DNA from: Pseudomonadota bacterium
Lineage (GTDB): Bacteria > Pseudomonadota > Alphaproteobacteria > Geminicoccales > Geminicoccaceae
Length of the DNA stretch: 54,865 bases
Direction: 5' to 3'
Assembly (NCBI GenBank): GCA_030549795.1
Contig: JAUQQO010000014.1
Span: 1-54,865 of the forward strand
This document shows positions 1-54,865 of the stretch, in pieces; the first letter of the stretch is position 1; the number at the start of each line of letters is the position of its first letter. The notes beneath the pieces are model-generated. The model ran no database searches. It had not been told where the DNA came from and saw nothing but the letters and a program-made list of their open reading frames with translations. Both the position numbers and the translations under genes were made by a program.

Positions 1-279
1 GTGGCCGTGGTGGGCGAACTGTTAAGCATTCCCGAAGAGCCGCCGCGGCCGAACGGCCCGCCAGCTGCCCCCATCGCGCGGCGCCGGATCTTCGAGGGCG
101 GCTGGCGCGAGGTTCCGGTGTTCGCGATGAGCGCGCTCGCCCCCAACCAGACCATCGACGGACCGGCGCTCGTCGAATCGGACACCACCACCGTGCTGTT
201 GCGCTCGGGCGACCGCGCCCGGGTGACGGCGCGCGGCTGGCTGGACGTGAGCCTGCCGTCTGCGCCTTTTCCGGGCTGA
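1..279 (+). CDS. Hydantoinase/oxoprolinase (HyuA-type), C-terminal end only
   Basis: This is the 3' end of a gene that begins before the window, so the GTG at base 1 should not be taken as its start. The visible 92 residues match the C-terminal part of the HyuA/oxoprolinase family (ATP-dependent hydantoin, 5-oxoproline or acetone/acetophenone carboxylase-type subunits). They include a segment of the form I-x-GPALVE followed by TTT-V and a late G-W-L-D-V, typical of the family's closing beta-rich domain. Catalytic residues lie outside the window, so the substrate cannot be assigned. The TGA stop at 277-279 directly abuts the stop of the convergent tonB gene at 280. Confidence 0.7.
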   Translation: MAVVGELLSIPEEPPRPNGPPAAPIARRRIFEGGWREVPVFAMSALAPNQTIDGPALVESDTTTVLLRSGDRARVTARGWLDVSLPSAPFPG

Positions 280-1188
280 TCAGGGAAGTGCCGCCTGCTC
301 GGTTGCGAGCAGGCGGAAGGTGATGGGCACCGTGATGCGGCCCGGCACCGCCACCGCCCCGCGCCGCGCGGGCGTAAAGCGCCAGCGGAGGATCGCCTCG
401 CGCGCCGCCTCATCGAGCAGGCTCGAGCCGCTCGAGCGCAGGATCTCCACCTGCTCCGCCTGCCCTTGCGGGCTCACCAGCACCTCGAGCAGCACCGTGC
501 CCTCGATACCGCGCCGCCGGGCGGCACTCGGATAACGCGGCAGCGGATTGTCGCGCGAGCCGGGTGCGAAGCCCGGCGGTTCGATCACCGCCTCATCCCC
601 CGTCCCGTGTCCGCCTGTGCCGAGCTCCCCCGGCCCCGCCGCGGCCGCCGGCTCAGCCGGCGGTTGCGCAGTGCTTCCCGAGCGCTGCGATTCGGTGGCG
701 CGTGGCGCCGGCTGCGCGGCCCGACGCTCGCGAGCGGCCGGCGGGCGCGCACGCTCCCCCGTGTCGCCCAGCGATGCCGCACTCGCCTCGGGCGCTCGAG
801 CCGGCTTCGCCTGTGCGCGCACCGCGGGAGGCGAAGCGGGCTCAGCCTCCGCCGCTGCCGCACCCGGCAGCACCGCCTCCTCCACCGCAGAGGCAGGGGC
901 TCGCGCCGCTCGGGCGGCGGAGGCAGCATCGGATGGCGGCGCTGTGGCTTCGCGTGCAGCCGTCTCGTCCCGCACGCCGGCTTCTCGGCTGCGCGGCGAT
1001 CCCGCCTCGAGCACCGCCTCGGCACTTACGAGTTCGACGACCAGCGCGCGGGGCGGGGCCTCGCCTTCCCCGCCGAAGCGGGCGAGCACCGCAAGGGCCG
1101 CGGCGTGGACCACAAGCGAGAGCAAAAGGGCGAGGGCGGCCGGCGCGAGCGCCGGCCGCCGCGCGGGGCAAGGACGATGGCGCCGCAC
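280..1188 (-). CDS. tonB: TonB family energy-transducing protein
   Basis: TonB spans the periplasm and passes inner-membrane proton-motive energy to outer-membrane receptors. The 302-residue protein shows the full family layout. A short basic N-terminus is followed by one membrane anchor at about residues 12-38, with the conserved His in a VVHAA segment. A long Ala/Pro/Glu-rich linker runs to about residue 210. The C-terminal TonB domain starts near the PLPRYPSAARRRGIEG segment, continues with G-x-V-x-LEVLVSPQG and ends with AILRWRFTPA. The start is GTG, 9 bp after the btuB stop, with an AGAGGCGG ribosome-binding stretch, so it should be co-transcribed with the receptor under the cobalamin riboswitch. 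No exbB or exbD lies in the window. Partner assignment is inferred from position. Confidence 0.85.
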   Translation of the reverse strand: MRRHRPCPARRPALAPAALALLLSLVVHAAALAVLARFGGEGEAPPRALVVELVSAEAVLEAGSPRSREAGVRDETAAREATAPPSDAASAARAARAPASAVEEAVLPGAAAAEAEPASPPAVRAQAKPARAPEASAASLGDTGERARPPAARERRAAQPAPRATESQRSGSTAQPPAEPAAAAGPGELGTGGHGTGDEAVIEPPGFAPGSRDNPLPRYPSAARRRGIEGTVLLEVLVSPQGQAEQVEILRSSGSSLLDEAAREAILRWRFTPARRGAVAVPGRITVPITFRLLATEQAALP

Positions 1189-1197
1189 CCCCGCCTC

Positions 1198-3153
1198 TTA
1201 GAGGCCAAAGCGAGACTTGATGCCCACAAATGCACCGAGCCCCGGGCCGCGATAGCCGTAGGCTTCCTCGAAATCCTCATCGAAAAGATTCTCGATACGG
1301 CCAAAGAGCGTCACACCCGGCAGCACTTCATAGGCCGCGCTCGCTTGCACGAGCCAGAAATCGTCGAGAGTGCGCCGTGCTTGCGCGAAAGCGGGGGTAA
1401 AGACATTGTCTTTTTGGCTGCCGTTGTAGCGCGCGGCGAGATCTACCGTAGCGCGCGGCTTCCCCTCGCTATCAGGAGCGAAGCGGAAGGTGAGCCCGAC
1501 ACTCGCGATATGCGGGGCGCGGCGGATCAGCTGGCGGCCGTCGACGCCATCGGTATCGAGATAGGTGTACGCAGCGCGCAGCTCGAGCCCATCGAGGATC
1601 TTCGCGGCAAGGGCGGTTTCGATGCCGCGCGTGTCCACTTCGCCCGGGAGATTCACCGGGCGGAAGGTTCCAGTGGCAGGATCGAACGCCGTGCCGATGA
1701 ACTGGTCGATCTCGTTGCGGAAGAAGCCGAGCTCGAAGACGAGGCGGCCTGAGAAGAGGCGCTGCTCGAGGCCCACGTCCCAACCGCGCGACTGCTCCGG
1801 CTCAAGATCGGGATTGCCGCGGAAATTACCGAAAAAGCCGTAGAGTTCGGTCAAGCTCGGGTTTTGGATCCCCCGCCCCCACGACGCGCGCAATTTCGTT
1901 CCGGTCTCGGGAATCCAAAAGGCTGCGGTCAGCCGCGGGGAGATGAAGTCCTCGAACTTTTCATTATCGTCATAGCGCAGGCCGGCTGACAGAGTGAGCC
2001 GGTCGAGAAATGTCACTCGGTGATCACCAACCAGACCCAGATTATCTGTAGCCTTGAAACGAGCGAACGTCGATTCGGCATCGTCCCGCTGCCATTCGGC
2101 AAGAAAGGTCAGGCCGTGATTGGCATCGAGGAAGGTGGATGTGTCGAAGTTGAACGTACTCTGGTAGTCCAAGATCGTGCGCTTCGCATCGAAGCTGAAA
2201 GTTAGCGTACCATTGTTGATCTGGTCGCTTTTGGTGGAAAGCCGCGAAACGCCTACCGTCTGCTCCCAACGCCCCTCGAAGAGCGCGAGTTTGGCTTGCA
2301 GCCGCCCCGAGAGCGAGGAGCGCTCGTCTTGGAGATCGGCATCGGTGGGAACGAGAAAGCCGCCGCGGGTGTCGGGACCGAAGCCGTCGTAGTCGTTCTC
2401 GGCCCTAAGCCAGCGCAAGAACCCTCGGATCTCGAAATTCTCGATCGGCCGCAAGCCGAAGTTGGCGTTGAGCAGGCTTTGCTGGTAGCCATCGTCCTCG
2501 CCGCCGCGCAAGGCGACGTTGGTCCCCTCGCTGCGGATGCCGCTGAAGCCGACATAGGCGTCCCAACGCTGATCACCGCCGCCGATTGAAACCGCTCCCT
2601 CGCCCGTACCGAAGGAGCCCCCTTGGGCGGAAAGGCGCAGCTCGGGCTTGCCCTTGCCGCGGCGCGTGGTGATGTTGACGACGCCGCCAATGGTGTTGGA
2701 GCCGTAAAGGGTGGCCTGAGGACCGCGTAGGATCTCGATGCGCTCGATGTCGGCGGCGCGCAGATCCTCGAAGCGGAACACGCCGGTTGAGGCGGGATCG
2801 TTCATCTTCACCCCGTCGATGACGACCAGGGTGTGGTTGGACTCAGCGCCGCGGATGCGCACGGCTGCGAGCGAACCGCGCGGGCCCGGGGCGCTCACCG
2901 CCAGACCCGGCACCTCGCGCAAAATGTCGAGCACGAAGTCGCTTTGGCGGGAGGCGAGATCCTCCGCCGTGATGACGGTCACGGCACTGCCGACGGTTTC
3001 CGGTGCGACCGGATAGCGGGTCGCGGTGACCACGACTTCCGGCAACCGCGCAGCGGTTTGCGCCGCACTGTCAGCCGATGCGGCGAGCAAGGCGCAAAGA
3101 GCCGCCCCGGTTGCCGTAACCGGGTGGCGTAGCGAATGCGTTGTAGCCGACAT
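1198..3153 (-). CDS. btuB: TonB-dependent receptor, BtuB-like (vitamin B12 uptake)
   Basis: This outer-membrane receptor imports cobalamin or related corrinoids using TonB energy. The 651-residue protein has a signal peptide of about 31 residues, a TonB box (LPEVVVTATR) shortly after it, and a plug domain with VIDGVKMNDPAS and an ERIEILRGPQATLYGSNTIGG segment. A 22-strand-type barrel follows and ends in SRFGL, a typical aromatic/hydrophobic C-terminal signature. Size and motifs fit BtuB rather than the longer siderophore receptors. The ATG at 3153 has an AGGGGAAC ribosome-binding stretch. The cobalamin riboswitch about 230 bp upstream on the same strand independently supports a corrinoid ligand. 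tonB follows in the same orientation. Substrate is inferred from the riboswitch plus family. Confidence 0.88.
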   Translation of the reverse strand: MSATTHSLRHPVTATGAALCALLAASADSAAQTAARLPEVVVTATRYPVAPETVGSAVTVITAEDLASRQSDFVLDILREVPGLAVSAPGPRGSLAAVRIRGAESNHTLVVIDGVKMNDPASTGVFRFEDLRAADIERIEILRGPQATLYGSNTIGGVVNITTRRGKGKPELRLSAQGGSFGTGEGAVSIGGGDQRWDAYVGFSGIRSEGTNVALRGGEDDGYQQSLLNANFGLRPIENFEIRGFLRWLRAENDYDGFGPDTRGGFLVPTDADLQDERSSLSGRLQAKLALFEGRWEQTVGVSRLSTKSDQINNGTLTFSFDAKRTILDYQSTFNFDTSTFLDANHGLTFLAEWQRDDAESTFARFKATDNLGLVGDHRVTFLDRLTLSAGLRYDDNEKFEDFISPRLTAAFWIPETGTKLRASWGRGIQNPSLTELYGFFGNFRGNPDLEPEQSRGWDVGLEQRLFSGRLVFELGFFRNEIDQFIGTAFDPATGTFRPVNLPGEVDTRGIETALAAKILDGLELRAAYTYLDTDGVDGRQLIRRAPHIASVGLTFRFAPDSEGKPRATVDLAARYNGSQKDNVFTPAFAQARRTLDDFWLVQASAAYEVLPGVTLFGRIENLFDEDFEEAYGYRGPGLGAFVGIKSRFGL

Positions 3154-3383
3154 GATCTTGTTCCCCTGGCGTACGGTCGATGAACCCGCGCACGCGCGCG
3201 CGGGACGCCGACCCCGACCGGGGACGAACGGCCGCCACGCTCACGATCGTAGGATCGCGACGAGCAAAGTCCCAAGGACACCCCCTTCGGCGCCTCCGCC
3301 CCCCGGACAAGGGTCGACACAAGCCGTCACCGCAGCGGAGATCCGCGCCCGCGACACTCCCCGATCGCGAGCAGGGTGACGAA

Positions 3384-3558
3384 GGCGCCGGCAGGTCTCC
3401 TGGCTCGCGCGTCATCGCCATCGGGCCCTGCCTTCCCGGTTTCCCAGTGGCACGGATGGGCCCAGGCTCGGCGCCTACAGTTGCGGGGTCAGCCACGGCT
3501 TGGGCGCAAGTGCCGCACCGTGTTCCCTCTTGCCTCCCCTTCTCGGGGAACCGACGCC
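3384..3558 (-). promoter_or_regulatory. Cobalamin (AdoCbl) riboswitch upstream of btuB-tonB
   Basis: Read on the minus strand, the RNA carries the hallmark cobalamin riboswitch elements in order. They are an AAGAGGGAACACGGTGC segment near 3516-3532, the CCGCAACTGTA box at about 3476-3486, a GCCACTGGGAAACCGGGAAGG segment near 3432-3452, and GAGCCAGGAGACCTGCC at 3390-3406. An 8-bp P1 stem closes it: bases 3551-3558 pair with 3384-3391, with one G-U pair. Binding of adenosylcobalamin normally lowers expression of the downstream gene. The roughly 230-base leader between the aptamer and the btuB start would hold the expression platform. I see no clear U-tract terminator there, so translational control is the likelier mode (inference). 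Confidence 0.93.
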
Positions 3559-3602
3559 GACATCGAGCCTGGCGGGGTAAACGCCTGCGGTCAAGCGCTG
3601 AT

Positions 3603-3624
3603 CCGCCACGCCCCGCGGTGGCGG
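3603..3624. other. Perfect 7-bp hairpin downstream of the DHDPS-family gene
   Basis: CCGCCAC at 3603-3609 and GTGGCGG at 3618-3624 form a perfect stem with an 8-base loop. It lies between the stop of the DHDPS-family gene (3658) and the 5' end of the cobalamin riboswitch (3558). No T-run follows on the minus strand, so it is at best a Rho-assisted terminator or an mRNA 3'-end stabiliser. A promoter for btuB should lie in the same 3559-3657 interval, but I could not place one. Confidence 0.35.
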
Positions 3625-3657
3625 TTCAGCCCCAACAGCGCGCCGCCGGCGCAGTGC

Positions 3658-4554
3658 TCAAAGCGCAAAGGGCGGCAGATGCCGACTCCAGCGTTGCAAA
3701 GAGGCAAGACCGAATGCGCTCGGGCGCTCACAGGGCTCGCGGTCGATCACCGCGCCAAGTCCGAGCCGGCGGGCGAGCAACCGCTTGCCGTAGCAAATGA
3801 AGCGGGGAACCGAGTGCATGAGGAAAACGAGCAAGGGAAGCAGAGCGGTATAGAGCCGATCGGCTTCCGCCTCTCGGCCGGCACGGAAGGCCTCGTAGAT
3901 CTGCACCAGCACATCGCAGCATTCGGGTGCCGGGATGGCTCCCGCGCAGCCGGCGCGCAACAGATCGGGCAGCTCGAGCCCGCCGCGCCCGGCGAAAATG
4001 GCGACCTCAGGGCCGAGCGCGGCGCGCGTAGCGGCAATATCGAGCGCCGAGGATTCGCCCTTAAGCAAGCGCACATTGGGATGGTCGCGGCACAGGCGGG
4101 CAAGCGCTGCATCCGAAAGCCCGACCCCGATGTACTGGGGAGCGTTCTGGATCGCCACCGGCAAGGGCACCGCATCGGCGACCGCACCGAAGAAGCGGAC
4201 GAGCTCCTCCTCGCCGATCGGCCGCCGCGGCGGCTGCAGGATCACCCAAGCAGCACCTAAATCGGCCGCCGCCTTGGCGAAGTCGATCTGCTCGCGCGCG
4301 CTCTCGCCGAACACGGTGATCGCCACCGGCAGCCGCCCGGCGACATCGGCAAGGCACCATTCCATGATCTCGTGCCGCTCTTCGCGGGCGAGCTTCTCGA
4401 CCTCGGTGGCGAGGCCAAGGGCGGCGATGCCATGCGCGCGGGCAGCGATGCAGGCCTCGACCTGGCGGCGCATGGCCTCGCGGTCGAGGCGGCCGTCGGC
4501 ACGAAAAAAGGCGTAGAGGATGGGATAGATACCGTAAAACGCTGGCTCCGCCAT
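3658..4554 (-). CDS. Dihydrodipicolinate synthase (DapA/NanA) family lyase
   Basis: A class I aldolase/lyase of the DHDPS superfamily (298 residues, normal length). These enzymes form a Schiff base between a lysine and an alpha-keto acid. The Schiff-base lysine is visible at K165 in LLKGESS. The residue normally occupied by the catalytic tyrosine (LYNVP in DapA) reads IQNAP here, with Gln136. This points to one of the divergent DHDPS-like subgroups rather than the lysine-biosynthetic enzyme, so dapA should not be used. Start ATG at 4554. It diverges from the sulfite dehydrogenase gene across a 165-bp gap. The reaction is unknown; a keto-acid aldolase or dehydratase is plausible. Confidence 0.75.
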   Translation of the reverse strand: MAEPAFYGIYPILYAFFRADGRLDREAMRRQVEACIAARAHGIAALGLATEVEKLAREERHEIMEWCLADVAGRLPVAITVFGESAREQIDFAKAAADLGAAWVILQPPRRPIGEEELVRFFGAVADAVPLPVAIQNAPQYIGVGLSDAALARLCRDHPNVRLLKGESSALDIAATRAALGPEVAIFAGRGGLELPDLLRAGCAGAIPAPECCDVLVQIYEAFRAGREAEADRLYTALLPLLVFLMHSVPRFICYGKRLLARRLGLGAVIDREPCERPSAFGLASLQRWSRHLPPFAL

Positions 4555-4618
4555 CGCCCGTCTCCGCGCTTTCCCAACCGCACTTTAAGCCACGGGCGGC
4601 GCCGCGGCCAGGAAGCGC

Positions 4619-4646
4619 TTGCTCGCCGAGCGCCACGGGCTAGATT
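4619..4646 (+). promoter_or_regulatory. Possible sigma70-type promoter for the sulfite dehydrogenase genes
   Basis: TTGCTC at 4619-4624 and TAGATT at 4641-4646 are separated by 16 bases, about 75 bp before the ATG at 4720. The hexamers are imperfect and I have only position and spacing to support this. Confidence 0.3.
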
Positions 4647-4719
4647 AGCCTTCGCTTGATGAGCGGCGGCGAAACCGCGGCGCTGATGGCGCCGCAACGC
4701 GAGCAGGGAGGGCTGGAGA

Positions 4720-6015
4720 ATGCGGATCGAGCGTGGTCTTTACGAACTCTATCGCGAGGATCCCGAGCGGGCGGATGCACTCGTCTTCGGCCGACGCGGT
4801 GTGCTCAAGGGGGCGAGCCTGGCGGCGATGAGCGCGGCCTTGGGGGGCGTGGCCATCCCCTTCGCGCGCTTCATGCCCGAAGGCTATCTGCCGGTGGCGC
4901 TCGCAGCCGAGGGCAAGGCGGTCTTCCCCGGCAAACATCCAGGCCTCGTGCTCTTAAGCGACAAGCCCCTGGTCGCCGAGACGCCGGCGCATCTGCTCGA
5001 CGATCCGATCACCCCAACCGATCGCCTCTTCATCCGCAACAACGGCGGGGTGCCGGAGATGCCGGCCGATCCCGATCGCTGGACGATCAAGATCGACGGC
5101 GAAGTCCACAATCCGCTCGAGCTCACGGTGGGCGAGCTCAAGCGCCGCTTCCCGCGCGTGGAAGGTGTGTTCATGCTGGAGTGCGGCGGCAACGGCCGCT
5201 CGCAGTTCGTACCCCAAGCGCGCGGCAATCCCTGGACCACGGGCGGCGCCGGCTGTCCGCGTTGGGCCGGTGTGCGCCTTAAAGACGTACTGCAGGCCGC
5301 AGGGCTCAAGAGCACGGCCGTTTATACCGCGCACTATGGCGCCGATCCGCATCTTTCGGGCGATCCGACCAAGGTTACGATCTCGCGCGGAGTGCGCCTC
5401 GAGAAGGCCTTGGACGAGAACAGCATCATTGCCTATGAGATGAACGGCGAGCCCTTGCCCTTGATCCACGGCGGGCCGGTGCGGCTCCTCTTCCCGGGCT
5501 GGGCGGCCTCGGCGAGCCACAAGTGGCTGACCCGTATTTGGATCCGCGACCGCGAGCACGACGGGCCGGGCATGACCGGCACCTCCTACCGTGTGCCCGT
5601 CGTCCCCATCGTTCCGGGCAGCGAGAGCAAGGGCGAAGGGTTCCGCGTGCTCGAATCGATGCCGGTGCGCTCGATCATCACCTCCCCCGCCGACGGCACT
5701 CGGCTGCCCAAGGGCACGCGCGAGTTCGCGGCGCGCGGCCACGCCTGGGCGGGCGACCTCGAGGTGAAAGAGGTGTGGACCTCGATCGACTTCGGCGCCA
5801 GCTGGCAGAAGGCGGAGCTCGACAAGCCGGTCAACCGCCACGCCTGGCAGCACTGGCGGCAAACCATCAAGCTGCCGACCCACGGCTATTACGAGCTGTG
5901 GGTGCGGGCGGTCGATGCCAACGGCGTGAGCCAGCCGTTTATGGCCGGTAATTGGAACCCGCAAGGCTACGGCGCCAACGCCTACCACCGCATCGCGATT
6001 TTGGTCGAAGCATGA
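4720..6015 (+). CDS. Sulfite dehydrogenase, SoxC/sulfite oxidase family molybdoprotein
   Basis: A periplasmic molybdopterin enzyme oxidising sulfite (or a related substrate) and passing electrons to cytochrome c. The 431-residue protein has a twin-arginine-type leader (GRRGVLKGAS at about 24-33). The sulfite oxidase molybdopterin domain carries the Mo-ligand cysteine at C155 in MLECGGNGRS. A C-terminal dimerisation domain (about 310-430) includes the W-x-SIDFGASW-type segment and a late ANAYHRI. Length and order match SoxC-type sulfite dehydrogenases. No other sox genes are present, so a stand-alone SorAB-like role is possible. ATG at 4720 follows GGAGGGCTGGAGA. The next gene, a cytochrome c, overlaps its stop by 4 bp, indicating a two-subunit enzyme. 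Confidence 0.88.
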   Translation: MRIERGLYELYREDPERADALVFGRRGVLKGASLAAMSAALGGVAIPFARFMPEGYLPVALAAEGKAVFPGKHPGLVLLSDKPLVAETPAHLLDDPITPTDRLFIRNNGGVPEMPADPDRWTIKIDGEVHNPLELTVGELKRRFPRVEGVFMLECGGNGRSQFVPQARGNPWTTGGAGCPRWAGVRLKDVLQAAGLKSTAVYTAHYGADPHLSGDPTKVTISRGVRLEKALDENSIIAYEMNGEPLPLIHGGPVRLLFPGWAASASHKWLTRIWIRDREHDGPGMTGTSYRVPVVPIVPGSESKGEGFRVLESMPVRSIITSPADGTRLPKGTREFAARGHAWAGDLEVKEVWTSIDFGASWQKAELDKPVNRHAWQHWRQTIKLPTHGYYELWVRAVDANGVSQPFMAGNWNPQGYGANAYHRIAILVEA

Positions 6016-6386
6016 TCCGCTCCCCGCTCTTGTTGGCTGCGCTCGCGTTCTCGGCCGGGGTGGCACTCGCCACCCCGGCGCGCGCCAGTGACGACGACGT
6101 CTTGCAGCACTTCCCGGAAGGCCCCAACCGAGAATTGGTCGCCCATTTCTGCTCGGCTTGTCATTCCGGTAAGATCGTCGCCAACCAGCGCATGAGCCGC
6201 GAGCGCTGGGACGAAGCCTTGAGCTGGATGACCGAACGCCACGGCATGCCGCCCCTTGAGGGCGAATATCGGGAGATGTTCTTGGACTATCTCGCCCAGG
6301 CGTTCGGGGAAAGGACAGCAGAGCAGCACCGGCGCTTGCCCTTCGCAGCACCGCCAGCGCGCCGAAACCCGTTCGCAGCCAACTAA
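6012..6386 (+). CDS. Small periplasmic cytochrome c, electron acceptor of the sulfite dehydrogenase
   Basis: A 124-residue monoheme c-type cytochrome. A signal peptide (about residues 1-26, ending ARAS) precedes one heme-binding motif, C47-S-A-C50-H51. The following M-S-R-E-R-W-D-E and W-M segments resemble SorB-like subunits. The ATG at 6012 overlaps the upstream TGA (ATGA), so translation is coupled to the molybdoprotein. An in-frame start further upstream would lie inside the partner gene and lacks a signal peptide, so I reject it. Much shorter than SoxD, which argues for a SorAB-type pair. Electron transfer from the molybdenum subunit is inferred from this arrangement. Confidence 0.82.
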   Translation: MIRSPLLLAALAFSAGVALATPARASDDDVLQHFPEGPNRELVAHFCSACHSGKIVANQRMSRERWDEALSWMTERHGMPPLEGEYREMFLDYLAQAFGERTAEQHRRLPFAAPPARRNPFAAN

Positions 6387-7916
6387 AAGCGCACTTCGCT
6401 CGCGGTGCGGGTTCCTCGGCCAGCAGGGACAGCCGCCGCGCCAACGCGCCCGCTAAGACGTCCTTAACCAGAGCCGAGCTACGACCTCACCAGCACGGAA
6501 CCGCGGTCGAGGTCGATGATATGGGCTTCTCGGCGCATCTTCGAAGTCTCTTTAAGGCGCTCGGCTGCGTCGCGCGGGCAATCGCAGTGCATCTTGGGCA
6601 CCGCGTCGCGCTGCGCGCAGCTCCGCTCGCCACCCGACGGGCGCGCCGAGCCTACGCGTTGCGAGCGGCGCCCGCGGCTCACAAGCGGCCCGGACGCCAT
6701 CTGCACCGGCCATCGCGCTCCGCGAGCGCACCGCGCGGCGCGGGATGCCGTCGCGCACCGGCACGGCCAGGGCGGATCGCAGCCGGCGCCCGCCCTCCCC
6801 CGGGGTGTGGAAAGAGAGCGAAAGTAAGGCTCACCCGCGGCCGCGATCCACGCCCGGCGCCGGCACCGCGCGACGCGTGGGGCTCGGGTGCGCGAATGCG
6901 CGGCGCAGAGCGTACAGGCGGCACACGAACCGCCACCGACAGCTTCCGTGCCCTGCGCGACGAGCCGCACAGAGGCGCAAGAGTGCGCGGTGACGACGAG
7001 GGAAGAGAGTCTTCGCGCGCGCACGGCGCGCGCGGCGGTTCGGAAGAACGCGGGATCGGCGGGCCAAAACGATCCATGGTCGCAGAACAGCAAGCGGTTG
7101 GGAGGTGCCCGATCCCGCGCGGGAGCAAAGCGTGGCAAACGCTCACTCGCGTCTTCGCTCAATTGCGTGCGCGCCCGTGCCGGTGCCCAGAACACGCAGG
7201 TTACTCGATGGGTACAAGTGTTTAGATGATGGGGCTCGATGTACGCGTCTTGCGATCCCGGATCGTTGATGCCCGAAGGCGGTACCACTTTTTGAGCGGC
7301 GCGCGGCCGAGCGGGCCCGGACGCCCGCTGCGCACAAACAAAAGTCATGCGGCAACCGCTTCTCTCCTATGCCAGCAGCACATAAGAGTCTGGCTATCCC
7401 ACACCCCGCTGCGCCCAAACACAAAGAGATGCCGCTTCTCTTCCCGCCGGGGACAGAAGGCGCGGCACGGCCCCCCGGCCCAGGCTTCCGCCCCTATTGC
7501 GAGCCGTGCGCGCGATGCGGTGCGCCCGGCCGCTTCGGTGCGCTTTCTTGGGCGCCGTGGCTCGCGTTTGGAGCACGCCGGTTGCGCTTTCGACCACAAC
7601 CGACAGCGTGCGCGGTGCAGCGGTGTGCAATGCCGATCGTCTTGCGGGTCACGCGCGAGGCGCGCGTACCCTTGCCGGGACGGGAAGCCTCATCGGACGC
7701 TCGGCTTGCGCCTCTTGCGCATCCTGTGCCGGCGCGGCCATGGCCGCGGGCAAGCCAGCGCTGCAGGAGCGCCGGTGGCGCGCGCCCCTGCCCTCGTCTA
7801 TGCGCAGCCTAAGCGCGGGCTCGCAAGCGGAGCGATCAGGGGTTCGCGGGTGCGGCGTTGAGCGCCTTGCGGGCCATCGAAGGGAAGCGAGGAACAAGCA
7901 TAAGGGGCGATCGGCG
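6387..7916. other. Gene-poor stretch of about 1.5 kb
   Basis: No open reading frame here looks like a real protein apart from a short candidate at 6479-6592. The long frames on both strands are Arg/Ala/Pro-rich translations of GC-rich DNA with no recognisable domain, ribosome-binding site or conserved motif. There is no tRNA or rRNA that I can recognise and no tandem repeat. It could be the residue of degraded genes or could contain an unrecognised RNA. The promoter of the downstream hydroxyacid dehydrogenase should lie near its right edge. Confidence 0.6.
6479..6592 (-). pseudogene. Short coding-like remnant or small protein (37 residues)
   Basis: The frame ending at 6479 carries a hydrophilic peptide from MHCDCPRDAAERL through a C-terminal IIDLDRGSVLVRS. 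Its third codon positions are mostly G/C and it reads like natural protein, unlike the rest of this gene-poor stretch. There is no clear ribosome-binding site before the ATG at 6592. The frame continues upstream into non-protein-like sequence, so this may be the C-terminal end of a decayed gene. Function unknown. Confidence 0.25.
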
Positions 7917-8867
7917 GTGGCGATCCATCTCGCAGCGATCAGCGCGATGCAGCCCTTCGTCTTCGAAGAGCTGCGCAAGCGTGGCTTCGTCGTGCACGAG
8001 GTCCAGCACGGCAAGAGTTGGCAGGAATGGGTGCGCGAGCTCGCGCCCGTGCGGGATGAGATCCGCGGCGTGCTCTCGGGTGGGATGAGCGGGCTTCCGC
8101 GCGAACTCATCGAGGCTTTGCCCAAGCTCGAGATCTGCGCCATCCACGGGGTGGGGCTCGAGACTACCGATCTCGCGGCAGCCAAGGCGCGCGGGATCGT
8201 GGTGACGACCGCACCGGTGCTGTTCGACGATGTCGCGGACCATGCGCTCGCACTCGCGCTCGCCGCCTGCCGGCGGCTGGTCGAGGCGGATCGCTTCGTG
8301 CGCGCCGGCCATTGGCGCAAAGGGCGCATGGGGCTCGGTACCAGTTTTTGGGGCAAGCGCTACGGCATCATCGGGCTCGGGCGGATCGGAAGCGCACTCG
8401 CCCGCCGCCTCGAGGGCTTCGGCGGCCAGATCGCCTATTGCGATCCCGTCCCCAAGGCGGATGTCGGCTATGCGCGCTACGAGACGCCGCTCGCGCTCGC
8501 CGCGGCGAGCGACATCCTCTTTTTGTGCGCGGCCGGCACACCGGGCGGCGGTCCCATCGTCACCCGCGCGGTGCTCGAGGCCCTTGGTCCGCGGGGCGTG
8601 TTCGTCAACATCGCGCGCGGCTGGCTGGTCGAGGAGGAGGCGCTCGTCGAACTCCTAGCCTCGGGCCGATTGGGTGCGGCCGGCCTCGATGTCTTCGCCC
8701 GCGAGCCCGAAGTACCGGAGCGCCTGCTCGCCCTCGACAATGTCGTGCTCGCCCCGCACATCGCATCCTCGACCCAAGAGTGCATGCGGCGCATGGGCGA
8801 GTGCGTAATCGCCAATATCGTCGAATATTTCGCCCATGGCCGTGCCGTCACGCCCGTGTCCTACTGA
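7917..8867 (+). CDS. D-2-hydroxyacid dehydrogenase (NAD(P)-dependent)
   Basis: Reduces 2-keto acids or oxidises D-2-hydroxy acids, for example glyoxylate/hydroxypyruvate-type substrates. The 316-residue protein has the N-terminal substrate domain, then a Rossmann motif GIIGLGRIGSA. The conserved catalytic set of the family follows: Arg in NIARGW, Glu in AREPEVPE and His in LAPHIAS. I chose the GTG at 7917 (product VAIHLAAIS) because TAAGGGG lies about 9 bases upstream and the protein then begins at the expected position for the family. The in-frame upstream extension is Arg-rich and not protein-like. It is followed by an epimerase-type gene and an SDR in the same orientation, possibly one transcript. 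The exact substrate is unknown. Confidence 0.85.
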   Translation: MAIHLAAISAMQPFVFEELRKRGFVVHEVQHGKSWQEWVRELAPVRDEIRGVLSGGMSGLPRELIEALPKLEICAIHGVGLETTDLAAAKARGIVVTTAPVLFDDVADHALALALAACRRLVEADRFVRAGHWRKGRMGLGTSFWGKRYGIIGLGRIGSALARRLEGFGGQIAYCDPVPKADVGYARYETPLALAAASDILFLCAAGTPGGGPIVTRAVLEALGPRGVFVNIARGWLVEEEALVELLASGRLGAAGLDVFAREPEVPERLLALDNVVLAPHIASSTQECMRRMGECVIANIVEYFAHGRAVTPVSY

Positions 8868-8904
8868 GGTGAACGAGTGCTGAACTCTTAAGGATCGCCC
8901 CGCT

Positions 8905-9723
8905 ATGCCCAAGGTCGTCATTACCGGCGCCGCAGGCTCGATCGGCTCCAAGCTGAGGCGGCACTTCGAGAGCCTCGGCTGGCCGCTCGTCCTGCTCGAT
9001 CGCGACCCGCGCGGCGATCCGTCCATCCTCGAGGCCGATCTGTCGGTATGGAACCCGGATTGGGTGGAGCGGCTGCGCGGCGCCGATGCGCTTTTGCTCT
9101 TAGCCGGTATGGCGTACCCGCACGCGAGCTGGGCCGAGATCGTCCCCGACAACCTCGACCTCGTGCTCAACTGCTTCGAAGCCGCCGTGTACGCGGGGGT
9201 CAAACGGGTGGTGTTCGCCTCTTCCAACTGGGTGTTGGGCGGCTACCGCTTCACCGACGAGCGCCTCACCCCCGAGCTTACCCCCTGGCCGGTCAACGCT
9301 TATGGCATGGCCAAGCTCGCGGGCGAGCGGATCGGCAAGTCCTTCGCCGAACGGCACGGGCTCTCGGTGATCTGTTTTCGCATCGGCTATGCGCAGCGCG
9401 AGCCCGGCAACCGCCCGGGACCGCACATGGCCTGGGGCCTTTGGGGCCAAGCGATGTGGCTGTCCGACCGCGATCTCTGCCAGGGCTTCGAGAAGGCGGT
9501 GCTCGCGCCGCCCGAGCTGCGTTTCGCGGTGCTCAACCTCATGAGTGATAATCCCGGCATGCGCTGGGATCTCTCCGAAACCCGCCGCCTGTTGGGCTAT
9601 GCGCCGCAGGATGGGGCTGCACCCGTGATCACCGAGGAGGTAGCGCGCGAAGAGGCGCTCTCGCGCGACGGCTGGGCGGCCATGGAGTCCTTGCGCGCGT
9701 TTTTGATGCGCCGCCGCAAATAG
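8905..9723 (+). CDS. NAD-dependent epimerase/dehydratase family oxidoreductase (uronate dehydrogenase-like)
   Basis: An extended-SDR enzyme of 272 residues. The N-terminal cofactor motif is GAAGSIG; NAD is preferred, judging from the acidic LLDRDP after the second strand. The active-site tyrosine/lysine pair is in YGMAK, with a preceding serine in FASSNWV. Short length and overall pattern resemble uronate dehydrogenases and related sugar-acid enzymes, but I cannot fix the substrate. An AAGGAT ribosome-binding stretch precedes the ATG at 8905. The gene sits 37 bp after a hydroxyacid dehydrogenase and 52 bp before a short-chain dehydrogenase. Together they suggest a sugar-acid or hydroxy-acid oxidation unit (inference). 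Confidence 0.75.
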   Translation: MPKVVITGAAGSIGSKLRRHFESLGWPLVLLDRDPRGDPSILEADLSVWNPDWVERLRGADALLLLAGMAYPHASWAEIVPDNLDLVLNCFEAAVYAGVKRVVFASSNWVLGGYRFTDERLTPELTPWPVNAYGMAKLAGERIGKSFAERHGLSVICFRIGYAQREPGNRPGPHMAWGLWGQAMWLSDRDLCQGFEKAVLAPPELRFAVLNLMSDNPGMRWDLSETRRLLGYAPQDGAAPVITEEVAREEALSRDGWAAMESLRAFLMRRRK

Positions 9724-9775
9724 GTGAACCGACCGCGGCACCGCCACGTATCCAGCGGGGATGTGCGGAGGTGCC

Positions 9776-10504
9776 ATGACGGGAACGGTGGTCATCGTCG
9801 GCGGCACGGGTGGGATCGGATCGGCGCTCGCGCGAAGGCTGCACGCTCAAGGGCGTCCTTTGCACCTGATCGCGCGCGAGAGCGCAAGGCTCGCGACACT
9901 TGCTTCCGAACTGGGTGCGAGCTTCGCAGCCGCCGATGTCGCCGAGCCCGCCGCGTTGCGGGCGGCGATCGAAGCGGCTGAAGCGCCGCTCGCCGGTCTC
10001 GTCTACGCGGTCGGCACGATCACGCTCAAGCCGCTCGGGCGGATCACGCTAGACGAGGTCAACCGCGACTTCGCGCTCAATGCGGCGGGCGCGCTCATAT
10101 CCGTGCAGGCGGCCTTGCCGGCCCTGCGCGCGCACGGGCCGGGTGCGGCGATCGTGCTCTTTTCCACCGTGGCCGTCCAGCGCGGCTTTCCGCTGCACGC
10201 CTCGATCGCCATGGCCAAGGGCGCGGTCGAGGGCTTAACGCGCGCGCTTGCTGCCGAGCTCGCCCCCGATATCCGCGTCAATGCCATTGCCCCCTCGCTC
10301 ACCCGCACCCCATTGGCGGCGCGCCTCGTCGACCACGCCCCCACCGCAGAGGCGATCGCGCGCCAACACCCCATGCGCCGGCTCGGGACGCCCGAGGATG
10401 TCGCAGCCCTCGCCGCCTTTCTTCTCGGACCCGAGGCCTCCTGGATCACGGGCCAGGTGATCGCGGTCGACGGCGGCCGCGGCACGGTGGAGGCGCGGCC
10501 ATAG
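9776..10504 (+). CDS. Short-chain dehydrogenase/reductase family protein lacking the active-site tyrosine
   Basis: A classical-length SDR (242 residues from the ATG at 9776, which follows GGAGGTGCC). It has the GGTGGIG cofactor motif, a DVNR-type central segment, and a C-terminal WITGQVIAVDGG closing motif. The usual YxxxK active site reads I-A-M-A-K in LHASIAMAKGAV, so the lysine is present but the catalytic tyrosine is isoleucine. The preceding serine is kept (FSTVAVQ). Either another residue supplies the proton or the protein is not a conventional dehydrogenase. Divergent SDRs of this type exist in other bacteria. It is third in a same-strand run with two other dehydrogenases. Confidence 0.75.
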   Translation: MTGTVVIVGGTGGIGSALARRLHAQGRPLHLIARESARLATLASELGASFAAADVAEPAALRAAIEAAEAPLAGLVYAVGTITLKPLGRITLDEVNRDFALNAAGALISVQAALPALRAHGPGAAIVLFSTVAVQRGFPLHASIAMAKGAVEGLTRALAAELAPDIRVNAIAPSLTRTPLAARLVDHAPTAEAIARQHPMRRLGTPEDVAALAAFLLGPEASWITGQVIAVDGGRGTVEARP

Positions 10505-10612
10505 GGCCGAGCGCGCCCGTCCGTCGTTGCGCTTGCCGTAAGGAGTGTCCTAAACTTACCATGCGCCGTTTTGAAAAGGTTCGAGGGCGGTGATCGCAGC
10601 GCCTGCGCATCG

Positions 10613-11866
10613 ATGAGAGCAGATCCGCCGGAAAATCAGGCCGAGCCGTCGGGAGTGCCGATCGAGCCCGAAACGCTGCGCTGGGCGATGAGGCGCGCTA
10701 AGGTTAGCGAAGCCCAGCTCGCGAAAGCCGTTGCTGGTGGGAAGATCGAGCGGGTGCGGGCGTGGCTTGAGGGATCGGCGCGGCCGACGCACGCGCAAAC
10801 GCACCGGATCGCGGCCAAACTCGATGTCCCCTTCCCGGTTCTCTTGGGCCCACCACCGGCCCCGTTCAAGCTGCCGGTCAGCGATTTCCGCCGCCCGGAA
10901 ACGCAAAGCCAGCCGAGCCCGGAGCTCGAGGCGGTGCTGCTCGATGCGCTGCGCAAGCGTGATTGGTATCGGGCCTATCGCCAAAAGCGCAACCCTTATG
11001 TCGGCAAGTTCGCCAACAAGCGAAGTTTCACCGAACCGCCCGCAGGTACCTTGGGATTTCTCGTCTGGCACGAGCGAGACGTGAGCCAAGAAGCCGCGTA
11101 CTGGGCCGAGCAGACGCTCGAGCTCGCGCGTCTTCGCAAAAAGGTCCGAAGCTGGACCTCCTTTCGTGCGGTACTGGCCGAGGCCATCGAGGATCGGCTT
11201 CACATCCTCGTTCTGTTGAACTCGATGGTGGGGAACAATATCCATCGGCCGCTCGATCCCGAGGAGTTCGCCGGCTTCGCGCTCGCCGACCCGATCGCAC
11301 CCTTGATTTTCGTCAACACGCGCGGCTCAGTGGCGCGATCCATCTTTACCCTCGCTCACGAGCTCGGTCATATTCTCGTTAGAGAAGATGCGCTTGACTC
11401 CGATCCTTCGGACGACGTTGCCGAGGGCCATGAGCGCTTTTGCAATCGTTTTGCTGCAGAACTCTTGATGCCCGAGAAAGAGTTTCGCTCACTCTGGCGG
11501 CAACACCAGCAGAGCGACATCAAAACTCGATGTACGGATCTTGCCCGGACATTCTTCGTGAGCTCTGAAGCAGTGTTGATTCGCGCTCATACGCTTGACC
11601 TCATTAGCGATGAGGATTTTGAGCGCCTTCACATGGCGATTCGGAGAAAATCAGAAAAGAAATCACGAGAGAGCATCAATAATGGCGGCAATTTCTGGGC
11701 CAACGTTGCGATACGTAACAGCAAAACGTTTTTCAAAGCGGTTATCGAGGCGACAAGGGCGGGCGAACTTACCTATACGAGCGCTGCTCGCCTCCTAAAT
11801 GTCAATGTAGGCACGCTCGCGCAGAGGATCTATCAAGATCGCGGTCGTGTCGCGGCCCCAGAATGA
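10613..11866 (+). CDS. ImmA/IrrE family metallo-endopeptidase with N-terminal XRE-like region
   Basis: A protein of 417 residues from the ATG at 10613; a TTG at 10571 in frame is an alternative start and neither has a strong ribosome-binding site. Residues about 15-75 resemble a degenerate helix-turn-helix region (LRWAMRRAKVSEAQLAKAV, then an AAKLDVPFP segment). The central part holds the zinc-peptidase signature AHELGHIL (H249, E250, H253), followed by a distal Glu in FCNRFAAELLMP, as in ImmA. ImmA-type peptidases usually cleave a repressor or regulate a toxin. It overlaps by 4 bp with a DUF4411 gene, a common pairing. The 3' portion is noticeably richer in A/T than the surrounding genes, suggesting acquisition. 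Confidence 0.85.
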   Translation: MRADPPENQAEPSGVPIEPETLRWAMRRAKVSEAQLAKAVAGGKIERVRAWLEGSARPTHAQTHRIAAKLDVPFPVLLGPPPAPFKLPVSDFRRPETQSQPSPELEAVLLDALRKRDWYRAYRQKRNPYVGKFANKRSFTEPPAGTLGFLVWHERDVSQEAAYWAEQTLELARLRKKVRSWTSFRAVLAEAIEDRLHILVLLNSMVGNNIHRPLDPEEFAGFALADPIAPLIFVNTRGSVARSIFTLAHELGHILVREDALDSDPSDDVAEGHERFCNRFAAELLMPEKEFRSLWRQHQQSDIKTRCTDLARTFFVSSEAVLIRAHTLDLISDEDFERLHMAIRRKSEKKSRESINNGGNFWANVAIRNSKTFFKAVIEATRAGELTYTSAARLLNVNVGTLAQRIYQDRGRVAAPE

Positions 11867-12375
11867 TCCTAGTCGATACCAATGTTGTCATTCGTTCCTA
11901 CGAGGCATGGCAAGCGTTGCTCGTCCCATGCTCTAGTCGGAGCGGCGATCATTTTCAACAGATAGACCAGCGATGGAAAGACATGTTTAGAAAGCACGAT
12001 CTATTTACTATAAACGAAGTCCTCAACGAAATAACTAGGCATCCCGCAAAGCGGTGGGTCGACTTGGTGCGAAAGGAATTTTCTGGCCGCATCCGCAAAC
12101 CGTGCTCCAAATATTACAATGCATTGGAAGAAATATGCAATTTTGTTCGATGCAATTGGCCCACACAACACGCGGATGAATTCTTAAGAGGCGCCGATGC
12201 GCACCTGGTCGCCATGGCAAAAGCCAAAGGGTGTTCAATAGTGACCATTGAAACGTCTAATATCCCTTCTTTTAATCAGAGTGGAGGATGTTTCGAGGGA
12301 AAGGTGAATCTACCCTATGTTGCTTGGCGCTTCGGCGTTCGTACGCGGACGATTTTCGACATCTTTGATCCTTGA
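11863..12375 (+). CDS. DUF4411 family protein (PIN-like nuclease fold)
   Basis: A 170-residue protein whose ATG overlaps the stop of the ImmA/IrrE gene (ATGA). The N-terminus MILVDTNVVIRSYE gives the first acidic residue of a PIN domain. INEVLNEI supplies the next acid, and GADAHLVAMAKAKGCSIVTIE supplies the final Asp with the strand/helix pattern of PIN nucleases. DUF4411 proteins are regularly encoded beside ImmA/XRE proteins and are viewed as toxin-like. Base composition and codon use (AAA, ATA, TTT frequent) are clearly more AT-rich than the neighbours. RNase activity is inferred from the fold signature only. Confidence 0.8.
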   Translation: MILVDTNVVIRSYEAWQALLVPCSSRSGDHFQQIDQRWKDMFRKHDLFTINEVLNEITRHPAKRWVDLVRKEFSGRIRKPCSKYYNALEEICNFVRCNWPTQHADEFLRGADAHLVAMAKAKGCSIVTIETSNIPSFNQSGGCFEGKVNLPYVAWRFGVRTRTIFDIFDP

Positions 12376-12609
12376 ATTCTAAGCGGTGACGGCGATCAGC
12401 GAGAAAGAGACACGCGCCTCATAGGCAGACACGGTCTGCTCTCAGGCCAGGCGCTGTGCCCAGCGAGAACGTTCCGGCCTCTTTGGCAACGGGAAGAGCT
12501 AAGGCCCAGGTGTCCTCCCGGAACAAGCCGCGCGCACCGTTATCGTGGTTTGATGCGTACTCCCACGCTATAGCGGTCGACGAGGGGACCCGCGAAGAGG
12601 AGCCTGCGC
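12376..12609. other. Intergenic gap before the P-type ATPase
   Basis: About 230 bp without a recognisable gene or RNA. It separates the AT-richer ImmA/DUF4411 pair from the GC-rich ATPase and should hold the ATPase promoter, which I could not place with confidence. Confidence 0.4.
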
Positions 12610-15363
12610 GTGGACGAACCGAGGCCCGCTGCGTCAGCACGCACCCTCTTGTGGCATGCGCTCGCCGCTGAGGAAGCGCTCGCTGCCCTCGACAGCCGCC
12701 TTGAAGGCCTGAGCGAAAATGAGGCGCGCGCGCGGCTCGCCCGCTTCGGCCCCAACCGGCTGCCCGAGCCGCCGCGCAAAGGCCCGCTCGCCCGCTTTTT
12801 GGCCCAATTCCACAACCTGCTCATCTACGTGCTCCTCGCCGCCGCGGTGCTGTCGCTCATCTTCGACCATCCGATCGATGCCGCGGTGATTTTGGGCGTG
12901 GTGGTGATCAACGCCATCGTCGGCTTCATCCAGGAGGGCAAGGCGGAAGCCGCACTCGCCGCGATCAAGAGCATGATCGATCCGAAAGCGACGGTAATCC
13001 GCGACGGCCGCAGGCTCACGCTTCCCGCCGAACTGGTCGTGCCGGGCGATGTCGTATTCATCGAAGCGGGCGATCGCGTGCCGGCGGATCTGCGCCTTGT
13101 GCGCGCGAAAAACCTCAAGATCGATGAAGCCATTTTAACCGGCGAATCGGTGCCGGTCGAAAAGCAAGTCGAACCGGTTGCACCCGATTCTGCGCTGGGC
13201 GATCGCCCCTCGATGGCCTTTTCGGGGACCTTCGTCGTCGCCGGTCAGGGTGTGGGCGTGGTGGTGGCAACCGGAGCGCAAAGCGAGCTCGGGCGCATCG
13301 GGGCGCTGCTCGGGCGGGTCGAGCGCATCGAAACGCCGCTTCTGCGCCAAATGGCCGGATTTGCGCGCACGCTTACGGTCGCCATCCTTGCCATCGCTGC
13401 GCTCGCTTTTTTCCTGGCCTGGTCCGTTCAGGGCTATCCGCTCGATCTGGCTTTTATGGCGGTGGTGGGATTGGCGGTCGCCGCCATCCCCGAAGGTCTG
13501 CCGGCGGTGATCACCATCACCCTTGCCATCGGCGTGCAGCGCATGGCCGAGCGCCACGCCATCATCCGCCATCTGCCGGCGGTGGAGACCTTGGGCTCGG
13601 TGTCGGTGATCTGCTCCGACAAAACCGGCACGCTCACCAAAAACGAGATGACCGTGCAAACGATCCGCACGAAGGACAAGCTCGTGCGCGTCACCGGCAC
13701 CGGCTATGCGCCCGAAGGCGAGTTCACCTGCGACGGCCAACGCCTCGATCCGCTCGCCGATCCCGCTCTGGAGGAGCTCGTACAGGCCGGGCTGCTGTGC
13801 AACGATGCCGAGCTCCGCCACGGCGCGCACGGTTGGACGGTGGACGGCGACCCCATGGAGGGGGCGCTTCTCACCCTCGCCCGCAAAGCCGGGCTCGATC
13901 CGATGACGTTGCGCAAGGACCTCGCGCGCCAAGACGAGATCCCTTTCGACAGCCGCCACCGCTTCATGGCGACCCTGCACGCCGCCGTCGACGGCACCCG
14001 CCTTGTGGTGCTCAAAGGCGCCCCCGAGCGCATCCTCGAGATGTGTCGGGCGGAGCGCACCGCCGGCGGCGAACAGCCGCTCGATCGCGCCTTCTGGCAA
14101 CAGGCGGCAGACGAGCTCGCAAGCCACGGACAGCGGGTGCTCGCGCTCGCCACCGCCGAACCACCGCACGCGGATGCGCCGCTCGAGCCACAGCAGCTCG
14201 AGGGCAGCTGCGTGCTACTCGGGCTCGTCGGGCTCATCGATCCGCCGCGCGAGGAGGCGATCGCGGCGGTGGCGCAATGCCATACCGCCGGCATCCGGGT
14301 GGTGATGATCACCGGCGACCATGCGGTGACCGCGCGCGAGATCGCGCGCCAGCTCGGGATCGCCCGCGACCCCGAGGTCGTGACCGGAAACGAACTCGAT
14401 GCACTCGATGCCGAGGGCTTCCAACGCGCGGCGCGCGCGGCCCATGTCTTCGCCCGCACCACGCCCGAGCACAAGCTCCGCCTGGTCGAGGCGCTGCAGG
14501 CCGACGGCCGCATCGTCGCCATGACCGGTGATGGAGTGAACGACGCACCTGCGCTCAAGCGCGCCGATGTCGGCATCGCCATGGGGATCAAGGGCACCGA
14601 AGCGGCCAAGGAAGCGGCCCAAATGGTGCTCGCCGACGACAATTTCGCCTCGATCGTGGCAGCGGTGCGCGAGGGCCGCACGGTCTACGACAATCTCATG
14701 AAGGTGATCGGCTGGACGCTTCCCACCAACGGCGGCCAAGCCTTCGTGATCCTCGCCGCCTTGGTCTTCGGTCTCGCCCTTCCGGTGTCGCCGGTGCAGA
14801 TCCTGTGGGTCAACATGGTCACCGCGGTAGCGCTCGGCCTCACGCTTGCCTTCGAGCCCACCGAGCCCGGCACCATGCACCGGCCGCCGCGCCGACCGGA
14901 TGAGCCTATCCTTTCGGGCGTGCTGTTGTGGCGGATCCTGTTCGTCTCGGCCCTGTTTGTGATCGGCGGGTTCACCATGTTCTTCTTCGCCATCGCAGCC
15001 GGCCGCGACGTCGCCTATGCGCGGACGCTGGTCGTCAACACCATCGTGATGATGCAGATTTTCTATCTCTTCAACGTCCGCTTCGTGCACGGCCCATCGT
15101 TGACCTTACAGGGCATCCTCGGCACACCAGCGGTGCTCATCGGCCTCATTTCCATCACCGTGTTGCAACTCGCCTTCACCTATCTTCCCTGGATGCAGAT
15201 ACTCTTCGATACCCGCCCGCTCGCGCTCGCCGACGGCGCCTTCGTGTTCGCCGTTGGTGTCGCGTTGTTCGCGATCTGCGAGCTCGAGAAGTGGATCCGC
15301 GCGCGGCTCTTAAGCCGCAGCGACCGCCCCGTCGCCGCGGTTGGAAGCGACGCGCGTCTTTAG
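12610..15363 (+). CDS. P2-type cation-transporting ATPase
   Basis: An ATP-driven cation pump in the inner membrane (917 residues). The order is: N-terminal cation ATPase domain, M1-M2, actuator domain with TGES (about 177-180), M3-M4 with [10 protein letters not shown], phosphorylation site DKTGTLT with D337, nucleotide domain with KGAPERI, hinge [11 protein letters not shown], and six C-terminal helices. The PEGL motif places it with Ca2+/Na+/H+-type P2 pumps rather than heavy-metal P1B pumps. In M6 the sequence [11 protein letters not shown] has Ala where SERCA-type pumps have a Ca2+-binding Asp, so Ca2+ transport is not assured. The start is GTG at 12610, seven bases after GAGGAG. Transported ion unknown. 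Confidence 0.88.
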
Positions 15364-15402
15364 CCGCCTCTTTTCCCTCTTCCGATTGCGAGCACGACCG
15401 CC

Positions 15403-15747
15403 ATGCCCACCCGGACCAATCCCCTCAAACTCAACCCGCTGCAGCTCAAAACACTCGCCATTCTCCAGGCGCTCGCCCGCGAGCCCGGCTTCGCCGATCC
15501 CCCGGACGCGGAAGGCCTCGTGCGCATCCGCGCTTATCCGGTCGCGCACGGCGACCATGTGCACATCGGCCGCTTGATTGTGCGCGCAAAAGACGCCGCC
15601 GGTCTGTTCAATCCCAATGTGCTCAACGTCCTCGCCCGAAGAGGGCTCATTACTCCCGGGCCGAGCTTCGAGCCCGTGCTCACCCCCGCCGGCCTCGCCT
15701 ACGAGACCGGAATCAGCAAAGACATCCTGCACGAGAGCGGGCATTGA
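15403..15747 (+). CDS. Conserved hypothetical protein (114 residues)
   Basis: I do not recognise a named family. The protein is soluble with no signal peptide or membrane helix. It begins with a helical LNPLQLKTLAILQALA segment, then a beta-rich AYPVAHGDHVHIGRLIVRAKDAAGLFNP stretch and a helix-turn-like NVLNVLARRGLI ending in a T-P-A-G-L motif. That pattern is loosely reminiscent of a small winged-helix protein. It lies between the P-type ATPase and the MaoC-Pta operon, same strand, with separations of 39 and 72 bp. Coding status is supported by composition and its natural-looking sequence; function unknown. Confidence 0.6.
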   Translation: MPTRTNPLKLNPLQLKTLAILQALAREPGFADPPDAEGLVRIRAYPVAHGDHVHIGRLIVRAKDAAGLFNPNVLNVLARRGLITPGPSFEPVLTPAGLAYETGISKDILHESGH

Positions 15748-15765
15748 GGGCGCGCTCCGCCGGTC

Positions 15766-15794
15766 TTGGTCTTCTCGCCGGCACTCGGTAGTGT
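15766..15794 (+). promoter_or_regulatory. Possible promoter for the MaoC-Pta/ackA/fabI operon
   Basis: TTGGTC at 15766-15771 and TAGTGT at 15789-15794 are spaced 17 bases apart. They sit about 26 bp before the ATG at 15820 and before its GGAGGA ribosome-binding site. Match to consensus is modest. Confidence 0.35.
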
Positions 15795-15819
15795 GCGCTT
15801 TAGGAGGAAGCCGCGCGCG

Positions 15820-17220
15820 ATGGAGACCATCGAGAACAAGACCTTCGAGGAGATCGCGATCGGCGAGCGTGCGAGCCTGACCAAGGCGATCGAGCGGCAC
15901 GACATCGAGCTCTTCGCTGCGGTTTCCGGCGATGCCAACCCCATCCATCTCGATGAGGAACTCGCCGCGAAGACGCCGTTTAAAGGGGTGGTGGCGCACG
16001 GCATGCTCACCGCCGGGCTGATCTCCAATCTCCTCGGCAACCGTTTGCCCGGCCCGGGGACCATCTATCTCGCTCAAGACCTGCGCTTTCACCGCCCGGT
16101 GCGGGTGGGTGATGTGGTCACCGCCACCGTCACCGCCAAAGAGAAGCGGCCCGAAAAACGCATCGTCGTCTTCGACTGCGCGGTCACCAACCAAAGGGGC
16201 GAGGTGGTGCTCACCGGCACCGCCGAGGTGATCGCACCCAAAGAGAAGCTGCGCGGGCCGGCACCCGCTCTGCCCGAAGTCACCCTCCGCCGCCACGAGA
16301 AGTACGAGCAGCTGATCGAGCGCACCAAGGGCATTCCCGCCATCCCATGTGCGGTCGCGCACCCCTGCGAGCGCCATGCCCTCGAGGGGGCCCTGCTCGC
16401 CGCCGAGCGCGGCATCATCGTCCCCATCCTCGTCGCACCCTCGCCCAAGCTGCGCCGCATCGCCGAAGAGGCCGGCCTCTCGCTCGAAGGCATCGAGCTC
16501 GTGGACGTGCCGCACAGCCACGCCGCCGCCGCTAAGGCGGTCGAGCTCGTGCGCAAGGGCCAAGCGCAGATGCTCATGAAGGGCTCGCTGCATACCGATG
16601 AGCTCATGGCCGAAGTTGTGGCGCGCGAGACGGGGCTTAGGACCGAACGGCGCATCAGCCACGTCTTTATTATGGACGTGCCGACTTATCCCGAGCCCCT
16701 GTTTATCACCGATGCCGCCATCAATATCTTCCCCGACCTCGAGACCAAGCGCGATATCGTGCAAAACGCCATCGATCTGCACATCGGTCTCGGCTTGGGG
16801 GAGCCCAGGGTCGCCATCCTCTCGGCGGTCGAGACGGTCACACCCAAGATCCCGGGAACCATCGAAGCCGCGGCTCTGTGCAAGATGGCCGAGCGCGGCC
16901 AGATCACGGGTGGGATCCTCGACGGTCCCTTGGCCCTCGACAACGCCATCAGCCTCGAAGCAGCGGCGATCAAGGGCATCCGCTCGCCGGTGGCGGGGCG
17001 GGCCCAGATCCTCGTCGTCCCCGATCTCGAGGCGGGCAACATGTTGGCCAAGAACCTCTCCTTTCTCGCCGGAGCCGAGGCGGCGGGGGTGGTGGTGGGG
17101 GCACGGGTGCCGATCGTGCTCACGAGCCGTGCCGACAGCGTGCGCACCCGCTTGGCGTCCGCGGCGATCGCCGCGCTTTACGCCTATGCCCGCATGACCG
17201 GCAAACCCGTAGCGGAGTAG
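15820..17220 (+). CDS. Bifunctional enoyl-CoA hydratase (MaoC) / phosphate acyltransferase
   Basis: A fusion of 466 residues. Residues about 1-135 form a MaoC-type hot-dog hydratase domain, with the signature DANPIHLDEE and the following HGM segment that supplies hydratase residues. Residues about 155-466 are a phosphate acetyl/butyryltransferase domain, with GSLHT, VFIMDVPTYPEPLFITDAAIN and NMLAKNLSFLAGAEAAG segments. The Pta domain converts acyl-CoA and phosphate to acyl phosphate; the MaoC domain hydrates enoyl-CoA. I chose the ATG at 15820 because GGAGGA lies 10 bases before it. ackA starts 4 bases after its stop, so the acyl phosphate would feed that kinase. This arrangement is known in alphaproteobacteria. 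Confidence 0.88.
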   Translation: METIENKTFEEIAIGERASLTKAIERHDIELFAAVSGDANPIHLDEELAAKTPFKGVVAHGMLTAGLISNLLGNRLPGPGTIYLAQDLRFHRPVRVGDVVTATVTAKEKRPEKRIVVFDCAVTNQRGEVVLTGTAEVIAPKEKLRGPAPALPEVTLRRHEKYEQLIERTKGIPAIPCAVAHPCERHALEGALLAAERGIIVPILVAPSPKLRRIAEEAGLSLEGIELVDVPHSHAAAAKAVELVRKGQAQMLMKGSLHTDELMAEVVARETGLRTERRISHVFIMDVPTYPEPLFITDAAINIFPDLETKRDIVQNAIDLHIGLGLGEPRVAILSAVETVTPKIPGTIEAAALCKMAERGQITGGILDGPLALDNAISLEAAAIKGIRSPVAGRAQILVVPDLEAGNMLAKNLSFLAGAEAAGVVVGARVPIVLTSRADSVRTRLASAAIAALYAYARMTGKPVAE

Positions 17221-17224
17221 CGCT

Positions 17225-18424
17225 GTGGCCGAGACCCTGCTCGTCCTCAACGCCGGCAGCTCCTCGATCAAGTTCGAGCTGTTCGCGGTCGGCCCCGACG
17301 AGCGCCTCACGAGCCGCTTCGAAGGCCAGATCGAGGGCATCGGCGTTGCGCCGCACCTGATCGCCCAATCGCACACGGGCGAGCGCCTCGTCGACCGGCC
17401 GGTCCCCCTTACGCAGGCCCCCGACGTCGAGAGCGCCATGGCGGTGGTCGAGGCCTGGCTCGCCGAAGCCCTTCCCGCACCGCCCGTCGCCGTCGGCCAT
17501 CGCGTCGTGCACGGCGGCCCGCTCTATGCGGCGCCCATGGTAATCGACGCGGAAGTGCTCGCGCAGCTCGAGACCTTCGTTCCCCTCGCCCCCTTGCACC
17601 AGCCCAACAATCTCGCCCCGATCCGCGCGCTCTTGCGCGCCCACCCCGAGCTTTTCCAGGTCGCCTGTTTCGATACCGCCTTCCATCGCGGCCATCCGCC
17701 GCTCGCCGACCGCTTCGCTCTGCCCGAAACGCTGTGGGCGGAAGGGGTGCGCCGCTACGGCTTCCACGGCCTTTCCTACGAATCCATCGCCTCGCGGCTG
17801 CCCGAGATCGCACCCGAGATCGCCCAAAAAAAGGTGATCGTGGCGCATCTCGGTTCGGGCTGCTCGATGTGCGCGCTTGAAGGCGGCCGCAGCATCGAAA
17901 GTACCATGGGCTTTACCGCCCTCGACGGCCTGCCGATGGGCACCCGCCCCGGGCAGCTCGACGCTGGGGTGGTGCTCTATCTTCTTTCCGCCAAGGGTAT
18001 GGACCTACAGGCGGTGGAGCACTTCTTGTACCACGAATGCGGCCTTAAAGGACTTTCGGGCATCTCCAATGACGTGCGGGTTCTGCTCGAAAGCACGGAT
18101 CCGCGCGCCGCTTTCGCGCTCGAGTTCTTCGTTTACAAGATCGCCCAGATGACCGGCTGGCTCGTAGCCGCCCTCGAAGGGCTGGACGGGTTCGTCTTCA
18201 CCGCCGGCATCGGAGAGAATTCGCCCACCATCCGCGCGGCGGTCGCCCACCGCTTGCGCTGGCTCGGCATGGAGCTCGATCCCGAGGCCAACGCCCAGCA
18301 CGGGCCGCTCATCTCGGCAAAAGGCGCGCGCATCCGCACCTATGTGATCCCCACCGACGAAGAGCTCGTGATCGCGCGCCATACGCTTGCGCTTTTGCGC
18401 AAAAGCCAAGGGTCTGCGCCGTGA
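17225..18424 (+). CDS. ackA: Acetate/propionate family kinase
   Basis: Converts acyl phosphate plus ADP to the free acid plus ATP, working with the upstream Pta domain. The 399-residue protein has the ASKHA-fold N-terminal motif VLNAGSSSIKFELF. It also has the catalytic region GHRVVHGG, FDTAFHRG, a phosphate-binding LGSGCSMCA segment and the C-terminal AGIGENSP motif, at the usual family length. GTG at 17225 follows the previous stop by four bases. Its own stop overlaps the next start (GTGA). Butyrate or other short acids are possible substrates given the Ptb-like partner. Confidence 0.9.
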   Translation: MAETLLVLNAGSSSIKFELFAVGPDERLTSRFEGQIEGIGVAPHLIAQSHTGERLVDRPVPLTQAPDVESAMAVVEAWLAEALPAPPVAVGHRVVHGGPLYAAPMVIDAEVLAQLETFVPLAPLHQPNNLAPIRALLRAHPELFQVACFDTAFHRGHPPLADRFALPETLWAEGVRRYGFHGLSYESIASRLPEIAPEIAQKKVIVAHLGSGCSMCALEGGRSIESTMGFTALDGLPMGTRPGQLDAGVVLYLLSAKGMDLQAVEHFLYHECGLKGLSGISNDVRVLLESTDPRAAFALEFFVYKIAQMTGWLVAALEGLDGFVFTAGIGENSPTIRAAVAHRLRWLGMELDPEANAQHGPLISAKGARIRTYVIPTDEELVIARHTLALLRKSQGSAP

Positions 18425-19200
18425 TCGACGCCGCCCGCACCCGTCTCGATGGGAAGCTCGGCCTTATAACCGGAATCGCCAACGAACAGTCGATCGCCTG
18501 GGGCTGTGCTAAGGCCTTCCGCGGCCTCGGCGCGACCCTCGCCGTTACCTACCTCAACGACAAGGCCAAGCCCTTTGTGGAGCCGCTCGCGCGCCAACTC
18601 GAAGCCCCGATCCTGATGCCGCTCGACTTGCGCGTGCCGGGTCAACTCGAGGCCGTCTTCTCCCGCATCGAACGCGAATGGGGCCGGCTCGATTTCGTGC
18701 TGCACTCCATCGCCTATGCACCCAAAGAGGATCTCCAAGGCCGGGTCGTGGACTGTTCGAAGGAAGGGTTTCTGTTGGCCATGGAGATCTCCTGCTGGTC
18801 GTTCATCCGCATGGCCAAGCTCGCCGAGCCGCTCATGACCCAGGGTGGAGCTCTTTTTTGCATGACCTATTACGGCTCGCAGATGGTGGTCGAGCACTAT
18901 GGCATCATGGGGCCAGTGAAGGCGGCGCTCGAGAGCGCAACGCGTTATCTTGCCGCCGAACTCGGGCCCAAGGGCATTCGCGTGCACGCCATCTCGCCGG
19001 GGCCGCTGCACACTCGTGCCGCCTCCGGCATTCCCGAGTTCGACGAGCTGTTGCACAAGGCACAGGCCAAGGCCCCGGTGCGCAGTCTCGTCTCGATCGA
19101 CGATGTCGGGCTCGCCACCGCCTATCTCGCCACCGATGCGGCGCGCTTGATCACCGGCAACGTCGTCTACGTCGACGGCGGCTATCACATCATCGATTAA
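18421..19200 (+). CDS. fabI: Enoyl-[acyl-carrier-protein] reductase (NADH), FabI type
   Basis: Performs the last reduction step of each fatty-acid elongation cycle. The 259-residue protein has the FabI cofactor motif GIANEQSIAWG instead of the usual GxxxGxG. It also has HSIAYAPKEDL and an active site with the wide Tyr-(6)-Lys spacing, in YGIMGPVKAALE. The C-terminal ITGNVVYVDGGYHI closes the SDR fold. The GTG start overlaps the ackA stop by 4 bp, so it is translationally coupled to the acyl phosphate genes. It may be a second, operon-specific FabI rather than the main housekeeping copy; the window cannot show whether another copy exists. Confidence 0.9.
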   Translation: MIDAARTRLDGKLGLITGIANEQSIAWGCAKAFRGLGATLAVTYLNDKAKPFVEPLARQLEAPILMPLDLRVPGQLEAVFSRIEREWGRLDFVLHSIAYAPKEDLQGRVVDCSKEGFLLAMEISCWSFIRMAKLAEPLMTQGGALFCMTYYGSQMVVEHYGIMGPVKAALESATRYLAAELGPKGIRVHAISPGPLHTRAASGIPEFDELLHKAQAKAPVRSLVSIDDVGLATAYLATDAARLITGNVVYVDGGYHIID

Positions 19201-19277
19201 GGCTCTGCGCGGGGCGCCCTTGCTCGCCCTTTTGCGACTCTTTAAGCCGGGTCGGGCAGGAACAAAGGGGGGCAGCG

Positions 19278-20066
19278 ATGGCGCTCGTCGACAGCATGCG
19301 GCCAAAGCCGGGCCTTAAGGTGCTCATTACCGCAGGTGCGTCGGGAATCGGTGCGGTGATCGCCCGCGCCTTCGCCGAAGCCGAGGCCAAGGTCCACATC
19401 TGCGACATCGACGGCGCAGCACTCGCGCGCTTTTGCGATGCTCACCCCCAGATCACCGGCAGCCTGTGCGACGTCGCTGTGGATGCGCAGGTCGACGCGC
19501 TCTTCGCCGAGGTCGAAGCGCGCCTGGGCGGGCTCGATGTGCTCGTCAACAACGCCGGCATCGCGGGGCCGACGGCCGGGGTGGCGGAGATCGACCCGGC
19601 GGATTGGCGACGGACCTTGGATGTGAACATTACCGGAATGTTCTTGTGTACCCGAAAGGCGGTACCGCTCCTTCGAAAGTCGCAAGAAAAGGTCATCATC
19701 AACCTTTCCTCGGTAGCCGGCCGGCTGGGCTACGCCTTTCGTACAGCCTATGCTGCTTCCAAGTGGGCGGTCGTGGGCTTTACCCAGAGTCTCGCCAAGG
19801 AGCTCGGCCCCGAGGGATTCCGGGTCAACGCCATCCTCCCCGGGGTGGTGCGCGGCGAGCGCATCGAGCGCGTCTTCGCGGCCCGCGCCCAGGCCCTCGG
19901 CCTTCCGGTCGATGCGGTGCGCCAGAGTTACCTCGAGAAAGTGTCGCTGCGGCGCATGGTCGAGCCCGAGGACATCGCCGCCATGGCACTCTTTTTGTGT
20001 TCACCCGCCGGCCGCAACGTCACCGGCCAGGCGCTTTCGGTGTGCGCCGGCACCGAGACGATCTAA
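19278..20066 (+). CDS. SDR family oxidoreductase
   Basis: A classical short-chain dehydrogenase (262 residues). It has cofactor motif AGASGIG, NNAGIAGP, active-site serine in NLSSVAG and catalytic YAASK, so the full catalytic set is intact. An Asp in CDID after the second strand favours NAD(H). I chose the ATG at 19278, preceded by AAAGGGGGGC; the longer upstream frame overlaps fabI and is not protein-like. It is the last gene of the MaoC-Pta/ackA/fabI run, 77 bp after fabI. A hydroxyacyl or similar substrate is plausible from context. Its TAA stop interleaves with the TAG of the convergent rlmE. Confidence 0.85.
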   Translation: MALVDSMRPKPGLKVLITAGASGIGAVIARAFAEAEAKVHICDIDGAALARFCDAHPQITGSLCDVAVDAQVDALFAEVEARLGGLDVLVNNAGIAGPTAGVAEIDPADWRRTLDVNITGMFLCTRKAVPLLRKSQEKVIINLSSVAGRLGYAFRTAYAASKWAVVGFTQSLAKELGPEGFRVNAILPGVVRGERIERVFAARAQALGLPVDAVRQSYLEKVSLRRMVEPEDIAAMALFLCSPAGRNVTGQALSVCAGTETI

Positions 20067-20731
20067 CCTTCGGCCGCAGGCTTCGGATTTGGCCCACCAA
20101 AGCCCGTGAGCAAAAGATAGATCTCCGAGGATTCGGCGCGGGTGGCGGCCGGGCGGATGAGACGATAGCCGGCGAAGAGCGGGCGGGCGCGGGCGAGAAC
20201 CGCCGCTTCCGCTCCTTTGAGCAGTTTGAGAAGACAGGCCCCGCCCGGGCGCAGCACAGCTTCGAGCAGCTCCACCACCGCCTCGGCCAAAGCCTCGCTC
20301 TTGAGCCGGTCGACGGCGCGCAGCCCCGTCGTATTCGGTGCCGCATCCGACAAGACGACATCCGCCGGACCGCCCAAACGCGCGCGCAATTGCTCTTGCA
20401 CCGCCGGATCGGTGAAGTCGCCCTGCACGAACTCGGCCCCCGGCACCGGCGCCATCTCAAGGAGATCGCAAGCCACCACCCGACAGCCCTTGCGCACCGC
20501 ATATTGCGTCCAGCTCCCGGGGGCGGCACCGAGATCCAAAACCGCTTGTCCCTTGCGCAACAGCCCGAAGCGGCGGTCGATCTCCTCCAGCTTGAACACC
20601 GAGCGGGCGCGAAAGCCGCGCTTTTTGGCTTCGGCTACGAACCGATCGGCGAGCTGACGCTCGAGCCAGCGGATCTGGGCGGCAGTGCGACCGGCTTTGG
20701 CGCGCAGCCGCGGCTTTCGCTCCATGGGCAT
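20063..20731 (-). CDS. rlmE: 23S rRNA (uridine-2'-O-)-methyltransferase RlmE (FtsJ/RrmJ)
   Basis: Methylates the 2'-O of U2552 in 23S rRNA during late 50S assembly. The 222-residue protein has the FtsJ fold markers: SAM-binding LDLGAAPGSWTQ, VVLSDAAPNTTG and LLKLLKG, supplying the family's Asp/Lys catalytic residues. An early Lys lies in ARSVFKLEEID. The Lys/Arg-rich N-terminus suits rRNA binding. It starts 10 bp after the ppx-family gene and forms a two-gene operon, an arrangement common in alphaproteobacteria. MPMERK gives two possible ATG starts 6 bp apart. Confidence 0.92.
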   Translation of the reverse strand: MPMERKPRLRAKAGRTAAQIRWLERQLADRFVAEAKKRGFRARSVFKLEEIDRRFGLLRKGQAVLDLGAAPGSWTQYAVRKGCRVVACDLLEMAPVPGAEFVQGDFTDPAVQEQLRARLGGPADVVLSDAAPNTTGLRAVDRLKSEALAEAVVELLEAVLRPGGACLLKLLKGAEAAVLARARPLFAGYRLIRPAATRAESSEIYLLLTGFGGPNPKPAAEG

Positions 20732-20741
20732 GGGCGCCCGC

Positions 20742-21776
20742 TCACGCCGCTACCGCGCGCGGCCGCAAGGCATCGGCCAAAGACGCCCCCATAAGCGCCG
20801 CGATGATCCCCTCGCGCAAGCCGCGGTCGGCGACCTTGAGCGTTTCGACCGGAACGATGCGGTGGAGGGCCTCAAGGATCGCACAGCCGGCCACGACCAG
20901 ATCGGCGCGGCCGCGGCCGATGCAGGGATGGGCGGCGCGGGCGAGATTGTCCGCCGCGCGCAGCTGCGCTGCGACATGGTGGATGGTGGCGAAGGGCAAC
21001 AAGAGCCCGTCGACACGGTTGCGGTCGTAGCGCCGAAGGCCGATGGCGAGCGCAGCGAGCGTGGTCACCGTGCCCGAGGTGCCGAGCATCTCGAGCCGCC
21101 CCTCGTCCTCGGCGCCGCGCAGGCGCGGCAGCGCCAGGCGCGCGAAGGCGGAATGGACCGCATCGACCATACGCGCATAAGTGGCTTCGTCGACATCGCG
21201 CCCGAAGGTCTCGGCGAGCGTCACGACGCCCAAGGGCAAGGAAAAGGCGATCCCGGGCTCGCCCTGCTCAGCGCAGGCGTCGCGTTCGAGCCACAAAAGG
21301 TCGGTCGAGCCGCCGCCGATATCGAGCACGAGCAGGCGATCGGCATCGGGATCGGCGAGCGGCAAACAGCCGAGCATGGCCAGCCGCGCCTCTTCCTCGG
21401 GGCTCACGATCTCGAGTTCGAGGCCGGTCACCTTGCGCACACGGTGGGCGAACTCGGCCCCGTTGACAGCACGGCGGCAGGCCTCGGTGGCGACGCAGCG
21501 CACGACCGCACAGTGGTGGCGGGCGATGATCCGGGCGCACACCTTAAGGGCCGAAAGCGTGCGCGCCATGGCGGCTTCCGAGAGCCGGGCGTGACGCGAG
21601 AGCCCCTCGCCCAGCCGCGTGATGCGGGCGAAGCTGTCGACCACGACGAAACCGTCTTCGACCAGCTCGGCGACGAGCAGACGGCAGTTGTTGGTCCCGA
21701 GATCGAGCGCCGCTACGCGATCGCCCGGTGCGAGGGGCGCGCGAGTCCGCAGGGACATCGTCGGCAGACGGTGCAT
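20742..21776 (-). CDS. Ppx/GppA family exopolyphosphatase/pppGpp phosphatase
   Basis: Hydrolyses terminal phosphate from polyphosphate or pppGpp. The 344-residue protein has the ASKHA-fold phosphate-1 motif DLGTNNCRLLVAE and catalytic Glu in the VATEACRRA segment. The phosphate-2 loop is LDIGGGSTDLLWLE, and a late C-terminal segment ends the domain at about residue 340. It lacks the C-terminal HD-like extension of E. coli Ppx, which is normal for the shorter alphaproteobacterial form. Start ATG at 21776; an internal Met at residue 7 is an alternative. It precedes rlmE by 10 bp on the same strand. Confidence 0.87.
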   Translation of the reverse strand: MHRLPTMSLRTRAPLAPGDRVAALDLGTNNCRLLVAELVEDGFVVVDSFARITRLGEGLSRHARLSEAAMARTLSALKVCARIIARHHCAVVRCVATEACRRAVNGAEFAHRVRKVTGLELEIVSPEEEARLAMLGCLPLADPDADRLLVLDIGGGSTDLLWLERDACAEQGEPGIAFSLPLGVVTLAETFGRDVDEATYARMVDAVHSAFARLALPRLRGAEDEGRLEMLGTSGTVTTLAALAIGLRRYDRNRVDGLLLPFATIHHVAAQLRAADNLARAAHPCIGRGRADLVVAGCAILEALHRIVPVETLKVADRGLREGIIAALMGASLADALRPRAVAA

Positions 21777-21936
21777 GGGCGGGCTGTAGACGAAACCGAG
21801 CCGTCACTCTACCGTCGCCGACCCGTGATGCAAGGTGAGGGGTCAGCCGCACCGGTGCGCGGCTTGTCGGCTGCGCATCGGATTGCTAACCGCGAGCCGT
21901 GAGCGCGTTAGGCCAGCGGTTGCAGGAGATGTGAGG

Positions 21937-22176
21937 ATGAGCGAACCGGTGGTCCCGCAGAAGGCGCCCTACCGGGTCGAGGTCGAAGCCGGGAAGACCT
22001 ATTGGTGGTGCGCCTGCGGGCGCAGCGCCAACCAACCCTTCTGCGACGGCTCGCACAAGGGTACCGGTTTCGCTCCGATCAAGCACGTCGCCACGGCAAG
22101 CGGCCCCGTCTTTTTCTGCGGCTGCAAGCACAGCGCGCGCGCACCTCTGTGCGACGGGACGCACAAGAGCCTGTGA
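21937..22176 (+). CDS. CDGSH iron-sulfur domain protein (tandem motif)
   Basis: A 79-residue protein with two copies of the CDGSH 2Fe-2S binding motif. The first is C-x-C-x6-PFCDGSH, about residues 27-42. The second is C-x-C-x6-PLCDGTH, near the C-terminus. This is the bacterial mitoNEET-like tandem type, with each cluster bound by three Cys and one His. ATG at 21937 follows an AGGAG-containing stretch; the longer upstream frame is unlikely. The gene runs divergently from ppx, and its stop overlaps the GTG start of the next gene. A role in iron-sulfur or redox balance is known for the family in general; a specific one cannot be given here. Confidence 0.88.
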   Translation: MSEPVVPQKAPYRVEVEAGKTYWWCACGRSANQPFCDGSHKGTGFAPIKHVATASGPVFFCGCKHSARAPLCDGTHKSL

Positions 22177-22691
22177 AGGCCGCGGTGCGGGCGTCGGCCG
22201 GCGCGCTTGTGCTCGCTCTTTGCGCCTGTGCCGCCACACCGTCGGCCCCACCGCCTTGTCCGCGACCGGCGATCGTCGACGGGGCGCAAACAGTAGAGGG
22301 CCGCAACGGTCCCGCGCCCACCGATATCCGCTTCCGCGCCACCATGACCGGGTTCGGCGGCGGGTGCCGCTACGAGGGAGGCGATGTCGTGCTCGTTTAT
22401 GCGCTCGATATCGCCCTCGTCCCCGGTCCGGCAGCGATGCAGGAAAGCGCGCCCGTCTCCCTGCCCTGGTTCGTGGCAGTCGCCGATCCCACCGGCACGA
22501 TCGTCGACAAGCAACTGTTCGAGCTGCGCAGCGAGGCGCCGCTGCCGGGACGTCCCAAGCTGGTGGTGGAGCGGTTGGAGCAGCGCATCCGCGGCGTGAG
22601 CCCGGCGGAAGGGCCGGGGTGGCGGATCTATTTCGGCTTCGAGCTCGATCCCGAAGAGGCGCGAGCCCGGCTGCGCACCCGCCCGCGCTGA
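22173..22691 (+). CDS. Putative lipoprotein, conserved hypothetical
   Basis: A 172-residue protein starting at GTG 22173, overlapping the stop of the CDGSH gene (GTGA). The N-terminus is a lipoprotein signal (hydrophobic ALVLALCAC with lipobox Cys, then a Pro-rich CPRP segment). The mature part is beta-rich, with TMTGFGGGCRYEG and a SLPWFVAVADPTG segment, and probably faces the periplasm. I do not recognise an assigned function; similar small lipoproteins occur in alphaproteobacteria. The long frame upstream of the GTG lies in another frame of the CDGSH gene and should be ignored. Confidence 0.65.
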   Translation: MKAAVRASAGALVLALCACAATPSAPPPCPRPAIVDGAQTVEGRNGPAPTDIRFRATMTGFGGGCRYEGGDVVLVYALDIALVPGPAAMQESAPVSLPWFVAVADPTGTIVDKQLFELRSEAPLPGRPKLVVERLEQRIRGVSPAEGPGWRIYFGFELDPEEARARLRTRPR

Positions 22692-22789
22692 CGCGGCGCG
22701 GCCATGCGGCGCTGCGCTGGCACAACCGCCACGCGCTGCGTAAACCCGAACGCGTCCTGTGATGGGCACGAGGCCAAAAGGAGAGCGCG

Positions 22790-23233
22790 ATGCGCTATCT
22801 GCACACCATGATCCGGGTGAGCGACCTCGACCAGTCGCTCAAGTTCTTTTGCGATCTCTTGGGCATGCGCGAGGTACGGCGGGTCGTGAACGAAAAGGGG
22901 CGCTACACGCTCGTGTTCCTGGCTGCCCCCGACGACCAGCTCACCGGACCCGAGAATCGCAAGTCTCCGCTTCTCGAGCTCACCTATAATTGGGACCCCG
23001 AAGTCTATACGGGTGGACGCAACTTCGGTCATCTAGCCTATGAGGTCGATGACATCTATGCGCTCTGCCAAAAGCTCATGGACGCCGGGGTGACCATCAA
23101 CCGCCCGCCGCGCGACGGCAACATGGCCTTCATCAAGACCCCGGACGGCATCTCGATCGAGCTCTTGCAGAAAGGCGAACCCAAGCCGCCCATGGAGCCC
23201 TGGGTGTCGATGCCCAACGTGGGGACGTGGTAA
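22790..23233 (+). CDS. gloA: Lactoylglutathione lyase (glyoxalase I)
   Basis: Converts the methylglyoxal-glutathione hemithioacetal to S-lactoylglutathione. The 147-residue protein has the two beta-alpha-beta-beta-beta modules of the VOC fold with the four metal ligands: His in LHTMIRV, Glu in LLELTYNW, His in FGHLAY and Glu in SIELLQKG. The [10 protein letters not shown] segment matches Ni-type bacterial enzymes. Start ATG at 22790, preceded by AAAGGAGAG. It lies 98 bp after the lipoprotein gene. Its stop is 3 bp from the end of the convergent DUF429-like gene. Confidence 0.92.
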
Positions 23234-23236
23234 ACT

Positions 23237-24112
23237 TCAGGCGACGAGGCCGAGGATCCAACCCTCGACCGTCCGCACCACTTCCAAGTCCGGCTCTCCG
23301 CTCGGAAGCGCGCCAACGAGCACGGCAAGAGCGAGAAGGCAGCCCATGAGCGCATCGAAGCCGTGCTCGCCGGTGCGCGGGAAGCCCTCCTCGAGCTCGC
23401 GTTCGAGCCCGGGGTCGAAGGCGGCGCCGAGATCGCGGGCCCGCTCTTTAAGCGCAGGCGCGAGCGCGGCGCGCGCCGGCCGGAGCCGCTTGGCAAGACG
23501 CGGAAGCGCCAACAGACGGCGGGCGAGCGTCGGATAGGTCTCGGCCACGACGGGTCGTCCGGCGCCCATAAGCTCCGCGAGCGGGCCGTCGAACGGCCAC
23601 AGCGCCACCTCCGCGAGGTGCGGCCGCAACAGCTCGTGCCACAGTGAAAGCGCCGCCTTGCCGCACTGGCCGGGCCCGAGCGTCCAAAAGAGCGCATGCG
23701 CGCCCACGCGCCGGTCGCATTCGCGCAACAGCGCCTCAAAGCACCCCAAACCGAGCCCTTCGAGCAGCTGCGCGCGCGTGGCTCCGCCCGGCCGGGCGGG
23801 ATAGAAGGGGCGGGCCAAGCTCGGCCGGTCCGGTGGCGCGATGGGCTCGAACAACGGGTCATCGGGGCCGAGATCGGCGAGGAAAGCGCGAAAGGAGCGG
23901 ATGCCGCGGGCGCGGGCGTAAGCCCGCGGCAGACCGATGGGCGCATCGACCGCAAACAGCGTTCCCGGTGCACGCAGCCATGCGCGCGCGCGCCGCGGAT
24001 CGCCCAGCGAAAGCGTGAAGCCGCGCCCGTGCGGTGCGGCGAGGACGAGCGCGCGCCGGGACGGCGCCTGCGACCAATCCGCGTGCAGGATGCGCTGCGC
24101 TGCGCACCTCAC
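23237..24112 (-). CDS. Conserved hypothetical protein, DUF429-like (RNase H fold suspected)
   Basis: A 291-residue protein. The early ADWSQAPSRR, a VDAPIGLPRAYA segment, ETYPTLARRLL and a late EHGFDALMGCLLAL fit the pattern of DUF429-type predicted nucleases (acidic residues around an RNase H-like core). The similarity is weak by eye. Its start overlaps the stop of the DUF1194 gene by 4 bp (24109-24112), so the two are likely co-expressed. No signal peptide, so probably cytoplasmic. Function unknown. Confidence 0.55.
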   Translation of the reverse strand: MRCAAQRILHADWSQAPSRRALVLAAPHGRGFTLSLGDPRRARAWLRAPGTLFAVDAPIGLPRAYARARGIRSFRAFLADLGPDDPLFEPIAPPDRPSLARPFYPARPGGATRAQLLEGLGLGCFEALLRECDRRVGAHALFWTLGPGQCGKAALSLWHELLRPHLAEVALWPFDGPLAELMGAGRPVVAETYPTLARRLLALPRLAKRLRPARAALAPALKERARDLGAAFDPGLERELEEGFPRTGEHGFDALMGCLLALAVLVGALPSGEPDLEVVRTVEGWILGLVA

Positions 24113-24849
24113 CGATCGATGCGCGCCACCCGACGGGGCCCGTCGGTGCCGGCGATCTCGCGCACGAGCTTGGCGAGCACCGCACGGCGAAAATCGTCGA
24201 AGTCGTTGGCCACGACCATAAAGGATCCCGGTCCGCCGATCACCCAGCGCTCGTAATAGTCATCGAGCGCGAGCTGGCGCGGGGTCGGCATGCCGAACGG
24301 CTGCGGCCGATCGTTGAGGATCGGAAGTCCGTTGATCACGATCCCCTTCTCGAGCGCTTCCCAGCGCGCATCCTCCACCGGACGGCCGTTGTTGTTGGTG
24401 CCGTCACCCGAAATGTCGATGACCTTGCGATCGCCATCGAAGCCGTTGTCGTCGAACAGCCGCGCCGCGAAGTCGATCGCGCCTGAGATCGAGGTCCAGC
24501 GGCCGCGGCCGATGGGCGCTTCCGCGAGCATGTCGGCCATGCGCGCGCAAGCCTCGGGCCCATCTAAGAGCGTCCAGGGAACGACCACCTGCTGCCAACC
24601 GGCACCCGCCCATTCGATGTAGGTGACGGCGATGCGCCGGTGCGCGCCCTGTTCGATGGCACGGTGCACGAGCGGATCGCGGAACGCCTCGATGTAACCC
24701 TGGCGCTGCTGGTTGGCCTCGATGTCATCCACGCTGCCGGAGACGTCGACGGCGAGCACGAGTTCGAGGTCGACCGGCAGTTCCGCGGCTGCGACGGCAG
24801 AGAATGCAGCGACGAGGAGAACCGCGCTGAATGCCGATCTGCCGCGCAT
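24109..24849 (-). CDS. DUF1194 domain protein, secreted von Willebrand factor A-like
   Basis: A 246-residue exported protein. Start chosen at the ATG of 24849, which gives a clean signal peptide (MRGRSAFSAVLLVAAFSAVAA). The longer in-frame extension to 25074 is Arg/Pro-rich and has none. The mature part opens with the VWFA metal-site motif DVSGSVDD, then has a conserved DISGDGTNNNGRPVEDAR segment and an IGGPGSFMVVANDF end, matching DUF1194. VWFA domains bind a divalent metal and partner proteins; the periplasmic role is unknown. It overlaps by 4 bp with the DUF429-like gene downstream. Confidence 0.82.
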   Translation of the reverse strand: MRGRSAFSAVLLVAAFSAVAAAELPVDLELVLAVDVSGSVDDIEANQQRQGYIEAFRDPLVHRAIEQGAHRRIAVTYIEWAGAGWQQVVVPWTLLDGPEACARMADMLAEAPIGRGRWTSISGAIDFAARLFDDNGFDGDRKVIDISGDGTNNNGRPVEDARWEALEKGIVINGLPILNDRPQPFGMPTPRQLALDDYYERWVIGGPGSFMVVANDFDDFRRAVLAKLVREIAGTDGPRRVARIDR

Positions 24850-24947
24850 GACCGCCCTTCCCCACGCCCCACGAGCCCTTGAGGAGGTTGACCGCAGCCG
24901 CGCGCGCAGGCAAGGGCTCACATGACGATTCTCTGTTGGACATAGTG

Positions 24948-25391
24948 ATGTTCGCCTACGCACGCCGCGCTGGAATCCCCGAGCCGGCGGCTCTGTTGGG
25001 CGCCGCCGGCCTTCTCCCCTTTTTGGCCGGCGCCTTGGGGGCTTGGGATACGGGCGCGCTCGGGGCGTGGGCACGCGGCGCTCTCCTCGCCTATGGTGCG
25101 GTCATCCTCTCCTTTTTGGGCGGGGTACATTGGGGCCTCGCCATGGCGGCAGGGCGCCCCTCCTGGCTGCGCTACGCGGCGAGCACGGTGCCGGCGTTGC
25201 TCGGCTGGCTTTCGCTTCTCCTTTCGGCACCACTGGGTTTCGTGCTTCTGGCGGCGAGCTTCGCTGCGCTCCTCGCCTTTGATCGCGCCGCGGTGCGCGC
25301 GGGCGAAGCCCCGGCGTGGTATCCGGCCCTGCGCTGGCCGCTCACCCTCGTCGTCGTCTTAAGCCTTCTGCTCGCGCTGATCGCCGCTTGA
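24948..25391 (+). CDS. DUF3429 domain membrane protein
   Basis: A 147-residue integral membrane protein with about five hydrophobic helices. Helix-forming segments include LLGAAGLLPFLAGALGAW, SFLGGVHWGLAM and LLGWLSLLLSAPLGFVLL, and the G-G-V-H-W-G motif is typical of DUF3429. I prefer the ATG at 24948; a GTG lies just before it and no ribosome-binding site is strong. It diverges from the DUF1194 gene across 98 bp. Its 3' end overlaps the convergent AhpD-like gene by 33 bp. Function unknown. Confidence 0.75.
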   Translation: MFAYARRAGIPEPAALLGAAGLLPFLAGALGAWDTGALGAWARGALLAYGAVILSFLGGVHWGLAMAAGRPSWLRYAASTVPALLGWLSLLLSAPLGFVLLAASFAALLAFDRAAVRAGEAPAWYPALRWPLTLVVVLSLLLALIAA

Positions 25392-25991
25392 GCCTTGCGA
25401 TCGTAAGGGGGTGCGCGCACGCGTGTGGTACTCGCGATTCGGCATCATGCCCACCGCCGAGGCCATACGGTTGCTCATGTTGAAGAAGGCGGCCACCGCT
25501 GCGATGTCCCAGATATCGCGGTCGGAAAAGCCCACGGCGCGCAAGGCCTCGCGGTCCGCCTCTTCGATGCGGTAGCTGGCCTCGGTGACCTTGACCGCGA
25601 AGTCGAGCATCGCGCGCTCGCGTGGCGAAAGCGGCGCGACGCGGTAGTTCATCACCAACATCTCGCCCAGTTCGGGATCGCCCGAGAGCTCTCTTACCGC
25701 GGCGCCATGCGCGACCAGGCAATAATAACAACGGTTTACCGAGGAAACTACCACCGCAATCATCTCACGCTCGAGCTTCGAGAGCCCCGATTCGCCGAGC
25801 ATGAGCTCGTTATACATGGTAGTGAAGCCTAAGAGCTTCTTGTCGTCGAAGCTGTAGGCTTTGATGACGTTGGGGACGAGGCCGAGCTTCTCGCTGCATT
25901 TGTCCCAATAGCGCCCCGTTGCCTCCGACACTTCTGCCCGCGTGGGCACAGGCACTCCGCGCAGAGCATGGACGTGATCGGGTTGCGGCAT
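25359..25991 (-). CDS. Peroxidase-related protein, AhpD/carboxymuconolactone decarboxylase family
   Basis: A 210-residue all-helical protein with the AhpD redox motif C88-Y-Y-C91-x3-H95, supporting peroxide reduction or thiol chemistry. SKLEREMIAVVVSSVNRCYYC and the later IAAVAAFFNMSNRMASA segment match the peroxidase-related subgroup. I chose the ATG at 25991; the much longer frame to 26444 runs antisense-like through the PhoX gene in another frame and is Arg/Gly-rich. It follows the phoX terminator, so it likely has its own promoter. Its last 33 bp overlap the DUF3429 gene on the other strand. Confidence 0.83.
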   Translation of the reverse strand: MPQPDHVHALRGVPVPTRAEVSEATGRYWDKCSEKLGLVPNVIKAYSFDDKKLLGFTTMYNELMLGESGLSKLEREMIAVVVSSVNRCYYCLVAHGAAVRELSGDPELGEMLVMNYRVAPLSPRERAMLDFAVKVTEASYRIEEADREALRAVGFSDRDIWDIAAVAAFFNMSNRMASAVGMMPNREYHTRARTPLRSQGSSGDQREQKA

Positions 25992-26038
25992 CCTCGCTCC
26001 TCCACTTCTCCCGCAGGCAGCTAGGCGCATCGGGGCGC

Positions 26039-26076
26039 AAAAAGGAAGAGGGCCCGCCAGAAGGCGAGCCCTCCTT
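26039..26076 (-). terminator. Intrinsic terminator after phoX
   Basis: On the minus strand a 13-bp stem (26063-26076 with 26046-26058, GC-rich, with G-T wobbles) and a TTCT loop are followed by CCTTTTT at 26039-26045. It sits 20 bp after the phoX stop. Stem strength plus T-run make this the clearest terminator in the window. Confidence 0.85.
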
Positions 26077-26095
26077 TGCGGTGAGGCCGAGTGTG

Positions 26096-28123
26096 CTAAG
26101 CGCCGATGATCCCGCCGTCTTCGCGGGTGATCACGACCGTCGCGGAGCGCGGCACGCCTTTTCCGTCCGGCCAGTTGCTCGCGAACTTGCCGGCCGCGAA
26201 GTCCTCCTTGCTGGTCGTCGCTCCCGGATGCTGGACGTTGATGAACATCGTTCGCTGGTCCGGGGTGGTGACCACGCCCGTGATCTCCTGACCGATCGGT
26301 CCCACCAAGAAGCGGCGGATCTCGCCGGTCTCGGGGTTGGCGCAGAGCATCTGGTTGGAGCCGAACTGGGCGAGCTTGCCCTTGTACATGTTCTCTTCGC
26401 CCATATCGGTCTGGATCCACAGCCGCCGGTCGGCATCGAACCACAGCCCATCCGGGCAGGCGAACATGGAGGTCGCCGCCAAGGGCTTGCCGGCGAGGTC
26501 GCGGCTGTCATCGGGCCCGCCGGCGAGGACGAAGATGTCCCACGTAAAGCGCGTGCTCGTGTGGTCGTCGTTCTCCTCGCGCCAGCGGATGATGTGGCCG
26601 AACTCGGAAGCCGGGCGCGGATTGGCGGGCTCGACCTGCTCCGGCTTGCGGCGGCTGTTGTTGGTCAAGGTGAAGTAGACCATCCCGGTGCCGGGATCGA
26701 CGGCCCCCCACTCCGGACGGTCCATCTTGGTGGCGCCGAGCTTGTCGGCGGCGAGACGGGTGTTGACGAGCACATCCGCTTGGCTCGTGAAGCCGTTTTC
26801 CGGGGTGAGCGGCCCTTTGCCGAAGACGAGCGGCAGCCACTCGCCGGTCCCATCCGGATTGAACTTGGCGACATAGAGCGTGCCCTCGTCCAAAAGCGCG
26901 CCTGAAGCGGTGGCGGGATCATAAGCCTTGGCGCTTACGAACTTGTAGATGTACTCAAAGCGCGCATCGTCGCCCGAATAACAGACCACCGGCTTGCCCG
27001 GCTTAGTCGGCGCGAAGATCACCCCCTCATGGGCAAAGCGGCCGAGCGCTGTGCGCTTGATCGGCACCGAATTGGGACGGAAGGGGTCGATCTCGACCAC
27101 CCAGCCGAAGCCGTTGGGCTCGTTGCGGTAGTCCTCGAGCGCCGAAGCACCGCGCTTGGAGGCGTCGAAGCGGGCGAACTCGTCCGCCCCGCCACGCGCC
27201 CGTTCCCAACTGTAGCGCGATTTCTCGGTGGGCACACCATAGCGGGCGTGCTCGCGCGGCTGCGCCGGCTTTCCATCCGCGCCCTTGTCGCGATTGACGA
27301 AGTAACCCGCCCAGTTCTCTTCGCAGGTTAGATAGGTGTTCCAGGGCGTCACCCCGTGCGCGCAGTTGTTGATGGTGCCGCGGGTGCGGGTGCCGTCCGG
27401 ACTGTACTTGGTCTTCACGAAATCGGTGCCGCGCACCGGCCCCCCGATCTCCATCGGCGTGGCGGCGGTGATGCGACGGTTGCGCGGATCGTCGACCACC
27501 CGCCACTGTCCGTCGTCGCCGCGCTTGATGCGCACGATGGTAACACCGTGGGCGTTGATCTCCTTGAGGACCTCATCGGGATCGCGCAGCCCGTCCGCTC
27601 CCATGGGCACGTCATCCTCCGAGAGCGGCTTGCCGATCGCGCTTTTGTGCATAAAGCGCGGCTCGACATACTCGTGGTTGACGACCAACAGACCGTCGCT
27701 CGAGCTGCCGTCGATCGGGAAGAAGTGCATGCCGTCGTGGTGCGAGCCGACCTGGCGGGCCTGATCGGCACCCGTGTTGTCGATCGAGAAGGCGGGCGCC
27801 TTGCCGTCGATCGGCGTGCCCCAGGGGATGAGCACTTGCACCTTGTAGCCCGGCGGCACGGTCACCGCATCAGCGGTCGAGACCGGGACCGGCTCGAAGC
27901 CGATCTTGGGTCCGGCCGCGGCGAGCGCCTCGCGGGCGAGGGTGGCAAGGGCGGTGCCCGAGAAGAGACCCGCGATCGCGGTCCCAAGAGCTCCCTTGAG
28001 CAGGCCGCGGCGACCGAAGCGGGCCTCCACGATCTCGGCGAAGGTGGGGTTGTTGGAGAAGTTGCTCGGCCGCTCGTCGCCGTGCTCCTCGGGCTCCCAG
28101 TCGATCTCGACGATCCGCTCCAT
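26096..28123 (-). CDS. phoX: PhoX family phosphatase, Tat-exported
   Basis: An exported alkaline phosphatase-type enzyme of 675 residues, releasing phosphate from organic esters. A twin-arginine signal lies at about residues 35-70 (RFGRRGLLKGALG, then a hydrophobic run), preceded by an unusually long polar N-region typical of PhoX. Family segments include GSHHDGMHFF, the NHEYVEPRFMH motif, TINNCAHGVTPWNTYLTCEENW (Ca/Fe site region) and FACPDGLWFDADRRLWIQTD near the C-terminus. I chose ATG 28123, preceded by AAGGGAG; the longer upstream frame is Arg-rich noise. I saw no clear Pho box. A strong terminator follows. Confidence 0.9.
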   Translation of the reverse strand: MERIVEIDWEPEEHGDERPSNFSNNPTFAEIVEARFGRRGLLKGALGTAIAGLFSGTALATLAREALAAAGPKIGFEPVPVSTADAVTVPPGYKVQVLIPWGTPIDGKAPAFSIDNTGADQARQVGSHHDGMHFFPIDGSSSDGLLVVNHEYVEPRFMHKSAIGKPLSEDDVPMGADGLRDPDEVLKEINAHGVTIVRIKRGDDGQWRVVDDPRNRRITAATPMEIGGPVRGTDFVKTKYSPDGTRTRGTINNCAHGVTPWNTYLTCEENWAGYFVNRDKGADGKPAQPREHARYGVPTEKSRYSWERARGGADEFARFDASKRGASALEDYRNEPNGFGWVVEIDPFRPNSVPIKRTALGRFAHEGVIFAPTKPGKPVVCYSGDDARFEYIYKFVSAKAYDPATASGALLDEGTLYVAKFNPDGTGEWLPLVFGKGPLTPENGFTSQADVLVNTRLAADKLGATKMDRPEWGAVDPGTGMVYFTLTNNSRRKPEQVEPANPRPASEFGHIIRWREENDDHTSTRFTWDIFVLAGGPDDSRDLAGKPLAATSMFACPDGLWFDADRRLWIQTDMGEENMYKGKLAQFGSNQMLCANPETGEIRRFLVGPIGQEITGVVTTPDQRTMFINVQHPGATTSKEDFAAGKFASNWPDGKGVPRSATVVITREDGGIIGA

Positions 28124-28212
28124 CACGCTCTCCCTTAGCTGCGGCCCACCCGCGCGGGCGGGACGCCGGTGATGCCCGGCCGGCATCTTGGAGCGCTTTG
28201 AAGACGGAATCG

Positions 28213-28644
28213 TTACGGTTGCCGCGCGTGCGAGCTCGTTCCCTGTGGGCGCAAGCCCTCTTCGGGATCGGCAGCCTCGGCTTGGGGATCGAAGGTGGCC
28301 CAGCCGGCCGGGCGGCCGGTATTCGGCAGGGTCGGCTCGGCCCGGCTGCGGTGCAGATGCGCTTTGGCGAGCATATAGGCGCTCACCGGTGCGGTGAGGA
28401 ACAGAAAGAGGGTGATCAAGAGTTCGTGGATCGACAAACGGCCGGTGGTAAAGAGGAAATAGAGCATGGAGGCGATCAAGATGCCGCCCACCCCCAACGT
28501 CGTCGCCTTGGTGGGCGCGTGCAGCCGCTGCATGAGCGTGGGCAGGCGCAACAGGCCAAAGGAACCCACGAGCATGAAAAAGCTGCCCAAAAGGATGAGC
28601 AGGGCTACGAGCGCCTCGCCAATAAGCGCGAGCGAGCCGTTCAT
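28213..28644 (-). CDS. mnhG: Monovalent cation/H+ antiporter subunit G (MnhG/MrpG)
   Basis: Smallest-subunit type of the Mrp complex, 143 residues. Three membrane helices: a first at about 8-30, a second around TTLGVGGILIASMLYF, a third around ELLITLFLFLTAPVSAYMLAKA. The conserved LRLPTLMQRLHAPTKATTLG segment is diagnostic of MrpG. The C-terminal 40 residues form a polar tail longer than usual. The ATG overlaps the mnhF stop by 4 bp, so it is the last gene of the operon and is translationally coupled. Confidence 0.9.
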   Translation of the reverse strand: MNGSLALIGEALVALLILLGSFFMLVGSFGLLRLPTLMQRLHAPTKATTLGVGGILIASMLYFLFTTGRLSIHELLITLFLFLTAPVSAYMLAKAHLHRSRAEPTLPNTGRPAGWATFDPQAEAADPEEGLRPQGTSSHARQP

Positions 28645-28910
28645 TCGATGACGTCTCCGCGCAGCATGAACTTGCAGAAGGCGACCGTGCCCACAAAGCC
28701 CATCATGGCGATGAGCAGAGCCGCTTCGAAGTGGATCGCCGTCGCCTGGGCGATGCCCAAGAGCATGATCAAGGCCACCGCGTTGGTGACAAGCGTGTCG
28801 AGGGCGAGCACGCGATCGACCGCATCCGGGCCCTTGACGAGGCGGAGCAGGCAAAAGAGCGTGGCCACACCCACCGAGGCGAAGCCGATCACGAGCGCCG
28901 CCTGGATCAT
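28641..28910 (-). CDS. mnhF: Monovalent cation/H+ antiporter subunit F (MnhF/MrpF)
   Basis: An 89-residue, three-helix membrane subunit of the Mrp antiporter. The family motif RLVKGPDAVDRVLALDTL is intact, including the conserved Asp residues in the membrane. It overlaps mnhE by 4 bp and mnhG by 4 bp (ATGA-type junctions). Normal length for the family. Confidence 0.92.
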   Translation of the reverse strand: MIQAALVIGFASVGVATLFCLLRLVKGPDAVDRVLALDTLVTNAVALIMLLGIAQATAIHFEAALLIAMMGFVGTVAFCKFMLRGDVIE

Positions 28911-29398
28911 CCGAAGATCTCCACAAGACGCCGCTCGTAGCGACCCTTGATGGTCGCGACGAGCCGATCGGGGTCGTCGACGTCGAGGGCGTGGACCAGA
29001 AGCGCCCGCCCATCAGCCGAAACGTCACAGCTCACCGTACCCGGTGTCATGGTGATGGTGCCGGCAAGGGTGACGATCGCCTCCGGCACCCGCGTGTCGA
29101 GCGGCACCACAACAAAGCGCGAGCGCAAGCTCTCGGGGCGCCGAAAGAGGATGAGGTAGGCGACCTGGAGGTTGGCGACGCAGATGTCGAAGAGAACGAT
29201 CAAACCGTACTCGATCACCGTCAACGGCGCCCGCACGCGTGGCCGCTCGGGCCAGAACGGGCGGGTAAGAAGAGGCAAAACGAGCCCCAAGAGGAGACCC
29301 ATCGCGAGGCTGCTGGCGGCCGGCCCGTTGGCGAGCAGGACCCACACTGCGACGATGACGAGCGAGAGCAGCGGGTGGGGGAAGAGACGGGCGAGCAT
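28907..29398 (-). CDS. mnhE: Monovalent cation/H+ antiporter subunit E (MnhE/MrpE)
   Basis: A 163-residue subunit with two or three N-terminal helices and a soluble C-terminal domain. The C-terminal domain carries the conserved LAGTITMTPGTVSCDVSADG segment followed by VHALDV, characteristic of MrpE. It lies 3 bp after mnhD and overlaps mnhF by 4 bp. MrpE is needed for assembly of the full complex in characterised systems. Confidence 0.92.
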   Translation of the reverse strand: MLARLFPHPLLSLVIVAVWVLLANGPAASSLAMGLLLGLVLPLLTRPFWPERPRVRAPLTVIEYGLIVLFDICVANLQVAYLILFRRPESLRSRFVVVPLDTRVPEAIVTLAGTITMTPGTVSCDVSADGRALLVHALDVDDPDRLVATIKGRYERRLVEIFG

Positions 29399-29401
29399 CG
29401 C

Positions 29402-30940
29402 TTAAGGTCCGCGCGCAGCCGAAGCGGAAGGAGGACCGAGAACCGCCTGCACATAGCCCGCGCGCTCGTAGAGCTGGGCGGCGGTGGCTTCGAGCTCGCG
29501 CGCGATCGGGTGCGCAAACGCGGCGAGCAGGACAGGCAGCACAAGGAGCATGCCGGTCGCGACGAGCGGGAGTGTGGAGGATGCGCGCGCAGCCGGCGGA
29601 TCGCTCGCAGCAGCAAGGGCCGCGGGTTTCCAGAAGAGAAGCGAGCCCGCGCGGACAAAGGCGAAGAGGGTGAGAAGGCTGGTCAACAAAATCACCGCCC
29701 ACAGCTGCGGCCATAAGGGGTGGGCGCGTACCACCTCGAGGATCCAAACCTTGCCCAAAAAGCCGGAAAGCGGCGGAAGGCCGACGACCGCGACGGCGGC
29801 GAGCAAAAAGCCGCCGCTTATGAGCTCGAGATCGGGGAAAACGGGTGCGGCGACGAACTCGTCGCGCACACTGCCCCGTCGCTCGGCGAGGAGATCGGCG
29901 AGCAAGAACAAACCGGCACCCGCGAGCGTGCTGTGCAGGAGATAGAAGAGGCCGGCGGCGGTCGCCTCCGCCAGCGGCAGGGCGAAGACGAGAAGAAGCG
30001 TGCCCATCGAGGCGAGAGTCGCGAAGGCGGCCAGCCGCTGCAGGCTGCGCGCGGCGAGCACGCCCACGGTACCGAGGACAAGCGTGGCGAGCGCCGCGGG
30101 TGCCACCCAGGGCTCGACCAAGCCTTGCGCAGGTGACCCTTCACCGCCGAAGACCATGCCGTGCACGCGTACGATCGCATAGGCGCCCACTTTGGTCATG
30201 ATGGCGAAGAGCGCCGCAACCGGAGGCGGAGCAACTCCGTAGGTACCAGGCAACCAAAGGTGTAAAGGCGCCAGGGCCGCTTTAAGAGCGAAGACCAAGA
30301 GCAACAGCGCCACGCCGGTGCGCAACAGCCCCGCCTGTTCCGCCCCCACCTGGCCCGCCTTGAGCGCGAGATCGGCCATGTTCAAGGTGCCGGTGACGGC
30401 GTAGATGGTGCCGACCGCGAACAGGAAGAGCGTGGAGGCGATCAAGTTCACGGTGACGTATTTGAAGCCGAAGACCAGCCGGCGCACCCCCGCCCCGTGT
30501 AGAAAAAGGCCATAAGACGCGATCAAGAGCACTTCGAAAAAGACGAACAGATTGAAGATATCACCGGTCAAAAAGGCACCGTTGAGCCCCATGAGCTGGA
30601 ACTGGAAGAGGGCGTGAAAGTGCCGTCCCTGTTTGTCCCAGCCGGCGATGGCATAGAGCAGGACGAAAAGCGCGAGCAGCTGGGTGGTGACCAGCATGAG
30701 GGCGGTAAGCCGGTCGAGCACCAGCACGATGCCGAAGGGGGCCGGCCAGCTGCCCAAGAGATAGGGGCGCGGGACATCGTCGCGGGCCAAAAGATAGAGC
30801 CCAACCGCGATCGCCATAAGCGCGAGCGTGGTGGCGAGCGAGAGCGTGCGCTGAAGGGTGAGATCGAAACGGGCGGCAAGCACGATGAAGGCCGCCATCG
30901 CCGCCGGCAACACGACGGGTGCGATGATCCAATGACTCAT
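29402..30940 (-). CDS. mnhD: Monovalent cation/H+ antiporter subunit D (MnhD/MrpD)
   Basis: A 512-residue polytopic subunit homologous to complex I NuoM/NuoN proton channels, with about 14 membrane helices. Recognisable segments are the FFEVLLIASYGLF glutamate helix and the PLHLWLPGTYGVAPPPVAALFA helix. Another is the LPPLSGFLGKVWIL segment, with conserved Lys and Glu residues for ion conduction. It overlaps mnhC by 4 bp and is followed by mnhE after 3 bp. Confidence 0.92.
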   Translation of the reverse strand: MSHWIIAPVVLPAAMAAFIVLAARFDLTLQRTLSLATTLALMAIAVGLYLLARDDVPRPYLLGSWPAPFGIVLVLDRLTALMLVTTQLLALFVLLYAIAGWDKQGRHFHALFQFQLMGLNGAFLTGDIFNLFVFFEVLLIASYGLFLHGAGVRRLVFGFKYVTVNLIASTLFLFAVGTIYAVTGTLNMADLALKAGQVGAEQAGLLRTGVALLLLVFALKAALAPLHLWLPGTYGVAPPPVAALFAIMTKVGAYAIVRVHGMVFGGEGSPAQGLVEPWVAPAALATLVLGTVGVLAARSLQRLAAFATLASMGTLLLVFALPLAEATAAGLFYLLHSTLAGAGLFLLADLLAERRGSVRDEFVAAPVFPDLELISGGFLLAAVAVVGLPPLSGFLGKVWILEVVRAHPLWPQLWAVILLTSLLTLFAFVRAGSLLFWKPAALAAASDPPAARASSTLPLVATGMLLVLPVLLAAFAHPIARELEATAAQLYERAGYVQAVLGPPSASAARGP

Positions 30941-31281
30941 CGCGGCTCCCTTCCCTTGGGCTCGCGGCCATCAACATGGTCGCTGCCGGCTTCGAGAAAG
31001 GCGCGCAGCGCGAGCACGACGACAAGAGCGGTCATGCCAAAGGAGATGACGATGGCGGTGAGGACGAGTGCCTGCGGCAAGGGATCGGTATAGCCGGGCG
31101 CGGCGGGATCGATGATCGGCGGCCGGCCGACGATGAGGCGACCGGAAGCGAACAGGAACACATTAACGGCATAGGAAAGGAACGAAAGGCCGAGCACGAC
31201 CGGAAAGGTGCGGCCGCGCAGGCACAAATAGACGCCGACCGCGGTCAGCACCCCCACCCCGCTCGCAACCAGCGCTTCCAC
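30937..31281 (-). CDS. mnhC: Monovalent cation/H+ antiporter subunit C (MnhC/MrpC)
   Basis: A NuoK-like subunit with three helices. I prefer the GTG at 31281 (114 residues, beginning VEALVASGVGVL) because GGAGG lies just upstream and it starts immediately after the mnhAB stop. An alternative in-frame start at 31302 would add 7 basic residues inside the previous gene. The segment ALVLTAIVISFGMTALVV and the Glu/Asp positions match MrpC. It overlaps mnhD by 4 bp. Confidence 0.9.
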   Translation of the reverse strand: MEALVASGVGVLTAVGVYLCLRGRTFPVVLGLSFLSYAVNVFLFASGRLIVGRPPIIDPAAPGYTDPLPQALVLTAIVISFGMTALVVVLALRAFLEAGSDHVDGREPKGREPR

Positions 31282-31282
31282 C

Positions 31283-34171
31283 TCACGCCTCCGGTGCGGC
31301 ACGTGCCGCCGCGTGCACCGCTGCGCCCATCGGCGCTTGCGGCTCCGGCCGCGGCACCGAGTCCATGGGCTCGATCGGGCCTTGCTGCGGTTCGATGCGG
31401 GCGCTCACCCGCGCGAGGTTGGCGAGCACGAGCATCACCACTCCCACCACCGTCAAGAACACGCCGACATCGAACAGGGCAGCGGACGCGAGTTCCACCG
31501 CCCCCACCACCGGCAGGTGCAGATAGCCATAAGTGCTGGTCAAAAACGGGCGGTCGAACACCCAGCTGCCGACACCGGTGGCAACCGCCACGAACACGCC
31601 GAGGCCCACGAGGGCGTGATAGTCGATGCGGGTGCGCGCGCGCGCCCAAGCCCAGCCCGAAGCCATATATTGGACGATGAGCGCCACGCCCACGACCAGA
31701 CCGGCGATGAAGCCGCCTCCGGGCTGATTGTGGCCGCGCAGGAAGATGTAGACGCCGACCGCGAGGGCGAGCGGCAGCATCGCCCGACTCGCCACGACGA
31801 GCACCATGGGGTGGCGATCGGCGGCGCGAGCGCGCGCGCGCCATTGCCGCAACCGCTCGGCGGCGGCGCCGCGGAAGGTGCTGTCGAGGACGGCGAAGAT
31901 GGCGAGAGCCGCGATCCCGAGCACGATGATCTCGCCGAGCGTATCATAGCCGCGGAAGTCGACGAGGATGACGTTGACGACGTTGGTTCCGCCGCCGCCC
32001 GGCTTGGATTCGGCGAGATGATAGGCGGAAATGGTGGGAAGGGCGAAATCGGTGGTGAGGATGGCGTAAAGAAGCACCGCAACCCCCACACCCGAGGCGA
32101 GCGCGAGCGCGAGATCGCGACCGCGCCGGGCGGCAGAAGATTCGCGCGGGCTCTCGCGCGGCAGATAGTTCAAGGCAAGAAGCAGCAACACGGTGGTGAC
32201 GATCTCGACCGAGAGCTGGGTCAAAGCGAGGTCGGGGGCAGAGAACCAGACAAAGGTCAAGGAAACGGCGAGGCCCACGACACTTGTGAGGATGAGCGCG
32301 AGCAAGCGGTCGTGGTGGAAGCGCAGCACCGCGAGCGCGCAGCCCACACCCGCTGCCCACACCACGACCCCCATCCCGGCGATCGCGAGCCGCTCCCGAC
32401 CGCCCGCGGCAAACGCCCCGCCTCCGATCGCAAGACCCACCACGAGCACGGCCACAAGGGCCCAAGCGAGCGTGCGCTGCAGCCGATCGTTGTGGATCGC
32501 CTCGCTTACCATCCGCGCCAAGGCAGCGACCGCAGCGACCGCTGCCTCGAACATCACCTTGGCCTCCGGCCGCCACAGCCGTGCGCGCAATGCAACAAGC
32601 GGCGTGAAGGCGGCCAAAAGGACGAGACCCACCACGAGCGCCACGGCACTGGCGACGAGCGCCGGCGAGAGGCCGTGCCAGAGCTTTAAGGGCGTGTCGG
32701 GAGCAGCGCCCGCGGTGAGGGCTGCTGCCGCTCGATGCACCAAGGGCCCCGCCACCGCCTCGGGGAAGAGGCCGATCGCCACGATCGGCAGCGCCAACAC
32801 CGCCACGGGCAACCACATCCCGGGGCTCGGATCGTGCGGGCGGTGGGGATAATCGCTGCGCACCGGGCCCATGAAGACGTGCACGGCGTAGCGGAAGGAA
32901 TAAGCGACCGAAAAGGCCGAAGCGGCGACTACGAGCAGGGGAAAGAGCGTTTCGCTGCCCAAATAGCGCACCGAGAGCGTCTCTTCGAGCACGAGCTCTT
33001 TGGAGAGAAAGCCGTTAAGCGGCGGGATGCCGGCCATTGCGAGCGCTGCCAGAACGGCAAGGCTTCCCGTGATCGGCATCAAACGCACAAGACCACCGAG
33101 GCGGCGGGCGTCGCGGGTGTGCACCTCGTGGTCGACGATACCGGCGGTCATGAACAGAGCCGCCTTGAAGCTCGCGTGGTTGAGGATGTGGAAGACGGCA
33201 ACCAGCGCCGCCGAGCCCGTGCCCAGCCCCAAAAGCATGGTCACAAGGCCGAGATGGCTCACGGTCGAAAAGGCGAGAAGCGCCTTAAGATCGTCTTTGA
33301 AGATGGCGATCCAGGCGGCGATCAGCATGGTGAGAAGGCCGACGCCCGAGACGATCAGGAACCAGGCCTCGGTGCCCGCGAGCACCGGCCACAGCCGGCC
33401 CATCAAGAAGAGCCCGGCTTTCACCATGGTGGCGGAGTGCAGGTAAGCGGAGACGGGCGTGGGCGCCGCCATGGCATGCGGCAGCCAGAAATGGAAGGGG
33501 AACTGAGCCGATTTCGTAAACGCGCCCAAAAGAACGAGCACGAGGATAGGAAGGTAAAGAGGCGAGGCCCGCACGGTTTCGCCGCGCGCGAGGATTTCGG
33601 TGAGGGCGAACGAGCCCGCTTCTCCGGCGAGCAGGAGCAGCCCGGCGAGGAGCGCGAGCCCGCCCGCCCCGGTGACGACAAGGGCCATGCGCGCGCCCTC
33701 GCGCGCTTCCGCCAGATGCCGCCAATAGCCGATCAGAAGGAAGGAGCTCAGGCTCGTGAGCTCCCAAAAGATCACGAGCAGAATGACGTTGTCGGATAGG
33801 ACGATGCCCAGCATCGCCCCTTGGAAGAGCAAGAGGAATGAAAAGAATCGGCCCATCGGGTCTTCGCGCGAAAGGTAGAAGCGCGCGTAAGTGATGATGA
33901 GAAGGCCGATGGCGAGGATCAAAAAGGCGAAGAAGAAGCCGAAGCCGTCGAGGAAAAAGCTGGCCTCGAGCCCGGCGGGCGGCAGCCAGACCACGCTCTC
34001 GCGCAGCACCTCCCCGCGGAAGACGGCCGGTGCGCGCACGAGCAGCACAGCAAGCGAAAGCGCCGTTACCGCGCCGGTGACAAGCGCACAGGCGTTGCGG
34101 CCGGAGCGCAGGATGAGCGGCGGCAGGACCGCGCCCAACAGCGGCAACAAGACGATCGGGGCGAGATCCAT
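31283..34171 (-). CDS. mnhA: Monovalent cation/H+ antiporter subunit A fused to subunit B (MnhAB/MrpAB)
   Basis: The largest Mrp subunit, 962 residues. Residues about 1-500 resemble NuoL, with FWELTSLSSFLLIGYW, the FPFHFWLPHAMAAPTPVSAYLHSATMVKAG helix region and a PPLNGFLSKEL segment. Residues about 500-770 are the MrpA extension, with FSAPDLALTQLSVEIVTT. From about 800 a MrpB-type domain follows (GVYIFLRGHNQPGGGFIAGLV), so A and B are fused as in rhizobial Pha-type systems. It heads the six-gene operon mnhAB-C-D-E-F-G, which exchanges Na+ or K+ for protons at the inner membrane. A 106-bp gap before the gene should hold the promoter. Confidence 0.92.
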   Translation of the reverse strand: MDLAPIVLLPLLGAVLPPLILRSGRNACALVTGAVTALSLAVLLVRAPAVFRGEVLRESVVWLPPAGLEASFFLDGFGFFFAFLILAIGLLIITYARFYLSREDPMGRFFSFLLLFQGAMLGIVLSDNVILLVIFWELTSLSSFLLIGYWRHLAEAREGARMALVVTGAGGLALLAGLLLLAGEAGSFALTEILARGETVRASPLYLPILVLVLLGAFTKSAQFPFHFWLPHAMAAPTPVSAYLHSATMVKAGLFLMGRLWPVLAGTEAWFLIVSGVGLLTMLIAAWIAIFKDDLKALLAFSTVSHLGLVTMLLGLGTGSAALVAVFHILNHASFKAALFMTAGIVDHEVHTRDARRLGGLVRLMPITGSLAVLAALAMAGIPPLNGFLSKELVLEETLSVRYLGSETLFPLLVVAASAFSVAYSFRYAVHVFMGPVRSDYPHRPHDPSPGMWLPVAVLALPIVAIGLFPEAVAGPLVHRAAAALTAGAAPDTPLKLWHGLSPALVASAVALVVGLVLLAAFTPLVALRARLWRPEAKVMFEAAVAAVAALARMVSEAIHNDRLQRTLAWALVAVLVVGLAIGGGAFAAGGRERLAIAGMGVVVWAAGVGCALAVLRFHHDRLLALILTSVVGLAVSLTFVWFSAPDLALTQLSVEIVTTVLLLLALNYLPRESPRESSAARRGRDLALALASGVGVAVLLYAILTTDFALPTISAYHLAESKPGGGGTNVVNVILVDFRGYDTLGEIIVLGIAALAIFAVLDSTFRGAAAERLRQWRARARAADRHPMVLVVASRAMLPLALAVGVYIFLRGHNQPGGGFIAGLVVGVALIVQYMASGWAWARARTRIDYHALVGLGVFVAVATGVGSWVFDRPFLTSTYGYLHLPVVGAVELASAALFDVGVFLTVVGVVMLVLANLARVSARIEPQQGPIEPMDSVPRPEPQAPMGAAVHAAARAAPEA

Positions 34172-34206
34172 GGGCGGACTCGGCGGCTCTTCAAACGCGG
34201 ATCAAA

Positions 34207-34225
34207 GGCCGGACGCGCGCCGGCC
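34207..34225 (-). terminator. Possible weak terminator after the gamma-glutamyltransferase
   Basis: GGCCGG at 34207-34212 pairs with CCGGCC at 34220-34225 around a 7-base loop. On the minus strand only TTT follows, so it is weak. It lies between the gamma-glutamyltransferase stop (34278) and the Mrp operon start (34171). Confidence 0.35.
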
Positions 34226-34277
34226 GCTCGCTGTCGCGATAGGCATTCAACGCCGATCGGTCAACGCACGCTCGGGC

Positions 34278-35864
34278 TCAAAAGCCCAAGGCGAGGCCGT
34301 CCTTGCGCGGGTCGCTGCCGCCAATCAGCACCCCGTGCCTTCGGTCGACGAGGATCGCCTGACCACCGCCTAAGGGTGCGGACGGTTCGAGAACGGCATG
34401 GCCGCGCTCCTGTAACCCCATCCGGGCAAGGGCGGGAACGCGCCGCTCGACCTCGAGATCGAACGGGTAAGCACTGATGCGCGGCAGCTCGAGCGCCGCT
34501 TGCGGATCGAGCCCATGATCGACGATCGCCGAAAGAAGCTGCACCTGACCCATGGGCTGGAAGTGCCCGCCCATCACGCCGAAGGCGAGCCAGGCCTCAC
34601 CGCTCTTAAAGGCCATGGCCGGAATGATGGTGTGCATCGGCCGCTTGCCCGGAGCGAGCGCGTTGGGATGGGCGGGATCGAGGCGAAAGGAAGTCCCGCG
34701 GTTGTGGAAGAGGACCCCGGTGTTAGGACAGCAGAGGCCGGAACCGAAGGGCTCGAAGAGCGAATTGATGAAGGAGACGAGGTTGAGATCGCGATCGACC
34801 ACGCAGAGATAGACGGTATCGGAAGCCTGCTCGAGCAGAGGCGGGGGAAGCGTGCGCAGCGCGCGCTCGGGTTCGATGAGCTCGCGCAGCCGACGCGCAT
34901 AGGCCTTGTCCAAAAGGCGCTCCATGGGCACCGGTACCGCGCGCGGATCGGCCAAGAGCGCATCGCGGTCGCGAAAGGCGAGCTTGGCCGCTTCCGCCAG
35001 CAGATGCAGCCGCTCGGCCGCCAACGGGTCCATGGCACCGAGCTCGAAGCCTTCGAGGATGTTCAAAATCGCGAGCGTGACGATACCCTGTCCGGGCGGC
35101 GGGCATTCGTAGACCTGCACGTCGCGGTAGCCGGTGTGGATCGGCTCGACGAGCTCGGCCCGCTGGTTGGCGAAGTCCTCGAGCGTGTGCACACCCCCGA
35201 AGCTGCGCAGCGTGGCCACCATCTTTTCCGCGAGCTCGCCCTCATAAAAGGCGCTCACACCCGCGCGGGCGATGGTCTCGAGCGTGCGGGCAAGTGCCGG
35301 CAGTCGAACGATGCGCCCTTCCGCCGGCGGTCGGCCGCCCGGGAGATAGAAGGCAGCCGCTGCTTCGCTCCGCGTCAAGGTGGCGGCGTAGCGGCGCCAG
35401 TCCCAAGCCACCCGGGCGGTGACCGGAAAGCCTTCATCCGCGAGCCGGATCGCCGGCCGCAACAGCTCATCGAGCGGCTTGGTGCCAAAGCGCGTGCGCA
35501 GGAGCTCCCAAGCCGCAAGGGCGCCCGGAATGGTGACGGCATGCGGACTTGTAGCCGGGATCGCGCTCAGCCCTTCGGCGCGCAGCCGCTCGATGGTGGC
35601 ACCGGCCGGCGCCCGCCCCGAACCGTCGACCGCGAACACCCCGCCCGATGCGGGGGCGACAAGGGCGAAGCAGTCGCCACCGATCCCGGTCATGTGCGGC
35701 TCGACCACCGCCAGCACGGCGGCAGCGGCGATCGCGGCATCGACCGCGTTACCGCCGGATTTGAGGACCTCGAGGGCGGCGAGGGTAGCGCTCGGCACCG
35801 AGGTCGCGACCATGCCCTGCACCCCATAGGCGGGCGGGCGGCCCAAGAGCTGAAAGTCTCGCAT
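34278..35864 (-). CDS. Gamma-glutamyltransferase family protein (Ntn hydrolase)
   Basis: A 528-residue self-cleaving Ntn-hydrolase of the GGT family. The autoprocessing/nucleophile threonine is T350 in ASDTVYLCVV. Substrate-site segments are GSGRAPAGAT, PPPGQGIVTL, FHNRGTSF, GKRPMHTIIPAMAF and the GGHFQPMGQVQ stretch near the C-terminus. I see no signal peptide (it starts MRDFQLLGRPPAYG), so it may be cytoplasmic, as in GGT-like hydrolases acting on acyl side chains or oxamate rather than glutathione. 63 bp after rlmH on the same strand. Substrate unknown. Confidence 0.85.
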   Translation of the reverse strand: MRDFQLLGRPPAYGVQGMVATSVPSATLAALEVLKSGGNAVDAAIAAAAVLAVVEPHMTGIGGDCFALVAPASGGVFAVDGSGRAPAGATIERLRAEGLSAIPATSPHAVTIPGALAAWELLRTRFGTKPLDELLRPAIRLADEGFPVTARVAWDWRRYAATLTRSEAAAAFYLPGGRPPAEGRIVRLPALARTLETIARAGVSAFYEGELAEKMVATLRSFGGVHTLEDFANQRAELVEPIHTGYRDVQVYECPPPGQGIVTLAILNILEGFELGAMDPLAAERLHLLAEAAKLAFRDRDALLADPRAVPVPMERLLDKAYARRLRELIEPERALRTLPPPLLEQASDTVYLCVVDRDLNLVSFINSLFEPFGSGLCCPNTGVLFHNRGTSFRLDPAHPNALAPGKRPMHTIIPAMAFKSGEAWLAFGVMGGHFQPMGQVQLLSAIVDHGLDPQAALELPRISAYPFDLEVERRVPALARMGLQERGHAVLEPSAPLGGGQAILVDRRHGVLIGGSDPRKDGLALGF

Positions 35865-35927
35865 CCCCTTCCCCTTGTCGCGCGCAGCGCCTTTTCCGGC
35901 CGTCCGCGGCGGCCGCGCGCGCGGCGC

Positions 35928-36383
35928 TCAATCGCGATGATAGGGGTGGCCCTTGAGGATCGTGAATGCCCGGTAGAGCTGCTCGACCAACAACAGGCGT
36001 ACGAGCTCGTGCGGGAAGGTCATGCGCCCCAAGGAGAGCACGAGCGCAGCGCGCGCACACACGTCCGGATCGAGCCCGTCGGCACCGCCGATGGCAAAGG
36101 CGATGGTGCGCACCCCCGCTTGTTGCAAGCGCGCGAGATGGGCGGCGAAGTCGCGGCTCGTGAGAAGCGCACCGCTCTCATCGAGCGCGATAAGCGGCGC
36201 GTCTTTGGGCAGCGCGGTCAAGATCGCCCTGCCCTCCTCGCTGCGCCGGCGTGCCGGGTCGCCGCCTTTGAGCTCGATCTCCTGCACCGCGACCGGCCAA
36301 GGAAGGCGTGCGCGAAAGCGCGCGATGAGCGTGCGCAGGGCCGGATCGCGGCAGCGGCCGACGGCGAGGATGAGAACCCGCAC
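35928..36383 (-). CDS. rlmH: 23S rRNA (pseudouridine-1915-N3)-methyltransferase RlmH
   Basis: A SPOUT methyltransferase of 151 residues acting on the 70S ribosome. The C-terminal trefoil-knot SAM site is visible as AFAIGGADGLDP and LSLGRMTFPHELVRLLLVEQLYRAF, ending in a basic GHPYHRD. N-terminal segment MRVLILAVGRCRDPAL is typical. It begins 6 bp after rsfS, a conserved pairing, and ends the rplU-to-rlmH gene run. Confidence 0.95.
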   Translation of the reverse strand: MRVLILAVGRCRDPALRTLIARFRARLPWPVAVQEIELKGGDPARRRSEEGRAILTALPKDAPLIALDESGALLTSRDFAAHLARLQQAGVRTIAFAIGGADGLDPDVCARAALVLSLGRMTFPHELVRLLLVEQLYRAFTILKGHPYHRD

Positions 36384-36389
36384 CGGCGC

Positions 36390-36818
36390 TCAAGCGCGAG
36401 CGGCGGCTGTCGCGCGGGTGGGCGGAACCAGCGACCAGAGCTTTTCGAGATCGTAGAAGGCGCGCGTCTCGGCACGGAAGAGGTGCACGATGACATCGCC
36501 GGCATCGATGAGGATCCAATTGGCGCGCGGATCACCCAGGCCTTCTGCGGATGCCGCCTCGTGTCCGGCTTCTTTCATGCGCTCGAGGAGTTTTTCGGCC
36601 ATCGTCGTGATGTGCCGGCTGGATGTGCCGGTCGCGACCACCATCCAATCGGCGATGTCAGTTTTGCCTTCGAGCGAGATGAATACGGGCTCGATCGCCT
36701 TGTCGTCTTCGAGCGAGCGCCGCACGACCTCGAGCAACTGGTCGGTCGGCAGGATCTTTGCGGATTGCGACGGTGTCGCTTGGCCGTCGCCAGGTGCCGT
36801 CTCGTCGATCGCTCTCAC
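36390..36818 (-). CDS. rsfS: Ribosome silencing factor RsfS
   Basis: Binds ribosomal protein uL14 and blocks subunit joining in stationary phase. I chose the GTG at 36818 (142 residues), whose GTGA overlaps the nadD stop. The long upstream frame lies in another reading frame of nadD and is not real. The DUF143 core is clear: EDDKAIEPVFISLEGKTDIADWMVVATG, HITTMAEKL, ANWILIDAGDVIVHLF and FYDLEKLW. A roughly 25-residue N-terminal tail (ETAPGDGQATPSQS) precedes the core. Confidence 0.93.
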   Translation of the reverse strand: MRAIDETAPGDGQATPSQSAKILPTDQLLEVVRRSLEDDKAIEPVFISLEGKTDIADWMVVATGTSSRHITTMAEKLLERMKEAGHEAASAEGLGDPRANWILIDAGDVIVHLFRAETRAFYDLEKLWSLVPPTRATAAARA

Positions 36819-37447
36819 TCCCGGCGAGGGTTCGGGCGCGGCCACCGACCCTCGCGAATGGCCGTGCTCGAGGCCGGATGCGGTCGCACCGGCAGGAACA
36901 CCCAGGCGGGAGGCGGACGGTCGGCAAGGTCGCGCGCCCGCTCCGCCGGGATCCGCGCGGCCGCGAACCGCTTCGCCGCCGGTCCGGCCAGAGCAACACG
37001 AGAATAGGGAAGGCGCGCGAAGACCGCAACCGGAACCCGCGCGAGGATCTCCACCCACCGCCGCCAGCGCGGCAGCTGGGCGAGATTGTCGGCACCGATG
37101 AGCAGCACGAAGCGAATGCCGTGCAAGCGCGACAGACGTCGTAAGGTGTCGATCGTGTAAACGGTACCGAAGCGCTGCTCGAGATCGCGCACCTTGATGC
37201 GCGGATCGCGCACGAGTGCCCGCGCTCCCGCCACGCGCTCCGCAAAGGGCGCCATGCCCGCGCGCGGCTTTAAGGGGTTCTGCGGGCTCACAAGCCACCA
37301 CACCTGATCCAGGCCCAAGCGCTTGAGCGCCTGTTCGCTGATGTAGAGGTGGCCCTCGTGAGCGGGGTTGAAGGAACCACCCAAAAGACCCACCCGCAGC
37401 GGTCGCCGACGGGGCTCAATGGGCGGCTCATCCAGCGCGAGCCACAC
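36815..37447 (-). CDS. nadD: Nicotinate-nucleotide adenylyltransferase NadD
   Basis: Forms nicotinate adenine dinucleotide in NAD synthesis. The nucleotidyltransferase motif GGSFNPAHEGHL is near the N-terminus. The PQNPLKP segment, FVLLIGADNLAQLPRW and the closing SSTAIR motif (read as HPASSTAIREG) complete the family signature. I chose the GTG at 37447 (210 residues, VWLALDEPP); another GTG 6 bp earlier is equally possible and no ribosome-binding site is decisive. The longer frame overlaps proA and is noise. Its stop overlaps rsfS by 4 bp. Confidence 0.9.
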   Translation of the reverse strand: MWLALDEPPIEPRRRPLRVGLLGGSFNPAHEGHLYISEQALKRLGLDQVWWLVSPQNPLKPRAGMAPFAERVAGARALVRDPRIKVRDLEQRFGTVYTIDTLRRLSRLHGIRFVLLIGADNLAQLPRWRRWVEILARVPVAVFARLPYSRVALAGPAAKRFAAARIPAERARDLADRPPPAWVFLPVRPHPASSTAIREGRWPRPNPRRE

Positions 37448-37506
37448 CCGCACCCGTCGCCTGAGCCCGCCCGTGGGATCGGGCGGGAGGTCCGAACCCG
37501 AGAATC

Positions 37507-38784
37507 TCAACCCGGCCGGCACTGGCCGCTGCCGCGCACGACATATTTGAAGGTGGTGAGCTGCTCCACGCCTACGGGACCGCGGGCGTGCAGGCGGCCG
37601 GTGGCGATGCCGATCTCCGCCCCCATGCCGAACTCGCCACCGTCGGCGAACTGGGTGCTGGCATTGTGCATGACGATGGCACTGTCGACGCGCGCCAAAA
37701 AGGTCTCCGCCGCTTCGCGGTCTTCCGCGATGATCGCATCGGTGTGGTGCGAGCCGTAGCGCTCGATGTGTTCGATCGCCTCGTCGAGCCCCGCGACCAC
37801 TTTGACCGCGAGGATGGCATCGAGATATTCGGTATACCAATCCTCCTCGCTGGCGGGCTTGGCGCGCGGCTCGAGCGCGCAGGTCTCAGGACAGCCGCGG
37901 ATCTCGCAGCCGCGCCGGATCAAGGCATCGAGCACGGGCGGTAACAGGCGACGAGCGGCGGCACGGTCGCACAAGAGAGTCTCGGTTGCGCCGCAAATAC
38001 CGGTACGGCGGAGCTTGGCGTTCAAGGTCACCGCGACCGCCATGTCGAGATCGGCGCTCTCGTGCAAATAGGTGTGGCAGTTGCCCTCGAGATGCGCGAG
38101 CACGGGAATGCGGCTCTCGGCATAGACACGCTCGATGAGCGATTTGCCGCCGCGCGGCACGATCACATCGACGAACTCGCTCATCCGCAAAAGATGGCCC
38201 ACTGCGGCGCGGTCGGTCGTCGGCACCATCTGGATCGCGGCCCGCGGCAGCCCGGCTGCGTCCAAACCGGCATGCAGCGCGGAGAGGATGGCCGTGCTCG
38301 AGCGGAAGCTCTCGCTGCCGCCGCGCAGGATCGCGGCGTTGCCGGCCTTAAGGCAGAGCGCGCCGGCATCGGCGGTGACGTTGGGTCGGCTCTCGAAAAT
38401 GATGCCGATCACGCCCAAAGGCACGCGCACGCGCGCGATATCGAGCCCGTTGGGCCTTTGCCAACGGGCGAGTTCGCTTCCCACCGGATCGGGAAGCTCG
38501 GCGATCTCCTCAAGACCGCGCGCGATCGCCTCGATGCGCTTTTCATCCAGCATCAAGCGGTCGAGCATGGCCTTGGAGAGGCCGCGTTGCTGTGCGTCTG
38601 CGAGATCTTCGCTGTTGACCGCGATGATGTGGTGCCGGCGGGCGCGCAGCTCCGCCGCCGCTGTGCGCAAGGCATGATCCTTGCGTTCGCGCGGGGTGGT
38701 CGCGAGCACCCGTTGCGCTTGGCGCGCGGCTCGGCCGAGCGCGTGCATCACCGTTTCGAGATCCGTCTCGGGCTGGCTCGCCAT
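37507..38784 (-). CDS. proA: Glutamate-5-semialdehyde dehydrogenase (gamma-glutamyl phosphate reductase) ProA
   Basis: Second step of proline synthesis, reducing gamma-glutamyl phosphate with NADPH. The 425-residue protein has the catalytic cysteine in [11 protein letters not shown]. The ProA segments [32 protein letters not shown] and a C-terminal [15 protein letters not shown] are all intact. ATG at 38784 is preceded by GGAGGAAACC, better than upstream frame extensions. It is separated from proB by a flavin monooxygenase gene. Confidence 0.95.
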
Positions 38785-38848
38785 GGTTTCCTCCACTACC
38801 CGTTGCGGGCCTATCATCCCCGGACAGCCCAGCCAATCGCCGCGCGAT

Positions 38849-40084
38849 TTAAAGCGTGGCCGGCACACCGGGCGGCCACGGCAAGGGCGCGAGCAGCGCC
38901 CGCATAAGCGCGGTCCGCGCAGCCGGCACCGCCGCGAGCAAACGCAATCCCAGAGCGCGCCCGGCCGCTATCGGCGCGAACCCGCTCGCTGCGAGCGCGG
39001 CAAGGCCCTGAGTGAGCGCGAAGCGGGCGCGGATGTCGGCAAGGCGCGCCCGCTCGTAGGCGAGCAGAAGACGCGGAGATCCTGGATCCTCCCCGCGCGC
39101 TCGCGCCGCCTTCACGAGCTCGGTGAGAACCGCGACGTCGCGCAGGGAGGTGTTGAGCCCTTGCGCACCCACAGGCGAGAGCGCGTGCGCCGCCTCGCCC
39201 ACGAGCGCCGCCCGCGGAGCGACCAGGCGATCGGCCAACAGCCCCACCAGCCGATAGCCGTCGCGCCGCCCGATCGCGCCCACCGCGCCGAGCCAGGGGG
39301 CGATTCTGCGCGCGAGCTCATCGCGAAACGCATCCTCGGGCAGGGCGAGCAGGCGCTCGGCCTCCGCTTCCCGCTCGACCCAGACCAGGCTCGAGCGCTG
39401 TCCGGGAAGCGGAACCAGGGTGAAGGCACCGCCCGGCCGATGAAGCTCGACCGACACTCCCCCATGCGGCTGCGCGTGCGCAAAGCTCAAGGCGATCGCC
39501 ATCCGCCCCGTGGGTCGCTCGAGCGCGGCAATGCCGAGCGCGCGACGGACCGCCGAATGGCGGCCGTCGGCTGCGATGACAAGATCCGCTGCGACCGTGC
39601 CGCGGGCATGGACGAGGAGAACGCGCCCGCGTTCGCGCACGACGTCTTCGACCGCGGCCTCGCCCAAAAGTTCGCCCCCTTCTGCGCGCAAGGCGTCGAG
39701 AAGCGCGGCGCGCAACGTCGCAACCGGGAGATTGTAGCCGAATTGGGCAAGACCGATCTCGCGCGCTTCGAAACACACATCGGCCTCGGGCGCACCGCCG
39801 TCTTCGCGCAGGCTCACGATGCGCAGCGCGCGCAAAGGTTCCGCTGCGCCAACCAGCCGGTCCCAAACCTGAAGCCGCATAAGAAGCGCCACCGCCGGCT
39901 CGAGCAGCGCGACCGTGCGTCCCTCTTCCGGCGGCGGCTTTCCGGCTTCGGGAAGCGGGCGGGCATCTAAGACCGTCACGGCGCAGCCGAGCCGAGCAAG
40001 GGCAAGGGCCGCGGCAAGGCCTGCGGGGCCGGCACCCACGACGGCGATCTGCGGGACAGAGGCGGCGTTCGATGCGCGCTCCAT
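38849..40084 (-). CDS. FAD-dependent monooxygenase, UbiH/COQ6 family
   Basis: A 411-residue class A flavoprotein hydroxylase. It has N-terminal dinucleotide motif [16 protein letters not shown], the mid-protein DG motif [12 protein letters not shown], and the C-terminal [22 protein letters not shown] segment typical of ubiquinone-biosynthesis hydroxylases. It likely hydroxylates a ring position of the ubiquinone precursor, but which one is not clear. The ATG at 40084 has only a weak ribosome-binding site; a TTG at 40120 is the alternative. Its position between proB and proA is unusual, as the two are normally adjacent. Confidence 0.87.
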
Positions 40085-40134
40085 GCTTCCGCAGCTAAGG
40101 CGGCTGACGCTCGGCGGCAAGGCAGCGCGGGGGC

Positions 40135-42588
<2,454 letters not shown>

Positions 42589-42625
42589 GACCGTCTCCTT
42601 TCGGCTCCGGCTCGGCGATCACCTC

Positions 42626-42946
42626 TTAAGCCGAGGGCGGAGCGACGATGTCGGTGATGCGGACCACCGAGATGTTCTGGCGGTGGCCCTTTTTGCGACG
42701 ATAGTTCTTCCGCCGCTTCTTTTTGAACACGATGATCTTGGGCGCGCGAGTCTGATCGAGCAAAAGCCCCATCACCTTCGCCCCCTCGACTTTGGGCGTG
42801 CCGATGATGGTCTGCTCGCCGCCGATCGCGAGGACGTCGTCGAACTCGATGCTCTGCCCCGGCTCGCCCGGAAGACGTTCGATCTTGATGACGTCGTTCT
42901 TGGCGACGCGATATTGTTTGCCGCCGGTACGGATCACTGCGTACAT
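42626..42946 (-). CDS. rplU: 50S ribosomal protein L21
   Basis: A 106-residue ribosomal protein that binds 23S rRNA. Motifs are [28 protein letters not shown] and the basic [21 protein letters not shown] stretch. First gene of the run rplU-rpmA-obgE-proB-(UbiH-like)-proA-nadD-rsfS-rlmH. The leader is about 60 bases, with a GC hairpin at its 5' end and a strong promoter. Confidence 0.97.
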
Positions 42947-42983
42947 GGTGGAATCGCCTGAAGCCGGGACAATATCTGGTGTC

Positions 42984-43004
42984 GCGTCGGCGCAGCGCCG
43001 ACGC
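42984..43004 (-). promoter_or_regulatory. Perfect 9-bp hairpin at the 5' end of the rplU leader
   Basis: GCGTCGGCG at 42984-42992 and CGCCGACGC at 42996-43004 form a perfect 9-bp stem with a 3-base loop. With a start site about 7 bases after the TATATT box, the transcript would open almost directly with this hairpin. It may stabilise the 5' end or take part in ribosomal-protein autoregulation (inference). Confidence 0.6.
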
Positions 43005-43012
43005 AGCGCTGC

Positions 43013-43040
43013 AATATAGGTGCCCCCAAGCCCCTGTCAA
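43013..43040 (-). promoter_or_regulatory. Strong sigma70-type promoter for rplU
   Basis: On the minus strand TTGACA at 43040-43035 and TATATT at 43018-43013 are spaced by 16 bases. They lie about 67 bp before the rplU ATG. The -35 is perfect and the -10 differs by one base, the best promoter match in the window. Confidence 0.85.
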
Positions 43041-43102
43041 CGCGGCTATGGCCCTTCTCGCGCGTTCGCGCTATGGGCGCTGCATAAGGCTCAGGAGCGC
43101 CC

Positions 43103-43669
43103 ATGAGTTCCGCCGCCTTTCCCGATCTCTCCACCCGCGAGGCCTTCCTCGCCTGGGTGGCGCGCCAGCCGGTGCGCTGCGAGCTCATCTGCGGTCGCCT
43201 GACGCTCCTGCCGCCGCCCGATGAGCGTGAGGTAGCAGTCGCGATCAACGCGTTTACGGCGCTGCACGAGCGCTTGCGCGGCAGCCCCTGGCGCGCCTTT
43301 ACAAGCGAACTCATGGTCGAGCTCGAGCCCTCCACGCGCCTGTTCCCGGATGTCACCGTGGCACCCGCTGAGAGCGTGGGCTGGACCGATCGGCCGCGCC
43401 TTGTAGTCGAGGTGTTGGGAGGAAGCGCGCGCGACTTCGACCTCTCGGTCAAGCTCGCGCGCTATCGTGCCGCCGCCGGGATCGACCATGTGCTGTTGGT
43501 CGACGCGGAGCGGGTGTGGGCGCAGCTGTGGACCGTCGGGCAAACGCCGATCGAGGCGCGCACCGAAACCGAACTCGACGCCGTCCTCGCTCTGCCCGGT
43601 CTCGGGATCGCCCTGCCCTTGGCCGAGCTCTACGAGGAGCTCGAGCTCGCGCAAACGCCCAAGCCTTAG
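43103..43669 (+). CDS. Uma2 family endonuclease-like protein (DUF820)
   Basis: A 188-residue protein of the Uma2/DUF820 PD-(D/E)xK group. The acidic residues fall in ELICGRL, LFPDVTV and LVVEVLGGS, with a following Lys in LSVKLARYR, which fits the nuclease core. AERVWAQLW is a typical C-terminal strand. Start ATG at 43103 after AGGAGCGCCC. It stands alone between the rplU promoter and a convergent molybdoenzyme, with interleaved stop codons (TTAG). Uma2 proteins are abundant in cyanobacteria and transferred elsewhere; the biological role is unsettled. Confidence 0.8.
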   Translation: MSSAAFPDLSTREAFLAWVARQPVRCELICGRLTLLPPPDEREVAVAINAFTALHERLRGSPWRAFTSELMVELEPSTRLFPDVTVAPAESVGWTDRPRLVVEVLGGSARDFDLSVKLARYRAAAGIDHVLLVDAERVWAQLWTVGQTPIEARTETELDAVLALPGLGIALPLAELYEELELAQTPKP

Positions 43670-45777
43670 ACGGCCAGGATCGCGGCTCGCTCCGTGCGCT
43701 CGGGGCGGCTTTGTGCGCACACCGGCTCGAGCCACACGGCGGTGTCGTGGATCGCCGCACCACCCGCAGGTGGCGCGGGATCGGCACCGATGAGCGCGTT
43801 GACCCCGATGTTCTCGGCGAAGAAGCGGTTGGGCCAGATGCTCTCCACCACCACCACCTCGCGGTGTTGACCCGCGCGCGCCTTCACCGGCACGGTGATC
43901 ACCCCGCGCGCATTGCCGATGCGCACCCGATCGCCGTCGCGAAGCCCCAAAGCAGCCATGGTCTCAGGAGCGAGCAGGGCCGTGGGCTGCCCTTCGCGCG
44001 CCAGGCTCGCGGCGGTCTCGGTGAAGCTCGTGTTCAAGAATTGGCGCGCCGGTGCGGCAACGAGGCGGAAGGGATATTCGGCGCTCACCTCCTCGGTGAT
44101 CGGCAGGTGATCGGGAAGGCGCGGCATCACCGCGGCCTGCGGACCGAAGGCGGCCCAGTTGGGACGGAAGCGGAACTTGCCGTTCTCGGTGGGAAAGCCG
44201 TTGCGGAAATGTGCCGTATCGGCATCGGGCATCGCGTCCCATCCGCCCGCTTGAAAGACCGTCTCGGCGTCCGGCCAGCCCGAACGGCGCAAAAGATCGT
44301 CAAGGATCTCCCAGGCGCTCATCGAAAAGCCGGGATGCTCGGCCCCAAGACGCTTCGCGAGCGCGCAGATCACTTCGTGATTGGAGCGACATTCGGCATA
44401 AGGTTCGAAGATCTTTTTATGGATCTGGATGCGCGAATGGCAACTCGCCTGGTAGATGTCATCGTGCTCCAAAAACATGGTCGCCGGCAACAGGATGTCC
44501 GCCATCGCCGCCGTATCGGTCAAAAATTGCTCGTGCACCACGACGAACAGATCCTCGCGCGCGAACCCTTTGTGCACTTTGGCAAGTTCGGGCGCGACGC
44601 ACATCGGATTGGTGCTCTGGATGAGCATCGCCTTGACCGGCGGTCCCTCCCCCAACGCGTCGCGCTCGCCCAAAAGGATCGCTCCGATGCGGGACTGATC
44701 GAGAAGGCGGGTGGAGGGATCGAGGAGGTCGAGCCCCTCGAGCAAGGTTTTGTCCCAATGGTAGAGATCGCCCATGTTGTAGAGCGCCCCGCCACCGGGA
44801 TGCTGCCAGGCCCCGGTGATCACGGGTAAGCAAGAAACCGCGTGCATCGCCGCAGCACCGTTGCGCGAGCGCGTGAAGCCGAAGCCCAAGCGGATCCACG
44901 AGCGCTTCGTACTCCCGTAAAGACGGGCGAAGCTACAGATGAGCTCAGGCGAAAGCCCGGTGATCCTCGATGCCCACTCAGGCGTGCGCTCGGCGAAATG
45001 GGCGCGCAGTTCCGCGATCGGGGTATCGGAGACGCGCGCGAGATAATCGAGATCGGCCAAGTTCTCTTCGAAGAGCACATGCGCGATCGCACACGCGAGC
45101 GCACCGTCGGTGCCGGGTCGAATGGGCAGATGGAGATCGGCCTGCTCGGCTGTGGGCGTGCGGTAGGGATCGACCACCACGAGCGGCGCCCCACGTTTTT
45201 TGGCTTTCGCCACATGGTGCATGAGGTTGACGTGGGTGCTCACCGGATTGCAGCCCCAGATCACGATGAGCTCGGCATGCTCGCCCGCTTCGGTTGCCGG
45301 CACCCCCCAGCGCTTGCCGTAGCCGGCCCGCCAGCCGGTATCGGCGAGTGTCACGCAGATCGTGGAATAAAAGCGGCTGTAGCGCTTGGCGTGGGTGAGC
45401 CGGTTGATGCCGTCGCGGTTCACGAGCCCCATGGTCCCGGCATACCAATAGGGCCAGATCGCTTCCGAGCCGTACCGGTTCTCAACCGCTAAGAAGGCCT
45501 CGGCGATCCGATCGAGCGCTTCCTCCCAGCTGATGCGCTTAAATTGGCGCGAGCCCTTGGGCCCTGTGCGCAACAAGGGATGGCCGAGTCGCTCGGGGTG
45601 ATGATAGCGCTCGGCATAGCGAGCCACTTTGGCGCAGATCACGCCAGCCGTGAAGGGATTGCGCAGCGAACCGCGCACTTTGCCGAGCCGGCCGTCATTT
45701 CTGCGCTCGACTTCGAGCGCGCACACGCTCGGGCAATCGTGCGGGCATACCGAAGGATAAAAGTTGGGGCTCGTCAT
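43666..45777 (-). CDS. Molybdopterin-dependent oxidoreductase (DMSO reductase family)
   Basis: A 703-residue bis-MGD molybdoenzyme. The N-terminal [4Fe-4S] site is C11-x3-C15-x3-C19 with C48 in VICAK. The molybdopterin domains follow (SYGSEAIWPY-like region, VIWGCNPVSTH, RPGTDGALACA) and the C-terminal MoCo-binding domain has GDRVRIGNARGVITVPV and the late ANVLI-like segment. It has no Tat signal, so a cytoplasmic enzyme is likely. The family acts on formate, thiosulfate, polysulfide or similar, and the substrate cannot be fixed here. No accessory subunits are adjacent. Length is typical of short catalytic subunits. Confidence 0.85.
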   Translation of the reverse strand: MTSPNFYPSVCPHDCPSVCALEVERRNDGRLGKVRGSLRNPFTAGVICAKVARYAERYHHPERLGHPLLRTGPKGSRQFKRISWEEALDRIAEAFLAVENRYGSEAIWPYWYAGTMGLVNRDGINRLTHAKRYSRFYSTICVTLADTGWRAGYGKRWGVPATEAGEHAELIVIWGCNPVSTHVNLMHHVAKAKKRGAPLVVVDPYRTPTAEQADLHLPIRPGTDGALACAIAHVLFEENLADLDYLARVSDTPIAELRAHFAERTPEWASRITGLSPELICSFARLYGSTKRSWIRLGFGFTRSRNGAAAMHAVSCLPVITGAWQHPGGGALYNMGDLYHWDKTLLEGLDLLDPSTRLLDQSRIGAILLGERDALGEGPPVKAMLIQSTNPMCVAPELAKVHKGFAREDLFVVVHEQFLTDTAAMADILLPATMFLEHDDIYQASCHSRIQIHKKIFEPYAECRSNHEVICALAKRLGAEHPGFSMSAWEILDDLLRRSGWPDAETVFQAGGWDAMPDADTAHFRNGFPTENGKFRFRPNWAAFGPQAAVMPRLPDHLPITEEVSAEYPFRLVAAPARQFLNTSFTETAASLAREGQPTALLAPETMAALGLRDGDRVRIGNARGVITVPVKARAGQHREVVVVESIWPNRFFAENIGVNALIGADPAPPAGGAAIHDTAVWLEPVCAQSRPERTERAAILAV

Positions 45778-45880
45778 GGCGCGCCTTCTCCGCTGCGCAC
45801 AATCGCCGCTCCGCTAACCGAACCGCACCGGTCGAACAATCCGCGCCCGCCGCAGGCGTGCTGTGCGCGCAGCCCGAGCG

Positions 45881-46828
45881 TCACACCACACGGTTCAAAA
45901 GCGGTTCGCCCGCGCGCAAGCGGCGGCAGTTCTCGACCGCAATCACAAGCGAGCGGTCGAGCGTCTCGGGCGTGAGCCAGGCAAGATGCGGCGTGAGGAC
46001 GACATCGTCGCGGCTTAAAAGCGGATGGTCGGGCGGCAGCGGCTCGAGCGCGAACACATCGAGCCCGGCTCCGGCGAGACGACCCTCTGCGAGCGCAGCT
46101 AAAAGCGCTGCTTCGTCGACGAGGCCGCCGCGCGCGGTGTTGATCAGGATCGCCCCCCGCTTGATCTGCGCCAGACGCTCAGCCGAGAGCAAAAGCCGTG
46201 TTTCGGGCACAAGCGGCAGGTGCAGCGAGACGATGTCGCTCGTCTTCAAAAGCTCGTCCAAGGGAAGATAGCGCGCCGGTGCGTCCGGCTTCGGGCTGCG
46301 GTTCCAATAGACGCATTCGGCACCCAGGGCGGTGAGCACCGGTGCGAGCAGCCGCGGCACCGCTCCCATGCCGAGAAGGCCCACGCGCTTGCCGCCGAGC
46401 TCGCCCACGCGGTCGGGAAGGTCTTCGGGCAGGCTCCACCCCGACCCGGCGCGGGTGGCGGAATCGAGAAACGGGATGCGCCGCAGCACGGCGAGCATGA
46501 GCGCAAGGGTGAGCTCGGCCACGGCGCGGCTGTTGGTGCCGGGCATGTTGCACACGGCAATCCCGCGCTTACGGCAGGCCTCAAGATCGATCGTGTTCAC
46601 GCCCACCCCGATCTTTTGCACCAAGCGCAACTTCGGCGCGGTGGCCACAAGCGCCTCGGTGACCGGCTCGAGCACGTGCCAGAGCACCTCCACTTCCGGC
46701 AGTTCGGCGATGAGGGCTCGGCGATCCGCCGCCGGCACCACGGCAACCGACAGGCCCTTCTCGCGCAGTGCCGCGAGCCGCGCGCGCAAACCCGGGCTCG
46801 CCTCGTGATGGAAGAGAACGCGTTGCAT
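45881..46828 (-). CDS. D-2-hydroxyacid dehydrogenase family protein
   Basis: A 315-residue NAD(P)-dependent dehydrogenase. It has the Rossmann motif GLLGMGAVPRLL and the catalytic triad: Arg in NTARGGLV, Glu in ALEPLPPDHPL and His in LTPHLAWLTPET. ATG at 46828 gives a natural start; the longer frame is Arg-rich. It diverges from the kinase/enolase-like/TRAP genes across 89 bp, so it probably belongs to the same pathway and shares a control region. Candidate role is reduction of a keto acid in the same degradation route (inference). Distinct from the dehydrogenase at 7917. Confidence 0.83.
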   Translation of the reverse strand: MQRVLFHHEASPGLRARLAALREKGLSVAVVPAADRRALIAELPEVEVLWHVLEPVTEALVATAPKLRLVQKIGVGVNTIDLEACRKRGIAVCNMPGTNSRAVAELTLALMLAVLRRIPFLDSATRAGSGWSLPEDLPDRVGELGGKRVGLLGMGAVPRLLAPVLTALGAECVYWNRSPKPDAPARYLPLDELLKTSDIVSLHLPLVPETRLLLSAERLAQIKRGAILINTARGGLVDEAALLAALAEGRLAGAGLDVFALEPLPPDHPLLSRDDVVLTPHLAWLTPETLDRSLVIAVENCRRLRAGEPLLNRVV

Positions 46829-46917
46829 CGCCTCGTGCTCTGCGCCAGCCTCGTCTCTGTTACGCCCCGGCCCTGGCGATGCCAAGCCGCGCGCCGCGCG
46901 AGGAGGGTGGCTCGTCG

Positions 46918-47982
46918 ATGCTGGAGACGGATTCGCGCGCCCTTGTGCACGCCGTGCTCTGCCGCGCGGGGCTCGCGATGCCCGATCGACGGCCGAGCAT
47001 GACGGCGCTTTCAGGGGGTGTTTCTTCGGACATTTGGAAAGTCGAGCTCGAGGCCGGTGCGGTGTGCGTCAAGCGGGCGCTCGCCCGCTTGAAGGTGGAA
47101 GCGGATTGGCGCGCTCCGCTCGAGCGCTCGCGCTACGAAGCGCTGTGGCTCAAAACGGCGGGCGCGATCGTCCCCGAGGCGGTACCTCAGCTCCTGCACT
47201 TCGACCGCGCAGCAGGCGCGCTCGTGCTCTCCTTCCTCGACCCCTCGGCGTTTCGGGTGTGGAAGAGCGAGCTGCGCGACGGTCGCGCCGAGCCGGATTT
47301 GGCTGCCGCGGTAGGTGAACGGCTGGTGCGCATCCACCGAGCCACCGCCCTCGACCCCGAGATCGCGCGCCGCTTCGCAACCGACACTATTTTCCACGCC
47401 ATCCGCCTCGAACCCTATCTCTTGGCCACCGCCCGCCGACATCCCGACCTCGCGCGTGCGCTCGCGCGGCTGGCGCGGCGTACCGGCGGCACCAAGCTCG
47501 TCCTCGTCCATGGCGATGTGAGCCCCAAGAACATCTTGTGCGGGCCCAATGGTCCCGTCTTTTTGGACGCCGAGTGCGCCTGGTACGGTGATCCCGCCTT
47601 CGATCTCGCCTTCTGTCTCAACCATTTGTTCTTGAAGTGCCTGTGGACGCCGGCTGCCGCCCCGGGCTTTCTCGCCTGCTTCGATGCCCTCCTCGAAGCC
47701 TATATGGCGGGCGTGGTGTGGGAGCCGCGGGCGGCGCTCGAAGCCCGGGCGGCGATGCTGTTGCCCGCGCTCATGCTCGCGCGGGTCGACGGCAAATCAC
47801 CGGTCGAATATCTCACCGATGAAGCCCAAAAAGACCGCGTGCGCCGGGTCGCGCGTTCGTTTCTCAAACATCCCGAGCGCCGCCTTACCCCCTTGCGCCG
47901 GGCGTGGGCGGCCGAAGTCCAAGTCCAAGCGCGCAACGAGGCCCAACAGACGACCGCACAAACGGCGGAGCGCGGGCGATGA
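46918..47982 (+). CDS. Phosphotransferase, aminoglycoside phosphotransferase (APH) fold
   Basis: A 354-residue small-molecule kinase of the APH/choline kinase fold. Catalytic HGD motif is H198-G-D200 in LVHGDVSPKNILCG, and the metal-binding acid is in VFLDAECAWYGDPAFDLAF. An early lysine lies in VCVKRALARLKVE. Start ATG at 46918 after AGGAGGGTGG; the longer upstream frame overlaps the divergent gene. Its stop overlaps the enolase-like start (ATGA). Together they suggest that this kinase makes a phosphorylated hydroxy acid that the enolase-like protein then dehydrates (inference). Aminoglycoside resistance is unlikely in this context. Confidence 0.85.
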   Translation: MLETDSRALVHAVLCRAGLAMPDRRPSMTALSGGVSSDIWKVELEAGAVCVKRALARLKVEADWRAPLERSRYEALWLKTAGAIVPEAVPQLLHFDRAAGALVLSFLDPSAFRVWKSELRDGRAEPDLAAAVGERLVRIHRATALDPEIARRFATDTIFHAIRLEPYLLATARRHPDLARALARLARRTGGTKLVLVHGDVSPKNILCGPNGPVFLDAECAWYGDPAFDLAFCLNHLFLKCLWTPAAAPGFLACFDALLEAYMAGVVWEPRAALEARAAMLLPALMLARVDGKSPVEYLTDEAQKDRVRRVARSFLKHPERRLTPLRRAWAAEVQVQARNEAQQTTAQTAERGR

Positions 47983-49289
47983 GCCGGACCAGGATCGTGG
48001 CGGTGCGCGGGCGGCGGGTGTGGGACAGCCGCGGCCGGCCGACAGTGGAAGCGGAAATCGAGCTCGCAAGGGGTGCGATCGGGCGCGCCATTGCCCCCGC
48101 CGGCGCCTCGACCGGCCGCGGCGAGGCGCTCGAGCGCCGCGACGGCGGTCCACGGCTTTGCGGTTTCGACGTGCAGGGTGCAGTGGCGGCGATCAACGGC
48201 ACCATCGCCCGCGCGCTCATCGGGCTCGCCGCGGCCGATCAGGAAGCGGTCGACCGCAGCCTGATCGCACTCGACGGTACTCCCACCAAGAGCCGCCTGG
48301 GTGCGAATGCGATCGTTGCCACCTCGCTGGCCACCGCCCAAGCGGCCGCAGCCGCCCATGGCCTGCCGCTTTGGCGCTGGCTCGGCGGCGCCGCCGCCTG
48401 CACCCTGCCCTTACCCGAGATCCAGATCATTGGCGGCGGCAAACACGCCGCCGGGCGGATCGACCTGCAGGACGTGCTCGTCGTCTGTCCGGGTGCTCAA
48501 AGTTTCGCTCAGGCCCTTCTCTGGACGGCGGAAGTGTACCACGCGGCCGGCGCGCTTCTGGCCGAAGCCGGACGGCTCAAAGGGGTGGCGGATGAAGGCG
48601 GGTTCTTCCCCGAGCTCGAGAGCAACGAAGCGGCGATCGCCCTCGTTGCGCGCGCGATCGAGCGGGCCGGGCTGCGCGCTCCCGATCAGGTGGCGATCGC
48701 TCTCGATGTCGCCGCCTCGAGCTTCGGCTGCAACGGGCGCTATCACCTGGCGAGCGAAGGGCGCACCCTCGACACGGAGGCCATGATCGAGCTGTTGAGC
48801 TCCTGGATCGCCCGCTATCCGATCGTCTCGATCGAAGATCCGCTCGCCGAAGACGATCCCGAAGGCTTTCGCGCCTTCACCGCACGCTTTAGGTCCCGCA
48901 TTCAAATCATAGGTGACGATCTTCTCGTCACCTCCGCCGAGCGCGTGCGACGCGCGGCGCGCGAGGGTTGGTGCACCGCAGTGCTGCTTAAGCCCAATCA
49001 AGTGGGGACCTTGAGCGAAACCGCAGCCGCCTGGCAGGCAGCGCGGGAGGGCGGGCTCGGCGGCATCGTATCGGCTCGCTCGGGGGAGAGCGAGGACACG
49101 ACGATCGTGCATTTGGCGGTGGGCTTGGGGGTGCCGCAGCTCAAGGTCGGTTCGCTCGCCCGTGGCGAGCGTACCGCCAAGTGGAACGAGGCGCTGCGCA
49201 TCGAAGAAGCGCTCGGGCCGCGCGCCCGCTTCGCCGGTCGGGCGGCTTTGCGCAGCGCGCCGGGCGCAAATGGACAAGTCCGCCTTTAG
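47979..49289 (+). CDS. Enolase paralog (phosphopyruvate hydratase-like)
   Basis: A 436-residue enolase-fold protein, close to normal enolase length. The conserved features are GASTGRGEALERRDGG, the ligand region GGGKHAAGRIDLQDV, acid/base Glu E206 in DEGGF, metal acids in SIEDPLAEDD and GDDLLVT, catalytic base K338 in LLKPNQVGTLSET, and K389 in LKVGSLARGERTAKWN. The usual SHRSGE motif reads SARSGE (A366), so the phosphate-contacting His is missing. It is probably a paralog with a different phosphorylated substrate rather than the glycolytic enzyme. The start overlaps the APH-fold kinase stop by 4 bp, linking the two. Confidence 0.85.
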   Translation: MSRTRIVAVRGRRVWDSRGRPTVEAEIELARGAIGRAIAPAGASTGRGEALERRDGGPRLCGFDVQGAVAAINGTIARALIGLAAADQEAVDRSLIALDGTPTKSRLGANAIVATSLATAQAAAAAHGLPLWRWLGGAAACTLPLPEIQIIGGGKHAAGRIDLQDVLVVCPGAQSFAQALLWTAEVYHAAGALLAEAGRLKGVADEGGFFPELESNEAAIALVARAIERAGLRAPDQVAIALDVAASSFGCNGRYHLASEGRTLDTEAMIELLSSWIARYPIVSIEDPLAEDDPEGFRAFTARFRSRIQIIGDDLLVTSAERVRRAAREGWCTAVLLKPNQVGTLSETAAAWQAAREGGLGGIVSARSGESEDTTIVHLAVGLGVPQLKVGSLARGERTAKWNEALRIEEALGPRARFAGRAALRSAPGANGQVRL

Positions 49290-49335
49290 GGCCTGTGTTG
49301 CGGCGGCGGCACGGCGTCGCTACGGTGCGCGCAAG

Positions 49336-49353
49336 GGACCGCGGGCGCGGTCC
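49336..49353. other. Hairpin just before the dctP ribosome-binding site
   Basis: GGACCGC at 49336-49342 pairs perfectly with GCGGTCC at 49347-49353 around a 4-base loop, in the 84-bp gap between the enolase-like gene and dctP. It shares its GGACCGC/GCGGTCC core with the hairpin after dctP. No T-run follows. Confidence 0.5.
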
Positions 49354-49373
49354 GAAGGGGGGACGGAGGCGAT

Positions 49374-50345
49374 ATGCGGATGCGTGTACTGCTTGCCACG
49401 ACGGCATTCCTCTTCGCATCGGTCGGCGCCGCCTTGGCCGAGAAGTGGGACATGCCGCTTGCCTATCCCGAGACCAATTTCCACACCGAGAACGCCAAGG
49501 CCTTCGCCGCTTGCATCAAAGAGGGCACGAAGGGTGCGATCGAGATCGTCACGCATGCCAACGGCTCGCTTTTTAAGGGCGGCGAGATCAAGCGCGCGGT
49601 GCAGACCGGGCAGGCGCCGATCGGCGAGCGGCTGCTCTCCGCGCACGAGAACGAGAACGCGCTTTTCGGCTTCGACGCCGTACCCTTCCTCGCGACTTCC
49701 TACGAACAATCGGACAAGCTCGAGAGAGCAGCGCGGCCTTATCTCGAAAAGCTGTTGGACAAGCAGAACCTCGTGCTGCTCTATACCGTTCCCTGGCCAC
49801 CTCAGGGCATTTACACAAAAAAGCCCTTGAAGACCGGAGCGGACATGAAGGGTGTGAAGTTCCGCTCCTATAATGCCGCTACCGCCCGCCTAGCAGAACT
49901 CTTGGGCGCGCAGCCGGTCCAGATCGAGGCGGCGGAGCTCGCGCAAGCGCTCGCCACGGGTGTGGTCGAGAGCTTCATCAGCTCGGGTTCCACCGGCTAT
50001 GACATCAAGGTGTGGGAGCATCTGCGCTATTGGTACGACACCCAGGCTTGGCTTCCGCGCAATTCCGTGTTCGTGAACAAAGCGGCCTGGAACGGGCTCA
50101 AGCCCGAGCAACAAGAAGTCTTCAAAAAGTGCGCGCAAGAGGCCCAGGCCCGCGGCACTGCCAAAAGCAAAGAGCTCGCCAACTGGTACATCGAACAGTT
50201 GAGGGCCAAGGGCATGGTGGTGGAGCCGGCGAGCCCTGAACTGGCTGCCGATCTCAAGCGCGTGGGCGAGGTGATGACCCAGGACTGGCTCGCGCGCGCG
50301 GGCGAGGACGGCAAGGCGATCATCGAGGCCTACCGCAAGCTTTAA
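49374..50345 (+). CDS. dctP: TRAP transporter substrate-binding protein DctP
   Basis: The periplasmic receptor of a TRAP system (323 residues). A signal peptide covers residues 1-22 (ending GAALA). The mature protein has the TRAP/DctP fold: KWDMPLAYPETNFHTENAKAF, the KGVKFRSYNAATARLAELLGAQPV segment with the conserved carboxylate-binding Arg, and a long hinge helix VVESFISSGSTGYDIKVWEH. TRAP ligands are usually organic acids; here the likely ligand is a hydroxy or sugar acid used by the neighbouring kinase and enolase-like enzyme (inference). ATG at 49374 after GGAGGCGAT. A hairpin and dctQ follow. Confidence 0.93.
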   Translation: MRMRVLLATTAFLFASVGAALAEKWDMPLAYPETNFHTENAKAFAACIKEGTKGAIEIVTHANGSLFKGGEIKRAVQTGQAPIGERLLSAHENENALFGFDAVPFLATSYEQSDKLERAARPYLEKLLDKQNLVLLYTVPWPPQGIYTKKPLKTGADMKGVKFRSYNAATARLAELLGAQPVQIEAAELAQALATGVVESFISSGSTGYDIKVWEHLRYWYDTQAWLPRNSVFVNKAAWNGLKPEQQEVFKKCAQEAQARGTAKSKELANWYIEQLRAKGMVVEPASPELAADLKRVGEVMTQDWLARAGEDGKAIIEAYRKL

Positions 50346-50354
50346 GGCCGAAAC

Positions 50355-50389
50355 GCGCGGTCCGCGGCCCGTGCGGTTGCGGACCGCGC
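50355..50389 (+). promoter_or_regulatory. 11-bp hairpin between dctP and dctQ
   Basis: GCGCGGTCCGC at 50355-50365 pairs perfectly with GCGGACCGCGC at 50379-50389 around a 13-base loop. It begins 10 bp after the dctP stop and no T-run follows. Such hairpins commonly stabilise the abundant binding-protein mRNA while letting some read-through into the membrane subunits. Functional role is inferred. Confidence 0.65.
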
Positions 50390-50427
50390 CGCGCACCCGC
50401 GACAATTGAGCCCACTTCTAGGCATCC

Positions 50428-50991
50428 ATGCTTCGCCGCGCGCTCGAGCGTCTCTATGATGCCGCTGGGGTCCTAGCGGCAGTTGCGATGGTCGCCATTC
50501 TCGTGACCATCATCACCCAGATCCTCGCCCGCACGCTCGGCTTCAAGTTCCCCGGCGGCACCGATTATGCCGGCTATTTCATGGCCGCTGCGTCCTTCTT
50601 CGCCCTCGCCCACACCTTCCGTCGCGGCGGCCACATTCGCGTCGAGCTGTTGTTGCAGCGCCTCGCACCAGCCAAACGGCGCCGGATCGAGCTCGCAGCG
50701 CACGCGATCGGCGCCGCGCTCGCCTGGTACTTCGCCTTTTTCGCGATCCGCGGGGTGCATATCTCTTGGATCCTCGGCGATGTGAGCCAGGGCCAGGACG
50801 CCACCCCTCTGTGGATCCCACAGCTTTCGATGGCGCTTGGCGTTCTTCTCTTGGCCATTGCGGTGAGCCACCGGCTGATCGAGCTCGTGTTCGACGTGGC
50901 GCCCGCTTATGAAAAGGGTCGAGGGGCGCAGATCACAGAGCCGCGCCCACCCCAAGTCGATCCATCCGGCACGCGCCGAGCCCCCTCGTGA
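50428..50991 (+). CDS. dctQ: TRAP transporter small membrane subunit DctQ
   Basis: A 187-residue inner-membrane protein with four helices. The first is VLAAVAMVAILVTIITQILAR. The second contains GYFMAAASFFALAHTFRRGGHIRVELLLQRL, the hallmark of DctQ. The third and fourth surround IGAALAWYFAFFAIRG and a helix ending LAIAVSHRLIEL. A 30-residue polar tail follows. It lies 82 bp after dctP. No DctM channel gene follows; the next intact frame downstream is a glycosyltransferase. Confidence 0.92.
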   Translation: MLRRALERLYDAAGVLAAVAMVAILVTIITQILARTLGFKFPGGTDYAGYFMAAASFFALAHTFRRGGHIRVELLLQRLAPAKRRRIELAAHAIGAALAWYFAFFAIRGVHISWILGDVSQGQDATPLWIPQLSMALGVLLLAIAVSHRLIELVFDVAPAYEKGRGAQITEPRPPQVDPSGTRRAPS

Positions 50992-51162
50992 GCCGCAACG
51001 CCCACCTCCTGCCGCCTCGGCCCGTTGTCGATCGGACCGCAAAGGAAGGGTGCGGCGGCTGCTGAGTGCCGAGGGCGCCGAAAGATCAACCCCGAGGGCT
51101 GCACGGGCATCGCTCAACCTTTCGAGCGAGACGTGGTCCCTTGCGCATCCAGGGAGGAAAGG

Positions 51163-52468
51163 ATGCGAATCCTGTTGGTGAGCCAGCCGCGCGATCCCGT
51201 CTCGGCCAGCGGCGCGCAATCGGGCTCGGTTGCGATCGTAACCCGCGCGCTCGCACACGCGCTCGCTTGCCAACACGAGGTCACCATCGTAGCGCCGCGC
51301 GCCGCGGACCAGCGTAGCGAAGAAACGGCGCCAGACGGGGTGCGCATCCTGCGCGTGCCGAGCGGCGCGCGCACATTGCACCGCCTGCTCGATTTTCTAA
51401 GCGGTCTCCATCCTGCGGCCTCACCGCACCTGTTGGCCGATTCCTACCACCTCGCCTACCAGCGCGCGGTCGAGCAAGTGATCGCCCGCGAGCGACCCGA
51501 TCTCGTCCACGTCATGTCACTTGCACCGCTCGTGCCGCGGCTGGCGCGCGCGTTCCCCGCCATCCCGCGGATCTTGCACCTCCACGACGGCTTTCTTTTG
51601 ACGATCGACCGCGCGCGCCCGAAAACGGCTTGCCGCTGTGACGCTTGTGCTTGTTCCAAGCGCATGGCTCGCAAGAGCCTTCCTCCACTTTTTCCCGGAT
51701 CTTGGGGATAAGATCTGCGTCCTTCCCAATGGCGTCGATACCGAGCGTTTTCGCCCTAATGCAACGGGTGGCGCTGAGCACCCGCCGCGGCTTCTCTTCG
51801 TGGGCCGTCTTTCGCCCGAAAAAGGCGTGCACGTAGCGGTCGCAGCCTTCGCCCGGCTGGCACCGCGTCATCCCGCGCTCGTCCTCGAGCTCGTCGGGGA
51901 GCCGGGCCTTATGCCCTATGCCTATCTTGCCTGCCTGCCGCGCACACCGGCGCTTGAGGATGCCCTCGCCTTTTACGGGCGCAGCATCGGTGCGCGCCTG
52001 TATCGCGAACTTTTGCTGCGCGCGCGGGCTTACCTCGCGCCCATTCTCGCCGGCCTCCCGCCGCCCGTCCGCGCCCGCGTTCGCATCGTGGGCGCGATCC
52101 CCCATGATCGATTGCCCGCGATCTACCGCACCGCCACGCTTTTGCTCGCCCCCTCGGTGTGGGACGAACCCTTCGGCATGCCGGTGATCGAGGCCATGGC
52201 CAGGGGTGTTCCCGTGGTGGCGAGTGACAGTGGAGCCTTTGCAGAACTGCTCGACGGCCCCGACAGCGAGCGCGCTGGTGTGTTGGTCCCCAAAGGCGAC
52301 GCGCAGGCGCTCGCCGAAGCGATCGAGGCGCTGCTGGCTGATCCCGATCGCCGTCGCGCGCTCGGGGAGGCCGGCCGCCGTCGCGCCGTGTCGCGCTTCG
52401 CCTGGCCGACCGTTGGACAGTGCTTGGATGCGCGGTATCGGGCGATTGTCGCGCGCGCAGCCGGTTGA
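51163..52468 (+). pseudogene. Glycosyltransferase family 4, disrupted by a frameshift
   Basis: The gene is split over two frames. The first part (start ATG 51163 after GGAGGAAAGG) gives MRILLVSQPRDP and an RPDLVHVMSLAPLVPRLA region, and runs to about 51640. The second part continues in the +1 frame with LVLVPSAWLARAF, VLPNGVDTERFRPN and LLFVGRLSPEKGVHVA, then a donor-sugar motif (APSVWDEPFGMPVIEAMARGVPVVASDSG), ending at 52468. Joining the parts by removing one base near 51622-51640 (an A4 run lies at 51622-51625) restores one GT4 enzyme of about 434 residues. It could be a real pseudogene or a sequencing error. Role likely in surface polysaccharide assembly. Confidence 0.75.
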
Positions 52469-52644
52469 GGACGCTGCGCCCTCGGCTGCGTTGGGTGCGA
52501 AGCGCGGCCTGCCGCGATGATCCGGAAAGCGCAGAGTATCCGGATGCAACGCAGCGACGCCCGCGCGCCGGCGCTGTCTCCCTTTGCGTGAGGCATAAGG
52601 ATTGCTTACCCTATGGCTGGTGAGCGCGCGAGAAAAGGAGCCCC
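52469..52644. other. Gap between the two glycosyltransferases
   Basis: 176 bp with no gene that I can support. It ends in AAAAGGAG before the TTG start of the family 2 glycosyltransferase. Confidence 0.4.
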
Positions 52645-53676
52645 TTGCATCGCCCCCTCGTGAGCATCGGCCTTCCCGTTTTCAACGGCGAGGCCTTCCT
52701 CGAAGAAGCCATCCGGTCGGTGCTCGCGCAGAGCATGGGCGATCTCGAGCTCATCGTCTCGGACAACGCATCGACTGACCGCACGGCAGAGATCGCCCGC
52801 GACTATGCGGCTTCCGATGCGCGGGTGCGTTACGCGCGCAACGAACAGAACCTGGGAGCGGCGGCCAACTACAATCGCACCTTTGCCCTCGCCCGTGGCC
52901 GCTACTTCAAATGGCTGGCTCACGACGACCGTTTGCTTCCCGAATATCTAGCCCGCACCGTATCGGTACTCGAAACCCAGCCCGATGTCGTGCTGTGCAA
53001 CACGGTCGTGCGCTACATCGACGCTCAGGGGCGTCCGCTCGGCACCTACCGCAGCATCCTCGATCGCGCGCAGGATCCCCGGCCATCGCGCCGCTTCGCC
53101 GCGCTCATCTTGCGCTCGCACAGCTGCGTCGATTTTTTCGGTCTTATCCGCACGCGCGCGCTCGAAGGTTCGCTCCTGCACGCGCCCTTCCATGGCGCCG
53201 ATCGTGCCTTGTTGGCTCAGCTCGCCCTGCGCGGGCGCATGCTCCAGCTGCCAGAGCCGCTCGTCGAGATGCGCGAGCACCCGAACCGCTACACGCGCAT
53301 TTGGGCGAGCACGCGCGCCCGCCAGATCTGGCACGATCTGCGCACGCCTGTTCGTCTGCCGCCCTCGCTCGAACTCTACCGCACCTATTGGCAGCTGGTT
53401 CTGCGGGAAGCGATGCCGACCAGCGACCGCTTGCACTGCCTTGTGACCCTTGGGCGCTGGTGGTTCGTCAACTGGCACGCCTTGCGGCTCGCAGCAGAGA
53501 CGCTGGACCTTTTGTTTCCGGGTACGGTCGGCTGGGCAGAGCGGCTCAAGACTCGCCTGTTTGGAGCCGCCCCGGACATCTTGTTGGGAACGAGAAGCGC
53601 TTCTGAACGGCTCCTTGCGTGCATCGACGCGGCCTTACGTAAATCAGCCGCCTATGCCGCGCTCGGCGCGCGTTAA
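52645..53676 (+). CDS. Glycosyltransferase family 2
   Basis: A 343-residue inverting glycosyltransferase with the GT-A fold. It opens with VSIGLPVFNGEAFLEEAIRSVLAQ, SDNASTDRT carries the nucleotide-sugar Asp, NLGAAANYN follows, and the metal-binding DXD-like acid is in KWLAHDDRLLP. A C-terminal helical extension follows; no clear membrane helices. Start TTG at 52645, four bases after AAAAGGAG. Likely adds a sugar to a polysaccharide or lipid-linked intermediate, with the GT4 upstream and the flippase downstream. Its TAA stop interleaves with the stop of the convergent flippase. Confidence 0.85.
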   Translation: MHRPLVSIGLPVFNGEAFLEEAIRSVLAQSMGDLELIVSDNASTDRTAEIARDYAASDARVRYARNEQNLGAAANYNRTFALARGRYFKWLAHDDRLLPEYLARTVSVLETQPDVVLCNTVVRYIDAQGRPLGTYRSILDRAQDPRPSRRFAALILRSHSCVDFFGLIRTRALEGSLLHAPFHGADRALLAQLALRGRMLQLPEPLVEMREHPNRYTRIWASTRARQIWHDLRTPVRLPPSLELYRTYWQLVLREAMPTSDRLHCLVTLGRWWFVNWHALRLAAETLDLLFPGTVGWAERLKTRLFGAAPDILLGTRSASERLLACIDAALRKSAAYAALGAR

Positions 53677-54865
53677 TGCGTGCTCCGCAAGGTGCGGCCG
53701 CGCAGCTCGGCGAACAGCGCAACCAGGCGCGCCCGCCCAAAAAGTGCAACCGCAGCAAGATAGACCAAGACGGCAGCCACGGCTTCTCCGAAAAGCCGCA
53801 ACAGCGGCGGTGCAGAGACGAGAACTGAGCGGAGTGAGCAGCTCGCGCGGTGCGATGCCGAACCGCGACCGTAAGAGCCCAAGGCGCAAGGCAAACAGGA
53901 TCCAGCAGCGGACTGCAAAGGCTGCGGCGACCCCGAGCACGCCCCAAGGCAGGGCCAAGGCGAGCAGCACCACGAATGCGCCAAGCGCGAACAGCGCGGA
54001 GCGGGCGGCGAGGTCCGGACGTCCCAAGGCCTGAAATCCGGTCGCAAGCAGCACCGCCATGCTCTGGCCGGGTCCGGCCAAGGCTAAGAGCGCGAAGGCC
54101 ACTCCCGCTTCGCGCCATTGAGCGCCGAAGACCAAGGCGATGAGCTCGCTCCCGATCAGCCAACAGAGCACAAAGCCGGGAACCGCGATGAGGCCCGGCA
54201 GCTCGAGAACACGCGCAAGCCGGCCGGCGCGCTCCTCCGGCGCGTTGTTGCCGGCGACGAGGACCGGCAATCCCACCCGGGTAGCCGGACGGCAGAGGAG
54301 CTCGAGGCTCAAATCGAGCATCTTGCGGGCGAGCGCCCACGCCCCCACGGCTGCCGGCCCGGCTGTGGCACCGAGCAAAAGGCGCGGCAAGAAATTCTCG
54401 AGCAGGATCATCGCTTGCTCGGCCGAGACGGCACGGGCGAAGCGCGCAATGTCGGCAAGCGGCGCCCAGGACAAAATCAGCTGCGGGCGATAGCCGGCGG
54501 CGAGATTGAGCACCACCGCCCCGAGCAACGGCCACAAGATCTCGTTGGCGACCAGGCTCCACGGGCCCATGCCGGCGAGCGCCAGGACGAGCGCCACAAC
54601 ACCACCGATCCCCGCCCCGAGAAGCGAGCGGAGGGCAAGGGGCGCGAGCTTGAGCTCGCGCTGAAGCAACCCGATCGGTACCACTCCGAGACTGGTCAAG
54701 AACGGACAGATGGCGAGTGCGGCGAGGATCGCCGTGAGCTCGGGAAGGGCGAAGAGATGTGCGGCTAAAGGCGCGAGCAGCACGAGCACCACCGTGCCCA
54801 ACACACCCAAGAGAGCAAGGGCTGTGAAGGTACAATCGACGTCGCGGCGCGAGAGAGCTGCGTTG
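53673..54865 (-). pseudogene. Polysaccharide flippase (Wzx-like), partial at the window edge and frameshifted near its C-terminus
   Basis: A polytopic exporter of the oligosaccharide/polysaccharide flippase group, reading past base 54865, so its N-terminus is missing. Visible helices include SLVANEILWPLLGAVVLNL and LALALPWGVLGVAAAFAVRC. The intact frame runs to about 53830 (ending RELLTPLSS). After that the proper C-terminal part (VLVSAPPLLRLFGEAVAAVL and following, to RTLRST) continues in another frame and ends at 53673. The other frame gives a Cys/Arg-rich false end. One extra base near 53820-53835 explains it. Pseudogene or sequencing error. Confidence 0.7.

Follow-up and report, generated by a model that had tools for sequence, protein, structure and literature searches.

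Can a TRAP transporter be complete when the genes for its solute-binding protein, DctP, and its small membrane subunit, DctQ, lie side by side without the gene for the third subunit, DctM? This question is raised by a stretch of 54,865 bases from a member of the Geminicoccaceae, termed "the window" in the following, which comprises an entire contig (C3) of a 3.16 Mb genome (G000) in 57 contigs. According to PMC5812351, the DctQ and DctM subunits form a tight 1:1 complex. With a probability of roughly 80%, the window encodes part of a standard three-part TRAP importer, the genes of which occupy two chromosomal places, an ancestral gene row having been split between dctQ and dctM and the subunits assembling in trans. 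Here, we describe the two loci, outline their distribution and history, and discuss the substrate that the transporter may import.

The dctPQ locus and its junction

The features of the two loci are compiled in Table 1. The first-pass annotation had described dctP and dctQ without dctM, and this observation is confirmed by Pfam over the whole contig. A PF06808 search of the whole genome placed no DctM on C3, and tblastn with orthologous DctM as query (E ≤ 0.05) detected no trace of dctM anywhere in the window. Likewise, the claim that the bases after dctQ carry no dctM and that a polysaccharide gene begins at 51163 holds: the interval is free of TRAP subunits, and a group-4 glycosyltransferase gene comes next. 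No dctM is present upstream of dctP either; an enolase, an APH-family kinase and a D-2-hydroxyacid dehydrogenase are encoded there instead.

Table 1. Coordinates of the genes and the junction discussed in the text (window positions unless a contig is given)
Feature	Position	Strand	Characteristics
D-2-hydroxyacid dehydrogenase	45881..46885	-	PF02826/PF00389; outer edge of left half; adjoins APH in 5 other genus genomes
APH-family kinase	46888..47982	+	PF01636 for frame 46768-47982; paired with enolase in many family genomes
Second enolase gene	47979..49289	+	TIGR01060 above cut-off; left of dctPQ, 84 bases before dctP
dctP, TRAP solute-binding protein, 323 aa	49374..50345	+	PF03480 135.6 bits; NCBIfam TRAP_S1 above cut-off; closest to pyroglutamate-type DctP proteins
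dctQ, small TRAP membrane subunit, 187 aa	50428..50991	+	PF04290 75.7 bits, above cut-off, profile 1-130/132
Junction, 171 bases	50992..51162	+	Position of dctM in contiguous relatives; without TRAP sequence or dctM remnant
Group-4 glycosyltransferase, two frames	51163..52468	+	PF13579 in 51163-51711, PF00534 in 51638-52468; right of junction
Lone dctM	C45:7858-9225	-	455 aa from start used here; 476 aa from 9288

The window DctQ is a separate frame of 187 aa and not part of a single fused QM protein, as would be expected of a fused DctQM or TAXI-TRAP system; it matches PF04290 but no NCBIfam model. DctP starts with a putative hydrophobic export leader, read by eye from the sequence. The GC content of dctP (0.615) is lower than that of the enolase gene (0.697) and of the window (0.669), and no composition step is found at the junction. 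Two overlapping frames make up the glycosyltransferase gene 3' of the junction, the two parts of which are contained in a single open frame in G001; the double frame reflects either a frameshift or a sequence error.

In a genome of 57 contigs, the adjacency of dctQ and the glycosyltransferase gene might be put down to an assembly misjoin at 50990-51170. Yet, four of the five other genomes of the genus (G001, G002, G004, G005) show the same order, dehydrogenase-APH-enolase-dctP-dctQ-glycosyltransferase without dctM, with dctM located elsewhere. Among them, the single-contig genome G005 carries dctPQ on the plus strand at approximately 3.271 Mb and dctM on the minus strand at approximately 3.585 Mb, about 313 kb apart. 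Since the junction order is identical in these four genomes, one of them a single contig, an assembly fault is extremely unlikely. The first-pass annotation had proposed such a synteny comparison and had named, as grounds against its reading, dctM directly after dctQ in relatives together with a misassembly of this strain; the former is indeed the case in other genera, but the latter is not. In the fifth genome, G003, dctM lies among its usual genus neighbours, and the contig bearing the enolase gene ends 19 bases past the enolase match. A natural loss of dctP in G003 can thus not be claimed.

A lone dctM and the TRAP inventory of the genome

A search of the genome for an orphan dctM, as had been suggested, yielded exactly one, and the proposal that DctM is encoded elsewhere proved correct: an intact, orthologous dctM stands alone on C45. 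Hence, the DctPQM genes, which usually but not universally form one cluster, do not do so here, dctM being on another contig. The C45 protein is full-length and unfused (TIGR00786, 384 bits, above cut-off, profile positions 1-405 of 405, C45:7858-9288). Among the matches listed, it is 77%, 71%, 74% and 61% identical to the DctM that follows orthologous dctPQ in G017, G029, G009 and G063, respectively (4 of 11), as compared to 41-44% for its nearest paralogue in the own genome. By this sequence comparison, the C45 DctM is orthologous to the natural partner of the window dctPQ.

The genome harbours 20 DctM genes (21 PF06808 matches, two of which are parts of one frame on C4), 16 DctQ and 19 DctP genes. 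By position, 15 DctM genes are unfused with an adjoining DctQ, four are fused DctQM genes (on C15, C46, C47 and C50; TRAP_fused above cut-off) and one is alone. Correspondingly, 15 of the 16 DctQ genes lie beside a DctM, and the window DctQ is the sole one without. Twenty DctM genes in 3.16 Mb (L001-L020) amount to a large TRAP load. Two DctQ-DctM pairs are found side by side on C41, and one DctM gene (L058, G000:C4:23202-24698) was matched in two stretches of a single 567-aa frame, which seems to carry extra sequence in its middle.

Given 19 other DctM genes, the window DctP and DctQ could use one of these as a shared partner, while the C45 DctM serves something else; subunits acting in trans are required either way. 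We regard such sharing as unlikely, since each of the other DctM proteins is already provided with an adjoining or fused DctQ, the natural partner has its orthologue in the C45 protein, and dctP was never seen without a C45-type dctM in 31 genomes of the family. A functional split has a similarly low probability: dctPQ would belong to a transcription unit with the kinase and the second enolase, and dctM would be expressed from its own promoter, separately regulated and maybe shared by several DctPQ pairs, in the manner of a modular TRAP system. A common operon of dctPQ and enolase does not hold for all split genomes, as an opposite-strand alpha/beta hydrolase gene intervenes in G005.

Distribution of the split arrangement in the family

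The survey of the family covered 31 genomes (G000-G030), with orthologues recognised at about 60% identity for dctP and about 69% for dctM. Both orthologues are present in 20 genomes, including partial ones in G010, G023 and G028; dctM only is found in two (G003, and G030, where dctM is cut by the contig start), dctP only in none, and neither in nine. This co-occurrence corresponds to a Fisher p of 2.7e-6, a value that ignores the relatedness of the genomes. Four of the nine genomes with neither orthologue (G008, G013, G014, G015) carry, on a single contig, a more remote pair of DctP and DctM (32-45% and 56-60%).

Within the group of 20, the genes are split in ten (G000, G001, G002, G004, G005, G010, G012, G016, G021, G024) and contiguous in eight (G006, G009, G017, G019, G020, G023, G025, G029). 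In G026, dctQ and dctM are contiguous and dctP lies at the end of another contig, and in G028 contig ends interrupt the reading. The split set has been kept in members of four genera, the own genus and three others.

A second view of the arrangement is provided by the best 80 of 576 relatives, which speak for close relatives only: in 72 of these 80, a DctM that shares at least 45% identity with the C45 protein is encoded within 4.5 kb after dctP, four lack one despite room (G002, G012, G024 and Alpha proteobacterium BAL199), and in four the sequence is too short. A DctQ-type frame lies near dctP in 79 of the same 80. In strain BAL199 (L155), the dctP orthologue (10001-10972) is followed by neither dctQ nor dctM, and a 68% identical dctM is located about 8 kb away on the other strand.

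Selection and co-variation of the separated genes

Pairwise dN/dS values within the genus are 0.06-0.21 for dctP (10 pairs), 0.09-0.31 for dctQ (10 pairs) and 0.08-0.15 for dctM (6 of 10 pairs), similar to the yardsticks enolase (0.13-0.23) and PfkB (0.12-0.22). The remaining four dctM pairs, all of which involve G002, gave values of 2.0-2.6 and were dropped, as the aligned stretch crossed a stop upstream of the start, which presumably shifted the codons. All three genes are under purifying selection.

These values bear on the notion that dctPQ and the dctM on C45 might be the decaying remains of a transporter no longer intact. Expression of the separated subunits could be unbalanced, and according to PMC5812351, a related DctP of B. 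pertussis is expressed although its membrane components seem to be mutated. Nevertheless, decay appears quite improbable, considering that each of the three genes has an intact frame spanning its profile, that dN/dS is far below 1 and that the split set is retained across genera.

Trees and distances were calculated for 32 genomes or records; G010, G023, G026 and G028 (cut or partial genes) as well as G003 (no dctP) were left out. The distances of DctP and DctM correlate at 0.953 over nine split and 0.776 over 23 contiguous genomes, a correlation that vertical inheritance alone can give.

Gene neighbourhoods and history of the split

In the neighbourhoods compared, a DctQ match follows DctP in all 17 rows that hold DctP, and the flanks of the two loci overlap from genome to genome. 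The contiguous genomes G006 and G020 show DUF1232-dctP-dctQ-dctM-methyltransferase-small protein-bactofilin in one row. The split genomes continue this row to the left: G021 has APH-enolase-DUF1232-dctP-dctQ without dctM, G012 has an APH-like gene-DUF1232-dctP-dctQ, and G024 has dehydrogenase-APH-enolase-DUF1232-cyclase-dctP-dctQ and, elsewhere, dctM-methyltransferase-small protein-bactofilin-PfkB. The five genus members with dctPQ show enolase-dctP-dctQ and no DUF1232 match. In the six genomes of the genus and in G024, the lone dctM adjoins the methyltransferase, small protein, bactofilin and PfkB kinase genes, with a MatE gene intervening in G005. The small protein beside the methyltransferase ("Lip") has no Pfam family match.

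Because the neighbourhoods overlap in this way, they suggest an older cluster, enolase-DUF1232-P-Q-M-methyltransferase, which would have been split between dctQ and dctM. The ancestral row may have read DH-APH-enolase-DUF1232-dctP-dctQ-dctM-methyltransferase-small protein-bactofilin-PfkB kinase; this order is assembled from overlapping neighbourhoods, and in no genome is the stretch between enolase and methyltransferase seen complete, with P-Q-M enclosed. A chromosomal rearrangement, for example an inversion, would then have parted dctQ from dctM, with the outer neighbours kept in most split genomes. An inversion fits the opposite strands of dctPQ and dctM in G005. The first-pass annotation had proposed that a rearrangement removed dctM: a rearrangement between dctQ and dctM is indeed likely in view of the overlaps, but removal is wrong, as dctM was only separated.

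Alternatively, dctPQ might have been relocated together, in one or more events and mostly to the site of the enolase and kinase genes, with dctM remaining next to the methyltransferase gene, so that a single row from enolase to bactofilin never existed. APH-enolase pairs without dctPQ occur in the stretches of G017, G009, G006, G020, G007, G022, G008, G014 and G011 and, among the split genomes, in G016 and G010, where the enolase-DUF1232 block has no adjoining dctPQ in the stretch read. The trees point in the same direction by favouring more than one change of state: the label "split" has to change three times on the DctP tree and twice on the DctM tree, and a single change suffices in 0% (DctP) and 5% (DctM) of 200 bootstrap trees, with no well-supported branch forcing more than one. 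Against such a movement, DUF1232 adjoins dctP in the contiguous genomes G006 and G020, and it lies between dctP and either enolase (G021, G024) or APH (G012) in split ones. Moreover, in G011 and G022, which are devoid of orthologous dctPQM, no more than about 4 kb separates the enolase flank from the methyltransferase flank. A mere relocation of dctPQ to an enolase operon is weakened by this DUF1232 bridge and is kept as a rival history; on balance, we consider a movement of dctPQ possible, if somewhat doubtful.

With the break between dctQ and dctM as the preferred reading, the history would comprise either a single break followed by shuffling or more than one event. The sequence 3' of dctQ varies by genus, with the glycosyltransferase gene in the own genus and PutA in G024 and G016, and in the split genome G021 no methyltransferase gene lies within 3.2 kb after dctM. 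No footprint of the breakpoint was found, the best match between the dctQ side and the dctM locus comprising 22 bases (E 0.02). A 33-base match of the region upstream of the lone C45 dctM lies at 39881-39911 of the window (88% identical in reverse, E 4e-5), not at the junction, and may represent a dispersed repeat.

The second enolase and the APH-family kinase, often joined by the 2-hydroxyacid dehydrogenase, constitute a set that occurs in many genomes of the family, with or without adjoining dctPQ. The other enolase of the own genome is encoded on C12. In the window, this set (45881-49289) could convert a hydroxy acid to PEP by a side path.

Predicted ligand of DctP

The window DctP is 59%, 50% and 43% identical to the proteins of the PDB entries 6wgm, 2pfz and 2pfy, respectively. 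These are by far the best matches (E-values 2.7e-113, 1.4e-96 and 1.6e-82), the next PDB chain following at 4.4e-21. We take 2pfz and 2pfy to be the two pyroglutamate-bound DctP proteins of B. pertussis, and the 6wgm structure presumably holds pyroglutamate as well. The residues Arg164, Tyr166, Trp141, Gln144 and Asn235 of the window DctP are common to all three proteins. R164 is invariant in 18 DctP orthologues in addition to its presence in the three structures, and it is a putative counterpart of Arg-147 of SiaP. At that position, an arginine is found in 96.8% of DctP-family proteins, according to PMC4646407. Crystals of two B. pertussis DctP proteins with pyroglutamic acid are described in PMC5812351 and PMC12344293, both of which refer to Rucktooa 2007.

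Owing to the resemblance of the window DctP to pyroglutamate-binding relatives, its substrate is likely a small cyclic carboxylate, and pyroglutamate is the likely ligand on the grounds of homology. The gene context agrees with glutamate- or proline-type compounds. In two g12 genomes, G024 and G016 (L070 3978-7805; L073 2-2083), PutA comes immediately after dctPQ, a hint at substrates of the proline/glutamate type. In addition, among the best 80 of 576 relatives, 50 have, near dctP, a frame that clusters with a DAO-family oxidoreductase and 38 one that clusters with a relative of Asp/Glu racemases, one representative of each having been named by Pfam. The own genome contains one LamB/YcsF (5-oxoprolinase-type) gene, located on C46.

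Working model and comparison with known TRAP systems

In the proposed mechanism, the proteins encoded by the two loci would assemble in trans. DctP would catch a small carboxylate in the periplasm, with pyroglutamate or a related cyclic compound as the most likely candidate, and hand it over to the DctQ-DctM pair, where DctM would import it together with sodium or protons. The system is a TRAP importer of the ordinary kind; what is unusual is its split layout, which extends across the lineage. Its function in trans is predicted.

The biochemistry being otherwise ordinary, the lineage-wide split is the noteworthy part. The lack of dctM beside dctPQ need not mean that a TRAP system is broken, and an annotation that expects operons would call a split transporter incomplete. 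Furthermore, the locus is a naturally occurring example of an operon divided between two tight 1:1 subunits and thus bears on the question whether the assembly of DctQ and DctM needs a common message.

In the literature searched, no TRAP system was found whose dctM lies apart from dctPQ. Contiguous DctP-Q-M transporters with a similar DctP comprise the same three protein families, their DctP being 43-59% identical to the window protein in the case of 6wgm, 2pfz and 2pfy; yet their dctM is linked, whereas here it is unlinked from dctPQ. The pyroglutamate DctP proteins of B. pertussis are, besides 6wgm, the nearest solved relatives of the window DctP, and the relation is one of sequence. Finally, the orphan TRAP solute-binding proteins treated in PMC12344293 likewise exemplify a TRAP gene away from its membrane partner. 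In contrast to these orphans, the binding protein in the window keeps its DctQ, and only DctM is encoded elsewhere, as an orphan with an identifiable orthologue.
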